NCBI GenBank assembly: GCA_913057775.1
Contig: CAJXOG010000002.1
Coordinates: 1 to 64,000, forward strand
Reading direction: 5' to 3'
DNA: 64,000 bases
DNA from: an uncultured Fodinibius sp.
Lineage (GTDB): Bacteria > Bacteroidota > Rhodothermia > Balneolales > Balneolaceae
Shown here: positions 1 to 64,000 of the stretch, piece by piece
How the letters are laid out: each line of letters opens with the position of its first letter
How positions within the stretch are numbered: the stretch's first letter is position 1
Translations under genes and position numbers: made by a program
Notes under the pieces: model-generated
Databases searched by the model: none
What the model was told of the DNA's origin: nothing
What the model saw: only the letters and a program-made list of their open reading frames with translations

Positions 1-1260
1 CAGTTTCAAGCTGATGCCGCCGTTAGTCTGTTGAACCAAGATATTTCTGAAGGAACGCTCACCCAAGAGGCGGCTGAAGATTTGGGACTTACTCTTGATA
101 GAAATACTGAAACCCTGCTCGATCAGTTATCGTGGCTGATTATTATCAATGAAAATATGGATACGCTGCCCATTCGTTTTGATACGGGTACCTCTGGAGC
201 CGCCGCGGAAACCTATTTTCCCACCAGTATATTGGCAACAGAGTCGGAATTGGGGCTCAGCTATTATAACAATAATCTGAAAATGCGATACCGCTGGATA
301 GGGCCCAACTATAACTCACTAGCCAATACAACTGTTCGAAAAGATATTGCGGGCTTCTCAGTGACTGATCGCCTGCAGCTCATGGAAAATCGAATCTATC
401 TTACGCTCGGCTACGAGCGCCTACACGACAATGTGGTGGATAATAAGGATGCTACCACCAACACAACCACCTATCGCACCAATGTGAGTTGGTACCCCGT
501 TGATCCGGGTCTGCCCCGCGTCAGCGTGGGTCTGATGAAGCGGAATCGTGAAAATGGGGTGGTGCTTAACAATCCGTTGGTTGCCGGCATCAGTGGCGTC
601 GATGAGAGAGCCGCCGTACAAAATCTGGCGGTGCAGCAGAGTGACACACTTCTTACGCCCAATCCCCGGTATTCTGATACGTACCAACTGACGGCTTCGG
701 TCTCCCAGGAGTTCGATCTCTTTGGAATTACGCATGATGCAAGTATCAACTTTTCAATGTTGAATACTATTGATGAAGTTTTTAAATACGGCGATGCCCG
801 AAACAACAGTTTCTCGGCGCGGGTCGTAAATCGTTATGATGAATTGCCGCTGCAGACCAACTTGTCTTTCAATATTAATAATACAGTCACGGCCAGTGGA
901 CTTAATGATATTCAGATAATCGGGGCCAGCGTGGGCGGCGAGGTTTTCCTGCTTGATGACAAGCTAACCGTAGATCTGTCGCTGGCGTTTACGAAAAATT
1001 ACTCTGAGTCAAAATCATTGACTACCAATACGAATGGTACTCCTCAGCTGACGTTCGACGATTATTATAAGAGTGGCGACTCCTCTTCAGTATCAGAAAG
1101 CAATTCTTATATTGTGGGAGCTGGAGCGCGATATAACTTAAACCAGCGTCACTCCTTTGTGCTAGATTTCCGATATTCCAACGTGCAAAATACGCTTTCA
1201 ACGTCACGGACATTTCCAAATGATCATCTATTGCGGGTCCGCTACATTTTTAACTTCTAA
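1..1260 (+). CDS. Partial outer-membrane beta-barrel-like protein (5' end outside window)
   Basis: The reading frame is open from base 1, so this is the C-terminal part (about 419 residues) of a longer protein. The visible part alternates polar and hydrophobic residues in short strands rich in Tyr, Asn, Thr and Ser (for example LSYYNNNLKMRYRW and YIVGAGARYNLNQRHSFVLD). It ends in VRYIFNF, and a terminal aromatic residue is typical of a barrel's last strand. This suggests an outer-membrane barrel domain; no specific family is recognised. The stop lies 3 bp before the CHASE2 cyclase start, so the two genes are probably cotranscribed and perhaps translationally coupled. The N-terminal domain is not visible, so function cannot be assigned. 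Confidence 0.6.
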   Translation, partial: QFQADAAVSLLNQDISEGTLTQEAAEDLGLTLDRNTETLLDQLSWLIIINENMDTLPIRFDTGTSGAAAETYFPTSILATESELGLSYYNNNLKMRYRWIGPNYNSLANTTVRKDIAGFSVTDRLQLMENRIYLTLGYERLHDNVVDNKDATTNTTTYRTNVSWYPVDPGLPRVSVGLMKRNRENGVVLNNPLVAGISGVDERAAVQNLAVQQSDTLLTPNPRYSDTYQLTASVSQEFDLFGITHDASINFSMLNTIDEVFKYGDARNNSFSARVVNRYDELPLQTNLSFNINNTVTASGLNDIQIIGASVGGEVFLLDDKLTVDLSLAFTKNYSESKSLTTNTNGTPQLTFDDYYKSGDSSSVSESNSYIVGAGARYNLNQRHSFVLDFRYSNVQNTLSTSRTFPNDHLLRVRYIFNF

Positions 1261-1263
1261 GTT

Positions 1264-3453
1264 ATGGATGAAAGCGACAACACATGGAAACAGCGTCTAG
1301 TCGTTCCTGGCCTAATTGCGGTGAGCCTGATCATCGCGATACTGCTGTCGTTTTCCGGTCCTGTAGAGCAGCTTAAGCTAAACGTAAAGGATCAGCTTTT
1401 TGAAATTCGAGGACCGCTTGCCATTCAGGACACCTCGGTCGTGATTGTTTCCATCAGCCAGCAGGCCGATCAGGAAATTCCATACAAGTATCCCTGGCCA
1501 ACTGATTTGCATGCTAAGCTGATTCGTAACCTTAACCAAGCGGGCGCCAAGGCTATCGGTTTTGATGTACTTTTTGACAAACGGGATAACTACGACCTTG
1601 CTCATGACACCACCTTTGCCGAGGCATTGCAGGAGTATAAAAATGTGGTACTGGGGGCAAGTGTCCAGTCAACCGGCCAAAGTCGTGGACAGGGCTCGAG
1701 CTCGGTGAGTATTTCACTGGTACGTCCCAATCGGGTTCTGCAGAAAGCAAGTCCTCATCCGCCGGGATTGGTACGCGCCTATCGGGATACGGATGCTTCA
1801 ATCCGGAAGTATATCTTAGGTCTGGAGTATAACAATCAGCAATTGTATTCCATGGGACTAGAGCTGCTTAAGCTCTATAGGAACATTGATTCAACCGGTA
1901 TCTCACAAACAACTGAACTTTTAGAGTTCGGTCCGTACGAGATTCCGAAATACAACGAGCATTTGATGGCGATGAATTACTTTGGGGGTCGTGGCACTTT
2001 TCCCACCTATTCCTATGAGACTGTTATTGACGACTCTACAGTTGTGTTGGCGTCCGAGGATTCCACCTTCCAGATGAATACGTTTTCGGATCCCAGCTTT
2101 GGACTCAAACATACTGATGCCTTTAAGGATAAGATTGTGCTAGTGGGGGCTACTATGCCTGAGCTACATGACCTACACTCCACTCCTTTTGCTCAGCAGG
2201 GGACAATGCCGGGTGTGGAGATGCACGCTAATGCTATTCAAACCATCCTGTCAGGAAAATACATACAGCACGTTTCGCCTTGGCTGAATCTGGCGATCTT
2301 AATTGGATTAATAGCCGTGGTCGTTTGGCTGACGCGTCGCTTTGCCGGCTTGTGGGGATTCGTAATATATGCAGGATTGAGCCTCGCGGTAATTGGTCTT
2401 GTGCTGTTTGAGTTCCTACAATTCCGTTTTGTGATGGATTTGGTTGCCATGTTGATGGCGCTTACTGTGGGATATATAACGACACAAAGTTATCAGTATG
2501 TGGTTGAGCAGCGGGAGAAAAAGCGGATTCGCGGATTATTCTCATCCTATGTATCACCTGCGGTGGTTGAAGAGATGGTCGAAGAGGGCAAGGAACCCCA
2601 GTTGGGCGGCGACGAGGTATATATCACGGCCTTTTTTAGCGATATCCAGTCTTTTTCTACGTTTTCTGAGCAGTTGCCCGCCGATACCCTTGTTGGCTTA
2701 ATCAACGAGTATCTATCGGCTATGACGAATATTCTTACCGAGCACGGCGGTACGCTGGACAAATATATCGGGGATGCGATTGTAGCCTTCTTCGGGGCAC
2801 CTGTCCCCCAGAAAGATCATGCCTACAAAGCCTGCGTGGTTTCGCAGCTGATGCAGAACAGGTTATCCGAGCTTCGCGATAAATGGCGCAGTGAAGGTGA
2901 AAAATGGCCCGAAATCGTTCATCACATGCGCAATCGTATCGGCATCAATACCGGCGTTATGGTGACGGGGAATATGGGGTCTGAAAGTCGATTCAATTAC
3001 ACCATGATGGGCGATAATGTAAACCTGGCTGCCCGTTGTGAGAGCGGTGCCAAGCAATTTGGGGTCTATACCATGGTAACTGCTGATACAAAAAAAGAGG
3101 CCGAGCAGTATGGTGACCGATGCGTGTTCCGCTATCTGGATCGCATTGTAGTGAAGGGTAAAACCGAGCCGGTAGATGTCTACGAGATAATGGGACTTCG
3201 TGATGAGCTCAGCGATCGGCAGTTTGCCTGCAAGCAGAAATTTGAGCAAGCTATTGAGGCGTATCAGCAGCGGAAGTGGGAGTATGCTATCCAATTATTT
3301 AAGGAATCCAAGGAGCTGGAGTATTTTCAGCCGAACGACGATTCGTTCATTCATACCAATCCCTCCATTGTTTATATCGACCGATGCGAAGTGATGAAAG
3401 AAAATCCCCCGCCAGAGGATTGGAATGGCGTTAATGTAATGATGACTAAATAG
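1264..3453 (+). CDS. CHASE2 domain-containing adenylate/guanylate cyclase
   Basis: A 729-residue membrane-bound class III nucleotide cyclase. Residues about 12-30 form an N-terminal membrane segment. Residues about 35-335 form a periplasmic CHASE2 sensor. About 338-406 hold three membrane helices, followed by a cytosolic cyclase domain (about 450-640). The two metal-binding aspartates are present: D460 in FFSDIQSF and D504 in YIGDAIVAFFGAP. K500 (LDKYIGD) and the GDNVNLAAR motif fit an adenylate cyclase. It should convert ATP to cAMP in response to an extracytoplasmic signal that cannot be read from sequence. The C-terminal 80 residues look helical and TPR-like. It starts 3 bp after an outer-membrane-type gene, which may be functionally linked. 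Confidence 0.88.
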   Translation: MDESDNTWKQRLVVPGLIAVSLIIAILLSFSGPVEQLKLNVKDQLFEIRGPLAIQDTSVVIVSISQQADQEIPYKYPWPTDLHAKLIRNLNQAGAKAIGFDVLFDKRDNYDLAHDTTFAEALQEYKNVVLGASVQSTGQSRGQGSSSVSISLVRPNRVLQKASPHPPGLVRAYRDTDASIRKYILGLEYNNQQLYSMGLELLKLYRNIDSTGISQTTELLEFGPYEIPKYNEHLMAMNYFGGRGTFPTYSYETVIDDSTVVLASEDSTFQMNTFSDPSFGLKHTDAFKDKIVLVGATMPELHDLHSTPFAQQGTMPGVEMHANAIQTILSGKYIQHVSPWLNLAILIGLIAVVVWLTRRFAGLWGFVIYAGLSLAVIGLVLFEFLQFRFVMDLVAMLMALTVGYITTQSYQYVVEQREKKRIRGLFSSYVSPAVVEEMVEEGKEPQLGGDEVYITAFFSDIQSFSTFSEQLPADTLVGLINEYLSAMTNILTEHGGTLDKYIGDAIVAFFGAPVPQKDHAYKACVVSQLMQNRLSELRDKWRSEGEKWPEIVHHMRNRIGINTGVMVTGNMGSESRFNYTMMGDNVNLAARCESGAKQFGVYTMVTADTKKEAEQYGDRCVFRYLDRIVVKGKTEPVDVYEIMGLRDELSDRQFACKQKFEQAIEAYQQRKWEYAIQLFKESKELEYFQPNDDSFIHTNPSIVYIDRCEVMKENPPPEDWNGVNVMMTK

Positions 3454-3471
3454 ATTAACGGCGCAATTTCA

Positions 3472-3505
3472 TTTGCCATTTACCCATCATAAATGGTATC
3501 TTTTG
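3472..3505 (+). promoter_or_regulatory. Candidate Bacteroidota-type promoter of the SRP RNA
   Basis: TTTG at 3472-3475 is followed after 21 nt by TATCTTTTG at 3497-3505. This resembles the Bacteroidota consensus (TTTG, about 19-21 nt, TAnnTTTG), with one extra T in the -7 box. It sits just upstream of the SRP RNA helix beginning near 3511. The assignment is inference from motif and position. Confidence 0.45.
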
Positions 3506-3507
3506 GC

Positions 3508-3614
3508 TTCGAGGGTAGGCCCTACGCAGCCAGCTCCCTCTCAACTCCGTCAGGACCGGAAGGTAGCAGCGGTAGGAGGTTGTAGCGGCGTGATGTAGGT
3601 CGCTTACCCTCTCT
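3508..3614 (+). ncRNA. ffs: Signal recognition particle RNA (small bacterial 4.5S type)
   Basis: The region holds the conserved SRP domain IV core GTCAGGACCGGAAGGTAGCAGC-like motif at 3549-3570, with the GGAA tetraloop and the A-rich symmetric loop that binds Ffh. The flanks form the long closing helix: GAGGGTAGGCCCTACG at the 5' side (3511-3526) pairs with the 3' side ending in CGCTTACCCTC. A run of seven T follows at 3614-3620, so the RNA's own closing stem serves as terminator. Length of about 105 nt fits the small 4.5S class without an Alu domain. The terminator abuts the 3' end of the convergent ypdA gene. Confidence 0.93.
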
Positions 3615-3618
3615 TTTT

Positions 3619-4575
3619 TTATCCTATCTTTTGTTGGATATCATTGGCAATATGTTCGGCATGGACGCGTGTATTCTCAATAAATAATTTGCTGGTATCC
3701 ATTCCTCCGCAGACTACACCGGCTACATACATCCCCTGGCGATTCGTTTCGAGGGTTTTCTCATCGTATACGGGCATTTTATCTTTATCATCTGTGAGTT
3801 CAATTCCGAAACTTGTCATCAAATCGAAGTTTGGTTTATAACCGGTCATGGCCAACACAAAATCGTTGGCTATGGTTTTCGTGCCCTTGGGGGTATCCAA
3901 GACCACTTCATGTTTCCTTATTTCTTTTACATCGGTATTAAAGTATCCGGTAATTTCTTCATTTTTAATCCGGTTCTGGATATCAGGTTTTACCCAATAT
4001 TTTACTGATTCTTTGATTTGTGAATCACGAACAGCCAAGGTCACGTTGGCGTTAGTTCGATAGGTTTCCAGCGCGGCATCCACGGCCGAGTTACCGCCGC
4101 CAATGACAAGCACATCCTGCCATGCGTAGACATGGGCTTCATCGTAGTAATGGCGAACCTTATCAAGCTCTTCACCGGGGATATCCATCATTTTGGGAAC
4201 ATCGTAAAACCCGGTGGCAACTACTACTTTTGAAGCTTTGTAGCTATCTTGATCAGTTTGAATGGTAAAGGACTGATCCTGACCGGAAATATCCTGAACC
4301 TCTTCATAGAGATGAATATCCAGATCATAGCTTTCAGCAGCCCGACGATAATATTCAAGTGCTTCGCGGCGCGTTGGTTTCGGGTTGTGGGATATGAAGG
4401 GGATATCACCAATCTCTAATCGCTCTGAAGTTGAGAAAAAAGTCATATCTTTGGGATAGTGAAAGATGCTGTTGACCAGACAGCCTCGTTCAATAATTTT
4501 TGTGGGGATGTTTTTCCGTTTCAATTCGATAGCGGTGGCTAATCCAATAGGGCCGGCACCAACAATGATAACCAT
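3619..4575 (-). CDS. ypdA: YpdA/Bdr family putative bacillithiol disulfide reductase
   Basis: A 318-residue FAD/NAD(P)H oxidoreductase of the thioredoxin-reductase fold. It has an N-terminal FAD-binding GAGPIG motif (residues 6-11) and a second dinucleotide motif, VIGGGNSAVDAA, near the middle. The CxxC redox motif of thioredoxin reductases is absent, as in the YpdA family. The FYDVPK and YYDEAHVYAWQ segments resemble YpdA. Family members reduce bacillithiol disulfide, which implies the cell makes bacillithiol; its biosynthesis genes are not in the window. The gene converges with the SRP RNA and its end overlaps that RNA's T-run. No partner gene is close enough to suggest an operon. Confidence 0.82.
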   Translation of the reverse strand: MVIIVGAGPIGLATAIELKRKNIPTKIIERGCLVNSIFHYPKDMTFFSTSERLEIGDIPFISHNPKPTRREALEYYRRAAESYDLDIHLYEEVQDISGQDQSFTIQTDQDSYKASKVVVATGFYDVPKMMDIPGEELDKVRHYYDEAHVYAWQDVLVIGGGNSAVDAALETYRTNANVTLAVRDSQIKESVKYWVKPDIQNRIKNEEITGYFNTDVKEIRKHEVVLDTPKGTKTIANDFVLAMTGYKPNFDLMTSFGIELTDDKDKMPVYDEKTLETNRQGMYVAGVVCGGMDTSKLFIENTRVHAEHIANDIQQKIG

Positions 4576-4685
4576 ATGAGTTTTTATAAAAATGTTCGAG
4601 AATTTTGCCTGTTAAAATACAGCTTTTAACAAAAGGTACCCAAGATCAGTTCTATGAAAGTATCAATACGGGAGATAGGTAATTC

Positions 4686-5636
4686 TTATAAATTACTGCT
4701 CAAATAGTTTTCAATCACAAAGTTGAGCCATCCGCTGGGCTTACTCCAGAAACCAACGTGTCCTCCCTCATCAGTAATAATATAATCAGTATATGGGTTT
4801 TGGTTAATCTTAGCCAAGGGCATTGCTTCAATAGGACAAAGTGGATCTTCTTTGCTGTGAACAAGAAGTGTGTCAATTTTGATATCATCTACAAATCGCC
4901 GGGCCGCACATTGTTCATAGTAATGTTCGGCATCTTCAAAACCGTGGATGGGGGCTGTAACCTGATCGTCAAACTCGTAGATAGTAGATCCTGAAAATTC
5001 AGGTAGATTGGGGAAACGTTTTCGTTTTCTGTTGAGCTTTTTACGCAATGTTCGGAGAAAGCGATATTCGTAAATGCGGTGAAATCCTTTTGAAAGTATG
5101 ATAGAGCCGAGCCGCAAATCATATGGTACTGATACGGCAACAGCAGTATTGACCAGGCTTTCATTACCGGTTTCGCCCAGATATTTAACCAATGCATTAC
5201 CACCGAGCGAAAAGCCTATGGCACCAATTTTTTTGGCGGGATATTTTTCAGAAATCCACTTAAAAACGGTTTGATAATCATTTGTTTCTCCGGAATGATA
5301 AAAACGTGGCTGATTATTGAGCTTTGATCCGCAGCCCCTGAAGTTTACTCCAACTACCGAATATCCTTTGTTGATAAGCGTTTTCATGACCTCGACCATA
5401 TAATATCGGTCGGTTGAACCTTCGAGTCCGTGAAAGAGAGTAATGATGGCATCAGATTCGGGTATAATGTGACAGTCAAGCTCCAGAAAGTCCTCATCGG
5501 GAGTCGGAATCTCGATACTATTTAGTGGAGGCTGTCGGCTATCTCCAAACAATGACCGGGAAATTGTATGAGTATGCCCATTGAAACACCAAGAAGGGGC
5601 TCGAAAATGGGGGACATGTCGCAGGTTTGTCTTCAT
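4686..5636 (-). CDS. YheT-family alpha/beta hydrolase
   Basis: A 316-residue protein of the YheT/UPF0017 alpha/beta-hydrolase family. It opens with the family's FRAPSWCFNGHTHTI segment. The oxyanion/loop region reads HGLEGSTDRYY, the nucleophile elbow is GFSLGGNA, the acid is probably the Asp in SKEDPLCP, and the base is the His in GGHVGF. Members act as cytosolic or membrane-associated esterases/lipases with poorly defined substrates. The gene lies 110 bp upstream of ypdA on the same strand and may be transcribed alone. Confidence 0.85.
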   Translation of the reverse strand: MKTNLRHVPHFRAPSWCFNGHTHTISRSLFGDSRQPPLNSIEIPTPDEDFLELDCHIIPESDAIITLFHGLEGSTDRYYMVEVMKTLINKGYSVVGVNFRGCGSKLNNQPRFYHSGETNDYQTVFKWISEKYPAKKIGAIGFSLGGNALVKYLGETGNESLVNTAVAVSVPYDLRLGSIILSKGFHRIYEYRFLRTLRKKLNRKRKRFPNLPEFSGSTIYEFDDQVTAPIHGFEDAEHYYEQCAARRFVDDIKIDTLLVHSKEDPLCPIEAMPLAKINQNPYTDYIITDEGGHVGFWSKPSGWLNFVIENYLSSNL

Positions 5637-5753
5637 ATCAAAATATTAAACAAGGCTATCAGATTTATCCGGATATGGAAGTTGTTTGAAAGACTTCGAG
5701 AAATTGGGGAAGGGTGCTGTATTATGGTAACATTGGATTAAAGGGATAATACG

Positions 5754-8700
5754 CTAAAGAGCCTTTATTTTTGTCATAGGGATTGTCTGGGAGCCACGAT
5801 CGGTTTCGAGTTGTATGAAATAAACACCACTGCTCAAATTTCGGGCATTAAAAGTTAGAAAATGAGCACCTGCCTCAAAGTTGGTATCCGCCAATTGACG
5901 AACTTTTCGTCCCAACACATCAAAAACGGTTAGTGTTACATGGGAATCTTGGTTAAGGTCAAAATGGATTTCGGTTTGTTCATTAAAGGGGTTGGGATAA
6001 TTTTGGAATAGTTTGGTCTGTTGAGGAATTTCATCGGCTGTAGCTCGACCTGTTGGGGAGACTTCAAATAGATTTCGAGATCGTGCTTCAGTAATTTGGT
6101 CGCGCAGTTCATTAAGATCATCTCCGAAAGCATAGACAAAACCTACCGTGATTTCAGCACCCGGATTTAAGGTATAAGGACCCGAGCTGGTAACGGCAGA
6201 AACATCTGTATTTTGCACATTGGTGCGAACAGTACCGGCTGTTAGTGACGATTCCTTTTCTCCATCCGAAAAGCCATCATAAATACCAAAAGTTACTGAA
6301 TCCTGTCTTCCTTCTACCGCATTATCAATGGCCAGAGCGCCCGAAATTGGGCCTAGATGAGCAACGGCAACGGTAGGCTGGGTGCTTGATGAGGCATCAG
6401 AAATATAGAGTAGACTGTCACTTTCACTGAATGCGATGTTATTATTTCCGGGATTGTTGCCGATATCCCAGTCGTTAAACAGCCCAACATACATGTTTTT
6501 CATCGTCATAAATTGCGATGGATTGCTGATAGTATATTTGACAAACACTACATTGCTGATGGCAGGATCATCGTAGGCAAATGTTTCCAGTTCGATAGAA
6601 GCTCGTCTTGCACTGTCGTTTAAGGTAGTAAATTGGGTAGTGCCTCTTAATCCATTTCCATCCTCGGTCGGTAAAATGGCAACGGCATCTTGAGGTAAAA
6701 AATCACGAGAAACGCGCCCACCGGATGTGCGAACAGCATCAAAAAGCTCCTCATTAAACTTCATCATGAGCCCCCCTTCAAAAAGGAGGTTGTTACCTTC
6801 TTGATATCCACCTGTGCCGTCAGGATAGCGGGGAATAAAGCCAACTCCGCCGCGCCCGGCGAGTGGATCAGAAAACCCAAAGGTACCCTCAGCGCCAAAA
6901 GAAGTTTTAACATTATTACCGGCTATGATATCAAAAAACATATCTTCGTAAACGAGGGCATTAAAATCGTCGTAGTCCAGGCTATTGTCGCGAAATTCTA
7001 ATCGAAATGTGGGTATTTCAGTAAGGTCAAAGTCGTTAGCAATGGTGATTGGGAAACTTAAATCAACAGTGTCGCCAGTCGAAAAGCTGCCTAATTGCTG
7101 TTGTGAGTTATCCAGTTGTACCTCGCTTTCATTTAAGGATAAAAGCTCCAGTTCGAGGTTGGATGTGGTATTACCAACATTGGTAATTGATACTTCGATA
7201 GTTCCTTCTTCGCCCAGTGACAGTTTGTTACCTTCACTGTTGATAAATTCTTGAGATACCACTTTTAAGCCCGGTAGGTTGGTATTCAGTGCTTGGTAGG
7301 CGTTAATTGAACCATGACCAAGCTGATGCTCGAGGTTGGAATTTGAATCATCAATATAATTGGCAGATGCCCGAATTTGCATGCCTATGCGTTCGGGTCC
7401 CCAATTGGGATGTAGATCTTTAACAAGTACCGCAAGTCCACTGACTACGGGTGCAGACATGGAAGTACCAGTGTTGGAAATGTAATCATTGTTATAGGAG
7501 GTGCTGAGAATATCTGTCCCTGTTGCCAGTACATCCAGGTTATATCCAAAATTAGAATAGGAGGATCGATTATCGTTAGGTTCTACTGAACCTACAGCAA
7601 GTGCTTTATCGTAACGCGCAGGATACGCCGTTCTGCTGGCTTCGTTACCAGCGGCAGCAATTACCAGCGATCCCATTTGGGTAGCAAGATTTATGACATC
7701 TTCTTCGGCCTGTGATGCTGATCCCCCACTCCAGCTGCAATTTATGATATCGGCGCCGTTGTTGGCTGCATACAAAATGCCGTCATATCCAAAGCCTACA
7801 ACGTCAGCAAAGTTGGGGGCGCCTCCGGCTTTTACAGGCATATAGGTGGTATTGTAAGCGGCACCGGCAACTCCTTCGCCATTATTCGTTTTTGCTGCGG
7901 CAATGCCGGTTACGTGGGTGCCGTGATCAGTGGCATTATGGATGGGGTTGTTATCTTGTGTGATGTTTTGAGTGTTACTGCCAGACTCCCAGAAATCCCA
8001 GCCAAAAAGATCATCCGTAAATTCGTTACTGTCATTATCAATATTATCTGTGAAATCGGAATCATCATGTAGTGCATCTTCAAGTGTGATACCCCCATCA
8101 CCATTATGGTCTGTTCCATTATCTTGGAGATAAGACCGTACTTCTGAAGCAGTTACCTCCCCATCTGCATTTTGATCGGCCTGAGTAAAAACAGTTGATG
8201 GTATTTCATCTTGATTTATCCATAAATTCTCATTCAGCTCAGAATGGGTATAGCCGACGCCTCCATCGACAACTGCAATGATTATATCTTTGGAACCCTG
8301 GCTTAAATCCCAGGCATCGGTAAAATTATGGGCATCTACGAACTTCTGTATATCAGGATCATTGGGTTCGGCACTCAAATCCCTGATATATCTGGGTTCG
8401 GCATAAGCTACGCCGGGCATCCTATTTATTTTGGAAGCAAGTTGTGCCGGATCAATATTATGACTGAATACAACTTCTTGGATGCGGAGGACATCATTTG
8501 CTGCTGGTACTCGTTGGGCTTTAACCAGTTGCTGTGTTTTTGATGAAAGAAGATGACGACTGTCGTGCGCACCGTACTGGTTTAACAGTTGCTGTACTGC
8601 TGCTTTGGGATTGCTGCCAATTTTACTTTGAATCTGCTGTAGCTTTAGGTCGGATTCATACTTTATAATAAGCCGGTTCGGAAAATAATCGGTTTGCTGC

Positions 8701-8771
8701 GATTGGGAAATCCCCAACATGGGCAGTAAAAAAACAAGAATGAGCAGAACTGTTTGTAGCTTTTTGAGCAT
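5754..8771 (-). CDS. Secreted subtilisin-like S8 serine protease with type IX sorting domain
   Basis: A 1005-residue exported protease. A signal peptide covers about residues 1-23 and an inhibitor-like propeptide about 28-135. The S8 domain has D169 (VVDGGVGYTHSEL), H283 (DHGTHVTG), oxyanion Asn376 (AAAGNE) and nucleophile S437 (GTSMSAP). Between Asp and His lies an insertion with two EF-hand/dockerin-like calcium loops (199-210 DQNADGEVTASE; 221-232 DHNGDGGITLED) and a third Asp-rich stretch. About 500-600 is a CARDB-like region, and about 900-1005 is a type A sorting domain (QNYPNPFN, VFDVLGRKV, LSSGVYFIQL) for export by the type IX system and surface anchoring or release. The gene is monocistronic. 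Confidence 0.92.
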   Translation of the reverse strand: MLKKLQTVLLILVFLLPMLGISQSQQTDYFPNRLIIKYESDLKLQQIQSKIGSNPKAAVQQLLNQYGAHDSRHLLSSKTQQLVKAQRVPAANDVLRIQEVVFSHNIDPAQLASKINRMPGVAYAEPRYIRDLSAEPNDPDIQKFVDAHNFTDAWDLSQGSKDIIIAVVDGGVGYTHSELNENLWINQDEIPSTVFTQADQNADGEVTASEVRSYLQDNGTDHNGDGGITLEDALHDDSDFTDNIDNDSNEFTDDLFGWDFWESGSNTQNITQDNNPIHNATDHGTHVTGIAAAKTNNGEGVAGAAYNTTYMPVKAGGAPNFADVVGFGYDGILYAANNGADIINCSWSGGSASQAEEDVINLATQMGSLVIAAAGNEASRTAYPARYDKALAVGSVEPNDNRSSYSNFGYNLDVLATGTDILSTSYNNDYISNTGTSMSAPVVSGLAVLVKDLHPNWGPERIGMQIRASANYIDDSNSNLEHQLGHGSINAYQALNTNLPGLKVVSQEFINSEGNKLSLGEEGTIEVSITNVGNTTSNLELELLSLNESEVQLDNSQQQLGSFSTGDTVDLSFPITIANDFDLTEIPTFRLEFRDNSLDYDDFNALVYEDMFFDIIAGNNVKTSFGAEGTFGFSDPLAGRGGVGFIPRYPDGTGGYQEGNNLLFEGGLMMKFNEELFDAVRTSGGRVSRDFLPQDAVAILPTEDGNGLRGTTQFTTLNDSARRASIELETFAYDDPAISNVVFVKYTISNPSQFMTMKNMYVGLFNDWDIGNNPGNNNIAFSESDSLLYISDASSSTQPTVAVAHLGPISGALAIDNAVEGRQDSVTFGIYDGFSDGEKESSLTAGTVRTNVQNTDVSAVTSSGPYTLNPGAEITVGFVYAFGDDLNELRDQITEARSRNLFEVSPTGRATADEIPQQTKLFQNYPNPFNEQTEIHFDLNQDSHVTLTVFDVLGRKVRQLADTNFEAGAHFLTFNARNLSSGVYFIQLETDRGSQTIPMTKIKAL

Positions 8772-9022
8772 AGAGATATAAATAAAAGAGAAGATTTATA
8801 AACAGGTGTAGGTCATCAAAAATGGTATATAGAAATAGTATATCAGTTTAATGACGTATATCCAATTCGTTGAAATTTGAAAATAAAATAGTGCGAACAC
8901 ATAACCTATAACAGGCAACATTAAAGATTTAATTCAGTTATTGTAACTGTATAATTAATTGGGCAATTTTAGACGCCATTGAATGTCCGTTTTAATCGAA
9001 TATCGTAATAAATTAACGCACA

Positions 9023-9679
9023 ATGAATAAGAAGGTATTTGTACGATCTTGCAAAATTATAACAACTGCATTAGTACTGGTTTTATCTGCAAGTGTTATT
9101 TCTAATGTTATTTATGCTCAGTCACCAAATTCATCAACAGATAATAATGGGATTCGTCCCTTAAATTATGATGTGGGTATCCATGGATTGACAGCTAATA
9201 CACACTGGCTCAGCGATCTGCATTACAAGGGCAATACCGATTCATTAAGTTTTGATGGCAGTTCGGAACTTGAATTTGTCTATCGAAATGTGCGTACCAT
9301 GTTTCCTCGGTTGGGAGTAGGTTATCAGGTTATGGCCAGCTTTTTTACGGATGGTGAAAACGCCAATTTTGGCGTAGGAGGCTGGGGGATTGGACCAATT
9401 GTTCGGGCATATCCTTTTAAGACTGATCAAATACAACCTTATGTTCAGCTGAACTCATTATTTGGCAATAATATGGGACTGGGAACATTGGCCAATACAA
9501 ACAAGGATCTTGGCTTTCGAGTACGCTTTGGATTGCGTGCCGGTGTAGCTATTCGCCTTTCCGATACATTCGGCTTATTTACTGAGATAGGTTATGATTG
9601 GGAGAGTGATCGCCTTTTCAAATCAGACAGTCGAAACCTGCAAGCCAACATTGGAATCGATTACTACCTCTTTAATTAA
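9023..9679 (+). CDS. Putative outer-membrane beta-barrel protein
   Basis: 218 residues with a clear signal peptide (about 1-33, ending VIYAQ). The mature part carries alternating amphipathic strands rich in Gly, Phe and Tyr (PRLGVGYQVMASFF, VRFGLRAGVAIRLSD, FGLFTEIGYDW) and ends in IDYYLFN, close to a terminal aromatic. This fits a small eight-stranded OmpA/OmpW-like barrel. No precise family is recognised. The start codon at 9023 is followed directly by the basic signal-peptide n-region. The gene converges with the sugar dehydrogenase gene 36 bp downstream. Confidence 0.65.
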   Translation: MNKKVFVRSCKIITTALVLVLSASVISNVIYAQSPNSSTDNNGIRPLNYDVGIHGLTANTHWLSDLHYKGNTDSLSFDGSSELEFVYRNVRTMFPRLGVGYQVMASFFTDGENANFGVGGWGIGPIVRAYPFKTDQIQPYVQLNSLFGNNMGLGTLANTNKDLGFRVRFGLRAGVAIRLSDTFGLFTEIGYDWESDRLFKSDSRNLQANIGIDYYLFN

Positions 9680-9715
9680 TTGAGACTCATAGCTTGAAGG
9701 ATACTTTTTAAATTA

Positions 9716-10894
9716 CTATTGGTTAACTTCTTCCAGCTGATAGATATTACCGTCAAACCCACATATATAGAGTTCATTTTCAGCATCTACACCGAACGAG
9801 GGAATAGAAAAGTCTGCTTGTAAGAGTTCGGTGTTAGAGGGATTTTCTGGATCAGAATAATCGAGCGCCCATATTTTGCCGGATCCGTAATCTCCATAGA
9901 TATATGATCCGGACAAACTTTCCAGTGTAGGTCCGCGATAAACATATCCGCCTGTCACCGAAATTCCTTCATCGCGCCCGTATTCCCAAACGGGCATGGT
10001 CAGTCCCGATTCATCGCATCCGCTGGAGGGCTCATAGCAGCTGGTCCCTTCCATGATATTCCATCCATAATTTTTGCCTGACTCAATGATATTGATTTCT
10101 TCGTAACTGTTCTGTCCTACATCACCAGCCCACAGGCGTTCGGTTTCGGTATCAAAGCTGATGCGCCATGGATTTCTGAGGCCGTTAGCAAAAATTTCTT
10201 CGCGATATCCTTCATCATTACCGGCATATGGATTATCAGTGGGGATTGCATAATTTTCGCCATTTTCCTGTCCGTCTACATCAATTCTGAGGATGCTGCC
10301 CAACAGGGTACTTAAGTCTTGTCCGTTGCCTTGGGGATCACCGCCGGAACCACCATCGCCTACTGCAATGTAAAGATAGCCATCGGGACCAAACGCCAGC
10401 TGTCCGCCGTTGTGATTATTATGAGGCTGGGGAAAAGTCAGTATTTCTTGCTCGGTTGATTCATCTGCTTCGTCGGGATTTTGATCTGAAACCTGGAAAC
10501 GAGCAATGATCGTCTGAGCGGGATCTGAGGCCGTATAGTTGACGTAAAAGTAGCCATTATTTTCATAGTTTGGATGAAAGGCGAGCCCCAGCAATCCTTC
10601 CTCGTTTCCGCGGTCATCCACTCGTTCCCGGATATCTAAGAAGATAGATGTGTTTTCGGTAGAAGATTCGTTGTTGAATACTTGAATAATACCGGCCTTT
10701 TCCACCACAAAAAGGCGTCCGCTGTTGTCACCGGCGTGTTGTAGGTCTACCGGCTGGTCAAACGAAAGATTTGGAAATGCATTAACTGTTTGGTACAAAA
10801 TATTTTGATCCCCGTTGGGATCTTGATTTCCAGTGGGATCGGAGCTTGAGCATCCGAGGGAAAAAATTAGTACAAAAATTATAAGAAAACGCAT
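9716..10894 (-). CDS. PQQ-dependent sugar (aldose/sorbosone) dehydrogenase family lipoprotein
   Basis: 392 residues. The N-terminus is a lipoprotein signal with SLGC (Cys15), so the protein is probably anchored to a periplasm-facing or outer-membrane leaflet. The rest is a six-bladed propeller of the soluble glucose/sorbosone dehydrogenase family. Diagnostic segments are EEGLLGLAFHPNY, HNNHNGGQLAFGPDGYLYIAVGDGG, LRNPWRISFD and NYGWNIMEG. The His and Lys/Arg positions typical of PQQ and calcium binding appear in place. The expected reaction is oxidation of sugars or polyols with electrons passed to an unknown acceptor; substrate cannot be predicted, and some members of this fold are not enzymes. 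Confidence 0.82.
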   Translation of the reverse strand: MRFLIIFVLIFSLGCSSSDPTGNQDPNGDQNILYQTVNAFPNLSFDQPVDLQHAGDNSGRLFVVEKAGIIQVFNNESSTENTSIFLDIRERVDDRGNEEGLLGLAFHPNYENNGYFYVNYTASDPAQTIIARFQVSDQNPDEADESTEQEILTFPQPHNNHNGGQLAFGPDGYLYIAVGDGGSGGDPQGNGQDLSTLLGSILRIDVDGQENGENYAIPTDNPYAGNDEGYREEIFANGLRNPWRISFDTETERLWAGDVGQNSYEEINIIESGKNYGWNIMEGTSCYEPSSGCDESGLTMPVWEYGRDEGISVTGGYVYRGPTLESLSGSYIYGDYGSGKIWALDYSDPENPSNTELLQADFSIPSFGVDAENELYICGFDGNIYQLEEVNQ

Positions 10895-11130
10895 AATAAC
10901 TGACAGGTTTTATGAGTGATATGAGGTTCCTTATTTTTTACACTGTAATTGGATGGATTAGTTCCTGACCGTACGTATTACGAATTCAAAGAGGGATGAC
11001 TAGAGTGGGTATTTCGATCTTAGACTGTAACTATTTAGATCTCGGTTAATTAGAAATGTATCAACGTGCTAAAAAGTTTCTCATATCTAAATAACAACGT
11101 CTCTAAAGATACTACTTTTAGGCTACCCAT

Positions 11131-11589
11131 TTAATTTCTGCTCAGATCGTCATGGGGACGTTTTAACGAGTCAGGTATATCCTGTTTTTCATCCCGAAGA
11201 CGCTGTATATATTGTTGTCGTTTGACAGCGCCACGCCGTATTCCAAAGTAGGAACCTAAAAAAGCCGAAAAAATAACGGTAAGTACAAATACGAGATGTA
11301 GTTCTGCCAGCCCCACATCCTTGGTATAGACCCAGAATATGGTTGGCCCGATAGTAAGAAATGCCATAATATAGGCTACGCCACTTGGATTCAGAGCTTT
11401 AATTGCAAACCTTCGGCTGATACCAAAATTGAGGTTGAGAAATATGAGTCCAAAGCCAAACAAAAACAGGTAGCCGGTGGTACCTTCGTGGGCAACATAT
11501 TGAATGAAGCTATTGGATATGATAATGAATAGTAATCCGAAAACAAGAGCGCCGCTAACAAATGCAAAGGTGCGTTGCCAATTGGTCAT
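11131..11589 (-). CDS. Hypothetical membrane protein (four helices)
   Basis: 152 residues of unrecognised family. Four hydrophobic stretches are visible: about 8-28 (FAFVSGALVFGLLFIIIS), 38-57, 72-88 and 95-118. A cytosolic, charged C-terminal tail follows (RRGAVKRQQYIQRLRDEKQD). The gene stands between the sugar dehydrogenase and the envC-like operon with about 100 bp on the downstream side and about 240 bp on the upstream-facing side, so it is probably expressed separately. No functional residues are evident. Confidence 0.6.
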   Translation of the reverse strand: MTNWQRTFAFVSGALVFGLLFIIISNSFIQYVAHEGTTGYLFLFGFGLIFLNLNFGISRRFAIKALNPSGVAYIMAFLTIGPTIFWVYTKDVGLAELHLVFVLTVIFSAFLGSYFGIRRGAVKRQQYIQRLRDEKQDIPDSLKRPHDDLSRN

Positions 11590-11694
11590 GGAATAAACTT
11601 AGTTATAGGTTAATTGAAAAACTGGAATCAGAGTTAAATATATTCCGTATAAATACGATGCAGAAAATACCAACAAAAAGAGGGGGAAGCTAAT

Positions 11695-13071
11695 TTAGTA
11701 GTTGCTGGACATGGTTTCTCTTCGAAGCCAGTTCTCAGGATCTAAATTTTTATTGTTTTCGCGTATCAGGAAAAACAGGCTTTCTCCCTTTGGCGAACCT
11801 GAATCACCCGAAAGACCGAGCATATCGCCTTGGTTCAGTACCTCGTTTTTGCTAACCATGACTTCGCTTAAGTTTCCATAAGCTGTGATAAAGCGCCCAT
11901 GCTTAACAAAGATCATATCGCCATAGCCGGGAACAGGGATTATATTCATGACATATCCGTCGTGTACAACCTCAACCGAGGATTGGGCATCGGTAACAAT
12001 TTCTACCCCCAGGTTGGGTGTTTTTGTTCCATAAACGGGATGCACTTTATTGCCAAAATGTTCGGCTATTGTTCTGCTATCGACCGGCCAGGGTAGCTCC
12101 CCTTTATTTGAGGCAAACCGACTTTCAATTTCTTCCATCTTATTGGAGTCCAGAAAATTATCGAGCTTAATGGGCTCGGAATATTTTTCAATTTCGGCCT
12201 CCCGCTTGGCATCATTTTCAATTTTTTTAGCGGCAGCCAGCTTTTTCTGGCGTTCTGCTTCTAATTGACGAAGCTTTTGTTCCTGGGCCTCTCGAATTTC
12301 TTCTTCACGACGAATAAGATCTGTTAGCGTGCTGTTGAGGTTGTCTTTTTGTTGCTGAACCTGTTTCAATTTTTTGTTGATCTCTTCTCGGTTCTCTCGT
12401 AGCAGTGCTACATTTTTTTCTTGCTGTTCTTTCTTTTGGGCTAGCTTTTGTTTTTCGCTTTTTATCTCTGCCAACACCTCTTCATTTTTTTTCTGTGCTT
12501 TAACTAGCTGCTCTTTGGTTTGCTCCAGTTCCCTTTCAGCTTGACGAATTTCCTGAGCTTGCTGCTCACGGTAGTTATTAAATTTCTCAAGATAGAAGGA
12601 TCGGATCAGCATTTGATTGACAGAGGAAGCCGAAAAGATAAGTGCAAGCTGCGAAGTGCGGCCATGTTTATAGAGATAACTCAGCGTTTGTTTGTAGTTC
12701 TCAACCAGTCGCTCTAACTCCGCTCGTTTGGCAGTTAGTGATTCTGTAGTAATAGAAATTTCTTCCTGGATATGAGACTGCTCTTGCTGCAGCTGAGCAA
12801 GTTTTTCATCCTGAAGGGCAATGAGCTGCTTTAAGTTTTGGTATTTTTGATATAGTGCTTCGTACTTCTCCTCGGCTTGCTCAAGACGCTGTTCGAATTG
12901 TTGAATTTGTTTATTGAGCCGTTCTATTTCGGCACGTGTATTCTTCTGCTTTTCAACAATATTATCTCGCAGCTCTTTAAACTCCTGCATGACAGCGGTC
13001 TGTCCAAATAGGAAGTCTGGAGCCAGCAAGAAGCAGGTGATAATCGCTATGAGGCTACATGTTTTTTTCAT
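11695..13071 (-). CDS. EnvC-like murein hydrolase activator (degenerate M23/LytM domain)
   Basis: 458 residues. A signal peptide (about 1-23) is followed by a long periplasmic coiled coil (about 25-300, dense in Glu, Lys and Gln heptads) and a C-terminal LytM/M23 domain (about 330-455). In catalytic M23 enzymes the zinc ligands lie in HxGxD and HxH contexts. Here the equivalents read TPNLGVEI and KHGRFITAYGNLS, so a His is replaced by Asn, Asp by Glu and the second HxH His by Asn. The domain is therefore probably non-catalytic, as in EnvC, and activates a cell-wall amidase during division. Its ATG overlaps the stop of the DUF4292 gene (ATGA), giving a TPR-DUF4292-EnvC operon. Confidence 0.87.
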   Translation of the reverse strand: MKKTCSLIAIITCFLLAPDFLFGQTAVMQEFKELRDNIVEKQKNTRAEIERLNKQIQQFEQRLEQAEEKYEALYQKYQNLKQLIALQDEKLAQLQQEQSHIQEEISITTESLTAKRAELERLVENYKQTLSYLYKHGRTSQLALIFSASSVNQMLIRSFYLEKFNNYREQQAQEIRQAERELEQTKEQLVKAQKKNEEVLAEIKSEKQKLAQKKEQQEKNVALLRENREEINKKLKQVQQQKDNLNSTLTDLIRREEEIREAQEQKLRQLEAERQKKLAAAKKIENDAKREAEIEKYSEPIKLDNFLDSNKMEEIESRFASNKGELPWPVDSRTIAEHFGNKVHPVYGTKTPNLGVEIVTDAQSSVEVVHDGYVMNIIPVPGYGDMIFVKHGRFITAYGNLSEVMVSKNEVLNQGDMLGLSGDSGSPKGESLFFLIRENNKNLDPENWLRRETMSSNY

Positions 13072-13814
13072 TTGTAGTAAATGGGAATATCGTCTGGCAA
13101 CTCAATTTTTAAGGTGTCAAGCTTCGGATTTAGTTCTAATGCTGTTAATTGTAAAGCAATTTTTGATTTACCCCCAGTACCGAATATACTAATTCTACGC
13201 GGAAGGGTGAACCCCTTCATTGAAGTATATGCATCATATTCAATTTTTGAATATGGCAGATTGGTTGATGAAGGCTGTACAACTTGCCGTACAGTGTCTG
13301 AATTTTTATCAATATATACTTTAGCGCCGGTTTTTAGCTGTAGCTGGTAAAGAGATTCATTTTCAAGGAATTTCTCTACGTCTTCTTCTTTGACTGAATA
13401 ATTTAGCATATCCAGAATATTGAGCGAGGCCAGTCGGTTTATACGATTCAGGTTTGTTCCCTCTACGGGGACTTTACGAGCATATTTATCGACTTTATTG
13501 TAGATGAGAAGCGTATCGCCGTCAGTGAGCAATTGTCCTCCTTCAATGCCCAAGCCATTGCGAATCGTTACCAGGCTTTTTTGTTGATTGCTGGCAAAAC
13601 GGATGGTGAGACGCTCAGTATTACCCGGTTCGCTGACGATTGCGCGTCCTTTACCTTCGACGGATAGCAAATCATCATTATAATTGGGCAGTTGGTTAAT
13701 GGTTTGAGAGAGATTTTCTTCTGATGGACGAAAATTGTCGTCAACAAGTTTTTGGGAACTCGAACAGGAAACCATCACCAGGCATAAACATCCCCATAAA
13801 AAATTGTGTAGCAT
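13068..13814 (-). CDS. DUF4292 family lipoprotein
   Basis: About 248 residues from the ATG at 13814. A longer frame extends upstream to 13901 but would overlap the preceding gene, whereas from 13814 a proper lipoprotein signal begins (MLHNFLWGCLCLVMVSCSSS). The mature protein has the features of DUF4292: strand-rich with segments such as LLSVEGKGRAIVSEP and YSKIEYDAYTSMKGFTLPRRISI, reminiscent of LolA/LolB-type lipoprotein carriers. In Bacteroidota-like genomes this family commonly sits between a TPR gene and an envC-like gene, as here. A role in outer-membrane lipoprotein or cell-wall biogenesis is plausible but is inference. Confidence 0.8.
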   Translation of the reverse strand: MLHNFLWGCLCLVMVSCSSSQKLVDDNFRPSEENLSQTINQLPNYNDDLLSVEGKGRAIVSEPGNTERLTIRFASNQQKSLVTIRNGLGIEGGQLLTDGDTLLIYNKVDKYARKVPVEGTNLNRINRLASLNILDMLNYSVKEEDVEKFLENESLYQLQLKTGAKVYIDKNSDTVRQVVQPSSTNLPYSKIEYDAYTSMKGFTLPRRISIFGTGGKSKIALQLTALELNPKLDTLKIELPDDIPIYYK

Positions 13815-13828
13815 ATGTCGGTGTGAGT

Positions 13829-15556
13829 TCACGTTTCGTTCGAAATTTTTTCTTTGAGATGAGTTCTTGTAGAATCCTTTTCGAGTGCTTTTTGCCACCA
13901 TTTTTTAGCCTTGTCCGGCTTATCAAGTTTAAGTAGAACGTCGCCCATATGTTCCAGTGTCTCGGCGTTGGGATTACCTGACTCAATAGCCTGTTGGATA
14001 TATTTTCGGGCTTTTTGCAGTTGTCCCTGTTTGTAGTATATCCATCCAACGGTATCCATAAACGAAGTATTGTCTGGGGAAAGTTCTAAAGCCCGAAGCG
14101 CTAATTTTTCTGCTTTGGAAAGTTTTCTATTTTGCTGGGATAGATAATAGGCGTAGTTACTATAAATAACAGGATTTTGGGTATCAAGGTCTGTAGCTTT
14201 CTGATAGTATTCAAAAGCAGAATCCCAATTTCCAAGTCCGGCATGAGTGTCAGCCAGAGAGCCCAAAATGTTGGCTTTTAGCTCCCGACGTGCGGGGAGG
14301 GTGGATGCCTCTGTGAGATATTTTTCCGCATCATCATATTGTTGGGAAGACAAATAAGCGTTACCGAGAATATATAGCAGGATGGGATCTTGTGGGATAT
14401 TTTGGATTGCCTGTTTACCAGCTTCGATAACTTCGCCAAATTTTCGTTGTTCAAGTAACAGTTGTAGTCGCTGTTGCCAGATGGAATCGTTTGTGGGATT
14501 TAGTTCTGTTGCCCGTTCAAGTGCGCGGATAGCGTATTGGGGCTGATCAGTGTTTAAAAAGAAATCTGCCGCTAAGGCATAAGTTTTGCCGGAGTTTGGG
14601 GTGCTATGGATAAGCTTTTTAAAGATGTTGTCCACAGTTTGCTGAATCGCAGAATTAGAAGGGTTATTTTTGTATTTGCTGTAAATAAACTGTGCAACTT
14701 TCTCCTTGTTTTGGTTGGTAACTGTTGAGTCACCTATAAGAACGGCAAGCGTAGTTTGGGCGCTATCCCATTTGGCCTGGGTTAGATAAATATCGGCAAG
14801 GATTATTCGGGATTTGGGATTGTTGCTGTTAACCTGAAGAGCATTTTCGACAACATCACGAGCTTCGTCTGGTTTGTTAAGTTCCAAGTAGTAGTTGCTT
14901 AACAGGTGAAGCGTAGAGAGGTTCCCGGGGTCCATCGATCGGATCTTTTCAAGCTCAACAATAGCTGAATCTTTCATATTCAGCTTATTGAAGTTTTTAA
15001 GCTTTTCAATTCGTATAGAAGTCATTTCTCCCTTTAGTTGAAGCAGCTTGTTATAAAGAGTGTTCGACTGTTCAAATTTCCCCAATTCAGTATAGGTTTG
15101 CGCAAGATCATATATGATGTCAATGTCTTTGGGATGATGAGTTAGGGCATTCCGGAGTTCTTTGGCGGCAGCCTCGTTATTGCCGATGGTCTTGTAAATT
15201 TTAACAAGTTGAAGATGGTACCATTTGTTTGCGGGATTCAGAGTTCGAGCTTGTTTACTGTAGTATTCCGCATTTTCCAGATCATTTATTTGCAGGTAGG
15301 CATCGGCCAATGCGAAGTTAATTCCGGGGTGATTGGGCAGTTTTACATAGGCCTTGTTTAAAAGGCTGATTGCTTTATCGTAATTATTATTCTCAAAAGC
15401 GGCTAACCCATCAATATAGGCAGTTTGTGCTGCGATATGTTCTTGCTCTTCGACCGTTTGATTTTGTGCGGAAATTGAAGATGTGGCAAAAACACATAGC
15501 ACAACGGTAAAAATATATGCTGATACGACCCGGTTATGTAATAGAATAGTATTCAT
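13829..15556 (-). CDS. Exported tetratricopeptide repeat protein
   Basis: 575 residues from the ATG at 15556; an in-frame TTG three codons earlier is less likely. A signal peptide (about 1-30, ending SISAQN) leads into at least ten TPR units across the rest of the protein, seen as repeated A..A...Y..L..P patterns (for example YLQINDLENAEYYSKQARTL; TDLDTQNPVIYSNYAYYLSQ). TPR arrays are protein-binding scaffolds. The location should be periplasm or outer membrane. It is the first gene of an operon with the DUF4292 lipoprotein (14 bp gap) and the EnvC-like activator, so a role in envelope assembly is likely. Confidence 0.88.
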   Translation of the reverse strand: MNTILLHNRVVSAYIFTVVLCVFATSSISAQNQTVEEQEHIAAQTAYIDGLAAFENNNYDKAISLLNKAYVKLPNHPGINFALADAYLQINDLENAEYYSKQARTLNPANKWYHLQLVKIYKTIGNNEAAAKELRNALTHHPKDIDIIYDLAQTYTELGKFEQSNTLYNKLLQLKGEMTSIRIEKLKNFNKLNMKDSAIVELEKIRSMDPGNLSTLHLLSNYYLELNKPDEARDVVENALQVNSNNPKSRIILADIYLTQAKWDSAQTTLAVLIGDSTVTNQNKEKVAQFIYSKYKNNPSNSAIQQTVDNIFKKLIHSTPNSGKTYALAADFFLNTDQPQYAIRALERATELNPTNDSIWQQRLQLLLEQRKFGEVIEAGKQAIQNIPQDPILLYILGNAYLSSQQYDDAEKYLTEASTLPARRELKANILGSLADTHAGLGNWDSAFEYYQKATDLDTQNPVIYSNYAYYLSQQNRKLSKAEKLALRALELSPDNTSFMDTVGWIYYKQGQLQKARKYIQQAIESGNPNAETLEHMGDVLLKLDKPDKAKKWWQKALEKDSTRTHLKEKISNET

Positions 15557-15616
15557 AAAAACCAACGATTATCTATCCGATAGTATAACAATTTACAACC
15601 GGCAGTAGGTAACTCT

Positions 15617-16360
15617 TTAGGCAATGGTTTTGCGCCAGCCATTCAGACGTTTAAAGGCGTGTTCCATGCGCGATCCATACCAGCTAAACCATTCTCCTTC
15701 AACTAATAATACTCGCGCAGCGGGACATGCTTCCTCAATTTGTGCCATGTGTTTTTCCTTAAAGGGATAAGGTTCGCTGCTCAGCAATATAAGATCGGGA
15801 TTTTGTCTCTTGAGATCATCCAGACTTACTTTGGGATATCGTTTCTGATCCGCAAACACGTTGGGCAATTTCCAGTGATCCATAATATCATGAATGTAGG
15901 TATCACGGCCTACTGTCATCCAGGGATCTTTCCAGATGAGATAGGCAGTATTCAGTTTGGAAACTTGCGGACGATCTTTGAGCACCTTTTGAATATTGCT
16001 GATCAGATTTTCTGCTTTCTCTGAGGTGTTGAATTTTTTGCCTAGCTCATGAATGGTGATCAGCGCATCTTCGATGGTCGCAATCTGAGTAACGTTCACT
16101 TCAAAGTCGTCTGCCAATGCCTTAATATCTTCGGGACGATTTTCCTCTTTATTGGCGATGATATAGTCGGGTTCAAAATCTCTTATTTTATCCAAGCGCG
16201 GATTTTTGGTTCCACCGATGATAGGAATTTCTTCTACTTGATCTTTGGGATGTACACAGAATCGGGTTCGTCCTACAAGGTGCTCTTGTAATCCCATGTC
16301 GATAACCAATTCCGTAAGGCTTGGAACGAGGCTGATAATACGTTGTGGAGGTGTTGACAT
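15617..16360 (-). CDS. Helical-backbone metal receptor, BtuF-like, without signal peptide
   Basis: 247 residues of the ABC-type B12/iron-siderophore binding fold (PF01497-like). It begins almost directly with the family's first strand, RIISLVPSLTELVIDMG, continues with VGRTRFCVHP and DFEPDYIIANKEEN, and has the central helix and second lobe (YLIWKDPWMTVGRDTYIHDI). There is no signal peptide and no adjacent permease or ATPase gene, so it is probably cytosolic and not part of a classical importer. Such leaderless homologues occur in many bacteria with unknown ligands. It lies between the TPR operon (about 60 bp) and the fructosamine-kinase pair (about 90 bp), all on the same strand. Confidence 0.83.
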   Translation of the reverse strand: MSTPPQRIISLVPSLTELVIDMGLQEHLVGRTRFCVHPKDQVEEIPIIGGTKNPRLDKIRDFEPDYIIANKEENRPEDIKALADDFEVNVTQIATIEDALITIHELGKKFNTSEKAENLISNIQKVLKDRPQVSKLNTAYLIWKDPWMTVGRDTYIHDIMDHWKLPNVFADQKRYPKVSLDDLKRQNPDLILLSSEPYPFKEKHMAQIEEACPAARVLLVEGEWFSWYGSRMEHAFKRLNGWRKTIA

Positions 16361-16450
16361 GTTTAGATCTTTATTATTTCAAGAAATTGTATATCGAGCA
16401 CAGAATACTATTTACTTATGATTGGACAAGCTGTCTGATCTACATGGTAG

Positions 16451-17317
16451 TTAAAATTGACGAACAATACCCTCTACCTGCCGAGCGTAGCTTCCGCCAA
16501 ACAAATTGGTATGAACCAACAGGGGATATAGGTTGTAGATATCTTTGCGCTGGGAAAATCCTGATGAAAATGGGTAAGTCTCTTCGTATGTACTGTAAAA
16601 ATTACTTGGAAATCCCCCGAACAGATGAGTGAAGGCCAGCTCTATTTCGCGATGCCCGTAATATACCGCGGGATCATAAATAGTGGCATTTCCATCCTGA
16701 TCAAAAAAGTAATTGCCGCCCCAGAGATCTCCATGTAATAGACTGGGCGGTTCATCAGGAAAAATATCCGGCAGTTTTTTATACATATTTTTAAAGCTGT
16801 TGACAGTATCGGAGCCTAATTTTCCACTATCGGTGGCCATTTGGAGCTGAGGTTCCATACGCTCTTGAATAAAGAAATCAATCCAGTTTTCGTGAGGCGT
16901 GTTGGACTGCGGAAGCCGCCCAATGAAATTATCGTGATCCAGTCCATATGCTTCATTGTGATGTTTGTGTAGCTGGGCCAAGGCTTGACCAAAATCATTA
17001 GCTGAATTCGGTTTCGAACGACCTTCGGATATAAATTCCTGGAGCAAAAAGCCTGTGCCGTCATCTGTTTGTCCGGTTGTAAGAACGGAGGGAATACGCA
17101 GCGATGTATCGGCTGATTTGAGCAGCTCAAGACCTTTTTCCTCAACTATAAACATATGCGGGTCGGCAGAAGTATTCCATTTCAAAAAGCAGATGGCTCC
17201 ATCATCTAATGTAACTTTGGCGGCTTGATTGATACTGCCACCTGAAACGCGGTTCTGAGAAGCTATTTGCTGACCGGTGGACTGTTGAATTTGCTGTTTA
17301 ACTGAATTGGGAATCAT
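16451..17317 (-). CDS. Fructosamine/ribulosamine kinase family protein
   Basis: 288 residues, the usual length for the family. N-terminal nucleotide-loop region GGSINQAAKV, the family segment GLDHDNFIGRLPQSN, the catalytic loop LLHGDLWGGNYFF and the metal-binding IYDPAVYYGHREIELAF are all present. Bacterial members phosphorylate protein-bound ketoamines (ribulosamines, erythrulosamines or fructosamines), making them unstable and so repairing glycated proteins. Its ATG overlaps the stop of the upstream low-molecular-weight phosphatase gene (bases 17314-17317), so the two are translationally coupled. This pairing supports a deglycation role for both. Confidence 0.9.
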   Translation of the reverse strand: MIPNSVKQQIQQSTGQQIASQNRVSGGSINQAAKVTLDDGAICFLKWNTSADPHMFIVEEKGLELLKSADTSLRIPSVLTTGQTDDGTGFLLQEFISEGRSKPNSANDFGQALAQLHKHHNEAYGLDHDNFIGRLPQSNTPHENWIDFFIQERMEPQLQMATDSGKLGSDTVNSFKNMYKKLPDIFPDEPPSLLHGDLWGGNYFFDQDGNATIYDPAVYYGHREIELAFTHLFGGFPSNFYSTYEETYPFSSGFSQRKDIYNLYPLLVHTNLFGGSYARQVEGIVRQF

Positions 17318-17826
17318 CTTTGGACATGTGTTTCAAGTTCGTCAAGTAGGGTCTCGCAGCTTCGTTGCACAATTTGGAACACATTTTCAAAGCCTTCTGG
17401 TCCACCGTGATAGGGGTCGGGGACTTCACCGTTACCGGGATTCGGATCAAAATCGCGCATGCGGCCTATTTTTTTCTCATGATTTCCATTAGCCATCTGA
17501 CGCACATTTTTGAGATTTTCATTGTCCATTGCCAAGACAAGGTCATAATAATCCAGGTCTGAAGCGTCAAATTGGCGCGCTTTGGAATGGAGTGTAATGC
17601 CGTGCTTTTGTGCCGTACGTTGACTTTTGCTGTTGGCCGATTCTCCAATATGGTAAGCAGAGGTACCTGCTGAATCGACTTCAAAATGGTTTTCAAGCTT
17701 GCGCTCATTGATCAGATGCTGGAATATGCCCTCTGCGGTTGGACTCCGGCAAATATTTCCAAGGCATACAAAACATATTTTGTAGTGATTTTCTCTGGTT
17801 ATAGGATTTTTTACGGGTATATCCAT
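17314..17826 (-). CDS. Low-molecular-weight protein-tyrosine-phosphatase family protein
   Basis: 170 residues. The P-loop is FVCLGNICRSPTAEG with nucleophile C21 and R27 (C-x5-R-S), and the general-acid aspartate is in VPDPYHGGPEGF. It hydrolyses phosphate monoesters through a cysteinyl-phosphate. Known substrates of the family include phosphotyrosine, and a human member also dephosphorylates sugar-5-phosphate adducts on proteins. It is the first gene of a two-gene operon with the fructosamine/ribulosamine kinase. The kinase acts on deoxyketosamines and the phosphatase may first clear phosphorylated precursors; this pathway link is inference from context. Confidence 0.92.
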   Translation of the reverse strand: MDIPVKNPITRENHYKICFVCLGNICRSPTAEGIFQHLINERKLENHFEVDSAGTSAYHIGESANSKSQRTAQKHGITLHSKARQFDASDLDYYDLVLAMDNENLKNVRQMANGNHEKKIGRMRDFDPNPGNGEVPDPYHGGPEGFENVFQIVQRSCETLLDELETHVQR

Positions 17827-18134
17827 ATTCTAAATACAATTGATTCAAGATCGGGTTATGAAGATAGCAGCTATAAAATAATGGCTGAAGACAATAAAGT
17901 ATAGCGTAAACATTTGCTGCAATTCTAATTTGCAAATTGTTATCGCAATGCTTTTTATAGGTCGCTAACATTGAAAAATACGCCTCAGGATGTGAATTGA
18001 TGAGCTAAGACTTGTATCTTTGGGGTTCATTTATTTTGATAAGATTTATTCTGAAACTTAAGCTACTGTAAGGTATAGAAAACCCTTATATTAATAGCTT
18101 TACAAAAGCCAATAGAGAAGGTATAACGGCCTAT

Positions 18135-21100
18135 ATGAGTAAACAATTTGACGAAGTAAAAAGACTAAATTTTTCAAAGCTCGAAGTCGAAACCCTCAAG
18201 TGGTGGAAGGAGAACAATATCTTTGAGAAAAGTGTATCCACCCGCGAGGAAGGCATTCCCTTTACCTTTTATGAGGGACCGCCCACGGCAAACGGCAAAC
18301 CGGGCATTCACCACGTGCTGGCGCGTACGGTTAAAGATATGTTCTGCCGCTACAAAACCCTGAAAGGTTTCCGCGTTGATCGCAAAGCCGGTTGGGATAC
18401 GCATGGTCTACCTGTTGAAATTGAGGTAGAAAAAGAGCTTGATCTTGAGGGCCGCGAGCAGGTCGAGGAATATGGCATTGCGGAATATAATGAGAAATGC
18501 CGCTCCAGTGTTCTCAAATACAAGGATCTTTGGGATAAGCTCACGATGCGCATGGCTTATTGGGTTGATCTGGACGATCCCTATATCACCTTTGACAACG
18601 ATTATATTGAATCGGTTTGGTGGGCCTTTAAGACACTGCACGAAAAAGGGCTGGTGTACAAAGGATATAAAATTCAGTGGTATTCGCCGGGTAGCGGGAC
18701 TGTGCTCTCATCTCATGAGGTCGCTCAGGGCTACGAGGAAGTTCAGGATCCTTCTATCTTTGTAAAGTTTAAAGTGGAGATGTCAGAGGACGTATATTTC
18801 CTGGCTTGGACAACCACGCCGTGGACAATTATTTCGAATATGGCATTGGCGGTAAATCCTAATCTCGATTACGCCAAAATTAAGCTCTCCGAAGGCGATC
18901 GTACTGAATATTATATCATGGCCAAGGAGTGCATCGATGAAGTGATCGATCATGACTATGAGATTGTAGAAGAATATAAGGGCGAAGAATTAGTCGGATG
19001 GACCTATGATCCTGTATTCGATTATGCGCTCGAAGAATTTGATAAGGATGATGCATGGAGGGTTGTCTCGGCCGACTTTGTGACAACCGAAGAAGGTACT
19101 GGCGTTGTGCATACCGCGCCTGCTTTCGGCGCCGATGACTATGACATGGGTCAGGAACATGACATCCCGTTATTTAACCCTATTGATCAAGACGGGAAAT
19201 TTACCGACCAGGTGCCCGATTTTGAGGGGCAGTGGTTCAAGGATGCCGACAGTGAAATTGCGCGTGCCATCAAGGATAAGTACCTGATGTACAAGCATGA
19301 GACATACGTGCACAACTATCCCCACGACTGGCGCAAAGGTACACCGTTGATGCAGTACCCGGTGGAATCATGGTTTATCAGTACTACTGATGTGAAGGAC
19401 AAGATGGTTGACTTCAACAAGAAAATTAACTGGAAACCGCCAAGTACGGGAAGTGGGCGTTTTGGAACCTGGCTTGAAAATAATGTGGATTGGGCGGTTT
19501 CGCGTCAGCGCTACTGGGGTACGCCAATTCCGCTTTGGGTTAGCGATAAAAATCCCGAGCATGTGGAAGTGGTGGGAAGCATCGAAGAACTTAAGAAGAA
19601 AGCCGGCTTGCCTGATGATAAAGAACTTGACTTGCACCGCCCTCATATTGATGATATTACTTGGGAGGGTCCCGATGGCGGAACCATGCGACGTATTCCT
19701 GACCTGATGGATGTCTGGTTTGATTCCGGATCGATGCCCTTTGCGCAATGGCATTACCCATTTGAAAATAAAGACAAGTTCAAAGAAAATTTTCCTGCTG
19801 ACTTTATTGCCGAAGGCGTTGATCAGACACGCGGTTGGTTCTACACCCTGCACGCGCTGGGAACGATGCTTTTTGATCAACCTGCCTATAAAAATGTGGT
19901 ATCCAACGGACTCGTGCTTGATGAGGACGGCAACAAGATGAGCAAGTCCAAAGGCAATACCGTAGAGCCATTTGAGGTTATACAGGAGTACGGTGCCGAT
20001 ACGGTACGCTGGTATATGATGAGTAATTCTTCGCCGTGGGAAAATCTGCGATTCAGTGAAGATGGGTTGCAGGAAACACAGCGGAAGTTTTTTAATACCA
20101 TTGTGAATACCTACTCGTTCTTTGCAATGTATGCCAATATCGACGGCTTTACCTATTCGGGTTCACAAATCCCGGTGAGTGATCGCGTGGAGATGGATCG
20201 TTGGATAATCTCCCGCATGAACACAACCGTAAAGCTGGTAGATGAATACCTGGATGATTACGAACCGACAAAAACGGCGCGTACCATCGAGCACTTTGTC
20301 GATGAACTCAGTAACTGGTACGTGCGACGTAATCGACGCCGATTCTGGAAAGAAGGCAAGAGTCTTGACAAGCAGGCGGCTTATCAAACACTGTATGAAT
20401 GTTTAGTAGATTTAGCTAAATTAATCAGTCCTATTGCTCCGTTTTTAGGTGAATGGCTGTATCAACGGTTAAATGAAGTGACGGAGGCGGATGAAGAATC
20501 GGTACATATTTCATTTTATCCTACGGTAGAAGAAACGGCCATTGACAAACAGCTTGAACATCGAATGGAGTTGGCACGACATATTTCATCGATGGTGTTG
20601 AGTCTGCGTAATAAGTTGGAACTTAATGTACGTCAGCCGCTGTCGCGTATAATTCTTCCCATTGATAAAGAAGAAGACCGACAGGCTATAGAATCAGTAA
20701 AAGAGATTATTTTAGACGAGGTAAATGTCAAAGAGGTACAGTTTGTGGATGATGATTCCGGGATTGTTCACAAGTCGGCGAAACCTAATTATCCAAAGCT
20801 TGGTAGTAAGTTAGGTAGTAAAATGAAGCCTGTGGCATCAAAAGTGGCCGAGTTGACTACCGAAGAGATTACCGAATATGAAGAAACCGGATCTATAGAG
20901 TTAGATCTGGGTGAACAAGGTATCGTACAGCTTGGTGAAGATAGTCTCGAGATTATCCGTACCGGTCTGGAAGGCTGGTCGGTTGAAACCGAGAAGGGAT
21001 TAAGTGTAGCTCTGGATACCGAGCTGACTGAAGAGCTGGTTCAGGAAGGGTTGGCTCGAGAATTTGTCAACCGTATCCAAAATATGCGTAAGGAAGCAGA

Positions 21101-21305
21101 TTTTGATGTAGAAGATCGTATTATTATAGGTTTTGAAGGTTCTGATGAACTTGAAGAAGCAGTAACTGCGATGAAAGATTATATTAAAAGTGAAACTCTG
21201 TCAGAGGAAATTTCATCCGAAAAATTAGAAGTATCAGATTTTGTAAAAAGTTGGGAGATTGGCGACAATGAATCAACTATTTCTATTCGAAGAAACCCTA
21301 ATTAA
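18135..21305 (+). CDS. ileS: Isoleucyl-tRNA synthetase
   Basis: 1056 residues, the length of the eukaryote-like/type 2 bacterial IleRS. The class I HIGH-equivalent lies in PGIHHVLART (about residue 56-65), after GPPTANGK. The editing (CP1) domain contains WTTTPWT and GTGVVHTAPAFG. The KMSKS loop is NKMSKSKGN (about 600). It then has the anticodon-binding domain and a long C-terminal extension. It charges tRNA-Ile with isoleucine and edits valine. The 307-bp gap upstream has a possible -7 box (TATCTTTG, 18015-18022) with a poorly spaced ATTG; nothing else is seen there. Followed at 14 bp by the dksA-like gene and then lspA, a probable operon. Confidence 0.97.
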   Translation: MSKQFDEVKRLNFSKLEVETLKWWKENNIFEKSVSTREEGIPFTFYEGPPTANGKPGIHHVLARTVKDMFCRYKTLKGFRVDRKAGWDTHGLPVEIEVEKELDLEGREQVEEYGIAEYNEKCRSSVLKYKDLWDKLTMRMAYWVDLDDPYITFDNDYIESVWWAFKTLHEKGLVYKGYKIQWYSPGSGTVLSSHEVAQGYEEVQDPSIFVKFKVEMSEDVYFLAWTTTPWTIISNMALAVNPNLDYAKIKLSEGDRTEYYIMAKECIDEVIDHDYEIVEEYKGEELVGWTYDPVFDYALEEFDKDDAWRVVSADFVTTEEGTGVVHTAPAFGADDYDMGQEHDIPLFNPIDQDGKFTDQVPDFEGQWFKDADSEIARAIKDKYLMYKHETYVHNYPHDWRKGTPLMQYPVESWFISTTDVKDKMVDFNKKINWKPPSTGSGRFGTWLENNVDWAVSRQRYWGTPIPLWVSDKNPEHVEVVGSIEELKKKAGLPDDKELDLHRPHIDDITWEGPDGGTMRRIPDLMDVWFDSGSMPFAQWHYPFENKDKFKENFPADFIAEGVDQTRGWFYTLHALGTMLFDQPAYKNVVSNGLVLDEDGNKMSKSKGNTVEPFEVIQEYGADTVRWYMMSNSSPWENLRFSEDGLQETQRKFFNTIVNTYSFFAMYANIDGFTYSGSQIPVSDRVEMDRWIISRMNTTVKLVDEYLDDYEPTKTARTIEHFVDELSNWYVRRNRRRFWKEGKSLDKQAAYQTLYECLVDLAKLISPIAPFLGEWLYQRLNEVTEADEESVHISFYPTVEETAIDKQLEHRMELARHISSMVLSLRNKLELNVRQPLSRIILPIDKEEDRQAIESVKEIILDEVNVKEVQFVDDDSGIVHKSAKPNYPKLGSKLGSKMKPVASKVAELTTEEITEYEETGSIELDLGEQGIVQLGEDSLEIIRTGLEGWSVETEKGLSVALDTELTEELVQEGLAREFVNRIQNMRKEADFDVEDRIIIGFEGSDELEEAVTAMKDYIKSETLSEEISSEKLEVSDFVKSWEIGDNESTISIRRNPN

Positions 21306-21319
21306 GAAAGTGAGCTAAT

Positions 21320-21727
21320 ATGGCATCATCAAAAAATGAAAATAAAGATACAGAGCGCGTTTCCCCTTATTCTGATGAAGAGTTGGAATATTTCAAAGAT
21401 ATTATCTTGAAAAAACGCGAAGAGGCTGAGCGAGAGCTTGAATCGCTTCAAAGTACCTTGCGTGACAGCATGGAAAATGCTAGCGATGAGTCCGCATATT
21501 CGTTCCACATGGCTGATGCCGGGACAGATGCCCAAGAGCGTGAAAAAACGTATATGCTTTTTAATAGAACAAAGAAATTTATTCGTTACCTGGATGATGC
21601 GTTAACGCGGATCGAAAATAAAACTTATGGTGTTTGCAAAGTAACGGGTAAGAAAATTTCTAAGGGCAGACTTGAAGCTGTGCCCCATACCCAGCTTAGC
21701 ATTGATGCAAAACTTAAGCGTAAATAG
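21320..21727 (+). CDS. TraR/DksA family transcriptional regulator with reduced zinc finger
   Basis: 135 residues. A helical N-terminal half forms the coiled coil with acidic tip residues (DAGTDAQEREKTYML), and the C-terminal half is the zinc-finger region of the DksA family. Only one cysteine remains (YGVCKVTGKKI), with VPHTQLSIDAK following; the other canonical cysteines are replaced. This reduced form is typical of Bacteroidota-like homologues. DksA proteins enter the RNA polymerase secondary channel and modulate rRNA and stress promoters with ppGpp. The gene sits between ileS and lspA in the same operon. Confidence 0.88.
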   Translation: MASSKNENKDTERVSPYSDEELEYFKDIILKKREEAERELESLQSTLRDSMENASDESAYSFHMADAGTDAQEREKTYMLFNRTKKFIRYLDDALTRIENKTYGVCKVTGKKISKGRLEAVPHTQLSIDAKLKRK

Positions 21728-21735
21728 TTTTTCAG

Positions 21736-22314
21736 TTGGATAGAAGCAAAATAACAGCCTTGTCAGCCCCGGCACTGATCGTCATTATTTTGGATCAGAT
21801 CAGCAAGCATTGGATTCGCCTTAATCCACAATGGCATTATGCTGATCTTATTCCAGGGTGGCTTACGTTTAACTATACCCAGAATCCGGGTATGGCACTG
21901 GGGATGCGCTGGGCTTCGACGGAAGTGATCAGCGGAATTGCTATTTTGGCCACTATCGCTATTCTTTCGTATGTGCTTTATAATCGAGAAGACGCTACCA
22001 TAGGGTATCTTCTTTGTATGGGGTTAATACTTGGTGGAGCCATAGGTAATATTATTGATCGCCTAATTATGGGATACATCGAATCCTACGGTGGCTTACT
22101 TGAGGGACATGTAATCGACTTTATCCATTTCAATCTAAGGATTAGCGGATATCCCGTTTTTCCGTACATTTTTAATGTAGCAGATGTCGCTATCAGTACT
22201 GCTATTATTGCCATGTTGGTGTTCCATAAGCGGATTGTTCCCCAAAATTTGTCAGGAACAAAACAGCAAGACCAATCAAGAGAAGCTGATATTCAGCGTT
22301 CTGTAGAAGGGTAG
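21736..22314 (+). CDS. lspA: Lipoprotein signal peptidase (SPase II)
   Basis: 192 residues with four membrane helices. Conserved blocks: DQISKHW (about 21-27), FNYTQNPGMALGM, GGAIGNIIDRL with one catalytic Asp, and FNVADVAIS with the other. The enzyme cleaves prolipoprotein signal peptides in the inner membrane, which fits the several lipoproteins encoded here. The frame begins with TTG at 21736; the next in-frame Met lies beyond the first catalytic-region helix, so TTG is the only start that gives a full protein. The C-terminal tail of about 25 residues is polar and longer than in E. coli. Third gene after ileS and dksA. Confidence 0.93.
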   Translation: MDRSKITALSAPALIVIILDQISKHWIRLNPQWHYADLIPGWLTFNYTQNPGMALGMRWASTEVISGIAILATIAILSYVLYNREDATIGYLLCMGLILGGAIGNIIDRLIMGYIESYGGLLEGHVIDFIHFNLRISGYPVFPYIFNVADVAISTAIIAMLVFHKRIVPQNLSGTKQQDQSREADIQRSVEG

Positions 22315-22368
22315 TTTTTCAAGGGAGAAAGGAGAGATGCTAAGGTAGTTCGTATAAATCAGCTAATA

Positions 22369-23634
22369 TTATTCCTCCGTAACAATACTGTCAATAAAGT
22401 CAGGGCTGTGGGGATCCAACTCATCGAGTTTTAGATCGTGTCCCATTTTGTCGCGCTTGGTTTTTAAGTATTTGGCATTTTCGGGATAGGCACCTACTTC
22501 GATAGGTACGCGTTCAACCATCTCAAGTCCAAAACTTTTGAGGCCTACGCGCTTAACGGGATTATTAGTCATCAAACGCAATTTTGAAATGCCCAGCGAT
22601 CGCAGGATCTGTGCTCCAACGCCGTAGTCTCGAGCATCAGGTTCAAACCCAAGTGCTTCGTTGGCTTCAACGGTATCTAATCCCTCTTCTTGTAATTTAT
22701 ATGCTTTTAGCTTGTTTACTAATCCAATGCCACGGCCTTCCTGATTCATATAAAGAACTACACCGTTCCCCTCTTCTTCGACCTGAAGAAGCGCCTGATG
22801 CAATTGCTCTCCACAATCACATCGTTTGGAGCCAAAAATATCTCCGGTCATACATGAGGAGTGGACTCGTACTAGCACCGGATCATCTTCATCCCATTCT
22901 CCCTTGGCCAGTGCCAAGTGATGATCGCCGGTAAGTCGTTCTTGAAAAGCATGGAGTTGAAAATCGCCATATATAGTGGGTAGATTTACATCTACCACCT
23001 TGCGTACCAGCGATTCATTCTGCATACGATAGGAGATCAGATCTTTAATGCTGATCAATTTCATATCAAACTCATCAGCAATGTCGACCAGATCGGGCAA
23101 TCGTGCCATCGCTCCGTTATCTTTCATAATTTCGCATATGATACCCGCCGGTTGTAAATCAGCAAGACGGGCCAAGTCGATAGCTGCCTCGGTATGTCCG
23201 GCGCGACGTAAAACGCCGCCCTCCGTACCAATTAATGGAAATATATGTCCGGGACGTCGGAAATCACCGGGTTTTGCATCCCTTTTAATCATCTCTTTAA
23301 TAGTGTTGGCGCGATCACTGGCAGAAATTCCGGTAGTGGTCAGCTCTTTGTGATCGACCGAAACTGTAAAAGCAGCCTCATCGGGATCAGCACCCTCAGT
23401 AACCATATAATCAAGATTGAGGGAGTACGCCTTTTCGCGCGTAATGGGTACGCAGATAAGTCCACGGCCATATTTGGCCATAAGATTAACAGCTTCGGGC
23501 GTCACCTTTTCCGCCGCCATGACAAAATCGCCTTCGTTTTCGCGATCTTCGTCGTCGGCCACAACGACCATGCGTCCTTCTTTAATATCTTCGATAGCGT
23601 CTTCTATACTATCGAAGTTGATATCTGCGCCCAT
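22369..23634 (-). CDS. ribBA: Bifunctional 3,4-dihydroxy-2-butanone-4-phosphate synthase / GTP cyclohydrolase II
   Basis: 421 residues. Residues about 5-200 are RibB, with the acidic [10 protein letters not shown] loop and [13 protein letters not shown]. Residues about 210-400 are RibA, with the zinc-binding [15 protein letters not shown] motif, then [10 protein letters not shown] and the [17 protein letters not shown] segment. It supplies both riboflavin precursors, from ribulose-5-phosphate and from GTP. It lies 21 bp downstream of yajC on the same strand and probably shares its promoter. No FMN riboswitch is evident upstream. It converges with lspA, 54 bp away. Confidence 0.97.
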
Positions 23635-23655
23635 AATGAAACTCTGGAGACTTAA

Positions 23656-23964
23656 TTAATCTTGATTGGGGTTTACATCCGAAATGGAGCTTTTTTGAAA
23701 ACGTGCTTTAACACCTTTATCAATTTCAGCAAGTACAGTGTCTTCATCAACAGTGGTTACCTTGGCAATCATTCCACCGGAAGTCACAATTTTGTCTCCT
23801 TTTTCAATATTGTCAACCATTTCTTGAAGCTCTTTCTGTCGCTTCGTTTGTGGTCGGATGATAAAGAAGTAGAAGATGGCAAAAATAGCTCCCAAAAAGA
23901 TGAGACTTGACCAGCCTCCTCCACCGTCAGGAGAACCCATTAATAATAGTGCAATATTTAACAT
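23656..23964 (-). CDS. yajC: Preprotein translocase subunit YajC
   Basis: 102 residues. One membrane helix (about 17-38, [19 protein letters not shown]) is followed by the family signature [28 protein letters not shown]-like region and a small cytosolic beta domain. It is an accessory inner-membrane subunit of SecDF-YajC. Its usual partners secD/secF are not adjacent. It heads a two-gene transcript with ribBA and is preceded by a good Bacteroidota-type promoter. Confidence 0.93.
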
Positions 23965-24008
23965 GAAATAACTTGTTTAATTACTATCAACGTATTTAAA
24001 AGAGTGTA

Positions 24009-24039
24009 CAAAGATAGTATTTTTGGCGGCTTGCTCCAA
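24009..24039 (-). promoter_or_regulatory. Candidate promoter of yajC-ribBA
   Basis: On the minus strand, TATCTTTG (complement of 24009-24016) is a perfect TAnnTTTG -7 box. It is preceded after 19 nt by TTGG (24036-24039), one mismatch from the TTTG -33 box. Predicted transcription start is near 24001, about 37 nt before the yajC ATG. Motif and position only. Confidence 0.5.
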
Positions 24040-24129
24040 TTTTACGGAATAACTTAAATATCGTCCTAGAAATAGGGTTTGATAGATTTATGCTGCTATT
24101 ATTACTTTATCTTATTACAGATATTGATG

Positions 24130-26253
24130 CTAATCCTGATGAAATTTCTTGTCATCTTTAGCATACTTTTTCAAGATATCTGCCGGGGTAAATCGCGGTC
24201 CATGTTCCTGTTCAAATTTTTCCAATCGTTGAACAATTTCTCCTGCACCTTCCCGGTCGATATATCGGAACGGTCCGCCCAGGAAAGGAGGAAAGCCCAG
24301 ACCGAGAACAGCACCCAGATCGCCATCTGTAGGATCACGCAGAATATCTTCCTGCAGGCACCAGGCCGCCTCGTTTACCATCGTTAGCGTCATGCGCTGC
24401 TGTACCGGTTGCCTATCCATGGATTTGCGATCACTTCCGCCAAAGTATTGGTAAATCTCTTTATTGGGATCAGTTTTCTTCGTTTTTCCATTTTTCTCCT
24501 CGTACTTATAAAAGCCCTTCTTATTCTTTTTGCCCTTATAGTCGTCTTCAAAAAGCTCCGTCGGTTTTTTACTGGGATGAACACCGCGTTCGGCAAAAAG
24601 GTCGCTAAGCACTTCGGTGATATGTGCTGCAACGTCGATCCCTACTTCATCAAAAAGGGCGGCAGGTCCCACGGGAAAGCCAAACTGTTTCATATGTTCA
24701 TCAAGCTCTTTTATAGAAATGCCTTCCTCAAGTAGCATGAGCGCCTCATTCATAAAGGGCGCTAATATTCGAGTGGTATAAAAGCCAGGTCCGTCGTTGA
24801 CTACGATTATATGCTTGCCTTGTCGGATCCCTACTTTCCGTGCAGTAGCGGTAACCCAGTCGGCCGTTTTATCAGTAGTGATAATTTCGAGCAAAGGCAT
24901 TTTGGGTACCGGCGAAAAGTAGTGCATGCCAACAACCTGTTCGGGCTTACGCGCTGCTTCGGCAATTTTACTGATTGGCAGGGAAGAAGTGTTAGAAGCA
25001 AAAATATAATCTTCGGGCGTATTTTTTTCGACCTCTTTTATAATCGATTGTTTGAGATCCAAATCTTCAAACACAGCCTCAATGACGAGTCCTACATTTT
25101 CAAAACCATCATAGGTGGCCGTAGGTGTAACATGACTTGCAATGCGATCGCGTTCAAACTCAGAGATAATTCGTTTCTTACGCTTCTTGTCGAGGTTATC
25201 CCAGATCGATTTTTTTCCTTTTGCAGCCTGTTGTACTTCTTGGTCCTTTAATAAAACACGATAGTCATTATTGGCACTTACGTCTGCAATACCGGATCCC
25301 ATAAGGCCGGCTCCCAGCACGCCAATTTTCTGGATTTCTTTTGCCTTCTCTTCATTGGGATTTTTCTTCGCACCCTGCATCGCGAAAAAGAGGTTGACCA
25401 TGGCTTCCGATTCCGGAGTTGCTGCCAGCCGCCCAAAGTTTTCAGACTCAAGTTTCAAACCTGCCTGCAGGCCGTTTTCGTATCCCTCCTGAACGCAGTC
25501 GATAATCTTTTCTGGGGCGGGATAGTTACCCTTACTTTCTGACTTTGCTCGTTTGCGCGCTTGCGAATAGATAATCTTGCGAAGGGGGCTCATGCCCTCC
25601 ATCAGCTGATGGACAAGGCTACGCTTATCTTCCCGCTCAAACTTCCCGCTGTTGATTTTGCCCACTGCTTTTTTCGCTGCTGTTAGAACCGCATCGCGAT
25701 GGGTAAGCTCATCTACCAATCCCAATTTATAGGCCTTGCGCGGATAAATATTTTTACCGGTAAGCATGTAAGTGAGCGCATTTTGTATACCAATCAGGCG
25801 GGGAAGACGCTGTGTTCCTCCACCTCCCGGAAGAAGGCCCAATTTTACTTCAGGTTGACCCATGACCGTATCAGAGTGTTCAGAGGCAACCCGATAATTG
25901 CAGGCCATGGCCACTTCCAAGCCTCCGCCCAGACAGGATCCGTGAATAGCAGCGACTACCGGTTTGGGATAGTTCTTGAGCTGCAGCAGCAACCGGTTTC
26001 CCCGCTGACTTAAATCCATAATTCCCTCAGGAGCATTCTTGTTTTTAAGCATTTCTACATCAGCGCCGGCAATAAAATTATTTTTCTTCCCACTGACCAT
26101 TATGATTCCCTCAATATCATCGGGATTCGTATTTTCGAGCAGGTCTTTAACTTCTGAGATCAACTCTTCGGTAAGCTTATTTACTTTTGAGTCGGGTTGA
26201 TCCAGCGTTACAACTAAAATGTCGTCTTGTATTTCCGTGTTTAGATAACTCAT
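24130..26253 (-). CDS. fadJ: Fatty-acid oxidation complex alpha subunit (enoyl-CoA hydratase / 3-hydroxyacyl-CoA dehydrogenase), FadJ-like
   Basis: 707 residues. Residues about 1-190 are a crotonase domain with oxyanion-hole segments GADVEML and GSCLGGGLEVAMACNYR, the second Glu lying near MGQPEVKLGLLPGGGGTQRLP. Residues about 305-490 bind NAD (GVLGAGLMGSGIADVSA) with the dehydrogenase motif VVGMHYFSPVPKMPLLE. The C-terminal 200 residues hold two 3HCDH domains. It catalyses the hydration and oxidation steps of beta-oxidation. It lies 36 bp downstream of the thiolase gene on the same strand, so the two probably form the hydratase/dehydrogenase and thiolase pair of one complex. Confidence 0.94.
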   Translation of the reverse strand: MSYLNTEIQDDILVVTLDQPDSKVNKLTEELISEVKDLLENTNPDDIEGIIMVSGKKNNFIAGADVEMLKNKNAPEGIMDLSQRGNRLLLQLKNYPKPVVAAIHGSCLGGGLEVAMACNYRVASEHSDTVMGQPEVKLGLLPGGGGTQRLPRLIGIQNALTYMLTGKNIYPRKAYKLGLVDELTHRDAVLTAAKKAVGKINSGKFEREDKRSLVHQLMEGMSPLRKIIYSQARKRAKSESKGNYPAPEKIIDCVQEGYENGLQAGLKLESENFGRLAATPESEAMVNLFFAMQGAKKNPNEEKAKEIQKIGVLGAGLMGSGIADVSANNDYRVLLKDQEVQQAAKGKKSIWDNLDKKRKKRIISEFERDRIASHVTPTATYDGFENVGLVIEAVFEDLDLKQSIIKEVEKNTPEDYIFASNTSSLPISKIAEAARKPEQVVGMHYFSPVPKMPLLEIITTDKTADWVTATARKVGIRQGKHIIVVNDGPGFYTTRILAPFMNEALMLLEEGISIKELDEHMKQFGFPVGPAALFDEVGIDVAAHITEVLSDLFAERGVHPSKKPTELFEDDYKGKKNKKGFYKYEEKNGKTKKTDPNKEIYQYFGGSDRKSMDRQPVQQRMTLTMVNEAAWCLQEDILRDPTDGDLGAVLGLGFPPFLGGPFRYIDREGAGEIVQRLEKFEQEHGPRFTPADILKKYAKDDKKFHQD

Positions 26254-26289
26254 AAAATTATGACTGAGTAGTTATTAAAAGTCTTGATG

Positions 26290-27600
26290 TTAACCGTCGA
26301 AGCGTTCCAGAATGATCGCATGTCCCTGTCCTCCGGCTGCACATGCCGCAACGAGTGCAAGCTCACCATCTTCTTGATGCAGCCGATTAGCTGCCGTTGT
26401 TACCAGACGCGTGCCCGTAGCGCCAAACGGGTGTCCCAGTGAAAGCGAGCCGCCCCAGCAGTTAAATTTCTCCATCGGGATGTCGCCAACCTTTTTATCG
26501 CGCTGCAGGTTTTCTTTGGCAAACTTATCAGAATTAAGTGCCTTAAGGACCGTTAGAATTTGTCCGGCAAAAGCCTCATGGAATTCAAAAACATCGATAT
26601 CCGAAAGTTCGAGTCCCATCATATTCAAAACCTTTGGCGTAGCATAAGCGGGTCCAAGCAAGAGTTCGTCTTCCGGGTCCTGGGCTACATAAGTATATGC
26701 TTTGAGAATAGCTTTGGGTTTTAGTCCGCGATCCAGCGCCTCCTGTTTCTCCATAATGATAGACGCCGAAGCCCCGTCGGTCAGTGCCGAGGAATTGCCT
26801 GCCGTTATGGTACCGTGCGGCTTAATAAATGCGGGAGATAATTTTTGGAGCTTATCCATCGAAGTATCCTCACGGTACGTGTTGTCATGTTCTATGGAAT
26901 CGAAATCGGGAGGGACCGCAGCGGGTAATAGCTCTTTGTCAAGCCAACCTTCATTTGTGGCTTTGGCCGCAAGCTGGTGAGATCGAAGCGCGTATTTATC
27001 TTGATCTTCCCGGCTTATTCCAAAACGGGCAGCCATCTTATCACAACTTTCACCCATGGTTTCGCCTGTAGAAAACTCTGATATTGATGGAATCTCGGGC
27101 AACAGATCAGAAGGACGAAGTCCCTTGAAAAACTTCAGGAAATCGCTCAATGATTTATACTTTCGGGCATCGAGCAGCTTTTGACGGAATTTTTTTCGAA
27201 ATCGGATAGGGATATCACTCATCGTTTCTGTTCCCCCGGCCAGGATTATTTTTGATTGTCCCGACCGAATAAGTTCAACGGCACTGGTAATTGCTTGGTT
27301 GGATGAGATACAGGCCTGGGTTACGGTGTGCGCCGGAATGTTGTTGGGAATGCCGGCACCCAGTGCCGATTCACGAGCGACGTTACTGGTGTTTACATCC
27401 TGAATAACCGTACCCATGATAACCCGGTCAAGGTCGTCACCGTTAATAGGGGCACGGCCGATAAGGCCTTCAATGGCCATGCGACCCAGATCGTAAGCCA
27501 TCAGTTTTTTGTACCCGGTGCCTGAACGTTGAAAAGGAATGCGCCCGCCGTCAATAATTACCGCTTCGAAAGGTGCGTGGTTTTGTGGTTGATCTGCCAT
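26290..27600 (-). CDS. fadI: Acetyl-CoA C-acyltransferase (FadI-type thiolase)
   Basis: 436 residues, a length typical of FadI. The nucleophilic Cys is in VTQACISSNQAI, the HEAF motif is in EFHEAFAGQIL, and the C-terminal catalytic blocks are LSLGHPFGATGTR and ACAAGGQGHAIILE. It performs thiolytic cleavage of 3-ketoacyl-CoA in beta-oxidation. First gene of an operon with the fadJ-like gene. No FadR-type operator could be recognised in the 130-bp upstream gap. Confidence 0.94.
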   Translation of the reverse strand: MADQPQNHAPFEAVIIDGGRIPFQRSGTGYKKLMAYDLGRMAIEGLIGRAPINGDDLDRVIMGTVIQDVNTSNVARESALGAGIPNNIPAHTVTQACISSNQAITSAVELIRSGQSKIILAGGTETMSDIPIRFRKKFRQKLLDARKYKSLSDFLKFFKGLRPSDLLPEIPSISEFSTGETMGESCDKMAARFGISREDQDKYALRSHQLAAKATNEGWLDKELLPAAVPPDFDSIEHDNTYREDTSMDKLQKLSPAFIKPHGTITAGNSSALTDGASASIIMEKQEALDRGLKPKAILKAYTYVAQDPEDELLLGPAYATPKVLNMMGLELSDIDVFEFHEAFAGQILTVLKALNSDKFAKENLQRDKKVGDIPMEKFNCWGGSLSLGHPFGATGTRLVTTAANRLHQEDGELALVAACAAGGQGHAIILERFDG

Positions 27601-27736
27601 AATAAAAATGTTGAGATGAGAACCAACGAATATGTAATTACGACTAAGATGGTTGAATCAAAATCGTAAGTCAAGCATTAACTTAACACTGTTAACCTAA
27701 TTATAGTTTTCTGTTACCAAAGGTTCAATAAATTGT

Positions 27737-27767
27737 TTTGCGAGGTAATAGAATATCCGTATATTTG
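27737..27767 (+). promoter_or_regulatory. Candidate Bacteroidota-type promoter of tRNA-Val
   Basis: TTTG at 27737-27740, a 19-nt spacer, then TATATTTG at 27760-27767 match the Bacteroidota sigma-A consensus exactly. The predicted start lies about 7 nt downstream, just before the mature tRNA 5' end at 27781. This promoter supports the phylum-level assignment. Confidence 0.65.
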
Positions 27768-27780
27768 TGCTCTCTCAAAT

Positions 27781-27854
27781 GGGCGCTTAACTCAGCGGTT
27801 TAGAGTGCTTCCCTTACAAGGAAGAAGTCGCAGGTTCGAATCCTGCAGCGCCCA
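27781..27854 (+). tRNA. tRNA-Val (anticodon TAC)
   Basis: A complete cloverleaf: acceptor GGGCGCT pairs with AGCGCCC; D stem ACTC/GAGT; anticodon stem CTTCC/GGAAG around the loop CTTACAA, giving anticodon TAC; T arm GCAGG-TTCGAAT-CCTGC; discriminator A at 27854. CCA is not encoded and must be added. Protein frames across this region are artefacts. Confidence 0.95.
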
Positions 27855-28001
27855 CTCAAACCCTTGTAGGTCGTTGGCTTGCAAGGGTTTTGTCATTTTA
27901 AGAGACACTATTAATGTAGCTTGCCTTTCTTGAATAGTTGTCATGATGCTTTTTCCAGAAGTGAGATTTATGGTTAAAAAATGCAAGCCTGAGTATAAAT
28001 C

Positions 28002-29465
28002 CTAAATGGGATTTAATAACCATAAAATGAAAAGAATTAGGAAAGGGCTAATGATAGTGATCAGTAGTCCAAGGAAACGAAAATCGGGCTGGTTCAAATA
28101 TTTTGTAGAATAGATTAAAGCATTGGGAGGAGTAGAGATAGGCAGTAGTAGGGCCGTGGAAGCAGAAAATCCCAATGCCACGACCATGAGCAATACGTAG
28201 TCCGGGGATACAAGGATGGCACCGAGCGGAATCAAAATACTGGCTGCAGCAGTATTGCTCATCACATTAGAAGTCAGGCTCATCATAAAAGTCATCATTA
28301 AAATAGTAGCAAGGGGATTACCTAATACCGGGATTTTTTCGACCATCCAGGCTGCTAGTCCGGAATCATTAATAGTTATGCCCAGCGTCAGACCGCCTGC
28401 TACCAATATGAGAGTATCCCAGGGAATCCATTTAATTTCTTCGGATTGAATGATACCCGAGGCAGTAAATACAACAATCGGAATCAGAGAAATAACCGCT
28501 ACAGGTATATTATGGATGGCGGAAGTCATCCACATCCCAATGGTAATTATAAAAGTGCTAACAACAATAATTCTGTTTTCAGTGGTATTGCGATCGGCCA
28601 GTTCCTGCGGTGCTGATTCTTCTTTTAAGATAAGGTCTATCTGTTGAAGATCGGTTTTGAATTGTTTCTTGAGTACAAACCAAGAGAGAAGTATAAGAAA
28701 AAGCGCAGTGGGGATCCCTGAGATCATCCAATCGATAAAGGTAAACTCGTAGCCTGCTGATTGTAGAATTCCCAGTGCGATGGCATTGGGAGAACTACCG
28801 ATAACGGTACCAATACCTCCTGTTGTTGCGGCAGCGGCAATACCCAATAACATTGCTTTTACAATTGGTTCCTGCTTTCCGTACTGTTTCACAAAGGGCA
28901 TGACGATTGTCAACATCATTGCGGCAGTAGCCGTATTTGATATAAACATGCTCAACACACCTGTGGTTAGCATGATGCCCATTAAAAGATGATAGGGACG
29001 GTTTCCGAATTGCCGGATAATCAGCCTGGAAAATTTGCGATCGAACTTAGTAATCTGTGCACCGAAGGCAAGAATAAAGCCGCCAAGAAGAATCCAGATC
29101 ACGGGACTCGACCAAGTATTTACGTACTTTTCCCAGTCTTGAGAGATCTCAAAAGGGCCGGGACTTTCGAGGAAAAAGACAGCCAGTCCAATTACCAGAA
29201 AGCTTACGGCGAATGGGGGAATAGCTTCAGAAATCCAGAGGGCTGCTGCAACTAACAAGATAAAAAGAGCGTGCTGAGCCGAAGGGGCAAGACCAGACGG
29301 GCTAAAAAAGTAAACAATGCCGATACAGCTGAGGATGGTAAGTGTAAGAACCGATAAGTTTCTTGTGACCGGCCATTTTAGTTTTTGAATATAGTTGTAG
29401 GCCGCTGCTCGGGAATCAGAGAAAGAAAGTTGTTTTAATCTATTTAAGATTCGGATTTTTTGCAT
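28002..29465 (-). CDS. SLC13/DASS family sodium-coupled anion symporter
   Basis: 487 residues with about 11-12 membrane helices. Family hallmarks are AALWISEAIPPFAVSFLVI near the N-terminus, the first SNT-type motif in FISNTATAAMM, and the second in MSNTAAASILIPLGA. DASS carriers import dicarboxylates, citrate or sulfate with sodium; the substrate cannot be decided here, though the paired SNT motifs favour a di- or tricarboxylate carrier. The gene stands alone, opposed to the tRNA and divergent from the small gene at 29764. The 298-bp gap between 29466 and 29763 shows no motif I can support. Confidence 0.9.
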   Translation of the reverse strand: MQKIRILNRLKQLSFSDSRAAAYNYIQKLKWPVTRNLSVLTLTILSCIGIVYFFSPSGLAPSAQHALFILLVAAALWISEAIPPFAVSFLVIGLAVFFLESPGPFEISQDWEKYVNTWSSPVIWILLGGFILAFGAQITKFDRKFSRLIIRQFGNRPYHLLMGIMLTTGVLSMFISNTATAAMMLTIVMPFVKQYGKQEPIVKAMLLGIAAAATTGGIGTVIGSSPNAIALGILQSAGYEFTFIDWMISGIPTALFLILLSWFVLKKQFKTDLQQIDLILKEESAPQELADRNTTENRIIVVSTFIITIGMWMTSAIHNIPVAVISLIPIVVFTASGIIQSEEIKWIPWDTLILVAGGLTLGITINDSGLAAWMVEKIPVLGNPLATILMMTFMMSLTSNVMSNTAAASILIPLGAILVSPDYVLLMVVALGFSASTALLLPISTPPNALIYSTKYLNQPDFRFLGLLITIISPFLILFILWLLNPI

Positions 29466-29763
29466 ATCGCATAATCGTTATTATCAAGAGCCAACTGTGA
29501 GTTAACCTCTGATGGTAGAACTTTTTGAATCTAAAGTAAAAGAGTGGTAATTATTAATTGTTTTCTATTTTAAATTCTATGAAATAGAATCCAAATAATA
29601 CTAATCCGTTTTGTAATGTACAGCCAGAATGTAGATTAGTGATAATCCGGTTATCAACGAACTATTGCAATATCCTCGTTAAACTGCTTTATTAGAAATC
29701 GAAAGGAAATGTTTTGCCCCCTTTTATCGTTATGTAACAAAAAGAACTAAAGCCTTTTTATTT

Positions 29764-29961
29764 ATGCCTGAGAAGATAGAGAAGTTTGAAGAGATGATTG
29801 AAGACCCCACCGCGCATCAGCTAAAAGCTTATTACGATGCCAAAGAAAAAGCTTGTGTTGATGCCATGAAATCCACGAAATCAAAAAATCCACATAATAA
29901 AGGCTCAAATCTGGCAGATTTTTGGGATTATGTTTATAAGCAATTTTATGAAATACAATAA
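29764..29961 (+). CDS. Small hypothetical protein (65 aa)
   Basis: 65 residues, charged and mainly helical in character, with an Asp/Glu-rich N-terminal half (EKIEKFEEMIEDPTAHQL) and a Lys-rich middle (KSTKSKNPHNKG). No signal peptide or membrane helix. The family is not recognised. It is supported as a gene by an ATG just downstream of an AT-rich region and by a strong intrinsic terminator starting 30 bp after the stop. It appears monocistronic. Confidence 0.5.
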   Translation: MPEKIEKFEEMIEDPTAHQLKAYYDAKEKACVDAMKSTKSKNPHNKGSNLADFWDYVYKQFYEIQ

Positions 29962-29990
29962 TTGATAAGTTTATTTTATCATATTTTCCC

Positions 29991-30023
29991 AAAAGCTTGC
30001 AGTATTTACTGCAAGCTTTTTTT
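29991..30023 (+). terminator. Intrinsic terminator after the 65-aa gene
   Basis: AAAAGCTTGCAG (29991-30002), a 6-nt loop, and CTGCAAGCTTTT (30009-30020) form a perfect 12-bp stem running into further T residues. It would end transcription of the small gene upstream. Confidence 0.85.
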
Positions 30024-30138
30024 ATATGGTATTTCCATTAAAATATTCCAATAGTGGTAGTTGGTATGGACATTATTTTATAAGTTAGATTATATCGTAT
30101 TTGTATAATACTGGAAAAGGTTTAAAAGTAAATTAGAT

Positions 30139-30390
30139 ATGGACATTAAGTTTGTAAATAGAGAAAAAATTTATACTTCAAAGAAAAGATCTTCGAAGTT
30201 TAAGCCTCTGTTGGAAGCTCTTGATCAGCTTGAAGTTGGTGGCGATGCCATTGAAATAGATTACAAAAATGATAAAAGTGTAAATTCTATGCGAACGGCA
30301 GTTTATCAATATAATCAGAAAAAGGGAGTTAAAATTAAGAGCGGTAAGGATTCAAAGAATAAAAAAATCTATTTCTACAGAGAACGATAG
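30139..30390 (+). CDS. Small basic hypothetical protein (83 aa)
   Basis: 83 residues, rich in Lys and Arg, with no signal peptide or membrane segment. Segments such as SMRTAVYQYNQKKGVKI and KKIYFYRER suggest a compact nucleic-acid-binding domain like small domains found in phage or plasmid proteins, but no family is recognised. It lies between the 65-aa gene's terminator and egtD, 54 bp before the latter, and may share its transcript. Confidence 0.5.
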   Translation: MDIKFVNREKIYTSKKRSSKFKPLLEALDQLEVGGDAIEIDYKNDKSVNSMRTAVYQYNQKKGVKIKSGKDSKNKKIYFYRER

Positions 30391-30444
30391 CAATGCTGAT
30401 CACCGTTGTAGGTGTACAACAGTTTTTCAATTCTGATATTTTTT

Positions 30445-31389
30445 ATGGAAGATCTTTCGTCCGTCGATACAAGTCTGATGCAGAAAGAGGTATTGGAGGG
30501 ATTGTCGAAACCTCAAAAGCGGTTACCCAGCAAATATTTCTATGATACAAAGGGGTCAGATCTGTTTGAGCAAATTACCCGTCTTGATGAATATTATTTG
30601 ACCGATTGCGAAAAGGAGATACTGCAAAACAATATAAAGGAGATATCAGATCGCATTGGCCCGGAAGTGATGCTGATAGAACTGGGAAGCGGTAGCAGCT
30701 ATAAAACCCGGTTTTTGCTCGAAGAATTGACAGATTTATCAACATATATTCCGGTCGATATTTCAGAAGAATTTTTGCTAAAGAACGTCAATCAGCTGCG
30801 ACTGGAATACCCCAAAATATCTATCATTCCCGTCTTTGCAGATTATACCTCCCACTTTGAGCTGCCGGTCTCCGAAAATTCGAGTCAGAAGCAGGTCGCA
30901 TTTTTTCCGGGATCAACCATCGGTAATTTTGATCCAGAAGAAGCTTGGGCATTTTTGAATAACGTAGCCGATATTACTGCCGAAGATTCTGAAATGCTTA
31001 TAGGCGTGGATTTGAAAAAAGATACCGATGTGCTGCAAGCGGCCTACAATGATCAGCAGGGAATTACAGCCCAGTTTAACAAAAATATATTGATGCATCT
31101 AAATCGAGTACTGGATGCCAATTTTGATATCGAACAGTTTAGGCATAAAGCATTTTATAATGAAGACGCCGGACGTATAGAGATGCACTTGGTATCATCC
31201 CAAAAACAAACGGTGATTATTGGTGACAAAACGATAGATTTTGAAGAAGATGAATCTATCCACACCGAAAATTCTTACAAGTATAGCCTTGAGGAATTTG
31301 AGGAGTTAGTTGCCGACTGGTACTCGGTAGAGAAGGTTTGGACGGATGAGAAGGACTATTTTTCGCTTCAGTATTTGATTAAAAAGTAA
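30445..31389 (+). CDS. egtD: L-histidine N-alpha-methyltransferase (EgtD family)
   Basis: 314 residues from the ATG at 30445; a GTG at 30412 would add eleven hydrophobic residues that do not match the family. The N-terminal signature EGLSKPQKRLPSKYFYD, GSDLFEQIT and LDEYYLT identifies EgtD, and ELGSGSSYKTRFLLEEL is the SAM-binding motif. Later FFPGSTIGNF and LIGVDLKKD fit the family. EgtD trimethylates histidine to hercynine, the first step to ergothioneine. The usual partner egtB is not in the window. A DUF427 gene follows 6 bp after the stop, and an OpuC-type ABC importer lies 0.8 kb downstream on the same strand. Confidence 0.9.
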   Translation: MEDLSSVDTSLMQKEVLEGLSKPQKRLPSKYFYDTKGSDLFEQITRLDEYYLTDCEKEILQNNIKEISDRIGPEVMLIELGSGSSYKTRFLLEELTDLSTYIPVDISEEFLLKNVNQLRLEYPKISIIPVFADYTSHFELPVSENSSQKQVAFFPGSTIGNFDPEEAWAFLNNVADITAEDSEMLIGVDLKKDTDVLQAAYNDQQGITAQFNKNILMHLNRVLDANFDIEQFRHKAFYNEDAGRIEMHLVSSQKQTVIIGDKTIDFEEDESIHTENSYKYSLEEFEELVADWYSVEKVWTDEKDYFSLQYLIKK

Positions 31390-31395
31390 GCTGTT

Positions 31396-31884
31396 ATGGA
31401 TAAAGTAGAACCGGGCCCCGGACAAGAATCAGTGTGGGATTATCCACGTCCGCCTAAGCTGGAGGACTGTGATGAGCGCATTCGGGTAGTTTTTAATGGA
31501 AAGACAATAGCAGATACAAATGATGCCAAACGTGTGTTGGAAACAAGTCATCCGCCGGTCTATTATATTCCTCAAAAAGATGTTGTAATGGATTTTTTGC
31601 AGCCGTTGCCAGATACTTCCTATTGTGAGTGGAAGGGACAGGCTAATTATTTTGATGTTACGGTAAATGGGGAAAAAGCAAATAAGGCGGCTTGGTGTTA
31701 TCCGGAACCGACCCAGCGTTTTGAGTCAATAGCGCATTATCTGGCATTTTATCCCCAGAAAATGGAGGCCTGTTTTGTAGGAGATGAAAAGGTGGATGCC
31801 CAACAGGGCGGTTTCTATGGAGGCTGGATAACAACTAATATTGTTGGGCCGTTTAAAGGAGGGCCGGGCAGTATCGGCTGGTAA
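31396..31884 (+). CDS. DUF427 domain-containing protein
   Basis: 162 residues. The DUF427 core is seen as IRVVFNGKTIADTNDAKRVLETSHPPVYYIP, then DTSYCEWKGQANYFDV and AWCYPEPTQRFESIAHYLAFYPQKM with the C-terminal FYGGWIT. The family is widespread with no established biochemical role; some members are linked to nucleotide or redox metabolism only by context. It starts 6 bp after egtD and is certainly cotranscribed with it, which makes a role in the same redox or thiol pathway plausible but unproven. Confidence 0.85.
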   Translation: MDKVEPGPGQESVWDYPRPPKLEDCDERIRVVFNGKTIADTNDAKRVLETSHPPVYYIPQKDVVMDFLQPLPDTSYCEWKGQANYFDVTVNGEKANKAAWCYPEPTQRFESIAHYLAFYPQKMEACFVGDEKVDAQQGGFYGGWITTNIVGPFKGGPGSIGW

Positions 31885-31903
31885 AAGAAAGACCAAAGGA
31901 AGT

Positions 31904-32041
31904 ATGATTCGATTTTTTAGAAACAATACAGAAGAGGAATCAAGCCGATCTTGGGGCTTTGTAGTAATGGTTGTTGCTATCGGGCTAATTGTGGGATCTT
32001 TTTTGGTACAGGTGGCCATGGGATTATGTCCTGTTCCATAG
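31904..32041 (+). CDS. Small single-helix membrane protein (45 aa)
   Basis: 45 residues from the ATG at 31904, preceded by AAAGGAAG as a ribosome-binding site. A short charged N-terminus (RNNTEEESSRS) precedes one membrane helix (about 18-40, WGFVVMVVAIGLIVGSFLV). The family is not recognised. It starts 19 bp after the DUF427 stop, so it probably belongs to the egtD transcript. Confidence 0.5.
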   Translation: MIRFFRNNTEEESSRSWGFVVMVVAIGLIVGSFLVQVAMGLCPVP

Positions 32042-32152
32042 AGAAAGTATTATTAGAGATGCTTTAAAGGCCTGTACTCAACTTTTGTTTTAGATGACAA
32101 TTATTGTAGTATTTTGAGGTATTCATAGCCCTCAATAAAGGTTATCTCATCC

Positions 32153-33160
32153 ATGATCCGGCTTCAAAATGTTACCAAAACGTTCAATAGCGATACGACG
32201 GCCGTTGATAATATTTCATTTCATGTTAAGGAGGGAGAGACGTTTGGGCTTGTTGGCACCAGTGGTTGCGGAAAAACGACCACGCTGAAAATGATCAATC
32301 GGCTGATCGAACCCACATCAGGAACCATTACTATAAACGGCAATAGTATCACTTCTCAAGAGCCCCAGAAACTGCGCCGTAATATCGGATATGTGATTCA
32401 GGATGTGGGGCTGTTTCCGCATTATACGATTGAGCAAAATATTTCTACCGTGCCGAAATTACTGGAGTGGAATGAGCGCAGGGTACAATCACGCAGTGAG
32501 GAACTTTTGGAAATGGTTGGGTTATCTCCTGAAATTTTCTCCGAACGGTTTCCCGAATCGCTAAGCGGGGGACAGCAGCAGCGCGTGGGATTGGCCCGAG
32601 CCCTGGCTGCCGATCCGTCGATTATACTTATGGACGAGCCGTTTGGCGCCCTTGATCCCATCACAAAGAGACAAATTCGAACAGAAGTCAGCAAACTGTT
32701 CAAACAGATCAAAAAGACCATTGTGTTAGTTACGCACGATATATTTGAGGCGTTTGAAATGTGTGATCGCTTATGTCTGCTTGATGAGGGCAAGATGCAG
32801 CAGATTGGAACGCCAAAAGAACTACTCTTCCATCCGGCAAGTGATTTTGTTGATTCCTTTTTGGCCTCGAACCGATTTCAGCTGGAGCTATTGAGCATAA
32901 CGATTTCTAACATATTAGAACTTAAAGAAAACTCAGAGCTGTATTGGAGTCCGCCATCGGAAAAGGACCAGCAAGATGATATTCAAGCAGACAAATCACT
33001 TTATGAGATCCTTGAAGAAATGGAGCAGCGTAACCACGAAAATGGGGCTATTATCCACCGTATTGACGGACGGGTAGCGGATTCCCTAAGCTTTAGCGAC
33101 CTTCTAAATCGTTTTCAATCCTATAAAAAGGATCTGAAAATAGGAGGTGAAGATGGTTGA
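32153..33160 (+). CDS. OpuC/ProV-type ABC importer ATPase
   Basis: 335 residues. Walker [10 protein letters not shown] (about 36-44), Q-loop in [15 protein letters not shown], signature LSGGQQQR, Walker [12 protein letters not shown] and switch His in VTHD are all intact. The closest family is the glycine-betaine/carnitine/choline (OpuCA/ProV) group, to which ergothioneine importer ATPases (EgtV) also belong. After about residue 245 only one degenerate CBS-like repeat is seen ([13 protein letters not shown]...[13 protein letters not shown]), against two in OpuCA. Its last codons overlap the start of the permease-binding fusion gene. Confidence 0.9.
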
Positions 33161-34709
33161 TTTCTGGAACTTTGTTATTACCAATCACGCAGAACTTCTT
33201 GACCAGACCGGAGAGCACGTCGGACTTACGTTTGTGTCATTGCTTATAGCAGTGATTATTGGTATTCCGTTAGGGGTCATTGCCACCCGTTTTAAGAGTA
33301 TATCCAGCCCGGTTTTGGGAGCCGTTGGAATTATCCAAACCATCCCCAGCATTGCTTTATTGGGATTTATGCTGCCACTGCTGGGTATTGGCGCATTGCC
33401 AGCAATCGTGGCGCTGTTCCTGTATGCGCTGCTTCCCATTGTTCGCAATACGTACTCCGGAATTGAAGAAGTGGAATCGTCGGTGAGAGAATCGGCGCGT
33501 GGAATGGGGATGACCGGCGGACAAATTTTGCGCAAGGTTGAGCTGCCGTTGGCTTCGCCGGTAATTTTTGCGGGCATCAGAACTGCAACGGTGATTAATG
33601 TGGGAGTGGCTACGCTCTGCGCACTCATTGGGGCGGGAGGATTGGGAGAGTATATATTTCGAGGTATCGCGCTAAATAACTCAGTGATGATTATGGCCGG
33701 TGCCTTGCCCGCTGCGTTGTTAGCTTTGGGATTTGATTTCGTGCTGGGACTGGTTGAGCGAAATATTTCCACGCTAATGAAACCGCTCAGCTACGGATTG
33801 GCCGTGGTTGTGATTTTTGTCTCCCTCTATTCTGTGTCGACCGTGTTTAGCGAAGATCAGTTACGTATCGGGGTGCCGCCCGAATTTTTGGAGCGGGCCG
33901 ATGGATTCGATGGGCTTCAAAAACATTATGACTTCGATATGCCGGTGGTAGAAATGAATGCCTCGCTGATGTACGAAGCCCTGCAGAATGGTCGCGTAGA
34001 TGTGGCGGTAGGCTATTCTACCGACGGACGGATTGAAGCTTTTGATCTTAAAGTATTGGAGGATGACAAACGTTACTTTCCGCCCTATGAGTGTGCACCT
34101 GTGGTGAGGCAGGACTTTGCTCAACAGAATCCCGATATATTACAGGCGATAAATAAACTGGCTGGAACCATCGATACTGAAACAATGATCCGTCTGAACA
34201 GTGCTGTAGATCACAAGGGAAAAGATGAACGGACTGTTGCCGAAGAGTTCTTACATCAAAAAGGATTTGAAACCGACATCAATCGCCAAGGAGATCCCGA
34301 AATGCTCATCGGGGGCAAGCTACAGACCGAGCAGTTTATTCTGGGGCATATGTATCGCATTCTTATCGAGAACTATACCGACCTGGATGTAGGATTGCGT
34401 CTTGGATTAGCGGGGACCCAAATTGTGTTTAATGCTTTGCTTAATGATGAAATTCAGCTTTATCCTGAGTATACGGGAACCGGACTGCATGTTTTATTAG
34501 AGCCTGTTGAGTCAACCATAGATAGTTTAGGAAATAATGCTCAAAAGGTGTACCGCTATGTAGCGAATGAATCCCAACAGCAATTTGACATCCGATGGCT
34601 CGAGCCGGTTGGATTTGAAAACACCTATGTTTTACTGATGCGGAGCAAGCAGGCTGAAAAATTGGGAATCGAGACCATCAGTGATTTAGCAAGGTTTTTA
34701 AATCAGTAA
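33153..34709 (+). CDS. OpuC-type ABC permease fused to a circularly permuted substrate-binding domain
   Basis: 518 residues from the ATG at 33153, preceded by a strong AGGAGG; an in-frame GTG at 33147 lies inside that site. Residues about 1-210 are a ProW/OpuCB permease (EAA loop near ESARGMGMTGGQILRKVELP). A last membrane helix (about 215-232) leads into the periplasmic domain. This domain has both halves of an OpuBC/ProX-type protein in reversed order: first the usual C-terminal half (33858 to about 34271: YSTDGRIEAFDLKVLEDDKR, FPPYECAPVV), then the usual N-terminal half (34299-34706: TEQFILG, YPEYTGTGL, WLEPVGFENTY, ISDLARFL). Tyrosines typical of the aromatic ligand cage are kept in both halves. 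With the ATPase it should import a quaternary-ammonium compound; betaine, choline or ergothioneine/hercynine are candidates. Confidence 0.9.
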   Translation: MVDFWNFVITNHAELLDQTGEHVGLTFVSLLIAVIIGIPLGVIATRFKSISSPVLGAVGIIQTIPSIALLGFMLPLLGIGALPAIVALFLYALLPIVRNTYSGIEEVESSVRESARGMGMTGGQILRKVELPLASPVIFAGIRTATVINVGVATLCALIGAGGLGEYIFRGIALNNSVMIMAGALPAALLALGFDFVLGLVERNISTLMKPLSYGLAVVVIFVSLYSVSTVFSEDQLRIGVPPEFLERADGFDGLQKHYDFDMPVVEMNASLMYEALQNGRVDVAVGYSTDGRIEAFDLKVLEDDKRYFPPYECAPVVRQDFAQQNPDILQAINKLAGTIDTETMIRLNSAVDHKGKDERTVAEEFLHQKGFETDINRQGDPEMLIGGKLQTEQFILGHMYRILIENYTDLDVGLRLGLAGTQIVFNALLNDEIQLYPEYTGTGLHVLLEPVESTIDSLGNNAQKVYRYVANESQQQFDIRWLEPVGFENTYVLLMRSKQAEKLGIETISDLARFLNQ

Positions 34710-34783
34710 TAGTTTCGATTTGTTACAAATATATGTTCGGCTGAATATATTCTTAATTCCCTATTTTCAATTTATAATTGCCC

Positions 34784-36454
34784 CTAATCACGCATCAGCT
34801 TTTTGTACTGTACCCGCTCGGGGTGATATTTAGAACCCAGCCGTTGTTCTCGATTCTCTTCGTACTCTGAGTAATTTCCTTCAAACCAATAGACCTGGCT
34901 GTTGCCTTCAAAGGCAAGCATATGCGTGGCAATACGATCCAGGAACCAGCGGTCGTGCGAAATGATGACGGCGCAGCCCGCAAAATCGAGCAGGGCTTCT
35001 TCCAATGCCCGAAGGGTATGCACGTCCAGATCATTTGTCGGCTCATCAAGGAGCAGTACATTGGATTCCTGTTTTAGCATCTTGGCCAAATGAACGCGGT
35101 TGCGCTCTCCACCCGAAATCTCGCTGCACCGTTTTTGCTGATCACTTCCACTGAAGTTAAATCGCGCAGTGTAGGCGCGTGAATTAATATCCCGGTTACC
35201 AAGCTTGATAGTATCTTTACCGCCCGAAATTTCCTCCCAAATGGTTTTTGCAGGATCAAGCGGGCGATCTTGATTCACATATCCCAGTTCCACGCTTTCG
35301 CCCACTTCGATGCTTCCGCTGTCCGGTTTTTCTTCTCCGGTAATCATTTTAAAGAGGGTGGTTTTCCCTGCACCGTTGGGACCAATAACGCCCACAATGC
35401 CGCCCGGAGGGAGACTGAAGTTCATCTCTTCAATAAGCAGTCGATCATCATAGCCCTTCGACACATCATTCGCTTCGATTACCTTGTCGCCCAGTCGGGG
35501 TCCGGCAGGGATAAAAATCTCCATATCTTCGCGCTGCTTTCGGCGTTCTTCGGAAAGCAGTTCCTCGTATTGATTAATACGTGCCTTGCTCTTGGAGCGT
35601 CGCCCTTTGGGATTTTGCTGAATCCACTCAAGCTCTTTTTGCAGCGTTTTCTGTCGCTTAGATTCCTGCTTTTCTTCCTGTTCCAATCGTTTTTTCTTTT
35701 GATCGAGCCATGAGCTGTAGTTCCCCTCAAACGGAATGCCTTCGCCCCGATCGAGCTCCAGAATCCATCCCGCTACATTATCAAGGAAATAGCGATCGTG
35801 CGTTACGGCAATGACTGTGCCCTCATAGCGGTCCAGATGTTGTTCAAGCCAAGCTACCGATTCGGCATCGAGGTGATTCGTGGGTTCATCCAACAGTAAA
35901 ACATCCGGCTTTTTTAACAGCAATCGGCACAGTGCCACGCGGCGTGCTTCACCGCCCGAAAGTACTTCCACGGAGGTATCGCCGGGAGGGGTACGCAGGG
36001 CATCCATCGCCTGATCCAGCTTACTGTCTAAATCCCAGGCTCCAAGATGTTCAATCTTCTCCTGCAGCTTTTCCTGTTTTTCGATAAGCTTTTCAAAATC
36101 GGCATCGGGATCACCGAAAGCGGCATTTACTTCTTCGTATTCAGCCAGCAGATCGATCTGCTCCTGCACTCCTTCTTGTACAATTTCTTTGACTGTTTTA
36201 TCAGGATCGAGCTTGGGTTCTTGGGGCAACATTCCAAAAGTGATGCCTTTATTGCGTGATATTTTGCCCTGGTATTCTTCATCGTTGCCGGCAATAATAT
36301 TTAGCAGGGTACTTTTTCCTGATCCATTGTTGCCTAAAACGCCGATTTTAGCTCCGTGGAAAAAGGAGAGGTAGATGTCCTTGAGAACATAATTATTGGG
36401 TTTGTAAACTTTGCTTACGCCCTCCATCGAAAAAATAATTTTTTGATCGCTCAC
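34784..36454 (-). CDS. ettA: Energy-dependent translational throttle protein EttA (ABC-F)
   Basis: 556 residues, near the usual EttA length. It has two ABC domains without membrane segments: Walker A GNNGSGKSTLL and signature LSGGEARRVALCR in the first, GPNGAGKTTLF and ISGGERNRVHLAK in the second. The linker between them (PtIM region) includes KGRRSKSKARINQYE, typical of EttA. It binds the ribosomal E site and gates the first elongation cycle according to ATP/ADP level. It converges with the ABC importer genes and is transcribed alone. Confidence 0.95.
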   Translation of the reverse strand: MSDQKIIFSMEGVSKVYKPNNYVLKDIYLSFFHGAKIGVLGNNGSGKSTLLNIIAGNDEEYQGKISRNKGITFGMLPQEPKLDPDKTVKEIVQEGVQEQIDLLAEYEEVNAAFGDPDADFEKLIEKQEKLQEKIEHLGAWDLDSKLDQAMDALRTPPGDTSVEVLSGGEARRVALCRLLLKKPDVLLLDEPTNHLDAESVAWLEQHLDRYEGTVIAVTHDRYFLDNVAGWILELDRGEGIPFEGNYSSWLDQKKKRLEQEEKQESKRQKTLQKELEWIQQNPKGRRSKSKARINQYEELLSEERRKQREDMEIFIPAGPRLGDKVIEANDVSKGYDDRLLIEEMNFSLPPGGIVGVIGPNGAGKTTLFKMITGEEKPDSGSIEVGESVELGYVNQDRPLDPAKTIWEEISGGKDTIKLGNRDINSRAYTARFNFSGSDQQKRCSEISGGERNRVHLAKMLKQESNVLLLDEPTNDLDVHTLRALEEALLDFAGCAVIISHDRWFLDRIATHMLAFEGNSQVYWFEGNYSEYEENREQRLGSKYHPERVQYKKLMRD

Positions 36455-36660
36455 GCTATCTGGAATTTTAAATTAGGAATTAGAACTATAGAGTGGATAT
36501 AACTTCCGCTTATTTTCAACCCCTAATATAAGGATAATGTGTGGGGAGTTAATAGAGAAAAATTTCTTAAAATATCCTTTGTGTTAGAGATTTGCGCTCT
36601 TCTTTTTTTTAGTGCAAAAAGTGAAACAAAACGTATCGGTGAGAATTATATCACTGATTA

Positions 36661-36846
36661 CTTTCCGCCTTTTGGCTTGATTCAAAAGGTTCGTAAAAGA
36701 TCAAGGCTGAGAATTATGAAAGCAACTCCGAACGACCGTCTGTCGCATTTTAACATTCCTATTTCTATCCTATCTATTAGTGCGGGAGGTACCGGTACGA
36801 AATACGCTGTTTCGTCTAAAGTTCTCCGTTCTGGATTCTAAGGCCC
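36661..36846. repeat. Dispersed intergenic repeat, family D, copy 1
   Basis: Shares AAAAGATCAAGGCTGAGAATT followed by TGAA, the inner CGCATTTTAA, and the end ATTCTAAGGCC with copy 2 at 43641-43820. The outer ends (GGCTGAGAATT and ATTCTAAGGCC) are imperfect inverted repeats, so the unit can fold into a long hairpin of about 150 nt. A 100-residue open frame (36539-36841) runs through it but is not a credible gene. Confidence 0.6.
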
Positions 36847-36901
36847 AAACGATCCTCTTTAAAAAGAATTAGTATCCTATATTTTGGAGAAGGAATTTTG
36901 G

Positions 36902-37049
36902 TGTCCATTTTTTGTCACCAAAAAATAGACGAAAAAAGTGCTGGGGGAATCGTAGATTTTGTTCTATATAGAATGTTAACTCATTAGTAGTTTTGAAACG
37001 CGAAGAAGTTTCTAAGTATCTTTCTCGCGATTCGCCCCAGACCCCCAAT
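36902..37049 (+). repeat. Dispersed intergenic repeat, family A, copy 1
   Basis: 148 bp. It begins with an A/T hairpin (CATTTTTTGTCACCAAAAAATAG), continues with GACGAAAAAAGTGCTGGGGGAATCGTAGATTTTGTTCT, has a variable middle, and ends CTCGCGATTCGCCCCAGACCCCC. The GGGGGAATCG and CGATTCGCCCC ends are inverted repeats. Copies at 41231-41377 (same strand) and 44043-44190 (opposite strand) have the same length. Confidence 0.75.
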
Positions 37050-37114
37050 AGAAAAATTCCTGATTAGAATTTCTAATGCTATCCTTTAGATTTCTTCGGT
37101 ATTGTAGTTATAAG

Positions 37115-37585
37115 TTAATTTCTTACCCGCTCCGTTAAGCCCTTTAAGAAATACCGCAGAATCTGATCGCCGCATTCGCGGTAGTTATCATGCCCCTTAC
37201 GACGGAAAAGAGCACTCATCTCGTGCTTGGATATCGAAAATCCACCCCGCTCGAGGGTATCATGCATATCTTTTTCACGCAGTTTAAATGCTACCCGAAG
37301 TTTCTTAAGCACCATGTTATTGGTGACCGGTGTTTTGATAGGTCGCGGCGGATGTTTTTTACTCTTGCCTCGCTTGTGATAGATGAGTCCATCTAAAAAA
37401 TGAGCCATAAGTACGTGACCGCAATCTTCTCCCTTCTCATCATCAGGCAGATCCTGACTCTTAAAAATATGGGCTACCTCACCTCGTTCGGGTTTGTATC
37501 CTCGAAGCTTGAGAATATTTGCTATCTCAATATCATTAAGATCCAGCATGTAGCGGATACTTTGGATGACGTCGTCGTTTCTCAT
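37115..37585 (-). CDS. DUF1456 family protein (YehS-like)
   Basis: 156 residues made of two similar halves of about 70 residues (NDDVIQSIRYMLDLNDIEIANIL... and NNMVLKKLRVAFKLREKDMHDTL...), each ending in a short FxxKxxxDYRxCGD-like motif (KSQDLPDDEKGEDCGHVLMAHFLDGL; RRKGHDNYRECGDQILRYFLKGL). This duplicated organisation is diagnostic of DUF1456/YehS. Function is unknown. The gene stands alone between a repeat-rich gap (36455-37114) and the divergent transporter gene. Confidence 0.9.
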   Translation of the reverse strand: MRNDDVIQSIRYMLDLNDIEIANILKLRGYKPERGEVAHIFKSQDLPDDEKGEDCGHVLMAHFLDGLIYHKRGKSKKHPPRPIKTPVTNNMVLKKLRVAFKLREKDMHDTLERGGFSISKHEMSALFRRKGHDNYRECGDQILRYFLKGLTERVRN

Positions 37586-37820
37586 GAATTATATAGAATA
37601 AGATGGGAATTGCAGATCAATATTGTGCCTAAAGATAGGGTTTTGGGCAGGACTTTCGAATTATGACGGGCAAGAATTTGCACTCAATGGAATAAAAGCC
37701 TACTTATTGAAACGAACGAAGGTTTTAATTTCTTAAGAAATACGAAGCAAAGTTATAACATGTTTTTGAAGTTTTGTTTATTGTTATTTCCTGATCAACA
37801 TAATTAACTGGTGATTGTGT

Positions 37821-40046
37821 ATGGATGAACAAACTCCGGGAGAAGCAACGCTGCAAGAGCAGGTTGAAGAACGAGAATCCACCGTTCAGCAAAAATACGG
37901 TACGTTTGGCGGGGTATTTGTTCCAACCTTACTTACCATTTTGGGCGTTATCTTATTCCTGCGTCAAGGCTGGGTGATCGGGAACGCCGGGCTACTGGGC
38001 GGATGGCTGATCATCACGCTTGGTTTTGTGATTGTGACTTTTACGGCCCTTTCGATGTCGTGTATTACTACTAACATTCGCATCAAAGCGGGCGGGGCCT
38101 ATTCCATCATCTCGCAATCGCTTGGATTGGAAGTAGGCGGCAGTGTGGGTGTGCCCCTATATCTTGCACAGACCTTTGCCATCACCATGTATATTTTCGG
38201 TTTCAGAGAAGGGTGGCTGTATATCTTCCCTGAGCATTATGCCATTTTAGTTGATATTTCAGTATTTGCCATTCTTTTCATGGTGGCCTTTTTGAGTGCC
38301 AAGCTGGCGTTTCGCATACAGTATATTATTTTAGCAGTTATTGTCGGCGCATTAATTTCTGTGGGAGCTACCGTTTTTACCGGAGCTATGGAGCATAGCA
38401 TACAGTGGTGGGGGGACTTCCCCGGTGCGCCCGAGGATAATTTTCAGGGCGTCAGCTTTTGGGTGGTCTTTGCCGTGTTGTTCCCGGCGGCCACAGGTAT
38501 CATGGCCGGAGCCAATATGTCGGGTGAGCTCAAGAATCCCAAGAAAAGTATACCGCTGGGCACCCTTTCTGCTATTGCGATCAGCTATGTGATTTATATG
38601 GCGAGTGGCTATTGGATGGCTAAGATTGCCCCGGTTGATGAGCTGGTAAGCAACTATAATGTGATGATCGATTATGCGTTTTGGGCACCGGCGGTACTGG
38701 GCGGCTTGCTGGGCGCTACCTTTTCATCGGCGCTGGCCTCTATCGTAGGGGCACCGCGTATTCTACAGGCGCTGGGCGATCACAAGATATTTCCGGGAGG
38801 AGAGATATTTTCAAAGCTGGCCGATAACGGGGAGCCGCGCAATGCCATTCTATTAACCGGCGGGCTGGTGCTGGCGACGCTTCTGCTTCGGGATCTAAAC
38901 ACCATTGCTCCGCTCATTACCATGTTCTTTTTAATCACCTATATGATGATCAATCTGGTGGTATTTATTGAGCAACGGATGGATATGATCAGCTTCCGCC
39001 CCACCTTTAATATTCCCAAATTTGTGCCATTTCTGGGAACAGTGGGCTGCCTGTTTACCATGTTTATTATCAATTCTACCTTTGGACTTATTGCCCTGGG
39101 TTTTGTGATAGTCACCTATCTGTATCTATCCAACAGAAAACTAAAAGTGCCTTACGGTGATATGCGAAGCGGCCTTTTTGTTTCGCTTGCCGAATGGGCG
39201 GCCAAAAGGGTATCCTCGCTGCCCGAAGAGAATGAACGCGCCTGGAAGGCCAACTTGTTGGTTCCGGTTAGAAGTTCACGGGAGCTGCGCGGCAATTTTA
39301 GTTTGATAAGAAACCTTGTATATCCCAAGGGATCGGTTAAGCTGGTGGGGGTGTCTCAAACAGAAAGTGACAGTAATTTCAGGGATTCACTGATGGACTT
39401 TGCGATGTCGTTCAGCCGGGAGAGTATTTATGCCCGCTGGAGTGTTATCGATTCTGATAAATTTAAAGAAGGAGTGCTGAATTCACTGCAAACATTGCAG
39501 GGTACCTTTTTCAAGCCCAATATTTTATTCTTGCGATTACCTGCTCACAAAAGGTATGACGATGAAATACTGTCGATTATTAAGCAGGCCCGGCTGAATA
39601 ATATGGGGATTCAGTTATATGTAGAAGATACCATCGCCCAGCTCGGCCGCAGTGCGTCGGTAAATGTGTGGATCCGAGAGCAGAGTCCTGATTGGGATTT
39701 AAGTATGGAGCTTGGCAATGTGGATCTGGCCCTGCTAACCGCCTACAAATTAAAAGTGAACTGGGATGCCCAGATGCGTGTGATTACCGTAGTGGATGAG
39801 CCACAGGTAGATGAGGCCTACCGCTACCTGGAGAATCTGCTTGATGTGGCGCGCTTGCCCGACGCTATCGCTCATGTTGAGATCGGATCGTTTAAAGAGG
39901 CGATGCAAAATGCTCCTCAGGCGGACCTGGATTTAATGGGACTACCCGAAGATCCCGATCTTGAAGAGCTGCGCTCATTTGTAGATAAAACACAGTCGGC
40001 CTGTGTATTTGTGGCCGATTCGGGCAACGAAAATATCCTGGCGTAA
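37821..40046 (+). CDS. Cation-chloride-cotransporter-like APC superfamily permease
   Basis: 741 residues from the ATG at 37821; a TTG two codons earlier is less likely. The first 460 residues hold about 12 membrane helices of the amino acid-polyamine-cation fold, with the SLC12-type start YGTFGGVFVPTLLTILGVILFLR, the AGGAYSIISQSLG motif and PAATGIMAGANMSGELKNP, which identify the bacterial NKCC-like group. About 280 cytosolic residues follow (from RKLKVPYGDMRSG), like the C-terminal regulatory domain of SLC12 proteins. It probably moves K+, Na+ and/or Cl-, or amino acids; the ion cannot be fixed by sequence. The presumed role in osmotic or ionic balance is inference. Confidence 0.88.
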   Translation: MDEQTPGEATLQEQVEERESTVQQKYGTFGGVFVPTLLTILGVILFLRQGWVIGNAGLLGGWLIITLGFVIVTFTALSMSCITTNIRIKAGGAYSIISQSLGLEVGGSVGVPLYLAQTFAITMYIFGFREGWLYIFPEHYAILVDISVFAILFMVAFLSAKLAFRIQYIILAVIVGALISVGATVFTGAMEHSIQWWGDFPGAPEDNFQGVSFWVVFAVLFPAATGIMAGANMSGELKNPKKSIPLGTLSAIAISYVIYMASGYWMAKIAPVDELVSNYNVMIDYAFWAPAVLGGLLGATFSSALASIVGAPRILQALGDHKIFPGGEIFSKLADNGEPRNAILLTGGLVLATLLLRDLNTIAPLITMFFLITYMMINLVVFIEQRMDMISFRPTFNIPKFVPFLGTVGCLFTMFIINSTFGLIALGFVIVTYLYLSNRKLKVPYGDMRSGLFVSLAEWAAKRVSSLPEENERAWKANLLVPVRSSRELRGNFSLIRNLVYPKGSVKLVGVSQTESDSNFRDSLMDFAMSFSRESIYARWSVIDSDKFKEGVLNSLQTLQGTFFKPNILFLRLPAHKRYDDEILSIIKQARLNNMGIQLYVEDTIAQLGRSASVNVWIREQSPDWDLSMELGNVDLALLTAYKLKVNWDAQMRVITVVDEPQVDEAYRYLENLLDVARLPDAIAHVEIGSFKEAMQNAPQADLDLMGLPEDPDLEELRSFVDKTQSACVFVADSGNENILA

Positions 40047-40135
40047 CACTGCTAAAGATCTTTCGTAGCAAAAATTGCACAAGAAAAAAGATTGAAATAC
40101 TGCTTTAGGGCAGTTATTCATCATTGTAAATATAA

Positions 40136-40891
40136 ATGCAATTTTTTAGGAAAATGGCTTTAGAATCTGCCAAAAAGATCGCATCGGAATATAAACTGAA
40201 TCTTACCTTAAAAAACACAACCGCATTTGCAGCGCTCTTATTTGTGATGCACGAGCTGCACGAGATTTCGCATACGGCCGTCGGTAGAATTATTTGTGGA
40301 TGCTGGGGCGAACGCAACTTTAACAGCTGGGGACTCTGCTGCGAAGGTGATTTGACAATTTTAGCCTCAATAGCAGGTCCTCTTTTTACCTACATGGTAA
40401 TTTATCTTGGGTACTATCTGCTGAGTAGTCGCTACGATAATTCTCCCGGGATAAAGTCTGTTGGCTTCGCATTAATATTTGGCAGCATGCCCTTTGCTCG
40501 AATTTTTACCGCAATGATGGGAATGGGAGATGAGCTCATGGAACTCGAATATTTCCTGGGTGACTATCTTGGAGATAATATGCTTTGGGCCCTTGCTATT
40601 GTGATGGTAACCGCGATCTGTCTGCCGCCGCTGTTACGCTGCTGGAATAGTATAACCTCATCCCAGCGGGTATGGGGTTTTACCGGATTTCTTTTACTGC
40701 CGTTTATCTTTGATCTGCTGGTCGTCATTATCGGGATGAATGCGCTGTATCAGCAGGGCGTGTTGGACCAGACAGGTATCATCGGGTCGCCCGTTATTGT
40801 GAATCTCTGGACACTGCTGTGGGTCGTTATGTTAGCATTTACTGCCAAGGAATTAAAAACGCTAATTGTTCCGGCGGAACAAAAGCAGTAA
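40136..40891 (+). CDS. Membrane protein with HExxH motif, possible membrane-embedded metalloprotease
   Basis: 251 residues with about five or six hydrophobic helices. In the first helix lies ALLFVMHELHEISHTAVGRI, which contains HEISH, an HExxH zinc motif placed within a membrane segment as in site-2 (M50) proteases. A second-metal-ligand motif (NxxPxxxxDG) as in M50 is not seen; the C-terminal half offers GMGDELMELEYFLGDYLGD with acidic residues that might serve. It could be a divergent intramembrane protease or a non-enzymatic relative. A second in-frame ATG (40154) has an AGGAAA nearby. Preceded by the SLC12-like gene, 90 bp upstream. Confidence 0.55.
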   Translation: MQFFRKMALESAKKIASEYKLNLTLKNTTAFAALLFVMHELHEISHTAVGRIICGCWGERNFNSWGLCCEGDLTILASIAGPLFTYMVIYLGYYLLSSRYDNSPGIKSVGFALIFGSMPFARIFTAMMGMGDELMELEYFLGDYLGDNMLWALAIVMVTAICLPPLLRCWNSITSSQRVWGFTGFLLLPFIFDLLVVIIGMNALYQQGVLDQTGIIGSPVIVNLWTLLWVVMLAFTAKELKTLIVPAEQKQ

Positions 40892-40992
40892 TTATTCGAG
40901 AAGATACTTACCCTTGAATAGGTACGGAGGCCTTGTTGTTGGCTGACAAATTTGGTAGCTATGGTTATACCACAAACCAATCAGATAGTAAT

Positions 40993-41196
40993 ATGAGAAA
41001 AATTATTTCAGCGGCATTACTAGTCGGAGGCATCCTGTTACTGTATTTCGGATACCAGGAATACCAGTCGTTTCAGTCAGAGGTTGACCAACTGTTTGGC
41101 GGTTCGGGCTCCGATAAAGCCATCTGGATGCTGGTAGGCGGCGGCGCGGCAACTATTGGCGGATTGATGGGATTATTGAGGGATAAAATAAAATAA
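40993..41196 (+). CDS. DUF3185 family small membrane protein
   Basis: 67 residues from the ATG at 40993; upstream in-frame codons (from 40933) are polar and unlike the family. Two membrane helices: IISAALLVGGILLLYFGY and AIWMLVGGGAATIGGLMGLL, joined by QSEVDQLFGGSGSDK, match the DUF3185 pattern. Function unknown. The segment downstream to 41533 contains only repeat copy B. Confidence 0.8.
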   Translation: MRKIISAALLVGGILLLYFGYQEYQSFQSEVDQLFGGSGSDKAIWMLVGGGAATIGGLMGLLRDKIK

Positions 41197-41230
41197 GTTT
41201 TTTGTATAGCTTTATGTCTTGACGTGATAT

Positions 41231-41377
41231 TGTCCATTTTTTGTCAGCAAAAAATGGACGAAAAAACTGTTGGGGGAATCGTAGATTTTGTTCTGGTTAA
41301 AGTTGACATAATACTGTTTGCTCTAATGCGTTCATCGTTTTTTGCGGTTTTCTTCCCGCGATTCGCCCCAAACCCTG
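41231..41377 (+). repeat. Dispersed intergenic repeat, family A, copy 2
   Basis: 147 bp, same orientation as copy 1. It opens with a stem TCCATTTTTTG / CAAAAAATGGA around a 4-nt loop, then GACGAAAAAACTGTTGGGGGAATCGTAGATTTTGTTCTG, a variable middle, and TCCCGCGATTCGCCCCAAACCC. The initial hairpin is more perfect here than in the other copies and could act as a terminator for the DUF3185 gene. Confidence 0.75.
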
Positions 41378-41533
41378 GTTAAAATCGGCTATCAATTCGA
41401 CAGATAATAGTTGAATTGATAGTAATAAAGGCGATGGCAGAATAGGGGGGGAACCGTATTGCGGGAAAGCATTTAATTTCTGATTATACCTTTATAAACT
41501 GTTTGTATAAGCATCCTAAAATCGGAAATCTTT

Positions 41534-41893
41534 ATGCGATTCTTCTTAAAAATAGTACTGCTTGCCGCCCTGCCAATCGGCGGTTACTGGCTCTACAAAA
41601 ACTGGGAGCAGCCGACCGAAATGGAAGACCAGCCCGAACCGGCGGAAGAAAATAAAGACACTTCCCAATCCCCTGCAGGGAGGGGTGCCGAGGAACGAGG
41701 CGGGGTGGGTTCGGCCGAGCAGATCATTGAAGAGCTGAGTAATATTGACGGCGTCACCAGCCGCGTGGCTGAAAATCTTTTTAAGATGGGAATCAAAAGT
41801 AAAGAAGCTCTGATGCAACTTTCGGAAGAGGAACTCCGATCAGTGAAAGGCATCGGACCCAAAAGAGCGGAGAAGATTCTTAATTTAGAGTGA
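41534..41893 (+). CDS. Membrane-anchored helix-hairpin-helix protein
   Basis: 119 residues. A membrane anchor (about 3-21, FFLKIVLLAALPIGGYWLY) is followed by an acidic, low-complexity linker (about 26-60, Glu/Pro/Asp rich) and a C-terminal pair of HhH motifs (LSNIDGVTSRVAENLFKMGI and LRSVKGIGPKRAEKILNLE). HhH pairs bind DNA backbones without sequence preference. A membrane-tethered HhH protein recalls competence proteins such as ComEA, but the single anchor and linker are different, and no partner competence gene is near. The linker codon use is GC-rich and may be young sequence. Confidence 0.6.
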   Translation: MRFFLKIVLLAALPIGGYWLYKNWEQPTEMEDQPEPAEENKDTSQSPAGRGAEERGGVGSAEQIIEELSNIDGVTSRVAENLFKMGIKSKEALMQLSEEELRSVKGIGPKRAEKILNLE

Positions 41894-42113
41894 TTTTGGT
41901 TCAGATGGGAATCCCTGAGGGGCAGCCCCAATCAGTTTTAGTCAGTCCTGCCCTGTAGATTATCCGTGATCAAACGCCATATAACTTAAATAATAGTCTT
42001 TTTAAGGTATGGGTTCTCTTCCGACCTTCATCCTGAGGTACATAGATCAGCCATACCTTATTACAGCATCGAACCCACCCAAATCTGCGTAACATTCAGT
42101 CAATTTAAACACC

Positions 42114-43250
42114 CTAAAACGTCAAAATCTGCTCCAGTTCACGATTTTGGTAGTAGTGGCGTCCCTTAATCTGGCGTTTCTCCAGTACCCCCATCTCATC
42201 CAGCTTGTTGAGATAGCTGCGGGCCGTATTCTCAGCATACAGACCAGCCTCTGTCAGATGACTCACCTTCGTAAAGGGTTGAGTAAAGATAGCGTCAATC
42301 AGCTGACGCGGGCGCTGGAAATTCTGCTCTGTTTCCACCGCTTCCAAAACCGCCTCCCTGGCCTCAAGGATATCGTTAATTTTGCGATACGTCAGACGTG
42401 CTGTAGAATCCACCGCCCGAAGGATATACAGTATCCATGACTCCCAGTCGCCCCGCTGAGATACTCCCGCCAGCGTATCGTAATACTCCTGCTTGTGATC
42501 AATGATATAACGACTTAGGTAGAGAATGGGAAGCTCCAGAAGATCCGCCTGCGTGAGATAGTGGATATTCAGGATACGACCCGCGCGCCCGTTACCGTCG
42601 CGAAATGGATGAATAGCCTCAAACTGAAAATGAGCAATGGCCATCTTCAACAGGGGTTCTTCGGGTGGTATGGAGTCATCATTCAGAAACGCTACGAGGT
42701 TCTCTAGCTTCTTGCGAAGCACATCCTTGCCTTTGGGCGGCGTATATACCCGCTTTCCGGCATTGGGACCGCTGCCGCCCTGACGAATATAAGTAGTTGC
42801 AAAGGGCGGACGGATACCTTCGCGGGTCTCTTTAATCTCCCGGTACAGGCTGATAAAGTAATCCACATCAAAATTGCCGTGTTCCTTCAGGTATTCGTGT
42901 CCTTTCCATATCGCTTCTCGATACCGAAGTACTTCTTTGGTAGGGCCGGATACATGATCATCAATCCGGTTGTCGCTGAATGCCTGGTACAGGTCATCAT
43001 CCGTAGTAAACACATTTTCGATAGCGCTGGAATCCCTTGCCTCCTGCAGAGTAATGCTGTTAATGAGCAGCGCTTGGTTGGGGATGGCTACGCTTCGTCC
43101 CGTCAATAGTCCCATTGCTTCCTTTGCCTGACCAAGTTGCTCATATATCTCTACCGTTTTATAAAGCTCATCATCAATGGGCAGCAGCGGAAGGTCGTTC
43201 CAAGGGGCGTTGCGATCGGGATTAACGTGATAAAGGGGCTGATTGGGCAT
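42114..43250 (-). CDS. Fic family protein (AMPylase) with N-terminal inhibitory helix
   Basis: 378 residues. The Fic motif HPFRDGNGRAGR begins at H214 and is intact, so the enzyme should transfer AMP (or another nucleotide) to target proteins. An inhibitory (S/T)xxxE(G/N) motif is present at S74-N79 (SSAIEN), placing the protein in class II, self-inhibited by its N-terminal helix. The C-terminal about 80 residues form a winged helix (TKVSHLTEAGLYAENTARSYLNKLDEMG), as in many prokaryotic Fic proteins that regulate DNA-binding partners. It is flanked by repeat-rich gaps and no antitoxin gene is adjacent. Targets are unknown. Confidence 0.92.
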   Translation of the reverse strand: MPNQPLYHVNPDRNAPWNDLPLLPIDDELYKTVEIYEQLGQAKEAMGLLTGRSVAIPNQALLINSITLQEARDSSAIENVFTTDDDLYQAFSDNRIDDHVSGPTKEVLRYREAIWKGHEYLKEHGNFDVDYFISLYREIKETREGIRPPFATTYIRQGGSGPNAGKRVYTPPKGKDVLRKKLENLVAFLNDDSIPPEEPLLKMAIAHFQFEAIHPFRDGNGRAGRILNIHYLTQADLLELPILYLSRYIIDHKQEYYDTLAGVSQRGDWESWILYILRAVDSTARLTYRKINDILEAREAVLEAVETEQNFQRPRQLIDAIFTQPFTKVSHLTEAGLYAENTARSYLNKLDEMGVLEKRQIKGRHYYQNRELEQILTF

Positions 43251-43640
43251 TAAAATACCTGTTATTTAATGTATGGTATGATTTCCAGCCTTAATTTAGT
43301 GATTATAATTCTAAATAGACATTAAAAAGTAAAAATTTTAATGTATGGTTAGGGTTTTGACCTTAATATCCAGGTGGAGATGCCCCTCAGGCATTAAATA
43401 GCCTTTAAATGTTGGCGGGTTTATTTTTTAATTAGTGATCAAAAATAAATTGGGACGGCTGAAAATGCTGAACTAGTCGCACTATTCGTTATGCCGAAAT
43501 ATTGAAATCTCTTCCAGGTAGAGTTACGGGATGCAATTAGGCGGTGTGGAGACTCGTATTGCAGGAGGATGAACATATTAGTTTGTTGTTTAAATATTCT
43601 TGGCGTTCCGTTTCTGTAACTTAAAGCAATTTGTATTATT

Positions 43641-43820
43641 CCTTTTACCTTGATGCAAAAGGAACCAAAAGATCAAGGCTGAGAATTGTGAACCCACAAT
43701 GGTCTGCAGGATACCGCGCATTTTAATGGTCCTTTTTTTTGGTAGCAATTCATACAATTGGTCACCGGTATAAAATGCACAAACGATATCCTTTGTCCTT
43801 TACACACAATTCTTAGGCCT
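43641..43820. repeat. Dispersed intergenic repeat, family D, copy 2
   Basis: Shares AAAAGATCAAGGCTGAGAATT, CGCATTTTAA and the end ATTCTTAGGCC with copy 1 at 36661-36846. GGCTGAGAATTGTG near the start and CACAATTCTTAGGCC near the end are inverted; GCGCATTTTAATGGTCC and GGTCACCGGTATAAAATGCAC form a second nested inverted pair. The whole forms one long imperfect hairpin. The rest of the 43251-44273 gap shows no gene. Confidence 0.65.
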
Positions 43821-44042
43821 GATGATAAACAGAAATAATTTTCATTTTATGTTATCCTGTACAGAAAGATTTTAGGATCGGGATCTCAAAAAATCTCTCA
43901 TTCTCTTAAATTATTCCAAGTTTTCTATCTCGTACCGTGGCACCGCTGCGGTACGTTGTTTAACAATTTGTAGTGTTCCTTCTGTCGTAGCCCGAGAATT
44001 CGGGGTTTTAGTACTACTAATTTCACGGTTTTAAAAACTTTA

Positions 44043-44190
44043 GGGGGTCTGGGGGAATCGCGGGAAGTATGGATTAGCGTAATGACGAATGTCGAAAAGC
44101 AATCCCTTCTTTTCTGCTATAGAAAGAACAATATCTACGATTCCCACCAGCACTTTTTTCGTCTATTTTTTGGTGACAAAAAATGAACAT
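44043..44190 (-). repeat. Dispersed intergenic repeat, family A, copy 3 (inverted)
   Basis: 148 bp in reverse orientation to copies 1 and 2. On the minus strand it reads TTTTTTGTCACCAAAAAATAGACGAAAAAAGTGCTGGTGGGAATCGTAGATATTGTTCT, then a variable middle, ending TTCCCGCGATTCCCCCAGACCCCC. The ends match copy 1 almost base for base while the centre does not. Confidence 0.75.
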
Positions 44191-44273
44191 CCAAAGAAGT
44201 CAGAGGCTTGCACGGATACTATAGAGAAATTAATAATCCCCCTAAACTTATTACACTTAGCGACCTTGGTGCC

Positions 44274-44789
44274 TTAGTGGTAATCTGTATGTTCCGGCTG
44301 TTCAAAGACTCGTTTCCCGAGTTCGCGTTCTTTTTTGGTAAGAAAGGATCCCTGTCCTTTTTGGCGGAAAAAACGGCAGGCCCGCCCGATGACATAAAAG
44401 AGAAGAAAGACAAGTACAGTGGCTATAACAGTTGCTACCGGTTGGCCGGTAATATTTTGATACACTGCCTGACCGTAGGCCACGCCTTCGTTTAGCAACT
44501 CCATCACGCGGTTTACCGCATCACCGCCATAACGCTGGTTAAAGGTTGCGGCGGTAAGCGTGTTATAATCCTGAATAACTGTGCCGATATAGGTAAGTGT
44601 ATCGGGCCATTTTGTAACTTGACGCAGAACTTCGCCAATGGAGCCGAAGCCAGTACCGATTTTGCTGAAAAAAGATCCACCGGCTCCAAGGACAATCATG
44701 GCGATAACACCGGCAGCAAGTTTAAACAGGTATTCCAGCAGGAATAAAATGGGTTTTGATGCAAGTGTAAGTAAACGGGATAAATTCAT
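44274..44789 (-). CDS. Hypothetical membrane protein
   Basis: 171 residues from the ATG at 44789, where the basic-hydrophobic MNLSRLL start fits better than the longer frame reaching 44921. Two membrane helices: about 12-36 (PILFLLEYLFKLAAGVIAMIVLG) and about 120-140 (VATVIATVLVFLLFYVIG). Between them is a soluble helical region with conserved-looking FNQRYGGDAVNRVMELL. The C-terminus is basic (RKKERELGKRVFEQP-like). The family is not recognised. It sits between the family-A repeat and the restriction operon. The 44790-45261 stretch upstream holds no convincing gene or promoter. Confidence 0.5.
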   Translation of the reverse strand: MNLSRLLTLASKPILFLLEYLFKLAAGVIAMIVLGAGGSFFSKIGTGFGSIGEVLRQVTKWPDTLTYIGTVIQDYNTLTAATFNQRYGGDAVNRVMELLNEGVAYGQAVYQNITGQPVATVIATVLVFLLFYVIGRACRFFRQKGQGSFLTKKERELGKRVFEQPEHTDYH

Positions 44790-45261
44790 ACGCCTGTCTG
44801 CTGAGGTTCCAAAGTATGCATTTTCTTCTGGGATGATGAAATGTTCTACAACCAATATAGTGAAAATGTGTATTGCTGCCATTTTGTGGATGAGTAACGG
44901 GGAGATAGGTATTAATATCAAAAAGAGTAGAGAAGATTTATGAAGTAACTTTTTGATTTTTAGCTTAATAAATGGATTTAAAAATCTGCGAAATGTGATG
45001 GAAAACTAGAGGTGGTTCAGATGATGAATTTCTGATAAGTTCATAAAATTAAGGCGCTAGAGTGATACTCTTCACGAGGCTAGAAGATCTCTTTAACAGG
45101 TTTAGAGCACTCTCTGACTTATATCAGCGAGTACAAAGAGTTCTTTATTAGGATGTGAGGTTCGGTTGGTAGGGATCTTCGTGGCTTTGACAAGGTAATT
45201 TGTAATCTTTCCTTAAATAGCTCACCTTGGAAATAGAATTTCTGAAAATAATATTACAAGA

Positions 45262-46704
45262 ATGAATTCATTACTTGAGCTTTGTACTAAATTATACGAT
45301 CCAGAAAATTGGTCAGAAGAATCAGAGATGTCGCTAGAAAGTCTTTTTGGTTCTGATGGAGGCCGTTATTCACTTCGATCTCGGGATGAAGTTCAACTGC
45401 GAACCCCCAAAGCTAAAGTCCCATTTTCTGCTATTATCCATGAGTCAAATCCAACAAGTGGTGGCTACAGTGGGATGAGTTTTGTAATCTTTCCTGTGGA
45501 AGATGGGCCTGCTATGATCGCCATGGGAGTTGGCACGCAAGGTTTGAGTCCTGATGAAAATATCATTGGCAAGCCTGGTCACTCCCGTAAGATGAATGCT
45601 ATTGTGCGATGGCTAAATGATCAATATTCTGGGGATAAACCCATTGCTTGGGCAAAGAAAGATGCTGTTCGAACGGATATCACCGTACCGCAAAATGTAG
45701 TGAATGCCTATCCTGAATATCGAAATGTATTTGAACGATATGGGGAAGAAATATACGGCTTCTGTATTGCCGAAGACGAAGTGGTAGAACCGGCATTAAA
45801 GGCATTTCTGGATTTTAATTTTGAAGAACGAGGATATACGCCATTAAGCAATGCCCAGGATGAGTTTGAGAATATAAAACGAAGCTACTTTTCTTATCTG
45901 ATGCCAACGGTTACTCAAGCAAAGGTCGGTAAGCTTTTAAAGCAGCGAAAATATGTCGTGCTGCAAGGACCGCCGGGCACTGGGAAAACGCGTCTGGCTA
46001 ATAAACTGTTGGCAGAAGATTATGGTGATCGAGGAATGACTATACAATTCCATCCTAACATCACCTATGAAAATTTTATTGGTGGATTGTTTCCCAAGTC
46101 AACCCAAAGTGAATTGGGCCTGAACTTCGAAATTACTCGGGGTCATCTTCTTGATGCAGTCGAAAAAGCATATTCAACAGATGGAGATGTTCTTCTGGTT
46201 ATTGACGAAATTAATCGAGCCGATTTGGCAAAAGTTCTTGGCGAAGCGATCTATGGATTGGAGCCGTATGAAGATCGCACAATTCAATTGCCTTATGATT
46301 TTGGCGGTGATATAGGACAGGAGCTGACCTTTCCAGACAACCTGCATATTCTGGGAACCATGAATACGGCAGACCGAAGTATTGCTATTTTGGATGTCGC
46401 TATTCGTCGCCGTTTTGCTTTCTTGAGTATGTGGCCACAGTCAGAGGTGGTGCAGGACAAAGGAAGTGATATTACACAAGATGCTTACCACAAACTGTTG
46501 TCGATTTTTATCAACTATGCTTCTGAAGATGCTTTTGATCTGATGCCGGGTCATTCCTATTTCATTGCTCATGAAAATGTCGATCCTGCTACCCAAATGC
46601 AGACGAATTTGATTCCACTTCTGAAAGAGTATTTGGCACAGGGATATGTAGCTAATTTTGCGGATGCTATCCATGCGTATATCCAAGAAATTGAACAGCT
46701 TTAA
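45262..46704 (+). CDS. mcrB: McrB-like AAA+ GTPase of a type IV restriction system
   Basis: 480 residues. The C-terminal two-thirds is an McrB AAA+ domain: Walker A GPPGTGKT (residues 236-243), Walker B VLLVIDEINRADLAK (about 311-325) and the McrB signature GTMNTADRSIAILDVAIRRRF. McrB hydrolyses GTP to drive the McrC nuclease. The N-terminal about 200 residues are expected to recognise modified DNA but are not one of the specificity domains I can name with certainty (PFSAIIHESNPTSGGYSG, GTQGLSPDENIIGKPGHS); they recall the DUF3578-type head. The mcrC gene starts 12 bp downstream, followed by an HNH endonuclease gene. Confidence 0.92.
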   Translation: MNSLLELCTKLYDPENWSEESEMSLESLFGSDGGRYSLRSRDEVQLRTPKAKVPFSAIIHESNPTSGGYSGMSFVIFPVEDGPAMIAMGVGTQGLSPDENIIGKPGHSRKMNAIVRWLNDQYSGDKPIAWAKKDAVRTDITVPQNVVNAYPEYRNVFERYGEEIYGFCIAEDEVVEPALKAFLDFNFEERGYTPLSNAQDEFENIKRSYFSYLMPTVTQAKVGKLLKQRKYVVLQGPPGTGKTRLANKLLAEDYGDRGMTIQFHPNITYENFIGGLFPKSTQSELGLNFEITRGHLLDAVEKAYSTDGDVLLVIDEINRADLAKVLGEAIYGLEPYEDRTIQLPYDFGGDIGQELTFPDNLHILGTMNTADRSIAILDVAIRRRFAFLSMWPQSEVVQDKGSDITQDAYHKLLSIFINYASEDAFDLMPGHSYFIAHENVDPATQMQTNLIPLLKEYLAQGYVANFADAIHAYIQEIEQL

Positions 46705-46716
46705 TGCGTTTGATTT

Positions 46717-48165
46717 ATGGCAAGAAAGCAGACAAATACCGAGTGGGCCCAGTCGTTACAGTCTAATCATGCAGATGTATTAGAACTTCATGATAATGAA
46801 ACGGCCTATTTGAGTACGGAATTTCTATCGCGGTATGTGAATGCTCGAAATGAGGATGCGATTACGGCTAAGCTTGGTCGGCAGTTCCTGAATCTTAATA
46901 GAGATACATTAAGCAAACTCGATATTGAACCCGAAATCTATTATTCGGGCGATCAATTAAAGTTAAAGCTGTCTGCACATACGCGCATTGGCGCTATTCC
47001 ACTTTTGTCTCCCATTACTCATAAAAATGAGTTTAGTCTGATCATAAAACCGCGCTTTGGTTGGCAGGGCATTGGTCCTATTTTATCGAAAACAGGATGG
47101 CGAACGCTGCCCAATATCCTGAATATGCCGCAATTGAAAATATCTGAGCGTCGGGTTCCGCCCTGGGTACTATCGAGTGTTATTCTTGGTCGCTTGGACG
47201 AGCTAATTCGCCATCTTGATCGACGGTTTGAAATGGATGAGAGGTATCGATCAAAACCGAAGGGTAAAGTAGATTGGGCTGACTATGCTCAGAAACAGGT
47301 AACTAAGGGCAAGTTTTTGAATTTCAAGTGTCGCTATCCTGATCTGCAAGAAAACCGAGAACTAAAATCGATTGTCCATTTCGTATTGAAGAAACAGCGG
47401 CAAAGTCTGGAAACACAACGAGATTTTGGGGCCCATGTGCTACAGCTTATTGATTATTGCAATCAGCTAATACAGAAAGTTTCTGGTTGTCCCCCCAAAC
47501 GTCCCAACAATCTACAGATTGATTACTTACAATCATCCATCTTGCAAGGTGAAGCTATTGAAAAAGGATTGGAAGCGGTGGTTTGGGCGAATGAGAATAA
47601 AGGATTGGCCGGCCTGGGAGATTTGAGCGGATTGCCTTGGATGCTAAATATGGAGGAGCTTTTTGAATCTTATGTAGAAGCAATGTTGCAGAAAATAGTT
47701 CAAAAGACCGGAGGGCATCTTAAAAGTGGCCGCAAACGAGAGACGACTGTTCCAATTCGTTGGGATCCACCTTTCATCGGTTCTCAAAGTTCCTTAATTC
47801 CAGATCTTGTAGTCGAAAAAGAAGACCATGTCCATATCGTGGATGCTAAATACAAAGACCACTGGGAAGATTTGAATACAGACGGTTGGTATAATTTCAG
47901 TGATCAGATTCGCGAACGGCATCGCAATGATTTGCTTCAGGTATTAGCTTATGCTTCCATTCCAGAGAGCAAAGAAATTAGTTGCAGTTTAATGTATCCC
48001 TGCCGGCAACAAACATGGAAATCGCTGATCGAGCGGGGCCGTCATATTCACTCTGCTACCATTACGCATGGTGATAGACGGATTAATCTAAATCTTACCG
48101 CGATGCCATTTATATTGCAAGAAAATGAGCTGGATTATTTTAAAACGTTATTCACAACAGAATGA
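46717..48165 (+). CDS. mcrC: McrC-like nuclease subunit of a type IV restriction system
   Basis: 482 residues. The N-terminal half is a McrC/McrBC-interaction region (LLSPITHKNEFSLIIKPRFGWQG). The C-terminal half is a PD-(D/E)xK nuclease: D363 in LIPDLVV and D376-A-K378 in HIVDAKYKD are the expected catalytic residues, with an upstream Glu in MEELFESYV. With McrB it forms a GTP-dependent nuclease that cuts DNA carrying modified bases. Its stop codon overlaps the ATG of the HNH gene (ATGA, 48162-48165). Confidence 0.92.
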   Translation: MARKQTNTEWAQSLQSNHADVLELHDNETAYLSTEFLSRYVNARNEDAITAKLGRQFLNLNRDTLSKLDIEPEIYYSGDQLKLKLSAHTRIGAIPLLSPITHKNEFSLIIKPRFGWQGIGPILSKTGWRTLPNILNMPQLKISERRVPPWVLSSVILGRLDELIRHLDRRFEMDERYRSKPKGKVDWADYAQKQVTKGKFLNFKCRYPDLQENRELKSIVHFVLKKQRQSLETQRDFGAHVLQLIDYCNQLIQKVSGCPPKRPNNLQIDYLQSSILQGEAIEKGLEAVVWANENKGLAGLGDLSGLPWMLNMEELFESYVEAMLQKIVQKTGGHLKSGRKRETTVPIRWDPPFIGSQSSLIPDLVVEKEDHVHIVDAKYKDHWEDLNTDGWYNFSDQIRERHRNDLLQVLAYASIPESKEISCSLMYPCRQQTWKSLIERGRHIHSATITHGDRRINLNLTAMPFILQENELDYFKTLFTTE

Positions 48166-49049
48166 CCAAAGAAGAAATCCTAAATAACTTTCAATCCCTC
48201 ACCGTCTGGAAAAGCGGTGACCGGCGGGCTCCCCACAAGCCTCTACTGGTGTTGTTGGCGCTTGGCTATTTCCAGAACCACGATCAGCGGTTGCTTCCGT
48301 ATAAAATGATTGAAAAAGAGCTTGAGCGATTGCTTGAAGAATTCGGCACTCCGCGCAATGCCGGCAATACACATTATCCATTCTGGAGATTGCAAAACGA
48401 TGGAATGTGGGAAGTGGAAAATGCGGATGCATTAACATTGAACAGCAGTGGAGGGGTGAGAAAGACCGAACTAAGAAATAAAGATATTCGGGCTGGTTTT
48501 TTGCCTGAGGTGTATAACCTTCTAAAAGAACAGCCTTCGCTTGTCAGCCAAATTTGTTCGGAGTTGCTGGATGCCCATTTCCCGGATACTATCCACGAAG
48601 ATATTATCCATGAAGTGGGGCTGAATCTCGAAGATGAGGCGGTGACGAGAAAGCCTCGGGATCCGAATTTTAGATTGTCTGTACTTGAGGCATACGAACA
48701 CCGTTGCGCGGTCTGTGATTTTGATGTCCGTATCGGTTCCAAGACTATTTGCATTGAAGCGGCGCATATCAAATGGCACAGCCACGGTGGTCCGGATGAC
48801 GTTACGAACGGCCTTGCCTTGTGTACGATGCATCACAAATTATTTGATCTCGGGGCGTTTACCGTAGATGACGAGCAGCAGTTCCTGGTATCCGAAAAAG
48901 TTATTGGTACCGACGGCTTTGATCTATGGCTGGGGCGGTTTCACGGCGACCGGATCAGCCAGCCGGTCCGCGGGGTATATGAGCCAGGTGTCGATTATAT
49001 CGCGTGGAATAGAGATCAGGTGTTTAAGAGTCCGAGCCGGGTAGTTTAA
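48162..49049 (+). CDS. Phosphorothioate-DNA-binding type HNH restriction endonuclease
   Basis: 295 residues. Residues about 1-150 match the sulfur-binding (SBD) head of ScoMcrA-like enzymes: LTVWKSGDRRAPHKPLLVLLALG, LLEEFGTPRNAGNTHYPFWRLQ, and LDAHFPDTIHEDIIHEVGL. The C-terminal half is an HNH nuclease: C182 and C185, H202 (IEAAHIKWH), N216 and H225 (NGLALCTMHHKLFD). Such proteins bind DNA with phosphorothioated backbones and cut near it. It is translationally coupled to mcrC, so the three genes form one operon against modified DNA. Sulfur specificity is inferred from the family, not seen. No dnd genes occur in the window, consistent with the host not using this modification itself. Confidence 0.88.
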   Translation: MTKEEILNNFQSLTVWKSGDRRAPHKPLLVLLALGYFQNHDQRLLPYKMIEKELERLLEEFGTPRNAGNTHYPFWRLQNDGMWEVENADALTLNSSGGVRKTELRNKDIRAGFLPEVYNLLKEQPSLVSQICSELLDAHFPDTIHEDIIHEVGLNLEDEAVTRKPRDPNFRLSVLEAYEHRCAVCDFDVRIGSKTICIEAAHIKWHSHGGPDDVTNGLALCTMHHKLFDLGAFTVDDEQQFLVSEKVIGTDGFDLWLGRFHGDRISQPVRGVYEPGVDYIAWNRDQVFKSPSRVV

Positions 49050-49136
49050 TTATTGATCTGTCGCCATTATTTGTCTCTTTCCTTCGTCCATCGTATATAA
49101 CTGGATGTAAAAGTCATTCAATGAAGGATTATAGCT

Positions 49137-49898
49137 ATGTCGGAAATTACTACCATTGGCGGAGTACTTGATGAGCTTGACGATATCATCGAAATTACAG
49201 TGAATGAGGGCAGTCAGCTGGCGATTTTTGCCTTTGTATATCGTAGAACGACGGCCAAGATAGCGGAAGGGATAGAGAGGGGACAGTTCGAAGATGCCCG
49301 ACGGATGGAGCGCTTTGATGTCGATTTTGCCAAGAAATATATTCGCGCCTTCTGGGGCTACCGGCATGATAAACCGGTATCATTGGTATGGAAGATCGCG
49401 TTCGATGCGGCGAAAGATCCCGGCGGTCGAAAGCCGGTTATCTTACAGCACCTTCTGCTGGGTATGAATGCACATATCAACCTGGATCTGGGTATTGCGG
49501 CGGCCGAGACGGTTCCGGACGGACAAATTCAGCCCCTTAAAAAAGACTTTATGATGGTGAATACCCTCTTGGAACAGCTGATCAATGAGATGCAGGAACG
49601 CATTGCCCGAGCATCGCCGCTGCTGTTTTTGATCGACTGGATAGGAAAGCAAAGCGATGAGGCCATTGTTAATTTCAGCATCAGGAGGGCGCGGGACTTT
49701 GCATGGAATGCGGCTGTGACCCTGGCGAATGCAGATGATCAAGAGAAGGAATATATTATCCGCGAGATGGATGAACATATAGCAAAGGTTGCCAAAAAGA
49801 TTGTTGCTCCTCCGGGCTTTCTGCTTCCCAATGTTCTTAGCCTGATACGAACGTTCGAGGAAAAGGAGATTCGGGTGATTATTGATAAGCTAAAGTAA
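49137..49898 (+). CDS. DUF5995 family protein
   Basis: 253 residues, almost wholly helical. The family signature is visible: FAFVYRRTTAKIAEGIERGQFEDARRMERFDVDFAKKYI and especially LQHLLLGMNAHINLDLGIAAAE, with the His-rich turn reminiscent of helical metal-binding hydrolases. A role is not established for DUF5995. It lies 87 bp after the restriction operon on the same strand but with its own spacing, so membership of the defence operon is uncertain. Confidence 0.85.
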   Translation: MSEITTIGGVLDELDDIIEITVNEGSQLAIFAFVYRRTTAKIAEGIERGQFEDARRMERFDVDFAKKYIRAFWGYRHDKPVSLVWKIAFDAAKDPGGRKPVILQHLLLGMNAHINLDLGIAAAETVPDGQIQPLKKDFMMVNTLLEQLINEMQERIARASPLLFLIDWIGKQSDEAIVNFSIRRARDFAWNAAVTLANADDQEKEYIIREMDEHIAKVAKKIVAPPGFLLPNVLSLIRTFEEKEIRVIIDKLK

Positions 49899-49959
49899 TC
49901 TATTAGGTATAGGATCTTGGGATCGAAGCTGATCCACAGAGATAACCTTTGAAGAGATA

Positions 49960-50703
49960 TTAGGTTCGACTAAATATCTCTTTCAGCCGATCATCCAGTC
50001 GCCGTCGGTGCGAGCCCGCCCAGTAAATCTGTCCGCATTCGGGGCACTGCGAAAAATCATCAAAATGTTTTTTGGTCAGCGGTTCGAGCTGATCGATAAC
50101 ATCTTCTTTGGCAACCGATTGCAGCAGGCCGTTGCAGTTGGGGCAGCGACAGAAAGGATCAGCGTCGTCAAAAAGATCGTAGCGCTGAAACACTTCTAGC
50201 AGTTGGTCGGCGGGATCATCGGATCGCGGCAGGTAACCGTATTCTATCAGGTTATGCATCAGCAACTTACGGTCGCGGGAAAGTAGCGCGCGTTGTTCTC
50301 CGAGCATCTGGTTGATGATCTCCCGGTCTGATTGCTCCCGGATATAAGCGGTATCAAAACCGGCCATCCGCAGGTACCGCGCCAGCTTTCCCAGGTTGGC
50401 ATCTGCCTGAAAACGGTTTTTGGGCAGGGTAGGCTTTTGGAGTCGCTCTGCTGCGGGAATATCAATATGGTTGAAAAAGGGATAGACGCTGATCTGTTGA
50501 TCCTCTTGAACCAGATAAGAGAAGTCGACCGGCTGGTCGTGGGCCAGAATAAGATCCACTTCGGTGTGGGGCACGCCGCATCCTTCGATCAGATCTTTGA
50601 CGGAAGTGGGGGCTGTCAGCTGGCGCTTCACGGTTGGACCGGTAAATCCGCCAAAAAGGAGGTCGTTTAAGTCACCGTAAAAACGAAGGCTAACCCGGAT
50701 CAT
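49960..50703 (-). CDS. Mut7-C domain protein with N-terminal ubiquitin-like fold and zinc ribbon
   Basis: 247 residues. Residues about 1-85 look like a ubiquitin-like/ThiS-fold domain (Mut7-C ubiquitin family: MIRVSLRFYGDLNDLL...VYPFFNHI). Residues about 95-240 are the Mut7-C PIN-like RNase domain (FQADANLGKLARYLRMAGFDTAYI, LLSRDRKLLMHN). The end carries a zinc ribbon with CRCPNCNGLL and CPECGQIYWAGSHRRRL. The family is thought to act in RNA degradation or maturation. The 50704-51365 gap upstream is filled with palindromic repeats. Confidence 0.88.
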   Translation of the reverse strand: MIRVSLRFYGDLNDLLFGGFTGPTVKRQLTAPTSVKDLIEGCGVPHTEVDLILAHDQPVDFSYLVQEDQQISVYPFFNHIDIPAAERLQKPTLPKNRFQADANLGKLARYLRMAGFDTAYIREQSDREIINQMLGEQRALLSRDRKLLMHNLIEYGYLPRSDDPADQLLEVFQRYDLFDDADPFCRCPNCNGLLQSVAKEDVIDQLEPLTKKHFDDFSQCPECGQIYWAGSHRRRLDDRLKEIFSRT

Positions 50704-50912
50704 TCAGCTGACATTTAATTTCGATTGTTTGGTAAGATAGGGATATCGGGATTTGAAGTTAAACGTTTTGGTTTTTTGCCAGGTTTTAAATCATGAAGCA
50801 AGCAGATGAAAAATCAGATCTAAAAATAGCGATGTTTCCGGTCGAATGCCGGGGGCGGGTGTTTTGAGTTGCTCTTAATGAGTTAGGTAGGTCAGAAATG
50901 GCAAGAATAAAT

Positions 50913-51060
50913 TCCCCTCTATCAAGAGGGGTGGTTTTTGTGATTTTCCAAAAATCGGGGTGTGTCCTTTGGATTGCGATCGTTAAGTACCCCACCCCAT
51001 TGATTCGATTGAAAACCATCAAATAAATCCCGCAGCTCTCCATGGGAAGGGATTAAAAGC
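50913..51060 (+). repeat. 148-bp direct repeat, left copy, beside the DUF559 gene
   Basis: Nearly identical to 51830-51977 and of equal length. It contains a CCCCTC/GAGGGG hairpin, a GATTTTTGGAAAATC-type imperfect palindrome, an inverted module ending CGGGGTGTGT, and a second module opening ACCCCACCCC and ending in a hairpin CTCTCCATGGGAAGG. Similarity continues upstream into a more divergent 47-bp stretch starting GAGTTGCT. The copies bracket the nuclease gene. Confidence 0.85.
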
Positions 51061-51099
51061 TGTTTAAAAGATGGCGTGAGGAAAATCAGCAAGAAAAAT

Positions 51100-51327
51100 A
51101 TCTCCTCTTAGCATACACCGTCTTATTCGGAGAGAAAGGTGTGTTAATATTTCATCTGTGCACAAACCCACCCCATCGATTTGAAGACTGCAAATCGATA
51201 CGCGCACCCCTCCCAAGGAGGGGATCAAAAACTGCTTGTAAAGATGCCACAAGCAGAATCAGGAAAAAGTCTCCTCTTGAGAGGAGTGGGCACCGCCAGT
51301 GCGGCGGTGGTCGAGGTGTGTTTTTTA
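51100..51327 (+). repeat. Palindromic repeat modules upstream of the DUF559 gene
   Basis: Three modules: about 51100-51147 (degenerate, reverse), 51164-51227 (forward: ACCCACCCC, spacer, CACCCCTCCCAAGGAGGGGA) and 51268-51326 (reverse: CTCCTCTTGAGAGGAGTGGGC ... GAGGTGTGT). Each has an internal C-rich/G-rich hairpin. Forward and reverse modules alternate, so neighbouring pairs form larger inverted repeats. Confidence 0.7.
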
Positions 51328-51365
51328 TTTTGTAAGGTCTATGTCATTTGAGCGTCTTACTACTG

Positions 51366-51734
51366 ATGAGTAAAAAGATCATTCCATATAATCCCAAGCT
51401 GGTACCATTGGCGCGAGAACTCCGGAATAATAGCACGCTACCTGAGGTGCTTTTATGGATGAAGTTGAGAAATAAGCAATTTTTGGGCTACGATTTTGAT
51501 CGTCAGAAACCTATTGATAATTATATAGTCGATTTCTTCTGTAAAGAATTAATGTTGGCGATAGAGATTGACGGCAGTAGTCATGATTATAAATATGAGC
51601 AGGATCTGTCGCGCCAACAGTCGATAGAAACATTTGGAATTACGGTCATTCGATTTGAGGATATCCGGGTAAAGAGGGATTTAGAGGGTCTATTGGGAGA
51701 GCTGCAGTGGCAGATAAGAGAATTGGAAAAATAA
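51366..51734 (+). CDS. DUF559 (Vsr-like) endonuclease-fold protein
   Basis: 122 residues from the ATG at 51366; a TTG six codons upstream is a weaker start. The DUF559 core is intact: LRNNSTLPEVLLWMKLRNKQFLGYDFDRQKPI, then YIVDFFC and LAIEIDGSSHD, and GITVIRFED. The Asp of VDF and Glu of IEIDG fit the catalytic residues of the Vsr/PD-(D/E)xK fold. Family activity is presumed DNA cleavage but no role is proven. The gene is closely bracketed by palindromic repeats, its stop lying within the start of a module at 51733, and by 148-bp direct repeats on both sides. Confidence 0.85.
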   Translation: MSKKIIPYNPKLVPLARELRNNSTLPEVLLWMKLRNKQFLGYDFDRQKPIDNYIVDFFCKELMLAIEIDGSSHDYKYEQDLSRQQSIETFGITVIRFEDIRVKRDLEGLLGELQWQIRELEK

Positions 51735-51781
51735 CCCACCCCGCCTCGAGGGTCTCGACACCCCTCCCAAGGAGGGGATTT
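51733..51781 (+). repeat. Palindromic repeat module immediately after the DUF559 gene
   Basis: AACCCACCCC, spacer CTCGAGGGTCTCGA, then CACCCCTCCCAAGGAGGGGATT: the same forward module as at 51164-51227, beginning at the DUF559 stop codon. The CCCCTCC/GGAGGGG stem could also end transcription. Confidence 0.75.
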
Positions 51782-51829
51782 GTGAGTTGCTTTTTAGGAT
51801 TGCGTAATTAGAAGATAGCAGGAGTTAAG

Positions 51830-51977
51830 TCCCCTCTATCAAGAGGGGTGATTTTTGTGATTTTCCAAAAATCGGGGTGTGTCCTTTGGAGTTTGATCGT
51901 TAAGTAACCCACCCCAATGATTCGATTGAAACCCATCAAATCAATCCCGTAACCCTCCGTGGGAGAGGATTAAAAGC
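51830..51977 (+). repeat. 148-bp direct repeat, right copy, beside the DUF559 gene
   Basis: Same length and order as 50913-51060: TCCCCTCTATCAAGAGGGGTG, TTTTTGTGATTTTCCAAAAATCGGGG, then the ATTCGATTGAAA module ending in GGATTAAAAGC. Most differences are single substitutions, so the duplication is recent or under selection. Confidence 0.85.
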
Positions 51978-51986
51978 AAGAATGAT

Positions 51987-52460
51987 TTACTCCCGGCTGC
52001 CCATCGCTTCGCCCGCCATATCCCGCGTGGTAGCCAAGTACGATGTGGAGTTATCGATGAGCGATACATAGCTCTTCATGAGCTTCATCGCTTTGTCCAT
52101 GCCGCCTTCCTGCTTAGCCATTTGCGCCATCCACTTGGCATCATCGGGCGACGTCTCCCAATTCATATCCTCGATACCCTTCATGGTCCAAACCATCAGC
52201 ATGTCCCATTCACCGGAGCGCAGCCGCATAATTTGCGGACCGGGCATATCCGATTCCATCTCCATACCGGCTTTCATAAAATGATCGTCGATAATTTTTG
52301 CGGCGGAATCTACCATGCCGGGCTTAAATTTAATCATCACCACCTGGTGCCAGGTATGTCCTTCCATCTTTTTAGCTTCAGGCATATCTTGAGCAACGGC
52401 ATCGAATGTAATAGCGAGTGAAAAACAGGCGCACAGGATAAAAGCAAACAGTGATCTCAT
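51987..52460 (-). CDS. Exported hypothetical protein
   Basis: 157 residues with a signal peptide (about 1-23, ending DAVAQ). The mature part is Met- and Lys-rich (KKMEGHTWHQVVMIKF; AMKLMKSYVSLIDNS) with the look of a dimeric alpha/beta barrel (ABM/NIPSNAP-like): a first strand with His and a central motif MRLRSGEWDMLMVWTM. No catalytic residues can be claimed. It is transcribed towards the DUF559 repeats and away from the alpha-glucosidase gene, and may be cotranscribed with the latter (111 bp gap). Confidence 0.6.
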   Translation of the reverse strand: MRSLFAFILCACFSLAITFDAVAQDMPEAKKMEGHTWHQVVMIKFKPGMVDSAAKIIDDHFMKAGMEMESDMPGPQIMRLRSGEWDMLMVWTMKGIEDMNWETSPDDAKWMAQMAKQEGGMDKAMKLMKSYVSLIDNSTSYLATTRDMAGEAMGSRE

Positions 52461-52571
52461 AATAATCTCCCTCTATATTTAGTATAAGTGTTTAAAAAAC
52501 AGGTAGTTATAGGATAGGAAGGTGGTGGTATTCCAAATATAGGGGAATCCCTGTGACAGCTATCAGGGATA

Positions 52572-55088
52572 TCAGTATATGGTAATAGTTTCAAAATCAG
52601 TGTCAGCTTCAAAAGTGTATACCGACTGCTCTTCGGATGTTTTCTGGATAGCGACCGACCGTCCGTCTGCTTCAATATTTTCAGGTTCAAACGGCAGCCC
52701 AATGAGATTGATTTTCACCGTGCCATATTGTGGTTTAAAAGTGCCCTCTCTTTCGGCGGTTAATCGTACGGTTTTTTTCTGGGGATTCGATTCAAAGTGG
52801 AAGGTGGTATAACGGTAGTCACCCTCGTTGTGAGTAAACCCTTCTCCTTGATCTTCATACAGGCTGCTTTCGCTTAATTTCGTTCCGTAGTATACATTGA
52901 GCTCGAGCAGTTCAGGCTCGCGTTCGCGAGTGTATTGCATCACTTCGCGAAGGGGCAGCACCGTCCCCGCTTTAACAAAGAAGGGGATCTCAGAAATGGG
53001 CGCATCAACTTGGTGAGTGTTGTCACCTTCGAGGAGCTCATTGGTGCGATAGTCGTACCAGTGGCCGGAAGGGAGGTAGGTTTTTCTGCCGTGTGCACCT
53101 TTCTCAATAACGGGCGCGACTAAAATCTGATCCCCAAACAAAAAGGTATCGCGCGAATTAACGGATTTGGTATTGGACTGGTTGTAAAAAGCTGTGGGGC
53201 GTAATATCGGGGTACCGTGCTCTACATATTCGTGAAATGCGGTGTATAGATAGTGCAGCAGCCGGTAGCGGAGCTCAATGACGGAGCGATTGATGTTGGT
53301 GTATTTTGGGCCGAAGGTCCAGGGCTCTTGGTCGGCGTCGGACTGCAGTTTTTTCTGTTTTTCCTGGTCTTCTTTGACGACGTCGGCCCCTTCTTCATCG
53401 TAGCCCATGGTGTGGTTGCGGAAGAGCGGGTGGAAGACGCCCAGCTGTAGCCAGCGGGTGAAGAGTTCGGCGCTGGGTTCATCGACGAAGCCGCCGATAT
53501 CTGTGCCTACGAAGGAGTAGCCGGAGATGCTGAGCCGAACGCACTGCTCGAGGGCATGGCGCAGGTGCTCCCAGTTGGCGATATTGTCGCCGGTCCACAG
53601 GGCGGCGTAACGCTGACCGCCGGAAAAGTTGGCGCGGGTAAGCAGAAAGGGACGCTTGCCCCGGTTATGTTTTTTGATGCCTTGGTACGAGGCGCGGGCC
53701 ATCTGCATGCCGTAGATATTATGGGCTTTTTTGTGGCTGGCTTGTTCGCCTTCGTAGTGATGCCGAATATTATCGGGAAAGGTTTTCGCCTTGACTTCAA
53801 AGACGGCAGGTTCGTTCATGTCGTTCCATACACCACTGACGCCTTTATTGGTTATTAAATCTTCGTATAGGTTGGCCCACCAGCGTCGGACTTTGGGATG
53901 GGTGTAGTCGGGAAATACTGTTTTGGGCGGCCATACGGGACCGATCATTAGTTCACCATCGGGGCGTTTGCAGAAGTAGTCGTTCTCTAATCCCTGTTGA
54001 TATATTTCATAATCCTCATCCGCTTTGATGCCGGGATCGATCATGACAATGGTTTCAAAGCCTTCTTCTTTGAGATCGCTGATCAGTTTTTTGGGATCGG
54101 GGAAGCGCTCTCTATTCCAGGTAAACACGCGGTAATCGTCCATGTAGTCGATATCGAGGTAGATAGCATCGCAGGGGATTTTCTTTTCGCGAAAGGTTTC
54201 AGCCAGCTTGCGTACCCGTTCCTCGGGATAGTAGCTCCAGCGGCACTGGTGGTATCCCAATCCCCACAAGGGTGGCAGATCTGGCGTGCCGGTAAGGGTG
54301 GTGTAGCGCTCGGATACAGTAGTCAGCTCCGGACCGTAGATAAAGTAGTAGTTCATGCAGCCGCCTTCGGCCGAAAAGGTGCAGGTGTTGTTATCCTTAG
54401 AATCAAAATCGAAATGGGAGCGGTAGGGGTTGTCCAGAAAGATGCCATAGGCCTGGCCATCCGAATTTAGCGCGGTATAAAAGGGGATGCTTCGGTAGAG
54501 TGGGTCATGGTGCTCATCGAGCTCATAGGAATAGGCATCGGTATTCCAGTTTTCGAATGATTTACCTCGCAGCATGCCGTCGGCGGTAATTTTGTCTCCT
54601 AACCCAAAGTAGCGTGTGTCGTCGGGTGCTTCTTTGGAGATCTTGACTTCAGTAATGCCCTTCATGATGCTGTCTTTGCGGTGAAAGGGTTTCTTGTCTT
54701 TGGATAGTAGTGTGCCGTTGGTATCCCTAAAGCTAACCCGCATATCTTTTCGAGCGATACGGCACAGGAGCGTATCCGTAGTAATTTCAATGTATTTTTC
54801 CGTTTCGCGTATCGCAAAATCAGGATTATTGGTACGGAAATCGGGAGCCACGGCATAGGAAAAGTCGCTGGGACGATCGCCTTCAAGTACATATTTCAGC
54901 TGGATGATTTCATGGGTATGGACGGTAATTCTGAGCTCGATATTATTCTCTGAGCGGAATATAACGCGTTGTCCTTTAACTTGATGCTCGGCAATGGCAT
55001 TGGGTTGACGTCGGTATGTGACATCGGCTTTGCGCTGATCACCTTCTTCGGACTGTTTTTGTTTTGCTTCGGGATTATTTTTAGCCAT
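52572..55088 (-). CDS. Glycoside hydrolase family 31 alpha-glucosidase
   Basis: 838 residues. The N-terminal beta domain (about 30-240) is followed by the (beta/alpha)8 barrel with GVWNDMNEPAVF (nucleophile D423) and WTGDN (acid/base D501), the LDIDYMDDYRVFTW substrate segment, and DIGGFVDEPSAELFTRWLQLGVFHPLFRNH. The C-terminal half adds two beta-sandwich domains. No signal peptide is seen, so it is probably cytosolic. It should hydrolyse alpha-1,4 (or other alpha) glucosides from maltodextrins or glycans. The next upstream gene is the porin of the glycerol cluster (about 145 bp), but a common transcript is uncertain. Confidence 0.95.
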   Translation of the reverse strand: MAKNNPEAKQKQSEEGDQRKADVTYRRQPNAIAEHQVKGQRVIFRSENNIELRITVHTHEIIQLKYVLEGDRPSDFSYAVAPDFRTNNPDFAIRETEKYIEITTDTLLCRIARKDMRVSFRDTNGTLLSKDKKPFHRKDSIMKGITEVKISKEAPDDTRYFGLGDKITADGMLRGKSFENWNTDAYSYELDEHHDPLYRSIPFYTALNSDGQAYGIFLDNPYRSHFDFDSKDNNTCTFSAEGGCMNYYFIYGPELTTVSERYTTLTGTPDLPPLWGLGYHQCRWSYYPEERVRKLAETFREKKIPCDAIYLDIDYMDDYRVFTWNRERFPDPKKLISDLKEEGFETIVMIDPGIKADEDYEIYQQGLENDYFCKRPDGELMIGPVWPPKTVFPDYTHPKVRRWWANLYEDLITNKGVSGVWNDMNEPAVFEVKAKTFPDNIRHHYEGEQASHKKAHNIYGMQMARASYQGIKKHNRGKRPFLLTRANFSGGQRYAALWTGDNIANWEHLRHALEQCVRLSISGYSFVGTDIGGFVDEPSAELFTRWLQLGVFHPLFRNHTMGYDEEGADVVKEDQEKQKKLQSDADQEPWTFGPKYTNINRSVIELRYRLLHYLYTAFHEYVEHGTPILRPTAFYNQSNTKSVNSRDTFLFGDQILVAPVIEKGAHGRKTYLPSGHWYDYRTNELLEGDNTHQVDAPISEIPFFVKAGTVLPLREVMQYTREREPELLELNVYYGTKLSESSLYEDQGEGFTHNEGDYRYTTFHFESNPQKKTVRLTAEREGTFKPQYGTVKINLIGLPFEPENIEADGRSVAIQKTSEEQSVYTFEADTDFETITIY

Positions 55089-55233
55089 GATTCAATGCTG
55101 AAATTCGTAAAGGACTCCCGAAAATATAAAAACGTGGCCTTAATCCAACGCATGGATTTCTAGAGAACCATATATCGGATGATCATAAATCCGGTGCTGT
55201 GATGATCATCCGATCTTAGAAGGGAATAGCTTG

Positions 55234-56403
55234 TTAAAATGAAAACTGTGTGCCCAATATTATCGCCTGATAATCAGCCTGGGCATCCGAAGAGAAGTCT
55301 TGGAGTTCCATCATGACCATAAGATTATCGGTAACGGGCATGCGGGCAAAGATCATAGCCAGTTGGTTTTTGATAGCGGGTGATGAGCCAACCGGGGTGG
55401 TTTCGGAATCTTGATGGCCTTCGCCGTAACTACCGCCGATAAGTATATTTTCTAAGTCGTAGGTGGCCTCCAGATACCACTGGCTTGCCGCAACATCGGC
55501 TTGGTCAAGGCCGGTACCTCCGGAAATATTGAGTCCAATAAGCCCGTCGGCGCCGATGCTGTTGGTTCGGGAATAGGAGCCGAGCAGAGTCAGGGCATCT
55601 GTTTGCAGTTTGGATCCGAGCTCCCATCCCGAAAAGGCATAGGAGAAATCCTGACCGACGACGTCTACATTTTGATAAAGCCCGCTGCTCCAAAACTGCA
55701 TGTCTCCGAAGTCAAATGCTCTATTGTAGTGGATTTGGGCTTCTATGCGCGGCGTGGAGGTTTCTAAATCAGCTGATCGGTTTCCGCTTCCGTTTGGTTT
55801 TTCCGGATTTATGAATCCGGCTTTAATAGTAAAACCGTTGATTTCCGGAGTAGTATAAGTTACTCGGGGGTTAAAATTGGCATAGGTATAGCCGGTTCCA
55901 ATGCGTCCGAGAGTAGCATCGGCGGCATCCGGTCCACCGAATCGACCAACCCCTAAACCGCTGCCATTGTCACCGATGGAGGTACTGTTAAAAATTCCAA
56001 ATCCCTTGCCGGCATGAATGGTTCCAAAATCACCCGCGATCTTTATCTGAGCAATACGGCTTTCGAACAGCCCGTCGTTTTGGATGCCCGGCCCTTGAAG
56101 GTGCGTATTGATCTGCACAATACCCGAAACGGTGATCCCTTTTTGAGTAGGGGCGGTAACGGTAAAAGTCAGATTTGCGGGATTAAAACCCGACATGATT
56201 CTGGTGGAAAACTGATCGCTGTTGCCGGTGCTGTAATCCTGGTGATTCGAGCCAACCATAAATACTGGAAATGCTCCGGTAAGCTGGGTTTCCCAGCCAC
56301 TGTTATTGAATGATACGTCTTGTGCCGCACTTTGAGACGGAAAAATGGTAATGATGAGTAAAAGTATAGCTATAGTTAGGGCATGTATGGCTGATTTTTC
56401 CAT
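55234..56403 (-). CDS. Outer-membrane porin
   Basis: 389 residues from the ATG at 56403; the longer frame to 56478 runs into the glpF gene. A signal peptide (about 1-28, ending SQSAAQ) precedes a 16-stranded-type porin: amphipathic strands and loops with DNGSGLGVGRFGGPDAAD and YTYANFNPRVTYTTPEING are typical of the Gram-negative porin family, and the protein ends in GTQFSF with a terminal Phe. It begins 43 bp after glpF in the glycerol operon, so it probably supplies diffusion of glycerol or glycerol-3-phosphate across the outer membrane; this is inference from context. Confidence 0.85.
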   Translation of the reverse strand: MEKSAIHALTIAILLLIITIFPSQSAAQDVSFNNSGWETQLTGAFPVFMVGSNHQDYSTGNSDQFSTRIMSGFNPANLTFTVTAPTQKGITVSGIVQINTHLQGPGIQNDGLFESRIAQIKIAGDFGTIHAGKGFGIFNSTSIGDNGSGLGVGRFGGPDAADATLGRIGTGYTYANFNPRVTYTTPEINGFTIKAGFINPEKPNGSGNRSADLETSTPRIEAQIHYNRAFDFGDMQFWSSGLYQNVDVVGQDFSYAFSGWELGSKLQTDALTLLGSYSRTNSIGADGLIGLNISGGTGLDQADVAASQWYLEATYDLENILIGGSYGEGHQDSETTPVGSSPAIKNQLAMIFARMPVTDNLMVMMELQDFSSDAQADYQAIILGTQFSF

Positions 56404-56446
56404 AATAAAAAGCTTAGTGGGTGAAAGTGAAGGTGTTAAATATCTG

Positions 56447-57214
56447 CTATTGGAGTAACAGGTATAATCCGGCGGCAATCAGGGCGCCTAAAATGGGTCC
56501 TACCACCGGAACCCAGGAATATGCCCAGTCACTGTCTCTTTTGCCCGGGATGGGGAGAATGGCATGCATGATTCGAGGGCCAAGATCACGGGCCGGATTG
56601 ATCGCATATCCTGTAGGTCCGCCAAGGGATAAGCCGATTCCAAGTACTAATAATCCCACGGGAAGGGCCGAAAGGGAACCGAGACCAAATCCAATTTCCT
56701 GTCCTTCAATAGTGATGGTTTTCAGCATGTCACCGTTTGAAGAAATGAAGCTTGGTTCGACCAGATAGAATACGCCAAAGACAAGCATGATTGTACCGAT
56801 GGCTTCGGTCATTACATTATTCGGATAATTTCGAATGGCAGGTATGGTAGAATGAACGGCCAGTTTCAAATTGCTGTCGTCGGTTTTGGCAAAATGATCC
56901 TTATACGCCAGCCAAACGAGCAGTGCTCCTATCGCTGCTCCTAATAGTTGGGCAAGAATATAAAAGGGCACCTGTGCCCAATCGAAGAGACCGGCTCCGG
57001 CAAGACCTACGGTTACGGCGGGATTAATGTGGGCTCCGCTGAATTGTCCGACTACATAGACGGCGACAAAAACAGCAATACCCCATCCCCAAGTAATGAC
57101 AATCCATCCGCTGTCTTTTCCTTTGCTGTCTGTTAACAAAACGTTAGCGACTACACCATTTCCAAGCAGCATGAGAATGGCTGTTCCTATTATTTCTGCG
57201 ATATATGGAGACAT
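56447..57214 (-). CDS. glpF: Glycerol facilitator (aquaglyceroporin, MIP family)
   Basis: 255 residues with six membrane helices and two half-helices. Both NPA boxes are present (GAHINPAVTVG and GYAINPARDLGPR); the Asp after the second (NPARDLGPR) is the mark of glycerol-permeable members. It passes glycerol through the inner membrane by diffusion, trapped afterwards by GlpK. Its place directly after glpD and glpK supports this substrate. Confidence 0.95.
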   Translation of the reverse strand: MSPYIAEIIGTAILMLLGNGVVANVLLTDSKGKDSGWIVITWGWGIAVFVAVYVVGQFSGAHINPAVTVGLAGAGLFDWAQVPFYILAQLLGAAIGALLVWLAYKDHFAKTDDSNLKLAVHSTIPAIRNYPNNVMTEAIGTIMLVFGVFYLVEPSFISSNGDMLKTITIEGQEIGFGLGSLSALPVGLLVLGIGLSLGGPTGYAINPARDLGPRIMHAILPIPGKRDSDWAYSWVPVVGPILGALIAAGLYLLLQ

Positions 57215-57285
57215 AAGAGTATGAGTTAGAGAGTGAGAGTTTTACAAAGGCGTATTCAATCCTTGGTTATTTTTGAGTTTTCTTG

Positions 57286-58851
57286 TTACGAAAAGATGTA
57301 CTTTTCAGCTATCTGAGTATATTCTTCTACTTGTGTTTTCTGCCATTGCTCGTCAAGCCCGGCTTCTTGGGCCATAAGTCGTGCCACTTCGGGGGCCATT
57401 TCTATACTGGCTTTCGCGTCGAGGAGCAGGGCTCGTGTCCGGCGCGACAACACATCTTCAACGGTAATCGCCATTTCATTTCGTACGGCCCAAATGACTT
57501 CGGCTTTGAGATAAGGCAGGCGTTCGTGTAACGGTTCGCCCATTTCGGGATTATTTTCAATGATTTTTTCTAAAGCTACTTTGTCGGATCCGTAATAGTG
57601 TAGGTGTTCTTCGCGGTCAACATTTTTTAGCCAGCCGTGAATACGTAGGTCTTCCGTAATACAATCTTGTTCGTTTAGCCCTGCCACCGTAGCTGCTTTA
57701 TCGATGGTGTCTTCGGCCATTTTTCGGTAGGTGGTCCACTTACCGCCTGCGATGGTGACCAGTCCCGACAGAGAAACCAGAAGGGTATGATCGCGTGATA
57801 TGTCAGCGGTGTCTTTTGATCCGCTGGTATTAACGAGCGGACGCAGTCCTGCGAATACACTTTGGATATCATCCCGTGTTGGATTTCCGGTGAGGTACTG
57901 TTTGGCATGAGCTAAAATAAAATCAACTTCTTCTTCCATGGCCATGGGTTCGAGCGACGGGGATTCAACAGGAGTATCTGTAGTACCGACCAGAATCTTG
58001 TCGTACCATGGCACGGCAAATAGCACGCGTCCATCTTCGGTGTGGGGGACCATGATGGCGCTATCACCCGGTAGAAAATCTTTGTCGAGCATGATATGTA
58101 CGCCTTGGCTTGGCACTATAATATCCTGGGCATCCGAATCGTCCATTTCCAGTATGTCGTCGGTAAAAACGCCGGTGGCATTGACAACGGCACGAGCGTT
58201 GACTTCAAACTCTTCGCCGGTTAACTGATCTTTTGCCGTTACACCGCTTACGGCATCATTGGTTTTAAGAAGCCCCGTAACTTTGGCATAGTTGATGGTA
58301 TAGCCACCATGATCGCTTGCCGTTTGAGCTAAGTTTATCGCCAGTCGGGAATCATCAAATTGCCCGTCATAATAAATAACGCCGCCTTTTAGTCCCTCTG
58401 ATTCGATGGTGGGGAGTAATTCAAGGGTTTTTTCTCGCGATAAATTTTTTGATTTACCAATGCCCAGCTTACCGGCCAGCATGTCATACACTTTCATGCC
58501 GATGCCGTAAAAAGGTCCTTCCCACCAATCGTAGTTGGGGACAATAAACGACTGATTTTTTACAAGATGAGGAGCATTTTGGATCAACAGGCCCCGTTCT
58601 CTCAGGGCTTCCAAGACCAGTGCAACATTGCCTTGCTGTAGATACCGAACGCCGCCGTGTACTAATTTCGTGGATCGGCTCGAGGTTCCCTTGGCAAAAT
58701 CATGTTGCTCCAGTAAAAGGGTTTTGTATCCCCTCGAAGAAGCATCAACAGCAGCCCCAAGTCCGGTTGCTCCCCCACCGATAATGACAATATCCCAAAA
58801 GTCAGTTTCCTTTTTGACTTTATCCAGCATGGTTGTTCTATCAATATTCAT
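57286..58851 (-). CDS. glpD: Aerobic glycerol-3-phosphate dehydrogenase
   Basis: 521 residues. The FAD-binding motif is VIIGGGATGLGAAVDAASRG (about 21-40). GTSSRSTKLVHGGVRYL is the GlpD signature, and GVRYLQQGN with DGQFDDSRLAINLA is typical. It oxidises glycerol-3-phosphate to dihydroxyacetone phosphate at the inner membrane and feeds electrons to quinone. A C-terminal helical domain is present. It starts 45 bp after glpK and precedes glpF by 71 bp. Confidence 0.95.
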   Translation of the reverse strand: MNIDRTTMLDKVKKETDFWDIVIIGGGATGLGAAVDASSRGYKTLLLEQHDFAKGTSSRSTKLVHGGVRYLQQGNVALVLEALRERGLLIQNAPHLVKNQSFIVPNYDWWEGPFYGIGMKVYDMLAGKLGIGKSKNLSREKTLELLPTIESEGLKGGVIYYDGQFDDSRLAINLAQTASDHGGYTINYAKVTGLLKTNDAVSGVTAKDQLTGEEFEVNARAVVNATGVFTDDILEMDDSDAQDIIVPSQGVHIMLDKDFLPGDSAIMVPHTEDGRVLFAVPWYDKILVGTTDTPVESPSLEPMAMEEEVDFILAHAKQYLTGNPTRDDIQSVFAGLRPLVNTSGSKDTADISRDHTLLVSLSGLVTIAGGKWTTYRKMAEDTIDKAATVAGLNEQDCITEDLRIHGWLKNVDREEHLHYYGSDKVALEKIIENNPEMGEPLHERLPYLKAEVIWAVRNEMAITVEDVLSRRTRALLLDAKASIEMAPEVARLMAQEAGLDEQWQKTQVEEYTQIAEKYIFS

Positions 58852-58896
58852 AACAAAAATGGTTAATTTGGTAATTACTATGAGTTCTCTGCGATG

Positions 58897-60393
58897 CTAT
58901 GCTTTCGACCAGGCATTGGCCGCCTTGAGGGCACGCTCCCATCCGGCTATTAAGCTCTCTGCTTTTTGGGGATCCATCTCAGTTTCAAAGCGATTGTCCT
59001 CTTTCCATTGTTCGCTTATTTCTTCCTGACTTTCCCAATATCCCACTGCCAGTCCGGCCAGGTAGGCAGCTCCGAGTGCTGTGGTTTCCAGAATTTTGGG
59101 ACGTATTACGGGGGCTCCAAGGATATCTGACTGGAATTGCATGAGCAGATCATTTTCGGTGGCTCCGCCATCTACACGCAGCTCACGGATATCAATCCCC
59201 GAGTCGGCTTCCATTGCTTTAAGTACATCCCGGGTTTGATAGGCTATAGCTTCCAGGGCTGCTCGTGCAAAGTGACCGGAATTTGTCCCGCGCGTCATCC
59301 CTACTATGGTACCCCTCGCATGTTGATTCCAGTGTGGGGCGCCAAGGCCTGCGAAGGCCGGCACAATATATACGCCGTCGTTGTCGGGAACGGTCTTTGC
59401 CAAGGCTTCAACAATGGTGGACTGTCGTATTAGGCCAAGTTCGTCGCGCAGCCACTGTACAATGGCCCCGCCAATAAAGATGCTGCCTTCAAGTGCATAT
59501 TGTACCTGCCCGTCGACCTCCCAGGCAATGGTTGTAAGAAGGTTATTTTCAGATTTTATAAACTTGTCGCCGGTGTTCATAATCATAAAACAGCCGGTAC
59601 CGTAGGTGTTTTTGACCATTCCGGATTTTACGCAGCGTTGACCAAATAGCGCTGCCTGTTGGTCGCCCGCTATTCCAGCAATGGGAATTTTACTTGAGAA
59701 AATGGTGGTACGGGTATGCCCGTAGACTTCACTTGATTGTTTAACTTCCGGCAATAATGACTTGGGAATATCCATTAATTCAATAAGTTCATCATCCCAT
59801 TGACCCTCTTTAATGTTGTATAGCATGGTTCGAGAGGCGTTGGTGGCATCCGTAATATGAAAGTCACCGCCAGTGAATTTCCATACCAGCCAGCTATCCA
59901 TAGTACCGAAAGCCAGTTCTCCTTTTTCCGCCCGCTCTCTTACGCCTTCCACATTTTCGAGGATCCACCGGATTTTGGTAGCTGAAAAGTAGGAATCAAT
60001 CATCAGGCCTGTTTTTTCCTGAATCATCTGAGCATGTCCCTCCGCTTTAAGCTTGTCACAATAATCAGAGGTACGTCGATCTTGCCACACAATGGCATTA
60101 TAAACCGGTTTGCCGGTTTCGCGGTCCCAAATGAGTGTTGTTTCGCGTTGATTGGTTATGCCGATTCCTGCGATATTGTTGCCGTTAATACCCGCCTTGG
60201 CGATCGCCTCAGCCACTGTACTGGCTTGAGTAGACCATATCTCATTTCCGTCATGTTCCACCCATCCGGCGTTAGGATAAATTTGTTGAAATTCGGCCTG
60301 GGCTGATGATACAATGGAACCTTTACGATCAAAGATGATGGATCGGGAACTGGTAGTACCTTGGTCGAGTGCTAATATATACTGATCATACAT
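58897..60393 (-). CDS. glpK: Glycerol kinase
   Basis: 498 residues. FGGY signatures are in [16 protein letters not shown] at the N-terminus and [24 protein letters not shown] near the C-terminus. [31 protein letters not shown] is diagnostic of glycerol kinase. It phosphorylates glycerol to sn-glycerol-3-phosphate. First structural gene after the gntR gene; a candidate operator lies about 50 nt before its ATG. Confidence 0.97.
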
Positions 60394-60443
60394 GGTAAGC
60401 GGGTTTAAATATTATGGATGGCAATCATTTGTATTAATGTATG

Positions 60444-60457
60444 GTTGTCTATACAAC
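60444..60457. promoter_or_regulatory. Candidate operator of the glp operon
   Basis: GTTGTCTATACAAC is a near-perfect 14-bp palindrome of the GntR/HutC type (TTGTxTAxACAA-like). It lies 51-64 bp upstream of the glpK start, between gntR and glpK. An AACCGGTT palindrome (60475-60482) lies 17 bp further upstream and could be a second site. Binding by the adjacent GntR protein is inference. Confidence 0.45.
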
Positions 60458-60573
60458 TTATAATCAAGTTGTGAAACCGGTTACAATAAGTCAAGAAAAA
60501 TGTTTATGAACAGAAAATAATTATTTCACCATGCTAATATGATGGAATACAGCGCCTTAGCGACAAAGTTGTG

Positions 60574-61359
60574 TCATGATATCCGTTGCTCGGAGATATC
60601 TATGGGCAATCCTGTTTCGGTATGGGTGCGATCGTATGACATTGTTTTTGTGGTAAAACTGATTCGATCGCTTCGGTATACATCCTCGGAATATTGGAAG
60701 TATTCTCCTGATTTGGTTTGGATGAGTCGCTTCAATAGCAGCAGAGGCGTACCGATAGGAATATTTAACATTTTATGCTCAGGCTCTCCGGCGTTGATCG
60801 CCTCGATGTTCTGAACGGCTTCCCCCAGGCGAATATCTGTATGGTCGTATAATAATTTAAAAATAGAGTTGTCTTCCAGGTTTTTATCATAGATGGGTTT
60901 GAACAGACGATAATTAAAGTAGGAGCGTTCAATAATTAATGGAAGACTATCGCCATATCGAACCCTGATTATATGTACGATTTTATCATCTTCCGCCAAA
61001 TGCATACGCTCTTTTAACTCCTCTGGTGGAGTAATAATCTCTTTGTGGAGAATCTTAGCGTCTGGTTTGATATTGTTGCGTTTCATCAGCTCACTAAAAC
61101 CGATGAGCTGATCGGATGTTTGCTCAATTTTCTTGTAGGTAACAAAGGTGCCTTTTCCCTGTTCACGAACCAAGTATCCCTGATTGATAAGCATTTTAAC
61201 TGCTTCACGAACGGTGCCCCTACTTACGTCAAATTGCTCAACGAGTTCGGTATCACTGGGAAAACGGTCATTTTCTTCGTATTCCCCGGACTGAATTTTC
61301 TCCAGTAGCTTTTCATATATCTGGTAATATTTAGGGCTGTTTGGGGAAAATGAAATCAT
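60574..61359 (-). CDS. GntR/HutC family transcriptional regulator
   Basis: 261 residues. A winged helix (about 8-75, with RFPSDTELVEQFDVSRGTVREAVKMLINQGYLVREQGKGTFV) is followed by a UTRA ligand-binding domain (about 95-240, with RVRYGDSLPLIIERSYF). The family represses catabolic operons until bound to a sugar phosphate or similar metabolite. It lies 180 bp upstream of glpK on the same strand, so glycerol or glycerol-3-phosphate is the likely effector and the palindrome at 60444-60457 the likely target. Confidence 0.9.
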   Translation of the reverse strand: MISFSPNSPKYYQIYEKLLEKIQSGEYEENDRFPSDTELVEQFDVSRGTVREAVKMLINQGYLVREQGKGTFVTYKKIEQTSDQLIGFSELMKRNNIKPDAKILHKEIITPPEELKERMHLAEDDKIVHIIRVRYGDSLPLIIERSYFNYRLFKPIYDKNLEDNSIFKLLYDHTDIRLGEAVQNIEAINAGEPEHKMLNIPIGTPLLLLKRLIQTKSGEYFQYSEDVYRSDRISFTTKTMSYDRTHTETGLPIDISEQRIS

Positions 61360-61512
61360 CAGAAAAATAAAACTTGTGGTTCAGTGGTCATGAATAAGCT
61401 TTTTTAAGACTTAAAACAAGATATCGCATTTAAATATAACATACTTTTGTTAGTCCTCGAATGCTAATATCAGCAGTTTGTATGACCAGAAATATATAAT
61501 TATAAACTAAAA

Positions 61513-62034
61513 TTATTCTGTGGCACTCAAAAGCATATCGGAATAGGAATGGGAAATGAGTTGATTATCCGAAATATTAAATAGCTCCAGGTATTTCTGA
61601 CACTGTTCGCGAAGCTTTTTTTCTCCTATAGTGCCGTCTTCGTCGATAGCTTCTATTTCTACAAAATTGCCAAGTTCTTTCACTTCGTCGATATGAAATT
61701 TGACGTTATTGATGAAATAGATTTCTCGTTCTTTATCCACGACTATCTTAGTGCCTAGGGCATTATCAAGCAGTGCGTGTAGCTTTTTAGGATGTTCGGC
61801 CGGGACTAAGTTGATATTTGAGGTTTTGGTTCCGGATTTGTTATCACGCCTATAAAAAATGAGGTTGTTTTCGATTGTACCTTGACGCAGTTTTAGCCTC
61901 CCATCAGGTACTTCAAAATAGGTATCAATTTGATGATCAGTACCTTTAAAATCGGCATTGTGCTCGGTAAGTATTTTGCGGATGCGATCGGGCTGATTGC
62001 AGCGGGCTTTTATTTCGATGTTGAGAATACTCAT
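61513..62034 (-). CDS. CYTH domain protein (CyaB/ThTPase-like)
   Basis: 173 residues. The EIKAR motif at the N-terminus (LNIEIKARC) is the CYTH signature. Later LKLRQGTIENNLIFYRRDN and KFHIDEVKELGNFVEIEA supply the other positive and acidic residues of the triphosphate tunnel. The class includes class IV adenylate cyclases and triphosphatases. The 'cyclase' label cannot be given from sequence alone. It stands alone between the gntR and plsC genes. Confidence 0.88.
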   Translation of the reverse strand: MSILNIEIKARCNQPDRIRKILTEHNADFKGTDHQIDTYFEVPDGRLKLRQGTIENNLIFYRRDNKSGTKTSNINLVPAEHPKKLHALLDNALGTKIVVDKEREIYFINNVKFHIDEVKELGNFVEIEAIDEDGTIGEKKLREQCQKYLELFNISDNQLISHSYSDMLLSATE

Positions 62035-62114
62035 GGAGAAACTCTTTTTGTCGTTTTAATGATTCATGAGTACAACTCTTTGGCAACTAAAAAGTTTGGT
62101 GATCAAAGTTTGAA

Positions 62115-62129
62115 GGGAGTTATACTCCC
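62115..62129 (-). terminator. Short hairpin after the plsC-like gene
   Basis: GGGAGT-TAT-ACTCCC forms a perfect 6-bp stem with a 3-nt loop, 16 bp after the plsC-like stop on the minus strand. The following stretch has only an interrupted T tract, so termination is weak or uncertain. Confidence 0.35.
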
Positions 62130-62144
62130 GAAAACTATTTAAAA

Positions 62145-62912
62145 TCATGAAATTGGCCTTACATCATCATCTTCGACACCTGCCCAATCTAAATATCGTT
62201 GTCGAACTTCTTTAATATGGTCTGATAACGTATCAACGGTCCAGTCCGAAACATCAATAGCTTGGTGGATGTGGGCTGTAACTTTACCTGACTTAGTGAT
62301 CATAGTGCCGCCCTTGCTGAGGTCACGATTCCCTTCAAAATAGATGGGCACAATGGGATAGTCCAAATCCATAGCCATCCGAAAGGGACCTTTTTTAAAT
62401 GGACCGATGATGCCGGGATGTTTGCGCGATCCCTCAGGGGCCATCATAACTGAAAGCTGATCGCGTTTAATACGTTGATGTGTTTTTTTTAGTGTTTGAA
62501 TAGCTTTATCAGATTTTTCGCGCTTGATAAAAATTTGTCCGGTAAGCCGACCCAGAATCAGGAAAATTGGGTTGTACTGAAATTCCCATTTAGCTACGAA
62601 ACGTATTTTGGGCAATCCCAGCGCCAACAGGGTAAGGACATCCAGCGTAGAGCTGTGATTGATAATAAAAACGGCAGGACTGGTTAGTTCATCAGCATGC
62701 ATTTTTACATCAAATGAGATGCCGCTGATCCACATGGTGGGACGCATCATGATTGGGGCAATCTTCTCTACGACTAGATTTGATGCTTTGCCAAAAGAGA
62801 TGAGCAGTAGAAAAAGTATGATGGGAGTAAATATTAGGAAGACCAAGAAAAAAACAGCTATACCCAAAATGCTTCGGAAGTATTCCCGGAAACCAAAATC
62901 AGAGTAGCCCAT
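62145..62912 (-). CDS. 1-acyl-glycerol-3-phosphate acyltransferase family protein
   Basis: 255 residues. One N-terminal membrane region (about 10-45) is followed by the acyltransferase motifs: INHSSTLDVL (HX4D), GRLTGQIFIKRE, APEGSRKHPG and VPIYFEG. It should transfer an acyl chain to lysophosphatidate (or a related acceptor) in phospholipid synthesis on the inner face of the membrane. It is separated by 110 bp from the CYTH gene and divergent from the antiporter gene. Confidence 0.9.
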   Translation of the reverse strand: MGYSDFGFREYFRSILGIAVFFLVFLIFTPIILFLLLISFGKASNLVVEKIAPIMMRPTMWISGISFDVKMHADELTSPAVFIINHSSTLDVLTLLALGLPKIRFVAKWEFQYNPIFLILGRLTGQIFIKREKSDKAIQTLKKTHQRIKRDQLSVMMAPEGSRKHPGIIGPFKKGPFRMAMDLDYPIVPIYFEGNRDLSKGGTMITKSGKVTAHIHQAIDVSDWTVDTLSDHIKEVRQRYLDWAGVEDDDVRPIS

Positions 62913-63052
62913 AATGTCTCTATGTTTTACCTGTCAGTTAGCACTTGGCTAATATAGTAAAATGAGGATTTAATGCTATGTTCAACAAATTTGATTTGAA
63001 GGACGCTTTTATACAGATTGCGGTGACCTTTTGAATAACAACCAAACAGAGG

Positions 63053-64000
63053 ATGACAGATACCAACAGCTCAATTCTTTCTCAATTGTCCAAAGGAAAT
63101 CGTATCAATATCATAATTGCCCTTATTGTGATGGCATTAGGGATCGTTTTTGCGGGTGAGCTTCCCCAATATGGAGACCATTACGGATTTTGGTCAGTGC
63201 TTCCGCCGCTTATTGCTATCGTGTTGGCGTTTTGGACACAAGAGGTGGTAAGCTCCCTGTTTGTAGGTATTGTGTTAGGGGGATTTATATCCGGTAATCT
63301 AAATGTTGTGGATGCCTACCTGATACCATCGATAGGTACCGAAAACTTTGCGCTTATCTTGCTGGTCTACTTATGGTCGCTGGGTGGACTTATCGGTATA
63401 TGGACGCGCACCGGCGGCGCTGAACGTTTTGCTGAGTGGGCCGGTAGTAAAATCGTCCGTGGACCTAAATCCGCCAAATTTTTTACCTGGATGATGGGCT
63501 TGGTTTTTCACCAGGGGGGCACGATCAGTACGGTATTAACTGGAGCAACTGTGCGACCCATTTCTGATGAACAGGGCGTTTCGCACGAAGAAAGTTCTTA
63601 TATGGTAGATTCTACCGCTTCACCGGCAGCTACGGTAATTCCCTTTAATGTATGGCCCATTTATATTGGTGGATTGGTGGTGGGCACAATCCCCCTTTTT
63701 GAAACTACGCAAGACGCTGTGGCATTCTTTTTCCAAGCTATTCCATTCAATTTTTACGGTATTTTTGCGCTCTTGATGACTTTGCTTTTTGCTTGGGAGT
63801 TGTTGCCATGGGTTCCCGGTAAAAAGATGCGTGAAGCCATAAAACGATCTCGTGAAACTGGTAAGCTGGACCGGGATGATTCTGAGCCAATGTCCTCAAA
63901 AGAATTAACAGAAATGGATATCCCGGAAGATTATAATTCGGGATTGATTGATTTCTTTGGTCCTATTGGTACGCTCTTGGGAGTAGCGATCATCCCCTAT
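63053..64000 (+). CDS. NhaC-family Na+/H+ antiporter (3' end outside window)
   Basis: Open frame of 316 codons from the ATG at 63053 (behind AGAGG) to the last base. Membrane helices are clear from residue 18 onward. The segment YGFWSVLPPLIAIVLAFWTQEVVSSLFVGIVLGGF is typical of the NhaC/ion-transporter superfamily, as is GGLIGIWTRTGGAERFAEW and the conserved DSTASPAATVIPFNVWP. In place of the usual FDDYAN motif it has FHQGGTIST, so the ion or substrate may be non-standard. Probably exchanges Na+ for H+. Confidence 0.85.
   Translation, partial: MTDTNSSILSQLSKGNRINIIIALIVMALGIVFAGELPQYGDHYGFWSVLPPLIAIVLAFWTQEVVSSLFVGIVLGGFISGNLNVVDAYLIPSIGTENFALILLVYLWSLGGLIGIWTRTGGAERFAEWAGSKIVRGPKSAKFFTWMMGLVFHQGGTISTVLTGATVRPISDEQGVSHEESSYMVDSTASPAATVIPFNVWPIYIGGLVVGTIPLFETTQDAVAFFFQAIPFNFYGIFALLMTLLFAWELLPWVPGKKMREAIKRSRETGKLDRDDSEPMSSKELTEMDIPEDYNSGLIDFFGPIGTLLGVAIIPY

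Follow-up and report, generated by a model that had tools for sequence, protein, structure and literature searches.

The locus examined here raised the question of whether a permease has become joined to a substrate-binding domain whose two halves stand in swapped order and, if so, how such a receptor would work and what it would bind. In the window, which is the whole stretch of 64,000 nucleotides that was analysed, a single unbroken open reading frame of 518 residues plus stop was found at 33153-34709 on the + strand, the strand of all window genes described below, with its ATG at 33153, an AGGAGG ahead of it and an 8-base overlap with the ATPase gene. The transmembrane permease domain (BPD_transp_1) occupies 33153-33854 (residues 1-234; profile match at residues 37-205; final helix at approximately residues 205-232). 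It is followed at 33858-34268 (residues 236-372) by the former C-terminal half of the binding domain, now first, which contains the rest of lobe D2, the second crossover and the C-terminal part of lobe D1. A new linker of approximately 11 residues at 34269-34301 (residues 373-383, ETDINRQGDPE) joins the old C and N termini and is poorly conserved, its sequence varying among homologues. The former N-terminal half, now last, lies at 34302-34706 (residues 384-518) and contains the N part of lobe D1, the first crossover and the first part of lobe D2. Directly upstream, and overlapping the fusion gene, 32153-33160 encodes the partner ATPase, an ABC protein of ProV/OpuAA type. The same strand carries EgtD, the histidine N-alpha-methyltransferase of hercynine synthesis (30412-31389; TIGR03438 395 bits, cut-off 290.9), and a DUF427 protein (31396-31884) that starts 6 bases past it. 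Four loci, namely the window, L135, L136 and L141, have a DUF427 protein adjoining EgtD or the transporter cluster.

The swapped order was evident in profile and structure-database alignments. Pfam PF04069 (OpuAC) matched the fusion protein with 187 bits (cut-off 21.2) in two stretches that together span most of the profile but stand in exchanged order, profile positions 113-256 aligning with residues 235-368 and positions 5-119 coming afterwards. When the soluble part was compared with the PDB using phmmer, residues 138-274 of the EgtUC chain (9egi) paired with query residues 2-138, and chain residues 7-135 with query residues 149-281. In all 27 matches (best E 3e-51), it was the C-terminal part of the chain that paired with the first half, and the swap was visible residue by residue in each of the best 5 of the 27 alignments, a signal well above what chance would give. 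The two halves are of full length (137 residues for the C half and 132 for the N half) and have their cage positions conserved, and they stand exchanged in one reading frame with the old ends joined, as in a circular permutant. These findings confirm the observation of a swapped-halves binding domain in a permease fusion. They bear out the original prediction that the C half comes first after the permease and the N half ends the protein, that both halves are complete with the cage tyrosines kept, and that the old ends are joined by a short linker, put there at about ten residues. The claim of a clean permutation held as well, since a frameshift or duplication remnant was ruled out by the unbroken frame and by the finding of no second OpuAC-family protein in the source genome.

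The AF2 model of the full fusion protein had a mean pLDDT of 81.5, with the receptor mostly near 90; a receptor-alone prediction from five sequences reached a pLDDT of 48, and that model was left out of comparisons. With Foldseek and VIA-align, the best whole-domain structural match of the AF2 model was the permuted OpuAC 2b4m, which was matched over its whole length and collinearly (Z 19.1, rmsd 3.7, 240 residues, model residues 236-514). The alignments of EgtUC and OpuBC with the model either covered a single half (38-45% identity) or were poor across the two. A collinear match to a permuted OpuAC but a half or poor match to the closer canonical receptors is what permutation predicts, and on the predicted model the domain keeps the fold of its parent. 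EgtUC was absent among the VIA-align matches listed, which were filled by permeases, and the aligner appears to be bound to chain order, so that this absence has no bearing on a difference in fold.

The break had been placed exactly at the hinge crossover in the original prediction, and here the mapping gave a different answer. The break after ISDL corresponds to approximately residues 364-367 of EgtUC (EgtUC numbering being chain numbering plus 229). The lobe limits of EgtUC (D1, 232-331 and 445-503; D2, 341-432; linkers between; PMC9732360) put it inside lobe D2, between the first strand-helix pair and the strand leading to E375 and R379, and a hinge location was thereby ruled out. The old chain ends lie in D1 and are now bridged by residues 373-383. 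Because the break is inside D2, the permease is tethered to lobe 2 rather than lobe 1: the last membrane helix enters D2 after approximately six residues (helix 205-232 and strand 239-241 in the model), whereas in the usual permease-receptor fusion it leads into D1. The two receptor halves align in register over the second strand, the helix and the third strand, and hhalign of half against half gave a score of 24.7 compared to at most 19.5 in 60 column shuffles, a weak match over 34 columns (P 0.0014). Binding proteins are thought to have descended from a duplicated half (PMC9815098). If the domain is indeed built from two similar halves, a chain that begins at the corresponding strand of lobe 2 would start in the way that it usually does at lobe 1, and a preference of repeated permutations for one break site would be accounted for.

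In transport, the swap would exchange the roles of the lobes, lobe 2 taking the attachment to the last membrane helix, and the pseudo-twofold architecture of the domain would be what permits this. In OpuA, the two transmembrane domains touch different lobes of the single docked receptor (PMC11065425). A D2 tether instead of a D1 tether would require just a half-turn of the receptor on a homodimeric permease, and should be tolerable because the identical subunits of such a permease would each contact one lobe. Ligand would close the lobes around the Tyr cage, after which the closed domain would dock on the paired permease subunits and import would be driven by ATP hydrolysis. Homologous importers with a lobe-1 tether in one and a lobe-2 tether in the other provide a natural experiment on the docking of fused receptors, and the need of a type I importer for a fixed receptor orientation becomes directly testable.

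Full-length homologues with the same order were found in three further genus members and one member of another genus (69-79% identity), and in other genomes at 47-56% identity. The original prediction had raised the question of whether the order is clade-wide; its occurrence proved patchy, with the permuted fusion present in 4 of 12 members of the genus and in one other genus of the family (5 of 92 family genomes), and it also extends to several other families and phyla. In an even sample of the phylum, it was present at full length in 22 of 392 genomes, the 22 having six family codes. Among the carriers with names are Dyadobacter, Mucilaginibacter, Pontibacter, Deminuibacter and Fibrella, and carriers also occurred among metagenome assemblies of Desulfobacterales and Melainabacteria. 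The permuted fusion is neither confined to a clade nor universal in it.

Architectures were scored with separate profiles for the permease, the N half and the C half. There were 32 permease-C-N fusions, 8 permease-N-C fusions (EgtU type), 9 N-C-permease fusions with a canonical receptor before the permease (L006, L007, L008, L043, L067, L088 and L129-L131) and 50 separate canonical receptors. A fifth architecture, the separate permuted receptor, was found as free-standing binding lipoproteins of Clostridia in two Peptococcaceae (L047 6649-7674 and L087 6615-7640) and one Halanaerobium (L080 2711-3706). The fused permuted forms made up one clade in a tree of un-permuted receptor halves (SH-aLRT 100), and the permease-domain tree concurred (SH-aLRT 94), so that the computation shows the fused permuted forms to have arisen once. 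The origin was likely a tandem domain duplication (N-C-N-C) with subsequent loss of the outer halves. A tandem N-C-N-C receptor of 617 aa, the kind of intermediate that a duplication-and-trimming route needs, is encoded in an Anaerolineales assembly (L082 1977-3827).

The possibility that the junction is an artefact of assembly or cloning was weighed against these data, as the original prediction had named an assembly rearrangement at 34271-34299 as the event that would undo it. The same half order recurs in genomes that were sequenced independently and belong to different species and phyla; the swap is therefore not an assembly error, and the chance of such an artefact is negligible. The permuted domain might instead be degenerate, with receptor function lost. 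The rearrangement itself and two frame-disrupted metagenome copies (L036 and L038, of which L038 is a fused permuted member with a broken permease frame) are all that speak for this; frame-disrupted copies were seen in Verrucomicrobia and Microscillaceae. Both halves are, however, under strong purifying selection (pN 0.16-0.25 versus pS 0.7-0.8), the ligand residues are nearly invariant in 32 members of several phyla, and the partner ATPase is kept next door in nearly all loci, which makes loss of function highly improbable. A further question is whether the fused clade, the clostridial free-standing forms and OpuAC descend from one ancient permuted ancestor from which canonical forms reverted. 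The break is the same in all of them, at the corresponding place in lobe 2, as that history would have it, but the free-standing permuted receptors fell among canonical receptors in the receptor-half tree. Forcing every permuted row of the family into one group cost 94.8 log-likelihood units and was rejected by the AU test (p 0.0008). B. subtilis OpuAC, moreover, is far closer to the canonical L. lactis OpuABC (E 1e-68), relative to which it is permuted at a corresponding break, than to these proteins. A common permuted ancestor is accordingly very unlikely, a single origin of all permuted members having been rejected, and the clostridial free-standing proteins arose separately from the fused clade. 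As the fused clade, the clostridial forms and B. subtilis OpuAC are separate, the same permutation has at least three origins, two of them within this subfamily. These separate origins support the view of binding proteins as two exchangeable halves.

The original prediction that no permuted form had been described stood for the Tyr-cage subfamily and for permease fusions; it did not stand for the wider family, because B. subtilis OpuAC is known as a permuted glycine betaine binder, with L. lactis OpuABC and ProX as its unpermuted counterparts, and a permutation relationship among glycine betaine binders had been reported in 2008 in the CPSARST paper (PMC2395249). Permuted receptors were thus already known, but in the open literature searched no description was found of a permuted permease-receptor fusion in the Tyr-cage OpuBC/EgtU subfamily, nor of a permuted receptor within a permease that is tied to ergothioneine genes. 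B. subtilis OpuAC (2B4L) has the same half order and the corresponding break, and ends in SIEDLKK; in contrast to the fusion, it is a free-standing lipoprotein of the Trp-cage subfamily with approximately 13% identity and a separate origin of its permutation. L. lactis OpuABC (7AHC, 7AHD, 7AHH) is also a permease-receptor fusion for quaternary amines, homodimeric with OpuAA, but has the canonical order, a tether of approximately 11 residues to the receptor N end and a Trp cage. OpuBC/OpuCC and AfProX are fellow members of the Tyr-cage receptor family, with 38-45% identity over the C half when structures are aligned, whereas their order is canonical and they are free-standing. EgtU (EgtUBC), the ergothioneine importer of Streptococcus pneumoniae and relatives, is likewise a permease fused to a cluster F-III receptor with a separate ATPase subunit, but its receptor follows the permease in canonical N-C order with a D1 tether, an order that the permuted fusion does not have. 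TpMglB-2 (Tp0684) of Treponema pallidum is a natural circularly permuted, membrane-tethered binding protein that binds ligand and closes; it differs from the fusion in its type I sugar-binding fold, in its break and in being a lipoprotein rather than a permease fusion (PMC4990184). Sequence pipelines built on the assumption of collinear domains will split the permuted fusion family or misalign it, and annotators will label it as glycine betaine transport while its genomic setting points to ergothioneine metabolism.

The pocket positions K242, T296, N339, Y341, E375, R379, D381, Y419 and Y443 and an aromatic residue at 293 are conserved. Shared with EgtU are the aromatic cage (N339/Y341/Y419/Y443) and the contacts K242, T296, E375 and R379. 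EgtU, however, has Gly244 and a Phe293/Tyr337 switch, which are ergothioneine-specific markers (PMC9732360), and the window protein is without both, with Gln at the first position (Phe in most permuted members) and Tyr/Phe at the switch; EgtU-like high-affinity ergothioneine binding is therefore not implied. The three-Trp prism of the OpuA cage was absent, as residues 235-518 contain 1 Trp and the pocket aligns to the Tyr cage. The 27 phmmer matches included OpuBC, OpuCC, EgtUC and ProX and did not include the OpuAC proteins of B. subtilis and L. lactis (2b4l, 3l6g).

EgtD was found in all 22 sampled carriers compared to 113 of 370 (31%) other genomes (p 2e-11), and EgtB in 20 of the 22; this co-occurrence is partly phylogenetic, the carriers representing 11 genera (p 2e-5). 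EgtD lay within the 6-10 kb flanks of 19 of the 32 permuted loci and EgtB within those of 17, mostly in the same gene cluster, with clusters of ATPase, fusion, EgtB and EgtD being seen. Among control loci of other architectures, egt genes were present in 5 of 69. EgtB of the permuted loci scored 522-563 bits against TIGR03440 in the three tested (cut-off 360). EgtU was described in a species that does not make ergothioneine, whereas most carriers of the permuted fusion have EgtB and EgtD. Because EgtD and EgtB accompany the fusion in this way, often in one cluster, the substrate is likely ergothioneine, hercynine or a close betaine, and uptake or recapture of such a compound is the best-supported predicted role.

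The same permuted importer could instead serve as a general osmoprotectant transporter for glycine betaine, choline, carnitine or proline betaine, its EgtD and EgtB neighbours reflecting ancestral clustering. The Tyr293/Phe337 cage is the configuration reported for betaine binders of the AfProX type and not for EgtU, the ATPase is ProV-like, and no egt genes were present within the examined stretch at L034, L039, L040 and L041. In the phylum sample, carriers lacking adjacent egt genes nevertheless encode EgtD at another genomic position, so that it is present in 22 of 22. The N-C-permease fusions also occur in EgtD genomes, and lie within approximately 5 kb of EgtD in G349, G379 and G445. E375 and R379, the ergothioneine contacts of EgtUC, are kept here, yet they are kept in most canonical relatives too. 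On balance, a general osmoprotectant role appears unlikely, though it deserves more weight than any artefact or loss of function. We consider it probable that the fusion serves as permease and receptor subunit in a type I ABC importer of a quaternary ammonium compound, the most likely candidates being ergothioneine, hercynine and close histidine betaines, and that its receptor is a naturally occurring circular permutant of the OpuBC/EgtU Tyr-cage fold. It is suggested more tentatively that type II binding proteins can exchange their two homologous halves because symmetry allows it, and have done so repeatedly, on three or more occasions at one site. Here the exchange may have re-tethered a fused receptor through the opposite lobe, so that it docks turned by approximately 180 degrees, with the operon serving both the synthesis and the import of ergothioneine-type betaines.

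EgtB was not found in the source genome, where EgtD is present near the fusion in the window; this organism may therefore make only hercynine, which deserves equal weight there as a substrate. EgtD without EgtB was also observed in most sampled members of the genus (G000-G004, G006, G009 and G011), in members of genus g41 and in several others. Such genomes either stop at hercynine or use a different sulfur-insertion enzyme in place of EgtB. At L031 (3571-4950) and in ten other loci, the transporter-EgtB-EgtD cluster is headed by a RclA/MerA-like NAD(P)H disulfide oxidoreductase, which may reduce a disulfide derived from ergothioneine.
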